Shown here: in pieces, positions 1-12,217 of the stretch | Layout of the letters: each line of letters begins with the position of its first letter | How positions within the stretch are numbered: the stretch's first letter is position 1 | Assembly (NCBI GenBank): GCA_001790855.1 | Contig: MGDH01000002.1 | Coordinates: forward strand, 1-12,217 | Origin: Candidatus Schekmanbacteria bacterium RIFCSPLOWO2_02_FULL_38_14 | GTDB lineage: Bacteria > Schekmanbacteria > GWA2-38-11 | Length of the DNA stretch: 12,217 nucleotides | Reading direction: 5' to 3' | Program-made: the position numbers and the translations under genes | The notes under the pieces: generated by a model | Database searches by the model: none | Told to the model about the DNA's origin: nothing | The model's input: only the letters and a program-made list of their open reading frames with translations

Positions 1-192
1 AAGCGGCTCCATCGAACAGGAATTCTGCTCCTCATCCAAGTTAAGCACCATTAGCTTTGACTGGAACTTCTTCTCAGAAGAGTTTCTGGAATGGTGAAGC
101 GGCTCCATCGAACAGGAATTCTGCTCCTCATCCAAGTTAAGCACCATTAGCTTTGACTGGAACTTCTTCTCAGAAGAGTTTCTGGAATGGTG
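1..192. repeat. Perfect 96-bp tandem duplication at window edge
   Basis: Bases 1-96 and 97-192 are identical, with no mismatch seen. The unit length is a multiple of three, so the coding frame starting at base 2 is kept across the junction, but the junction itself creates an in-frame TGA at 95-97 (tgg tga agc). At the end of the second copy the same frame reads tgg tgt agt and stays open to the stop at 500-502. Because the duplication touches the first base of the window and its only coding effect is to introduce a stop, an assembly artefact at a contig end is a serious alternative to a real tandem duplication. Confidence 0.95.
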
Positions 193-502
193 TAGTTCGC
201 AATTTCAGGATGCATTTGTCGTTAAAATTTCTGTATATGATGACGCAACAGCCACCTGGGGAGCTGAGGATGTACTCTTTAGCAGGAATGTTGATGCTCT
301 GTGCGGTTCTGTCTCTCAGTCAGATGTGAGTTTTGATAAAGGTGGTGTCTATAATACAGGATGGATGATAAACGAGGTATTAGATTTATCAGCATATGCT
401 GGGAAGCACCTTAAAATTAAGTTCTATGCTACTGACATTGGGGACAGTATTTACGATACAGCCATATTGTTTGATAATATTACCATTACTGACGCACCTT
501 AA
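98..502 (+). CDS. C-terminal part of a secreted surface-type protein (choice-of-anchor L-like domain), 5' incomplete
   Basis: The open frame runs from the repeat junction to TAA at 500-502 (134 codons) with no plausible start codon, so it is the 3' part of a longer gene. The translation begins SGSIEQEFCSSSKLSTISFDW, passes through FQDAFVVKISVYDD and ends DTAILFDNITITDAP. An apolar beta-strand pattern with SIEQ-F, an SFDWNF strand and a DAF motif, then a closing FDNI strand, resembles the extracellular choice-of-anchor/jelly-roll domains of bacterial surface proteins. That family call is from memory of motif patterns only. Two cysteines in the first 32 codons are unusual for such a domain. If the upstream 96-bp copy is real, the gene is interrupted by TGA at 95-97; if it is an artefact, the gene reads in from beyond the window. 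A strong terminator lies 34 bases downstream, consistent with this being the last gene of its unit. Confidence 0.5.
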   Translation, partial: SGSIEQEFCSSSKLSTISFDWNFFSEEFLEWCSSQFQDAFVVKISVYDDATATWGAEDVLFSRNVDALCGSVSQSDVSFDKGGVYNTGWMINEVLDLSAYAGKHLKIKFYATDIGDSIYDTAILFDNITITDAP

Positions 503-535
503 TTACTAATTCTCTTGTCGGTTGTGGAATCAATG

Positions 536-570
536 GCTGGGGCGTGGCACACCGCGCCCCAGCATTTTTT
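536..570 (+). terminator. Strong intrinsic terminator after the surface-protein gene
   Basis: GCTGGGGCG (536-544) pairs perfectly with CGCCCCAGC (555-563). The stem extends inward by one T-G wobble and two G-C pairs to a CACA loop (548-551). One A and six T follow (565-570). The hairpin is GC-rich in AT-rich surroundings. It ends 5 bases before the ATG chosen for the next gene. Confidence 0.9.
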
Positions 571-575
571 ATGGT

Positions 576-1019
576 ATGAAGATGCTTAAACTAATATTAG
601 CCGGATTTGTAGCAGCCTGTTCGTTTAACTTTCAGGAGCAGGGCAACAAAGCATCTCCGTCATTCAAAATTCCCGATGTCGGGGTCATATCCCTCCTTAA
701 TGCCAGAGGTAAGAAAATTGATGAAAACTGCATGACTGAGATAGTTAAAAAGCTAATTACATTATGCGATGAGAACAAGCTTGAACCAGTGAGAACGGAA
801 ATCTGGAAAGACCACACAATTGTTAAAGAAGCCCTCAGTGAATTGACAATTAAAATTGAACGAGAGTCTGCCGGTAAATACTTCAATATATTAATTCCGA
901 TTAAACACAAGGGAAACCGTATCATCCTCTACAAAGAGGATAAGGATAACTCATCTTATGCCTTGTATAGCCTACCAGAAAATCCACCTGATATTGATTT
1001 TTCAAAGTGTATCAGATAG
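576..1019 (+). CDS. Small predicted lipoprotein, unrecognised
   Basis: Encodes 147 aa. The N-terminus MKMLKLILAGFVAAC is a short lysine-containing n-region, a hydrophobic h-region and a VAAC lipobox, so it is predicted to be cleaved before Cys15 and lipidated. The mature part is polar and mixed alpha/beta by composition, with three more cysteines (in ENCMTE, ITLCDE and SKCIR). I do not recognise a family. The frame is open further upstream to a TTG at 522, but that start would translate straight through the terminator stem and put a poor leader before the signal peptide, so ATG 576 (or 582) is preferred. No Shine-Dalgarno sequence is visible and the terminator T-tract ends at 570, so how it is expressed is unclear. 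The next gene begins about 200 bases downstream after a REP-like repeat, so it is probably transcribed alone. Confidence 0.6.
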   Translation: MKMLKLILAGFVAACSFNFQEQGNKASPSFKIPDVGVISLLNARGKKIDENCMTEIVKKLITLCDENKLEPVRTEIWKDHTIVKEALSELTIKIERESAGKYFNILIPIKHKGNRIILYKEDKDNSSYALYSLPENPPDIDFSKCIR

Positions 1020-1026
1020 AATAATT

Positions 1027-1084
1027 AAAGGGGACGGTTGTTTTTTTTTCAGGATAATGTCAAAAAACAAGACCTGACCCTTTT
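1027..1084. repeat. REP-like imperfect palindrome
   Basis: TTGTTTTTT (1038-1046) pairs with AAAAAACAA (1062-1070) around a 15-base loop. The flanks AAAGGGGACGG (1027-1037) and GACCTGACCCTTTT (1071-1084) are a looser inverted match, both centred on GGGG-A-C / GACC-CCC elements. Motifs of this kind (GGGGACGGTTG and GACCTGACCC ends) are familiar from dispersed repeats in uncultured bacteria, sometimes near REP-associated IS200-like transposases. No transposase is present here. It may be an end remnant or a non-autonomous copy. Confidence 0.45.
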
Positions 1085-1121
1085 CTTTCAAAACATAAAA
1101 TAACTATTGACAATACTGAAT

Positions 1122-1136
1122 CTTTCTGTCAGAAAG
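1122..1136. promoter_or_regulatory. 15-bp dyad upstream of the M23 gene, possible operator
   Basis: CTTTCTG (1122-1128) and CAGAAAG (1130-1136) are perfect inverted arms around a single T. It lies just downstream of a TTGACA hexamer (1107-1112), where an operator could overlap a promoter. No convincing -10 box sits 16-18 bases after that hexamer, so both the promoter and the operator reading are weak. Confidence 0.25.
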
Positions 1137-1216
1137 CAGGTTGCACGCATCATAGTATTCGCAGAAATTTCCTCCCTGTTTCAATGTTAATTTTTAAAAA
1201 GTTGAGGAATAGCTTA

Positions 1217-2143
1217 ATGGAAAAGGATTTTTACAGGATAGCAGTTGAACACCCAAAGGGAAAAGCAAGGGAGCTGCATATTTCAAAAAGATTTCTGTCT
1301 TTATTTTTATTATCAATCGTAACAATAACTTCAGCGGTATTAGCTTTCCTTTTTCTTTCAGGCATCTATTTTCAGGAAAAAAACAGCAAGGCTGAAATCA
1401 GAGGGCTTAACAGAAGAACAAAGTTTTTAAGCCTTGAAAACAGGAAGTACAAAGAAGAATTAAAAAAGCTTGAATCAAAGCTTGACAGTGTCCATCTCCT
1501 CGAGAAAAAAATAAGGAAAATTTTCAATATTGATGAAATTGATGATAAAACTATCGAAAAAAAAACAGGAGGACTCGGAGGTCCTGTTATAAATGTTTTG
1601 AAAAACCAGACCCTCGAGTCGTTGTTATTCCAGCCTGAAGAGAAATTCTTCCATGAAGATGTTGAAAAAATCTGGAATGCGGCAACTCAGGATGAAGAGA
1701 AATTTTCATCCATAATAGAAATTCTCAAGAGCAAAAAAGGCTATCCTTATTTTCTTGCTCCTCAGTGGCCCATTAAAGGCGCAGTGAATTCTGGCTATGG
1801 AATAAGACTTGATCCTCTGACAGGGGAAAAATCTTATCATGAAGGCATTGACATTTCAGGAAATATTTGGACTCCTATAAGAGCGGCATCAGACGGAAAG
1901 GTTGTATTTTCAGGGTGGGTTGACAGCGGTTACGGAAGAGCAGTCATAATAGACCACGGCAAGGGATATGAGACACTTTATGCCCACAATGTAGCAAATG
2001 TTGTTAGTGCCGGAGAAAAGATAAAAAAGGGAGAGATAATAGCATATCTTGGTTCAACCGGAAGAAGCACAGGTCCTCACCTCCATTTTGAAGTAAGATA
2101 CAAAGGCACTCCGTCAAACCCTAAAAAATTCTTTTTCAATTAA
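1217..2143 (+). CDS. Membrane-anchored M23 (LytM/peptidase M23) endopeptidase
   Basis: Encodes 308 aa, a peptidoglycan-hydrolase-type zinc metallopeptidase expected to act on cross-link peptides in the periplasm or to activate amidases. A cytoplasmic N-terminus of about 25 residues is followed by one membrane segment (about 26-52), a charged coiled-coil stretch (about 55-90) and a C-terminal LytM domain from about residue 190. The zinc and catalytic set is complete: HEGID gives H208 and D212, LYAH gives H257, and GPHLHFEVR gives H288 and H290. This indicates an active enzyme, unlike the degenerate EnvC/NlpD-type activators. ATG 1217 is chosen because GAGG (1204-1207) lies 9 bases upstream; an in-frame ATG at 1184 has no ribosome binding site. 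It is separated from neighbours on both sides by repeats, so it looks monocistronic. It resembles the M23 proteins often found near bactofilin or secA genes, but the specific partner is unknown. Confidence 0.92.
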   Translation: MEKDFYRIAVEHPKGKARELHISKRFLSLFLLSIVTITSAVLAFLFLSGIYFQEKNSKAEIRGLNRRTKFLSLENRKYKEELKKLESKLDSVHLLEKKIRKIFNIDEIDDKTIEKKTGGLGGPVINVLKNQTLESLLFQPEEKFFHEDVEKIWNAATQDEEKFSSIIEILKSKKGYPYFLAPQWPIKGAVNSGYGIRLDPLTGEKSYHEGIDISGNIWTPIRAASDGKVVFSGWVDSGYGRAVIIDHGKGYETLYAHNVANVVSAGEKIKKGEIIAYLGSTGRSTGPHLHFEVRYKGTPSNPKKFFFN

Positions 2144-2204
2144 TCTTCTCTGAAAAACTCATAAACACTATATTTTAGGCTGAAAAATATTTTCTTTCAA
2201 ATAA

Positions 2205-2254
2205 TCAGGACAGGAATGTCCTGACTATCGATAGGCAGGGTTTTCTAACCCTGC
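2205..2254. repeat. Triple-palindrome repeat (hairpin, 10-bp palindrome, hairpin) between convergent genes
   Basis: Three consecutive perfect palindromes abut one another. TCAGGACA (2205-2212) and TGTCCTGA (2217-2224) close on a GGAA loop. CTATCGATAG (2225-2234) is self-complementary. GCAGGGTT (2235-2242) and AACCCTGC (2247-2254) close on a TTCT loop. It fills the gap between the 3' ends of the M23 and phosphoesterase genes, the usual place for REP elements, and could act as a bidirectional processing or termination structure, although no T-run follows either hairpin. A related structure lies inside the neighbouring gene at 3100-3151. Confidence 0.8.
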
Positions 2255-2264
2255 TAAAAACTTT

Positions 2265-3524
2265 TCATACCAGCCTTATTACAGTTATCTCAGGCGGGAC
2301 ATTAAGCCTCAGCGGGAATCCTATTGTTCCAAGCCCCGGGTTTACATAAAGATTGCATCTGTTTTCAGTGTAAAGGCCTCTTGTGTAGCGGGTAATAAGG
2401 CGCGCAGGACTTATATTAATACCGGGAAGAATTATATTTATCTGTCCTCCATGGGTATGGCCTGAAAGGGTAAGAGGTATGTCATACTTTTTTATTTTAT
2501 CAAAATAATTCGGATTGTGGCTGAGTAAGATTGTTGCTTTTCCGGTGTTAAGATTTTTTGAAGCCTTTTCAAAGTCGGGTGTAGAACGCATCGGGTCTTC
2601 CACACCACAGATGTTAAGTTCGGTGTTGTTAAAAATAAACCCTTCTCCTTCATTTCTGAGAAGTCTTGCACCGCTATTTTTGAAACTTTTGGTAAGTACT
2701 TCCTCGTTTCCCCAATAATCATGATTTCCCAAACACCCATAAACAGGCATAAAAGAGCTTAAAAATTTTACTGCATCAAGACATTCAGAGATTGAATCAT
2801 TAGGAGATGCGATGAAATCCCCGGTAATGAAAAGCATATCAGGCTTAATCTCTGCAACTTTCTTAACCCATTCCCTGATTTCCTTTTTACCCATAAAAAG
2901 TCCAGCATGAATGTCGCTTATCTGAACAATCCTCATAGTCTTTAATGAGTCAGGGAGTCCATGAACTTTTATTTCTGCATCTTTAACAGTAAAGTTTTCT
3001 CTGGCGAGAAACACCCCGTAAGAGGAACAAAGAACAGGTGCAACGATAATGCCTTTGCCTGCAATTTTTAAGAAATTTCTTTTTCCAATTGAAGATGGCA
3101 GGTCAGAAGACCTATCGCTATCCTGGGTAGCATCGGGTCTCCTGACCCGATATTCAGTTTTGTGCTGCTTTTTGTCTTGCAGCGGAATAAAAATTTTATA
3201 GATAAAAGAGAAAAGGTCACTAATTTTCAAAATTAAAAAAATCAGAACATAGGAACTTCCCCATATTGCATAGGGATAGACTACAGGGTACATGATGAAG
3301 GGTGAAAGGGGTTCATGGGGCCTGCCGACTGCAAAGGTATAAAAAAGTGGAAGATTAAGGAATATAATTGAAGAAACAATCAGTACTTTCAACAAAGGTT
3401 TTTTTCGAGCAGAAAAACCTGAATTGTTTATACATCTGATTGCTCTTTTCCCAAGATACCACTGCACAGAGACTATGATGGTAAACATCAATACGAGAAA
3501 TGCGAGAAAATAGTAGAATCTCAT
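2265..3524 (-). CDS. Membrane-anchored metallophosphoesterase (YkuE/YaeI-like)
   Basis: Encodes 419 aa. The N-terminal part (about 1-115) holds roughly three to four hydrophobic membrane segments. A repeat-derived linker (about 125-142) follows, then KRNFLK (about residue 147) before a hydrophobic stretch, resembling a KR-variant Tat signal as seen in YkuE-type enzymes. The calcineurin-like catalytic core is complete: SDIH (D204, H206), TGDF (D236), GNHD (N267, H268, D269), LSHNP (H336) and SGHTHGG (H356, H358), so two metal ions should bind. Relatives include B. subtilis YkuE, E. coli YaeI and chlamydial LpxG, the last acting in lipid A synthesis; the substrate here cannot be read from sequence. 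ATG 3524 is chosen: it lies one base after the rmuC stop (TAA A ATG on the minus strand) and starts directly at the first membrane segment. An open frame continues to 3572 inside rmuC but without a ribosome binding site. Co-transcription with rmuC is likely. Confidence 0.9.
   Translation of the reverse strand: MRFYYFLAFLVLMFTIIVSVQWYLGKRAIRCINNSGFSARKKPLLKVLIVSSIIFLNLPLFYTFAVGRPHEPLSPFIMYPVVYPYAIWGSSYVLIFLILKISDLFSFIYKIFIPLQDKKQHKTEYRVRRPDATQDSDRSSDLPSSIGKRNFLKIAGKGIIVAPVLCSSYGVFLARENFTVKDAEIKVHGLPDSLKTMRIVQISDIHAGLFMGKKEIREWVKKVAEIKPDMLFITGDFIASPNDSISECLDAVKFLSSFMPVYGCLGNHDYWGNEEVLTKSFKNSGARLLRNEGEGFIFNNTELNICGVEDPMRSTPDFEKASKNLNTGKATILLSHNPNYFDKIKKYDIPLTLSGHTHGGQINIILPGINISPARLITRYTRGLYTENRCNLYVNPGLGTIGFPLRLNVPPEITVIRLV
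3100..3151. repeat. Palindromic repeat embedded in frame in the phosphoesterase gene
   Basis: AGGTC (3100-3104) and GACCT (3109-3113) close on AGAA. An imperfect palindrome CTATCGCTATCC-TG-GGTAGC follows (3112-3131). ATCGGGTC (3132-3139) and GACCCGAT (3144-3151) then form a perfect 8-bp stem on TCCT. The order hairpin, CTATCG palindrome, hairpin, and the loop types (RGAA, then TYCT) are the same as in the intergenic element at 2205-2254. Read on the minus strand it encodes about 18 residues (within VRRPDATQDSDRSSDLPS) that form a polar linker between the membrane part and the catalytic part. This resembles the coding palindromic elements described in Rickettsia in behaviour, though not in sequence. 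Confidence 0.75.
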
Positions 3525-3525
3525 T

Positions 3526-4908
3526 TTAGCTATTCTTTTCAATCTCAGGCAATGTTCTGATTGCCTGGTCAATCTGAGCTAATTCAGGAAGTTCTTTGTC
3601 AATCTTAGAAGCTCCAAGCTCTTTTAATTTCCTTGCACCCGGGATGAACCTGCTTTCAATAGAGCTAACAGCTTTGTTATAATTTTCAACTGCAGATTTA
3701 AGCCCGCCGCCAATATTTTCAATATGTTCAAGAAGCGTATTTATTCTGCTGTAAAGCTCTACTCCTGCATCCCATATATTTTTTGAGTTTTCTGCAATTT
3801 TTTCCTGCTGCCAGCTAAAGGCAACTGTCCTCAGAAGGGAAATAATTGTTGTGGGAGTGGCAAAAATTATCCTGTTGTTTATGGCGTCTTCAATAAGAGT
3901 TCTGTCTATTTCCAGTGCAGCCCCAAAGGAGGATTCAATCTGCAGATAGAGAACGACAAAATCAGTGGTTCCATCAAACTGGCTCCAGTAAGATTTTGAG
4001 CTTAAAAGTTTTAAATGTTCTCTGACAGCTTGTGAATGCTTTAAAAGAAATGCCTTCCTTTCATTTTCATCTGTTGTCTCAAATGCCTGCATATAGGCGG
4101 AGAGAGGGACTTTTGCATCAACAATTACTTTTTTGTTTCCGGGAAGTTTTACAATCAAATCAGGACGGAGTTTTCCGTCGTCAGTTGTAATGCTTACCTG
4201 TTCCTCAAAATCGCAGAACTCGTTCATGCCTGCAAACTCGACAACCCTTTTTAATCCGATTTCACCGTACTTTCCTCTTACCTGCGATGTTTTAAGAGCT
4301 GTTACCAGAGCGTTTGTTTCCTTCTGTAATTTTTCCTGAACATTTTTCATGTCATCCAGATAAAGTTTCAACCCGGTATATGCGCTCTGCCTTGAGATTT
4401 CTAACTCTTTAATATGTGTTTCATATTTTTCAAGTGAGTCTTTAACTGGCTTCAGTGTTTCATTTATTGTTTCCTGCCGTTTTTCCAAATCTCCTTTCGC
4501 ATCTGCCATGTACTTTTCCAATGAACTTTTTGCAAGGTCAAGAAACGCTTGATTGTTGCTTTTCAGGGCTTCAGAGGAGAGGGAATTAAAGGTTTCTTTT
4601 AACTGCTGAGCAGCATTTTCCAAAAGCTGTTTTTGCTCGTTTAAATTTTTTTGGGCTTCCTCAAGCTGTGTTTCAGCCTTTATGCGCAGAGAGTGCTCGT
4701 TTTGAAATGATGCGTTGAGGTTGCTGTATTCGATTGCTTTATCAGTCAGTTGTTTTCTCAGTTCGCTGACAGTGGTTTCAAGCCCTGCTGATTTATTTTC
4801 TGCCTCTTTGATTTTCTCAAGAAGAGTAGTCTTGGCTTTTGCTGTAGCAATAAACCATGCAAAAACTGCACCAATTGCAATTCCGATAATTGTAAAAAAT
4901 ATTTCCAT
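3526..4908 (-). CDS. rmuC: DNA recombination protein RmuC
   Basis: Encodes 460 aa, within the usual RmuC size range. An N-terminal membrane anchor (about residues 3-22) is followed by a long coiled coil (about 25-200) and the RmuC nuclease-like domain. Family hallmarks are RGKYGEIGLKRVVEFAGM from R211, RPDLIVKLPG with D250, and VDAKVPLSAY with D264 and K266, giving a D-x13-D-x-K core like PD-(D/E)xK enzymes. ATPTTIISLLRTVAFSWQQE further on is also typical. RmuC limits recombination between inverted repeats, which is fitting next to so many palindromes, but that link is only an observation. Its stop is one base from the start of the phosphoesterase gene, implying translational coupling. ATG 4908 begins the anchor directly; no clear Shine-Dalgarno is visible upstream, where the DNA is very AT-rich and divergent from the fluoride operon. 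Confidence 0.96.
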   Translation of the reverse strand: MEIFFTIIGIAIGAVFAWFIATAKAKTTLLEKIKEAENKSAGLETTVSELRKQLTDKAIEYSNLNASFQNEHSLRIKAETQLEEAQKNLNEQKQLLENAAQQLKETFNSLSSEALKSNNQAFLDLAKSSLEKYMADAKGDLEKRQETINETLKPVKDSLEKYETHIKELEISRQSAYTGLKLYLDDMKNVQEKLQKETNALVTALKTSQVRGKYGEIGLKRVVEFAGMNEFCDFEEQVSITTDDGKLRPDLIVKLPGNKKVIVDAKVPLSAYMQAFETTDENERKAFLLKHSQAVREHLKLLSSKSYWSQFDGTTDFVVLYLQIESSFGAALEIDRTLIEDAINNRIIFATPTTIISLLRTVAFSWQQEKIAENSKNIWDAGVELYSRINTLLEHIENIGGGLKSAVENYNKAVSSIESRFIPGARKLKELGASKIDKELPELAQIDQAIRTLPEIEKNS

Positions 4909-4928
4909 ATAGAATTTATAACTAATAA

Positions 4929-5000
4929 TGAAATCTTATCTTTTTATATTATATAATATTTATTCTTTGCAACCTTAAAATACTTCAAAATTCATTTGAC
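4929..5000 (+). repeat. Direct repeat copy A (upstream of fluoride operon promoter)
   Basis: This stretch matches 6877-6951 along its whole length with small indels. Both run from TGAAAT through a TATATTATA-TAATATTT tract and TTTGCAAYCTTAAAATACTT (4966-4985 here, differing at one base) to the TTGAC of a -35 box. The shared, very AT-rich block could act as an UP element or hold a common regulator site. Confidence 0.8.
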
Positions 5001-5024
5001 TTCTATTTATACTTTTTTTATATT
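4996..5024 (+). promoter_or_regulatory. Sigma-70-type promoter of the fluoride operon
   Basis: TTGACT (4996-5001) and TATATT (5019-5024) are separated by 17 bases. Transcription would start at about 5030-5032, exactly at the 5' edge of the riboswitch aptamer. AT-rich DNA lies immediately upstream. Confidence 0.8.
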
Positions 5025-5030
5025 TAAAAA

Positions 5031-5080
5031 AGGCGATGGGGTTCGCCATTAAGCATCCATAAGGGATTAATGACCCCTAC
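5031..5080 (+). promoter_or_regulatory. Fluoride riboswitch (crcB motif) aptamer
   Basis: The conserved opening GGCGATGGGGTTCGCC (5032-5047) forms a stem of GGCG with CGCC around an eight-base loop. A second short stem pairs ATCC (5055-5058) with GGAT (5064-5067). The conserved TAATGACCCCTACTG segment follows from 5068. GGGG in the first loop (5038-5041) can pair with CCCC (5074-5077), the pseudoknot known from the fluoride aptamer structure. Fluoride binding in this class stabilises the pseudoknot and prevents the terminator that reuses the same CCCC, so expression turns on when fluoride rises. The call is by recognition of the consensus; an Infernal hit to the Rfam fluoride riboswitch model would settle it. 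Confidence 0.93.
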
Positions 5081-5116
5081 TGAAAAATATAAATTTCGGT
5101 AGGGGTTTTTATTTTT
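5073..5116 (+). terminator. Riboswitch-controlled intrinsic terminator
   Basis: ACCCCTAC (5073-5080) pairs perfectly with GTAGGGGT (5099-5106). The stem continues through a T-G wobble and GAAA (5082-5085) with TTTC (5094-5097) to an eight-base AT loop. The tract TTTTTATTTTT (5106-5116) follows. The 5' arm contains the CCCC needed for the aptamer pseudoknot, so aptamer folding and termination are mutually exclusive, the standard expression-platform design for an on-switch. Confidence 0.92.
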
Positions 5117-5158
5117 AATCACCTGCCGGAGTTGAGAAAAAGAGAGGATAAAAATAAA

Positions 5159-6295
5159 ATGGAAAACCAATGGATTCAGGCAGCGCTATGGATGGGACTT
5201 GCTTTCGGCGCAACACTTCTATCCTTAAGGATAGCAATATCAATTGCTCTTCTTGAAATTATGGTTGGTGTATTGGGAGGGAGTTTTCTTCCGCTTCAGA
5301 GAACAGAATGGGTGAACTTCCTTGCAGGGTTTGGTAGTATACTCCTCACATTTCTTGCCGGTGCTGAGGTTGATCCCGTTGTACTGAAGAAAAGGTTTAA
5401 AGAAAGTATGGCTATAGGGATATTATCATTTCTTGCACCATTTCTTGGAGTGATTGCATATGCTTATTATATTGCCGGATGGGGACTTGCTCAGGCTCAG
5501 ATAGCAGGCATTTCACTTTCAACGACATCTGTTGCCGTAGTCTATGCCGTGATGATTGAGACAGGTTATAACGAAACAGAGCTTGGGAAACTTATACTCG
5601 CAGCCTGTTTCATAACTGATCTTGGAACTGTCCTTGCACTTGGCATTCTCTTTGCAAATTATGACCGGTATATGATTTTGTTCATTATAGTTACTGTAAT
5701 TATACTTTTGTTACTTCCTAAGTTTACACCATGGTTTTTCAAAAAGGTCGGGAGCCGTGTGAGTGAACCTGAAACAAAGTTTATATTCTTTTTGCTCTTT
5801 GGGCTTGGAGGTATTTCTATGATGGCAAAGAGTGAGGCGGTGCTTCCAGCATATCTTGTGGGAATGGTGCTTGCGCCTTTTTTTCTTGAGAATAAGACAT
5901 TGAGTCACAGGATGCGTGTTACTGCATTTACAATGCTGACGCCATTCTATTTTATCAAGGCAGGTTCACTTGTCAAACTATCTGCAATGTGGAACAGTGC
6001 AAATTTAATTTTTATATTTCTTCTGATAAAGATGGGAACAAAATTTACAGGTGTGTGGCCCCCAACCAAGATATTCAGCTTTGGTAAAAAGGAAGGGATG
6101 TATACAACTTTACTGATGTCAACAGGTCTTACATTTGATACAATTTCAGCCCTTTTTGGACTAACTAATAAGATTATAAATCGGGAGCAGTATACAATCC
6201 TTGTCACTGCTGTTATACTTTCAGCAGTAGTGCCAACTTTAATTGCACAAAAATGGTTCAAACCTGAGCTTAAGAAGGAGACTAATGATGTTTAA
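5159..6295 (+). CDS. Cation:proton antiporter (CPA / Na_H_Exchanger family), fluoride-riboswitch controlled
   Basis: Encodes 378 aa, almost entirely hydrophobic with about 11-13 membrane segments, the size and pattern of a minimal CPA-family exchanger without a C-terminal TrkA-N domain. Family signatures are FLAGAEVDP at the end of an early helix, ISLSTTSVAVVYA (S121-T122-T123-S124, the unwound-helix region) and AACFITDLGTVLALG, where the ion-binding pair is T153-D154 instead of the N-D or D-D of well-studied members. The acidic residue itself is kept, so proton exchange should be possible. The substrate cation cannot be assigned. ATG 5159 is preferred, with GAGAGG (5142-5147) 11 bases upstream; TTG 5132 would add nine charged residues before the first helix. 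The 5' leader carries the riboswitch, and usp overlaps the 3' end by 8 bases, so both should be induced by fluoride. Antiporters are among the gene classes reported downstream of crcB-motif RNAs. Confidence 0.92.
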   Translation: MENQWIQAALWMGLAFGATLLSLRIAISIALLEIMVGVLGGSFLPLQRTEWVNFLAGFGSILLTFLAGAEVDPVVLKKRFKESMAIGILSFLAPFLGVIAYAYYIAGWGLAQAQIAGISLSTTSVAVVYAVMIETGYNETELGKLILAACFITDLGTVLALGILFANYDRYMILFIIVTVIILLLLPKFTPWFFKKVGSRVSEPETKFIFFLLFGLGGISMMAKSEAVLPAYLVGMVLAPFFLENKTLSHRMRVTAFTMLTPFYFIKAGSLVKLSAMWNSANLIFIFLLIKMGTKFTGVWPPTKIFSFGKKEGMYTTLLMSTGLTFDTISALFGLTNKIINREQYTILVTAVILSAVVPTLIAQKWFKPELKKETNDV

Positions 6296-6710
6296 GAAAA
6301 TATTAATTGCCAATGATGGTTCTGACGGTGCAAAGCATGCACTTCAGGTTGCCATTGACCTTTCAAAAAAATATAATGCAGATCTCCATAGTATCTCAGT
6401 TGAAGAGGGAGTACCGCACTATGCTGCGACTATTGGAGAGGTAGAAGAGTTTAAGCAGGAAGCAAACAATTATTTTAGAAAGGTCAATGAAGAAGCCGTT
6501 GAGATGGCAAAAAAAGAAGGTGTCAAGCTTCACACAAAGGTTCTGCCGGGTCATGAAGTAGAGACGGTTATTAATTATGCTAAAGATGGAAAATTCGATC
6601 TTCTTGTGATTGGCTTTATGGGCCATTCAAAAATCTTTGGAAGAGTATGGGGTTCAACTTCCCAGAACATAACAAAGCTTTCTCCCTGCACAGTGATTGT
6701 TGTGAAATAA
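6288..6710 (+). CDS. Universal stress protein (UspA family), ATP-binding type
   Basis: Encodes 140 aa, the standard single-domain Usp length. It begins MFKKILIANDGSDGAKHA, with the adenine-pocket aspartate D10, and ends VIVVK as is typical of the last beta strand. The nucleotide motif G-2x-G-9x-G-S is exact: G109, G112, G122, S123, so it should bind ATP rather than belong to the non-binding UspA subgroup. ATG 6288 overlaps the antiporter by 8 bases and has AAGGAG (6275-6280) 7 bases upstream; ATG 6285 is also possible but closer to the site. The overlap implies coupled translation and common control by the fluoride riboswitch. A regulatory role on the antiporter or a general stress role are both open. 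Usp genes are listed among known crcB-motif targets. Confidence 0.94.
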   Translation: MFKKILIANDGSDGAKHALQVAIDLSKKYNADLHSISVEEGVPHYAATIGEVEEFKQEANNYFRKVNEEAVEMAKKEGVKLHTKVLPGHEVETVINYAKDGKFDLLVIGFMGHSKIFGRVWGSTSQNITKLSPCTVIVVK

Positions 6711-6740
6711 TTCGAAACGGCGATGGAATTTGCTTGCTCA

Positions 6741-6845
6741 TCATGGAAAGATATCATTAATGTGTTGATAGACAAGATTTGAGAAAACATATCTCGCAAT
6801 TGCTCCAAGAGAGCCGCCAAGAGCTATAAATAGAATCTGTAGCAT
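6741..6845 (-). pseudogene. crcB: N-terminal remnant of crcB/fluC (fluoride channel)
   Basis: The minus strand from ATG 6845 reads MLQILFIALGGSLGAIARYV then FSNLVYQHINDIFP and stops at TGA 6743-6741. The ALGGSLGAIARY block is the N-terminal signature of CrcB/Fluc fluoride channels, and FP normally precedes the GT-x-x-VN segment of the second helix. Here two stops (TGA TGA) follow FP directly and no CrcB sequence continues in any frame I checked. Intact proteins are about 120-130 aa, so some three quarters is gone. AGGT lies about 7 bases before the ATG, so the start region looks undamaged and the loss could be recent. The fragment is convergent with usp and lies 31 bases past its stop. A 34-residue membrane peptide could still be made, but no function is suggested. 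Confidence 0.8.
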
Positions 6846-6876
6846 TAATGACCTAAAATAAATTTGTAAAAATCAC

Positions 6877-6951
6877 TGAAATATTTTCTTTTTTATATTA
6901 TAATAATATTTGTTATTTGCAATCTTAAAATACTTTTTTCATTTTGTTGAC
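6877..6951 (+). repeat. Direct repeat copy B (upstream of secA promoter)
   Basis: Diverged copy of 4929-5000. The best conserved core, TTTGCAATCTTAAAATACTT (6916-6935), differs from copy A at one base, and both copies end in TTGAC of a -35 box. The two copies are in the same orientation and enclose the riboswitch operon and the crcB remnant. Confidence 0.8.
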
Positions 6952-6976
6952 AAAGGCATTTTTTAATGGGTATAGT
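6947..6976 (+). promoter_or_regulatory. Predicted secA promoter
   Basis: TTGACA (6947-6952) is a perfect -35 box. TATAGT (6971-6976) follows after 18 bases. Transcription would begin near 6983, leaving an AT-rich leader of about 55 bases before the secA ATG. The long A/T block of repeat copy B lies just upstream. Confidence 0.7.
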
Positions 6977-7036
6977 CTAAAAAAATATTTTAAATTTAAA
7001 TTTTCAATTTCTAATTTACAATTACACAGGGTTTTT

Positions 7037-9619
7037 ATGATTGGAACACTTTTAAGGAAAGTAATAGGAAGCAAGAACGACAGGGATTTAAAGGCAATAC
7101 AACCCATTGTTGAAAGAATCAACAGCCTTGAACCTGAAATAAGAAAACTTTCTGATGTCAAACTCATGGCAAAGACCAGCGAGTTCAAAGAAAGAACCGG
7201 GAAAGGCGAGAGCCTTGATGATATTTTATGTGAATCTTTTGCAGTAGTGCGTGAAGCCTCGCGCAGGGTGCTTGGGATGAGACATTTTGATGTTCAGCTT
7301 ATCGGGGGAATGATACTTCATCAGGGAAAAATCGCTGAAATGAAAACAGGAGAGGGCAAGACCCTTGTTGCAACGCTTTCTGTTTATCTCAATGCGCTTA
7401 CAGGGAAAGGTGTCCATGTAGTTACAGTTAATGATTACCTTGCAAGAAGAGACAGTGAATGGATGGGAGGAATATATAAATTCCTTGGGCTTTCAGTAGG
7501 CCTTATCCAGCATGATATGTATGATGAGAAGAGAAAGGAATCATATAACAGCGACATTACATACGGGACAAATAATGAGTTCGGGTTTGATTATTTGAGA
7601 GACAACATGAAATTCAGAATTGAGGATTACTGCCAGAGGGAACTCAACTATGCCATTGTTGATGAGGTTGACAGCATATTGGTTGATGAGGCAAGGACAC
7701 CGCTCATAATTTCAGGGCCTACAGAGGAATCAACTGACAAGTATTATATCATCAATAAGCTTGTTCCAAGGCTGAAGGTTGAAACTGATTATAAAATAGA
7801 TGAAAAGGCAAGGACAGTCTCCCTGAGTGAAGATGGCGTTGCAAAGGCAGAGAAGTTTTTAAATATTGACAATCTTTATGACCCTAAAAACATTGAGCTG
7901 ATTCATCACGTCCATCAGGCTCTGAAGGCTTATACGCTGTTTAAAAGAGATGTGGATTATGTCGTGAATGAAGGGGAGGTAGTTATCGTTGATGAATTCA
8001 CAGGAAGATTGATGCCGGGAAGACGTTACAGCGAAGGGCTTCATCAGGCACTTGAGGCAAAAGAGAATGTAAAAATTGCCAATGAAAACCAGACCCTTGC
8101 CACAATTACTTTTCAGAATTATTTCAGAATGTACAAAAAACTTGCAGGAATGACAGGCACTGCAGACACTGAGGCGGAGGAGTTTCATAAAATCTATAAA
8201 CTTGAGGTTGCTGTAATCCCGGCAAACAAGCCTTTAAACAGAAAAGAGCACCCGGATATAATTTACAGAACTGTTCAGGAAAAGTTCAAGGCAGTGGTCA
8301 CTGAGATTGAGGATTATTACAGGAGAGAGCAGCCTGTCCTTGTTGGAACAATTTCAATTGAGAAATCCGAGCTTCTGAGCAGCATACTGAAGAAAAAGGG
8401 AATTTCCCACAATGTTCTCAATGCCAAGTACCACGAAAAAGAAGCTGAGATAGTAGCTCAGGCAGGAAGAAAGGGAAATATAACGATTGCCACAAACATG
8501 GCTGGAAGAGGAACAGACATCGTGCTTGGAGGAGTTGACCCTGAGACAAAAGAGAAAGACCCTGAGAGAGAAGCAGATGTGGTAAAGCTTGGAGGGCTTC
8601 ATATCCTTGGTACTGAGAGACACGAGAGCAGGCGTATTGATAATCAGTTAAGAGGAAGGTCAGGAAGGCAGGGAGACCCGGGTTCCTCAAGATTCTATCT
8701 CTCGATGGAAGACGACCTGCTGCGGATTTTTGGAATGGAAAAGACTTCAAACCTAATGAAAAGAATAGGGATGGAAGAGGACCAGCCAATAGAGCATCCG
8801 TGGGTTTCAAAATCCATTGAGCGGGCACAGAAGAATGTGGAAGCACATAACTTCAGCATAAGGAAACAGCTTCTTGAATATGATGATGTTATGAACAAGC
8901 AGAGAGAGGTTATTTACGAGCAGAGAAGAATGGTGCTTGAAAGCGAAAACCTTGAGGATGCTGTTTCAGATATGATTGATGATATAGTAGAAGGGATTTA
9001 TAATACTTACGAGGGTGAAGAGGATTTAGAGACACAGAAAAAAGAAATTGAGGATGCTATATACAGGCAGTTCAGGACAGACAGGGATGACAGCGGAATA
9101 AATTTTGAAGGGCTTGAGAAAGAAGAGCAGGTGCAGAAGGTGTCAGGATTTTTAAAAGAGATTTACGGGAAGAAAAGAGAGGAGAGAAGGGAAAAGATTG
9201 GCGAGCGGGCAGATAACATAGAGAGAATGGTTATGCTTCAGGTAATTGACAATCTCTGGAAAGACAATCTCCTTGCAATGGACCACCTCAAGGAAGGGAT
9301 AGGCCTGAGGGGATACGGGCAAAGGGACCCGCTTGTTGAATACAAGAGAGAAGGATATGAGATGTTTCAGAATATGATTGAGAGGATAAAGGAAGAGACA
9401 GTTGACCATCTCTTTAAGATTGAACTTGTAAGCGACCAGGAAATTTATGAGAGTTCTCAGAGGAGGTTGAAGGATATTTCAATGAACAGGGGAGAAGGGG
9501 AAGAGAAGAAAAAACCTTCAAAGAGAGAAAGCGGAAAGGTAGGAAGGAATGACCCGTGCCCGTGCGGAAGCGGAAAGAAATACAAAAAATGCTGCGGAAT
9601 GATTGGGGCAACAGCTTAA
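7037..9619 (+). CDS. secA: Preprotein translocase ATPase SecA
   Basis: Encodes 860 aa, a full-length SecA that drives preproteins through SecYEG. Walker A is MKTGEGKT with K108 and T109, Walker B/DEAD-like [14 protein letters not shown] starts at D209, and the second motor domain carries the [12 protein letters not shown] and [13 protein letters not shown] motifs. The helical scaffold and wing domains are intact. The C-terminal SEC-C tail [16 protein letters not shown] has zinc ligands C841, C843, C852 and C853, which bind SecB or the ribosome in species that have been studied. ATG 7037 is chosen: AGG (7028-7030) lies 6 bases upstream and [16 protein letters not shown] is a normal SecA N-terminus, whereas the frame upstream to 6944 runs through the promoter. 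The gene appears monocistronic, followed by short direct repeats and a hairpin. Confidence 0.99.
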
Positions 9620-9626
9620 AGATAAT

Positions 9627-9657
9627 AGTGAATAGTTGTTAGTGAACAGTGAATAGT
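9627..9657 (+). repeat. Three short direct repeats after secA
   Basis: The 10-mer AGTGAAYAGT occurs at 9627-9636, 9641-9650 and 9648-9657, the last two overlapping by three bases. Such AGTGAATAGT-type strings are common low-complexity intergenic repeats. No function is suggested. Confidence 0.6.
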
Positions 9658-9716
9658 AGTGAGGGGCGTTCAGCTTTTGAGTGTTGATTGCAGATTTCTG
9701 GCTGGTAAATGTAGCT

Positions 9717-9738
9717 GCAGAGCGAAGCTCTGCTTTTT
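9717..9738 (+). terminator. Terminator-like hairpin after secA
   Basis: GCAGAGC (9717-9723) and GCTCTGC (9727-9733) form a perfect 7-bp stem on a GAA loop, followed directly by TTTTT (9734-9738). It fits an intrinsic terminator for secA. It ends only 8 bases before the ATG of the TPR lipoprotein, so that gene would need transcription starting within or after the hairpin, or read-through. Confidence 0.7.
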
Positions 9739-9746
9739 GATTTGTT

Positions 9747-10502
9747 ATGAAAACAGTCAATAATATTTTCGTTTTGTTTCTGGTTATTTCATTATTCTCC
9801 TGCGTTTCAGCTCAGGTTAAAGAAAAAAGGATTCAGGAATCATACTTTCATTATAACACAGGGATTAGTTACCTGAAACAAAACAAATTTCCTGAAGCAA
9901 AAGCCGAGTTTGGCATCGCCATAGATAAGAACCCTGAAAACCCTGAACTCCACAATGCTGCAGGCTTGGCAAACACAAAGCTTTCAGATTATGATGAGGC
10001 GGTCAGGTGCTTTAAAAGGGCTTTGAGGCTTGACCCCGGTTTTTCAGAAGCCAGATATGGTTTTGCATTAACCCTTGCACTGCAGAAGAAATTTGATGAT
10101 GCAGTCAAGGAATGGAAAAGGGTTTTGGAAGACACTGCATACCACTATCCGGAAAGAGTTCACTTTAATATGGCAAATGCCTACTTTGAACTCGGGGATT
10201 TTGAATCTGCAAGAGAAAATTATAATGCTGTCCTTCGGATTTATCCTGACAATTTGATGTCCCGTTTTTATCTTGGAAAAATTTATGAGAAAAACGGGAA
10301 ATATGAGCTTGCCTGTGAGGAATACAGAAAATCCACACGAATAGATAAGGCATTTGTTCCTGCCCATTTCAGTCTTGGTGAGAATTATTTTAAAATGAAA
10401 AAAGAGAGAGAAGCCATTGAGGAGTTTGAAATGGTTCTTATGCTTGACCCGGATTCAAGTTTAGGCAAAGAGGCTAAGAGGTATCTTGAAAGGCTGAAAT
10501 GA
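9747..10502 (+). CDS. TPR-repeat lipoprotein, PilW/PilF-like
   Basis: Encodes 251 aa. The N-terminus is a lipoprotein signal with lipobox LFSC, Cys19 being the lipidated residue. The rest is six consecutive TPR units from about residue 35 to 245, each with the W/Y-x-x-LG...Y-F...A...P spacing, the second and sixth ending in LDPG/LDPDS. The overall plan, a lipid-anchored six-TPR superhelix, matches PilW/PilF pilotins for type IV pilus secretins, but such TPR lipoproteins also serve other envelope machines, and no pilus gene is in the window. ATG 9747 is the only reasonable start, since it opens the signal peptide, yet it has no visible Shine-Dalgarno and lies directly behind the hairpin at 9717-9738. 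A MITE-like element follows the stop. Confidence 0.85.
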   Translation: MKTVNNIFVLFLVISLFSCVSAQVKEKRIQESYFHYNTGISYLKQNKFPEAKAEFGIAIDKNPENPELHNAAGLANTKLSDYDEAVRCFKRALRLDPGFSEARYGFALTLALQKKFDDAVKEWKRVLEDTAYHYPERVHFNMANAYFELGDFESARENYNAVLRIYPDNLMSRFYLGKIYEKNGKYELACEEYRKSTRIDKAFVPAHFSLGENYFKMKKEREAIEEFEMVLMLDPDSSLGKEAKRYLERLK

Positions 10503-10534
10503 AGTGTTAGCGTTTTCTCATAGCTATTTTCGTG

Positions 10535-10679
10535 TGTCATTGCGAGGGAACAAAGCGACCGAAGCAATCTATTTTCAAGCTTTAAGCTCAAATAGCAGGC
10601 TTTGAATTTTTAAGCACATCTATTTTACTAATAGCTGTCAGTATTATGATGAGATTGCTTCGCTTTGCTCGCAATGACA
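10535..10679. mobile_element. 145-bp MITE-like inverted repeat (TGTCATTGCGAG type)
   Basis: The left end reads TGTCATTGCGAG then GGAACAAAGCGACC and GAAGCAATCT (10535-10570). The right end (10652-10679), reverse-complemented, is TGTCATTGCGAG then CAAAGCG and AAGCAATCT. The arms match over 28 bases, the left arm having two extra 4-base insertions (GGAA and ACCG). The 81-base centre is AT-rich and has no open frame. The TGTCATTGCGAG...GAAGCAATCT end pair is a widely dispersed inverted repeat in many bacterial genomes, generally regarded as a non-autonomous element. It lies directly between the TPR gene and the radical SAM gene, its right end reaching past two in-frame start codons of the latter. 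Confidence 0.88.
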
Positions 10680-10694
10680 AAAAACAGAAAATTT

Positions 10695-11612
10695 ATGAAG
10701 AAAGCATCAATAGAAACTCCATCATACATAAAGATTTTTAACAGAGGATTCCTTCCTGATAGAATTAAAAAACTAAAAGAGATTCTAAGCGAATGTACTC
10801 TCTGCCCCCGCAATTGCAGGGTTGACAGAGTAAGAGGAGAAAAGGGATTTTGCAAGGGAGGAGCAAATGCGCGTGTTTCATCTGTTGAGCCGCATTTCGG
10901 AGAAGAGGCTCCACTTGTAGGAAGAAACGGCTCAGGGACAATTTTTTTCACTTATTGCAATTTAGGATGTGTCTTTTGCCAGAACTATGACATAAGCCAT
11001 TTAGGGCATGGAGAAGAACTTCCTGCTTCAGAACTTGCTTCACAGATGCTATATCTGCAGGGGATAGGTTGCCATAATATAAATCTTGTTACACCTACTC
11101 ATTTTGTACCACAGATTGTAGAGGCACTTGAGATAGCAATAAAAGATGGCTTAAGGCTTCCAGTTGTATTTAATTGTGGAGGATATGAATCAGTAGAGGT
11201 ATTGAAATTGCTTGAGGGGATTATTGATATATACATGCCTGATGCAAAGTTCAGTGATGAAAATGTATCAGAGAGATTCTGCCATGCTAAGGATTATTAC
11301 AAAATTTTAAAAGAGGCTTTGAAAGAAATGCACAGGCAGGTCGGTGTTTTAAAAACTGATGAGACGGGAATAGCTTCCAGAGGAGTACTTATCAGGCATC
11401 TTGTGATGCCAAATAATTTAGCAGGCTCTGAAGAGGTCTTGAGGTTTGTAGCTCAAGAGCTTTCTACTGAAAGCTACGTGAATATAATGAGACAGTATTA
11501 TCCATGCTATAAAGCAGGGGATTACCCGGAGATTTCAAGAAGCATAACGCCACAGGAATATAATAGAGCATGTGAGATTGGGAAATCATATGGGCTGCAC
11601 AGAGGATTTTAA
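10695..11612 (+). CDS. Radical SAM protein, PflX-like (COG1313)
   Basis: Encodes 305 aa. The radical SAM cluster motif is CNLGCVFC with C88, C92 and C95, which bind the 4Fe-4S cluster that cleaves S-adenosylmethionine. A second cysteine set precedes it, CTLCPRNCRV...KGFC (C34, C37, C41, C53), characteristic of the PflX/COG1313 group and suggestive of an additional metal site. GSGTIFF before the cluster and the NLVTPTHFVPQI segment also fit this family. The name reflects similarity to pyruvate formate-lyase activases; no glycyl radical enzyme partner is present here, and the true substrate is unknown. ATG 10695 is chosen because ATG 10674 and TTG 10665 lie within the right arm of the MITE, but 10674 remains possible. 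No Shine-Dalgarno is seen for either, so the insertion may have changed the native start region. Confidence 0.9.
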   Translation: MKKASIETPSYIKIFNRGFLPDRIKKLKEILSECTLCPRNCRVDRVRGEKGFCKGGANARVSSVEPHFGEEAPLVGRNGSGTIFFTYCNLGCVFCQNYDISHLGHGEELPASELASQMLYLQGIGCHNINLVTPTHFVPQIVEALEIAIKDGLRLPVVFNCGGYESVEVLKLLEGIIDIYMPDAKFSDENVSERFCHAKDYYKILKEALKEMHRQVGVLKTDETGIASRGVLIRHLVMPNNLAGSEEVLRFVAQELSTESYVNIMRQYYPCYKAGDYPEISRSITPQEYNRACEIGKSYGLHRGF

Positions 11613-11631
11613 AGAAATCAAAAATAAAAAA

Positions 11632-11913
11632 TCATCTGAAGTTTCGCAAATACCTTTTCACCTCATCATGGTCGCCAACTAAGACTAAATAGAAAGTATC
11701 ACCTTCCTCTTTCATAACTACCCGCAGTCTTATATCAATCCTGAATTCATATTTATCATGGTTTATCTTTTTAAACCTAAATCCGTATGGAGTTTGGCTT
11801 GTAATAAGAAAATTATTGAAGATTTCTAAACTTTTAGCGAGCCGTTCTTTTTCTTGAGAGGTTAATTTCTTAACTGAGCGTTCAAAGGAGGGAAGAATAG
11901 ATATCTTCTTCAT
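11632..11913 (-). CDS. RelE/ParE-family toxin
   Basis: Encodes 93 aa, typical of RelE/ParE toxins. MKKISILPSFERSVKKL followed by a helical hairpin (TSQEKERLAKSLEIF), the basic central strands FRFKKINHDKYEFRI and RLRVVMKEE, and the closing VGDHDEVKRYLRNF are the family pattern. Most relatives are ribosome-dependent mRNA endonucleases (RelE) or gyrase poisons (ParE); the basic surface and the DHDEV-RYL ending lean to the RelE side. The ATG overlaps the antitoxin stop in an ATGA, so translation is coupled and toxin yield depends on antitoxin translation. It ends 19 bases from the convergent radical SAM gene. Confidence 0.85.
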   Translation of the reverse strand: MKKISILPSFERSVKKLTSQEKERLAKSLEIFNNFLITSQTPYGFRFKKINHDKYEFRIDIRLRVVMKEEGDTFYLVLVGDHDEVKRYLRNFR

Positions 11914-12173
11914 TTAGTTATCTTTTTGATATAGCCCGAAAATTCCTTCCCCACTTTTACTGTTCTGGCTTTACCCTTTTCTTTTTCAACTATTTTATCA
12001 ATAGAATTTAACTCCTGGGGAGTGTATTTGGGCTCAAGTTCGACAGGAATAAGTTTTATGCAGTTTCCATCAACAGCCACAGAGAATAATTCGTTTGGTT
12101 TTAAGTTCAGTTTTTTTACTATCTCTTTAGGAAGGGTTATCTGATTTTTTGTTTTTAGCTTTGTTATAGTCAT
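11910..12173 (-). CDS. AbrB/MazE-type (SpoVT-AbrB domain) antitoxin
   Basis: Encodes 87 aa. The N-terminal half, MTITKLKTKNQITLPKEIVK then LNLKPNELFSVAVDGNCIKLIPV, is a swapped-hairpin AbrB/MazE DNA-binding domain, with the diagnostic KNQITLPKEI motif at residues 9-18. The C-terminal half (about 45-87) is charged and probably flexible, the part that wraps the toxin in such pairs. AGAGGTG (plus-strand 12181-12187) lies 7 bases before the ATG, a strong ribosome binding site. A TATATT hexamer on the minus strand (12194-12199) may be the -10 box; its -35 would be at or beyond the window end. Autorepression by the antitoxin or the complex is expected from the family. Confidence 0.9.
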   Translation of the reverse strand: MTITKLKTKNQITLPKEIVKKLNLKPNELFSVAVDGNCIKLIPVELEPKYTPQELNSIDKIVEKEKGKARTVKVGKEFSGYIKKITK

Positions 12174-12217
12174 TATTTTTCACCTCTGGTAAGAATATAT
12201 AACATATCAGAAAGCAT

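Follow-up and report, generated by a model that had tools for sequence, protein, structure and literature searches.

A riboswitch-linked antiporter–universal stress protein pair as a candidate fluoride defence in bacteria without detectable CrcB or CLC exporters

How might a bacterium defend itself against fluoride if it carries a fluoride riboswitch and neither of the known fluoride exporters? The question is raised by Candidatus Schekmanbacteria bacterium RIFCSPLOWO2_02_FULL_38_14, from which we analysed a 12,217-base stretch of DNA that is an entire contig (hereafter the window); the genome is 2.68 Mb in size and 99.4% complete. An earlier note on this DNA had described a two-gene unit, an antiporter and a universal stress protein (Usp), behind a fluoride riboswitch and with no CrcB or CLC-F in the operon. 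The latter statement can be extended, as whole-genome homology searches gave no match to CrcB/Fluc (PF02537), nor to a CLC of any kind (PF00654), anywhere in the window's genome; the same searches found CrcB in 10 and CLC in 12 of 14 control genomes. The features of the unit are as follows.

4996–5024, forward strand: sigma-70-type promoter-like site TTGACT-17-TATATT, 10 of 12 positions matching, assigned by consensus only
5023–5086, forward strand: fluoride riboswitch aptamer (crcB motif), RF01734, 50.3 bits, E 1.1e-11
5072–5107, forward strand: predicted intrinsic terminator acting as expression platform, 14 pairs and then a T run, z −5.9
5162–6295, forward strand: antiporter, PF00999, NapA-like fold (CPA2-like), 377 aa, start ATG at 5162, E 1e-38
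6288–6710, forward strand: universal stress protein, PF00582, with the ATP-binding motif G2XG9XGS, E 1e-24
6719–6733, forward strand: GGCGATGGAATTTGC, putatively what is left of a second fluoride riboswitch, differing from the family core at 2 positions

The Rfam covariance model identifies the aptamer with significance: the match exceeds the gathering score of 34, covers model positions 1–64 of 64, and comes with both the pseudoknot and an expression platform whose folding excludes it. The promoter-like site would place the transcription start near 5030, at the aptamer, as had been proposed. The CCCC at 5074–5077 has two alternative partners, the GGGG of the loop (forming the pseudoknot) or the terminator arm, and the terminator folds far better than shuffled sequences. 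In a joint fold of 5030–5116, made with a program that does not score pseudoknots, the CCCC sits in the terminator stem, which fits the OFF state required of an ON switch. In the pseudoknot, which joins the P1 loop to the 3′ segment, all four pairs are standard in 31 of 31 parsed aptamers of the family, and they covary (GGGG/CCCC, GGAG/CTCC, GAGG/CCTC); a matching 3′ terminator arm ahead of a T run is usually present. The dual use of the CCCC claimed in the earlier note is thereby upheld. Without fluoride the terminator would form, whilst with fluoride the CCCC would be held in the pseudoknot and transcription would proceed into the antiporter and Usp genes. Elsewhere in the genome, on contig C18, a second RF01734 match of 22.8 bits was taken as chance because it lies below the cut-off and inside a coding sequence.

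The antiporter, present as a single copy in the genome, scores 133.4 bits against PF00999 (Na_H_Exchanger, CPA superfamily; gathering cut-off 26.2) and matches PF00999 only. Its score against the CPA2 model TIGR00932 (106.2 bits) is under the curated cut-off of 238.3; judged by sequence, the protein is related to CPA2 and is not classed under TIGR00932. The predicted structure (pLDDT 85.6) resembles NapA most, with Z 41.4 across 366 residues, and KefC is also among its structural matches (Z 29.0). Asp156, Asp157 and Lys305 of NapA correspond to T152 (or N), D153 and K294 of the antiporter. Neither D153 nor K294 varies among 30 aligned antiporter sequences, and the Asp-Asp pair typical of electrogenic NapA/NhaA-type antiporters is absent, with Thr/Asn-Asp in all 30. 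One Asp at the ion site goes with electroneutral exchange.

The Usp gene overlaps the antiporter gene by 8 nt, and its product scores 87.9 bits against PF00582 (cut-off 24); the motif G2XG9XG(S/T) can be read directly as G-FM-G-HSKIFGRVW-GS. The two-gene unit with an ATP-binding Usp thus stands as described. A Usp follows the antiporter in 29 of 29 readable Nitrospirota loci and in three Schekmanbacteria-type loci, that of the window included. So constant a partner, carrying an ATP-binding motif, suggests a regulatory subunit. A literature search for bacterial cases of a Usp and an antiporter in fluoride response found none, its results being mostly plant papers.

Among the genomes compared, the nearest relative is Candidatus Schekmanbacteria bacterium GWA2_38_11, whose antiporter is 89% identical and which has the riboswitch–antiporter unit twice. 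Near one of these units lies a CrcB-like fragment of 88 codons (locus L015, 7641–7898, reverse strand), which may be a Fluc gene in decay or result from a contig error. In the remaining two genomes of the order we found neither riboswitch nor antiporter; the survey of the window's own phylum comprised four genomes, too few for statistics. All 10 loci of close relatives in Schekmanbacteria and Nitrospirota (antiporter 77–89% identical) have the riboswitch upstream. The antiporter is up to 84% identical to its Nitrospirota counterparts, as against at best 67% for full-length SecA, which suggests horizontal spread; the cassette was probably spread partly by horizontal transfer. Linkage of riboswitch and antiporter is kept across the two phyla, to about 44–50% antiporter identity. 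This bears on whether an accident of history placed the riboswitch over an antiporter for general salt stress, with the association doing nothing against fluoride. Genes of the PF00999 and Usp families are indeed common stress genes, but such an accident is very improbable given the conserved linkage and given that enolase, a known fluoride target, is found near a further riboswitch in some relatives' loci.

The unit belongs to a longer cassette. Behind the Usp gene, many relatives carry a second fluoride riboswitch, and after it come a dynamin-like GTPase (PF00350) and then a HAD, MFS (PF07690) or enolase gene. The place of this riboswitch is occupied in the window by the site at 6719–6733, for which Rfam gave nothing even with E relaxed to 5, and which is kept only as a remnant on account of its position and its match to the core (by chance, a window would hold on average 0.07 core matches with 3 or fewer mismatches). 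Because relatives have an intact riboswitch at the equivalent place, where the window has only GGCGATGGAATTTGC followed by secA, the unit looks, from its sequence, like a truncated form of the longer cassette. The dynamin-like gene stands behind the second riboswitch at L006 (1752–3646), L008 (5552–7450), L009 (2476–4356), L013 (5581–7506) and L118, and a search of open-licence PMC articles found no paper that joins dynamin to the fluoride riboswitch. Two repeats were also seen in the window. A 33-nt direct repeat (91% identical; 4953–4985 and 6903–6935) brackets the riboswitch–antiporter–Usp unit, one copy lying ahead of the unit and the other ahead of secA, with the likeness extending towards each promoter-like TTGAC; the repeat may be a trace of the unit having been inserted or duplicated upstream of secA. 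At the extreme end of the contig, a perfect 96-nt tandem duplication (1–192) is possibly an assembly artefact.

We surveyed 295 Nitrospirota genomes, drafts of untold completeness, and found the antiporter (threshold E up to 1e-50) in 58, CrcB in 133, CLC in 98 and the riboswitch in 123. A riboswitch lies no more than 300 nt upstream on the same strand of 48 of the 55 tabulated antiporter genes, and several of the other seven stand behind an ABC protein gene that itself follows the riboswitch. The strict scan found no riboswitch in five of the 58 antiporter genomes; for one of these (G138) a permissive scan was positive. The survey of gene order that the earlier note had called for thus returned the same arrangement, with the Usp in every readable locus: the antiporter subfamily is mostly riboswitch-linked, and the window's unit is no one-off.

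In these genomes the antiporter family shows avoidance of the exporter families: 8 have both, 50 the antiporter only, 169 an exporter (CrcB/CLC) only and 68 neither (odds ratio 0.064, p 7e-16). The pattern holds within the riboswitch-bearing genomes (both, 8; antiporter only, 45; exporter only, 46; neither, 24; p 1.7e-8), and no CrcB or CLC was found in any of the 16 genomes whose antiporter is at least 58% identical. In the few genomes where antiporter and exporter occur together the genes are sometimes adjacent, and in one (G078) each has a riboswitch of its own.

Other arrangements were seen in exporter-less genomes. In many larger Nitrospirota genomes of this kind, the riboswitch precedes a membrane protein of about 565 aa with an ABC ATPase domain (PF00005; L108, L109, L111, L112, L115, L116, L117, L119, L125, and also L030–L032), in some cases with the antiporter and Usp directly downstream. 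At L113, L114, L122, L124 and L126 it is followed by a different PF00999 antiporter of about 393 aa, another branch of antiporters that fills the same role, and then by an MFS gene. At L121 and L123 it stands ahead of membrane-bound hydrogenase/formate hydrogenlyase-type genes, a known target class.

Since related genomes are not independent, a SecA tree was built. With this single marker gene, 140 of the surveyed draft genomes and Pagel's dependent and independent models, dependent evolution of antiporter and exporter was favoured (LR 37.1, p 1.7e-7); LR did not exceed 11.9 in 28 simulations under independence and was 36.6–41.1 on four bootstrap trees. As a control, the riboswitch without this antiporter was only weakly linked to exporter absence (LR 8.2, p 0.09). 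Pagel's test is known to be weak where changes are nested in few clades; the antiporter-positive, exporter-negative tips fall in several separate places of the tree. These results suggest that the antiporter–Usp pair stands in for the missing CrcB/CLC exporters, although a shared life style, and not replacement, could lie behind the avoidance.

Three readings of the pair's function have to be weighed against this pattern. The one we favour, by a modest degree of confidence, is that antiporter and Usp take the place of Fluc or CLC-F and protect the cell from fluoride by cation/H+ exchange, with no exporter involved. A second would confine the antiporter to auxiliary pH homeostasis, extruding H+ by means of the Na+ gradient after HF has entered; fluoride itself would either not be removed or leave through some unrecognised exporter, and ecology would account for the avoidance of CrcB/CLC. 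This is the published view of riboswitch-linked Na+/H+ antiporters (PMC11139923); moreover, a CLC-F and an NhaP-type antiporter share one fluoride-riboswitch operon in C. difficile (PMC11477304) and the antiporter adjoins CrcB in some Nitrospirota, so that an antiporter can evidently be an add-on. The auxiliary role does not, however, predict exporter avoidance, which holds both on the tree and within riboswitch-bearing genomes, and we regard it as possible but doubtful.

Under the third reading the pair would itself export fluoride, by F−/H+ or F−/cation exchange, and so add a third dedicated class to Fluc and CLC-F. It would have arisen from the fold of cation/proton antiporters, with the Usp as regulatory subunit, and would replace Fluc/CLC-F in Schekmanbacteria and many Nitrospirota. 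The riboswitch linkage, the lack of either known exporter in 50 of the 58 antiporter genomes and in that of the window, the correlated evolution with exporter absence and the strongly conserved antiporter core are all consistent with it. The fold and ion site are nevertheless those of a cation/proton antiporter, no anion site was identified and, to our knowledge, no PF00999 protein carries fluoride; this reading appears unlikely, more so than an auxiliary role.

For defence by cation/H+ exchange, we infer the fluoride response itself, the ions transported, the direction of transport and the function of the Usp. The likeliest chemistry would be electroneutral exchange of K+ or Na+ for H+. Fluoride enters as HF and is trapped in proportion to the transmembrane pH difference, so that such exchange could lower the fluoride load without an exporter: H+ moving in against K+ or Na+ moving out would diminish the pH difference, and with it fluoride accumulation, whilst sparing the membrane potential. 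The logic would resemble that of KefC against electrophiles. KefC acts by acidifying the cytosol and has a soluble regulatory part; here the Usp, with its ATP-binding motif, would be a dedicated cytosolic regulator of the antiporter. The direction of exchange may be the reverse, since H+ inflow driven by the proton motive force would add to acid stress. A link between fluoride stress and cytoplasmic pH has been described, and acclimated yeast tolerates lower pH (PMC11139923). The module would be the main fluoride defence in the window's lineage and its relatives. The phylogeny-corrected avoidance of CrcB/CLC lends support to the earlier suggestion that the antiporter is itself what handles fluoride stress.

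The analysis names a candidate for fluoride survival in riboswitch-bearing bacteria without Fluc or CLC-F, namely a single antiporter subfamily that has a fixed Usp partner and, where present, predicts that exporters are absent. The cassette additionally points to further uncharacterised fluoride-response genes, among them the dynamin-like GTPase, the MFS protein and the ABC protein.

Early gene lists for fluoride riboswitches are in Weinberg 2010 (PMC2864571); operons that join the riboswitch to Na+/H+ antiporters are known from that paper and from Baker 2012, the latter as summarised in PMC11139923. Na+/H+ antiporters are the next-most common gene class after exporters according to that 2024 review; the pairing of riboswitch and antiporter is therefore not itself new, and the earlier note, right that antiporters are known targets, understated them as a minority. 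What is new relative to the literature examined is the fixed antiporter–Usp module, the fact that it is riboswitch-linked in two phyla, and the phylogeny-corrected pattern of replacement with Fluc/CLC. The window shares aptamer class, terminator-type expression platform and antiporter target with known riboswitch–Na+/H+ antiporter operons, and differs in its fixed antiporter–Usp pair, a genome without CrcB/CLC and evolutionary avoidance of exporters. The fluoride operon of E. cloacae FRM (ppaC-uspA-eno-gpmA-crcB; PMC5533749) likewise has a riboswitch-driven uspA, and an enolase as in some relatives of the window, but contains crcB and no antiporter. C. difficile CD0656-7 (PMC11477304) is also a two-gene riboswitch operon with a cation/H+ antiporter; there the exporter is CLC-type, the antiporter NhaP-type, and no Usp is present. 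BenE-I of P. putida was considered as a parallel and set aside, as its authors report an indirect effect on tolerance and not fluoride transport (PMC13104614). NapA of Thermus thermophilus (4bwz/5bz2) has the same fold, is similar in sequence (E 1e-11, 20% identity) and has its Lys305 kept as K294, whereas its ion site is Asp-Asp and that of the window's antiporter Thr/Asn-Asp. The K+/H+ exchanger KefC (8bxg) shares both the fold and the single Asp at the site; the window's antiporter differs in having neither RCK domain nor glutathione control and, instead, a separate Usp.

Follow-up and report, generated by a model that had tools for sequence, protein, structure and literature searches.

A fluoride riboswitch operon beside a truncated crcB gene

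The window analysed here is an entire contig of 12,217 bp (C2) from a Schekmanbacteria MAG (G000; 2.68 Mb in 43 contigs, 99.4% complete). It carries a fluoride riboswitch followed by the genes of a cation:proton antiporter and a universal stress protein, below referred to as the cassette, and behind them, on the opposite strand, the start of crcB/fluC, the gene of a fluoride channel:

4996..5024, + strand: promoter-like TTGACT-17-TATATT of the cassette (consensus match only)
5023..5086, + strand: fluoride riboswitch aptamer RS1 (RF01734; 50.3 bits, E 1.1e-11)
5072..5107, + strand: intrinsic terminator, 14 bp, overlapping the 3' end of the RS1 aptamer (z -4.9)
5159..6295, + strand: CPA2-type cation:proton antiporter, 378 aa, NapA fold (PF00999, E 1.3e-38; longest ORF starts at 5132)
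6288..6710, + strand: universal stress protein (Usp), 140 aa (PF00582, E 1.3e-24)
6715..6735, + strand: RS2 relic, the 5' end of a second fluoride riboswitch (motif match and position in relatives)
6736..6744, no strand: junction at which truncated RS2 meets truncated crcB, source of the tandem stop codons (sequence)
6741..6845, - strand: crcB/fluC pseudogene, codons 1-34 (TM1) plus stop (Pfam, NCBIfam and own-HMM matches)
7037..9619, + strand: secA (ORF from 6944, likely ATG at 7037; recognised by sequence)

The secA gene is the divergent neighbour of the crcB stump and lies outside the cassette. Near the contig end (11632-12173, - strand) is a pair of a RelE-like toxin and an AbrB-like antitoxin, recognised by sequence only.

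With 50.3 bits at a gathering cut-off of 34, and with an expression platform, RS1 is a member of RF01734, and the overlap of terminator and aptamer is as would be expected of a transcription-ON switch. DNA homology to both cassettes of the nearest genome, Candidatus Schekmanbacteria bacterium GWA2_38_11 (G001, same family), begins at 4991-4993. The cassette is the sole fluoride-riboswitch-controlled operon recognised in the genome: a second riboswitch candidate (C18, 22.8 bits) was weak, had no recognised fluoride gene adjoining it and was set aside. The antiporter has a dN/dS of about 0.07 (usp: dN 0.077, dS 0.755), indicating that the cassette is alive and under purifying selection; the original prediction of a live antiporter under a fluoride riboswitch thus agrees with the data.

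The antiporter can be assigned to CPA2 by its PF00999 domain, its NapA-type fold and its TM5 aspartate; its TIGR00932 score is under the curated cut-off of that model. The best match of the predicted structure (pLDDT 85) is NapA, found in the PDB by sequence and by fold (4bwz, 5bz2; TM-score 0.71-0.80). Both proteins have the TM5 aspartate (D154 in the antiporter) and an equivalent lysine (K295, K305 in NapA), but NapA D156 is replaced by T153 (N in many distant members), and position 267, an invariant K/R, is M in NapA. Unlike KefC, the antiporter has no regulatory domain. One fewer negative and one more positive charge would, speculatively, suit an anion.

The crcB stump and its junction with a second riboswitch

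The stump ORF (6845..6741, - strand) reads MLQILFIALGGSLGAIARYVFSNLVYQHINDIFP, followed by TGA TGA. Its residues 1-34 align gaplessly to the N-terminus and TM1 of CrcB/Fluc proteins (PF02537, TIGR00494), including the GGxxGAxxRY signature, and fifteen NCBIfam models match it, every one of them CrcB (best E 1.1e-5). The match to Pfam CRCB (PF02537) covers about profile positions 1-24 of 103 with an E-value of 0.0049, short of the curated cut-off, which a fragment would not be expected to reach. With a CrcB HMM built in this analysis, the stump reached 28.9 bits, compared with 9.0 for the top of 5000 shuffles of the same peptide and less than 4 bits for the next-best open frame of the window. 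The CrcB N-terminal peptide proposed for the minus strand is therefore borne out, also by the profile searches on which the proposal had been staked. The start codon said to be intact is present (ATG); the ribosome binding site, said to be intact as well, is plausible but weak, consisting of a short AGG about 6 nt upstream.

The reading frame stops immediately ahead of W-G-T, a conserved motif in front of TM2, consistent with the claim that the tandem stops stand where the second helix should begin, and everything from this motif onward is missing. Fluc channels require four helices and TM3 phenylalanines. The stump has the N-terminal signature and TM1 and lacks the set of four helices with the TM2 Asn and the TM3 Phe region of functional CrcB/Fluc proteins; without the sequence from W-G-T on, it cannot form a channel. 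No frame between the stump and the usp stop codon contains further crcB, indicating loss of sequence rather than a point nonsense mutation. The stump was also the sole match of a whole-genome search with PF02537 (E<=10), and a search with PF00654 found no CLC in the genome; both searches give matches in most control genomes. The crcB gene is dead at this locus, and the suspected loss of the channel extends to the entire assembly, in which no intact or split crcB and no CLC were found.

A second fluoride riboswitch, RS2, begins in the 30 bases from the usp stop codon to the stump, where its first ~20 nt are still present. The bases directly after usp, GAAACGGCGATGGAATTTGCTT, are the 5' end of the RS2 aptamer; GGCGATGGAATTTGC at 6719-6733 differs from the RS2 core by 2 mismatches (0.01 expected in the window), and GGCGATGGAGTTCGC, with <=2 mismatches, matches the window only at RS1 and after usp (0.01 expected). 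Four Nitrospirota loci with the same cassette (L053, L055, L056, L062) have RS2 starting 0-2 nt past the usp stop codon, and the alignment of the relic to RS2 of L055 beats 20,000/20,000 shuffles. RF01734 gives no match at the relic at E<=10, let alone a full aptamer above the gathering cut-off, because only the 5' core is left and this is too short, hence the term relic. A stretch of about 10 bp, at about 6736-6744, holds both breaks: truncated RS2 abuts truncated crcB there, which argues for a recombination or deletion junction and for the suggestion that a rearrangement cut crcB. Repeats that would explain the break were not found at this junction. The sequence GAATTTGC is shared after usp by the window and contig C134 of G001, which is suggestive only: shuffles reach the overall score.

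Relatives of the cassette and the distribution of CrcB

The crcB gene of G001 is truncated too, with a CrcB match to about residue 71 that is followed by a palindromic repeat, and is convergent to one of the two G001 cassette copies, beyond HAD and MFS genes. At the crcB break (L047 4845-4975) there are a palindromic repeat of the GTAGGGACAGCCC...GGGCT.TCCCTAC type and a second short repeat. As this break (about codon 71) differs from the one in the window (codon 34), the losses look independent, and crcB appears to have decayed twice in this Schekmanbacteria family; dN/dS on the 33 crcB codons shared by the window and G001 is saturated. In both cassette-bearing family members, crcB is broken and near a cassette; the order-mates G002 and G003, in which crcB is complete, gave neither an antiporter match nor a fluoride riboswitch. 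The antiporter is single-copy in G000, and the cassette of G001 is present in more than one copy. On contig C157 of G001 (L047 5228-6970), the antiporter-Usp cassette is followed by genes for a HAD-like phosphatase and an MFS transporter, which are also found near it in Nitrospirota loci; the MFS protein is a further transporter candidate of the fluoride module.

Identity of the window antiporter is 89-91% to the G001 copies and 77-85% to Nitrospirota homologues, and a fluoride riboswitch is located just upstream in all close antiporter homologues. In the antiporter tree, the three Schekmanbacteria copies form a group (99/98) that falls within a clade shared with Nitrospirota (100/98), and the window copy is closest to the one on C134 of G001, which adjoins enolase.

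In Nitrospirota, RS2 behind usp leads into a gene for a GTPase of the dynamin family (L053 1883-3637, L055 9690-11456, L056 9687-11441, L058 2611-4359; PF00350, E 4.8e-29; product about 584 aa), and a dynamin-like GTPase also comes after RS2 in L062. Several Nitrospirota genomes share this unusual target of a fluoride riboswitch; in a search run without positive control, the GTPase was not found in either Schekmanbacteria genome (G000, G001). More distant relatives of the antiporter (about 52% identity) are encoded on enterobacterial plasmids: homologues are on 38 plasmid records, many of them conjugative and mostly from Enterobacteriaceae, and the one Escherichia coli plasmid that was inspected (L131 4816-9965) has the order riboswitch-antiporter-Usp-MutS-MutS. 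No pattern match to the antiporter was found in viral contigs. The cassette resembles the crcB-motif super-regulon of Baker/Breaker (Na+/H+ antiporter, Usp, enolase, MutS) in having RF01734 upstream of antiporter and Usp, and enolase, HAD and MFS genes are present in relatives of the window cassette. It differs from the GI3 operon of Enterobacter cloacae FRM (PMC5533749), which has an intact crcB and no antiporter, whereas in the window crcB is a scar and the genome has no crcB or CLC left.

In the order to which one Nitrospirota carrier belongs, 67 of 149 genomes have CrcB and 82 do not, most of the latter without a close antiporter too. CrcB is absent from all nine genomes with a close antiporter (0/9, against 67/140 of the others; Fisher p 0.004, a statistic that ignores phylogeny and MAG gaps), and eight of these nine were tested for CLC, with no match in any (8/8). 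A distant antiporter type (44-54% identity) is present in 22 genomes of the order, and 8/22 have crcB. In these eight (G090, G101, G116, G130, G135, G139, G144, G192), an intact crcB lies on the same contig and strand as the antiporter, within 1.7 kb (8/8). The antiporter family can therefore be a companion of CrcB and not a substitute. In G048, a CrcB match near a fluoride riboswitch (L029/L031, C37:10439-10773) is split: one piece covers positions 2-58 and the other, in another frame and overlapping the first, 58-102, reflecting either a frameshift or a two-part gene.

Loss and possible replacement of the channel

The best explanation as a whole (probability roughly 0.7) is that the stump is a pseudogene scar: a family ancestor with an ordinary, riboswitch-free crcB would have gained the cassette (promoter, riboswitch, CPA2 antiporter, Usp and second riboswitch), probably in an exchange involving Nitrospirota. 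RS2, about 20 nt in, would then have been fused to crcB codon 34/35 by a deletion or recombination, with the remainder of both lost and the tandem stop codons supplied by the junction. Fluoride is expected to turn on the surviving cassette via antitermination, and antiporter and Usp most likely made the channel dispensable, either by restoring the cytoplasmic pH once HF has entered or by removing fluoride from the cell. Replacement of the channel, the history suggested originally, is well supported because of the independent truncation in G001, the intact crcB without cassette in G002 and G003 and the anticorrelation of CrcB and antiporter in Nitrospirota. We infer the order of events, the fluoride induction and the functional takeover; that the window antiporter groups with the C134 copy, and not with the crcB-adjoining copy of G001, makes the proposed order tentative, and takeover of the channel's role by the antiporter is plausible. 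In Pseudomonas putida, another transporter contributes to tolerance without CrcB (PMC13104614), and Enterobacter cloacae FRM still grew at high fluoride when crcB and uspA were deleted (PMC5533749).

Alternatively, crcB may have decayed passively, with habitat fluoride low or CrcB dispensable and the adjoining cassette incidental and serving pH homeostasis only. This is possible, if somewhat doubtful: CrcB is missing from about half of the sampled genomes and the literature assigns fluoride-riboswitch-linked Na+/H+ antiporters to pH homeostasis (PMC11139923), but the strong purifying selection on a fluoride-responsive cassette argues that fluoride is met, and crcB is broken near the cassette in both carriers and whole in both non-carriers, albeit with two genomes in each group. 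A misassembly, in which a cassette copy and a crcB locus that are each whole in the real chromosome were spliced into one contig, is improbable. The MAG is in 43 contigs and a cassette with several copies, as in G001, invites chimeras; however, G000 has a single antiporter copy, the missing 3' part of crcB would be expected somewhere in so complete an assembly, G001 lost crcB independently, and the RS2 core is degenerate, as expected of an old relic. That the 34-aa peptide is still made with a job of its own, for instance as a single-helix membrane peptide, is highly improbable: the ATG, the weak AGG and a frame without frameshift in 34 codons are kept, but an intact frame may simply reflect a recent event, a Fluc channel cannot be built from one helix, and the end of the peptide is set by the junction, with a different length retained in G001.

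Taken one step further, replacement of the channel would mean that the riboswitch-controlled CPA2 antiporter itself exports fluoride and adds a third class to the bacterial exporters Fluc and CLC-F, and that crcB became dispensable when this antiporter arrived, in Schekmanbacteria at least twice and in Nitrospirota as well; this extension is tentative and rather unlikely. The locus is a readable scar of resistance-gene turnover, with a dead fluoride channel and a clipped riboswitch at one breakpoint, and together with its relatives it makes testable whether fluoride export can be replaced by Na+/H+-type antiporters that fluoride riboswitches control.
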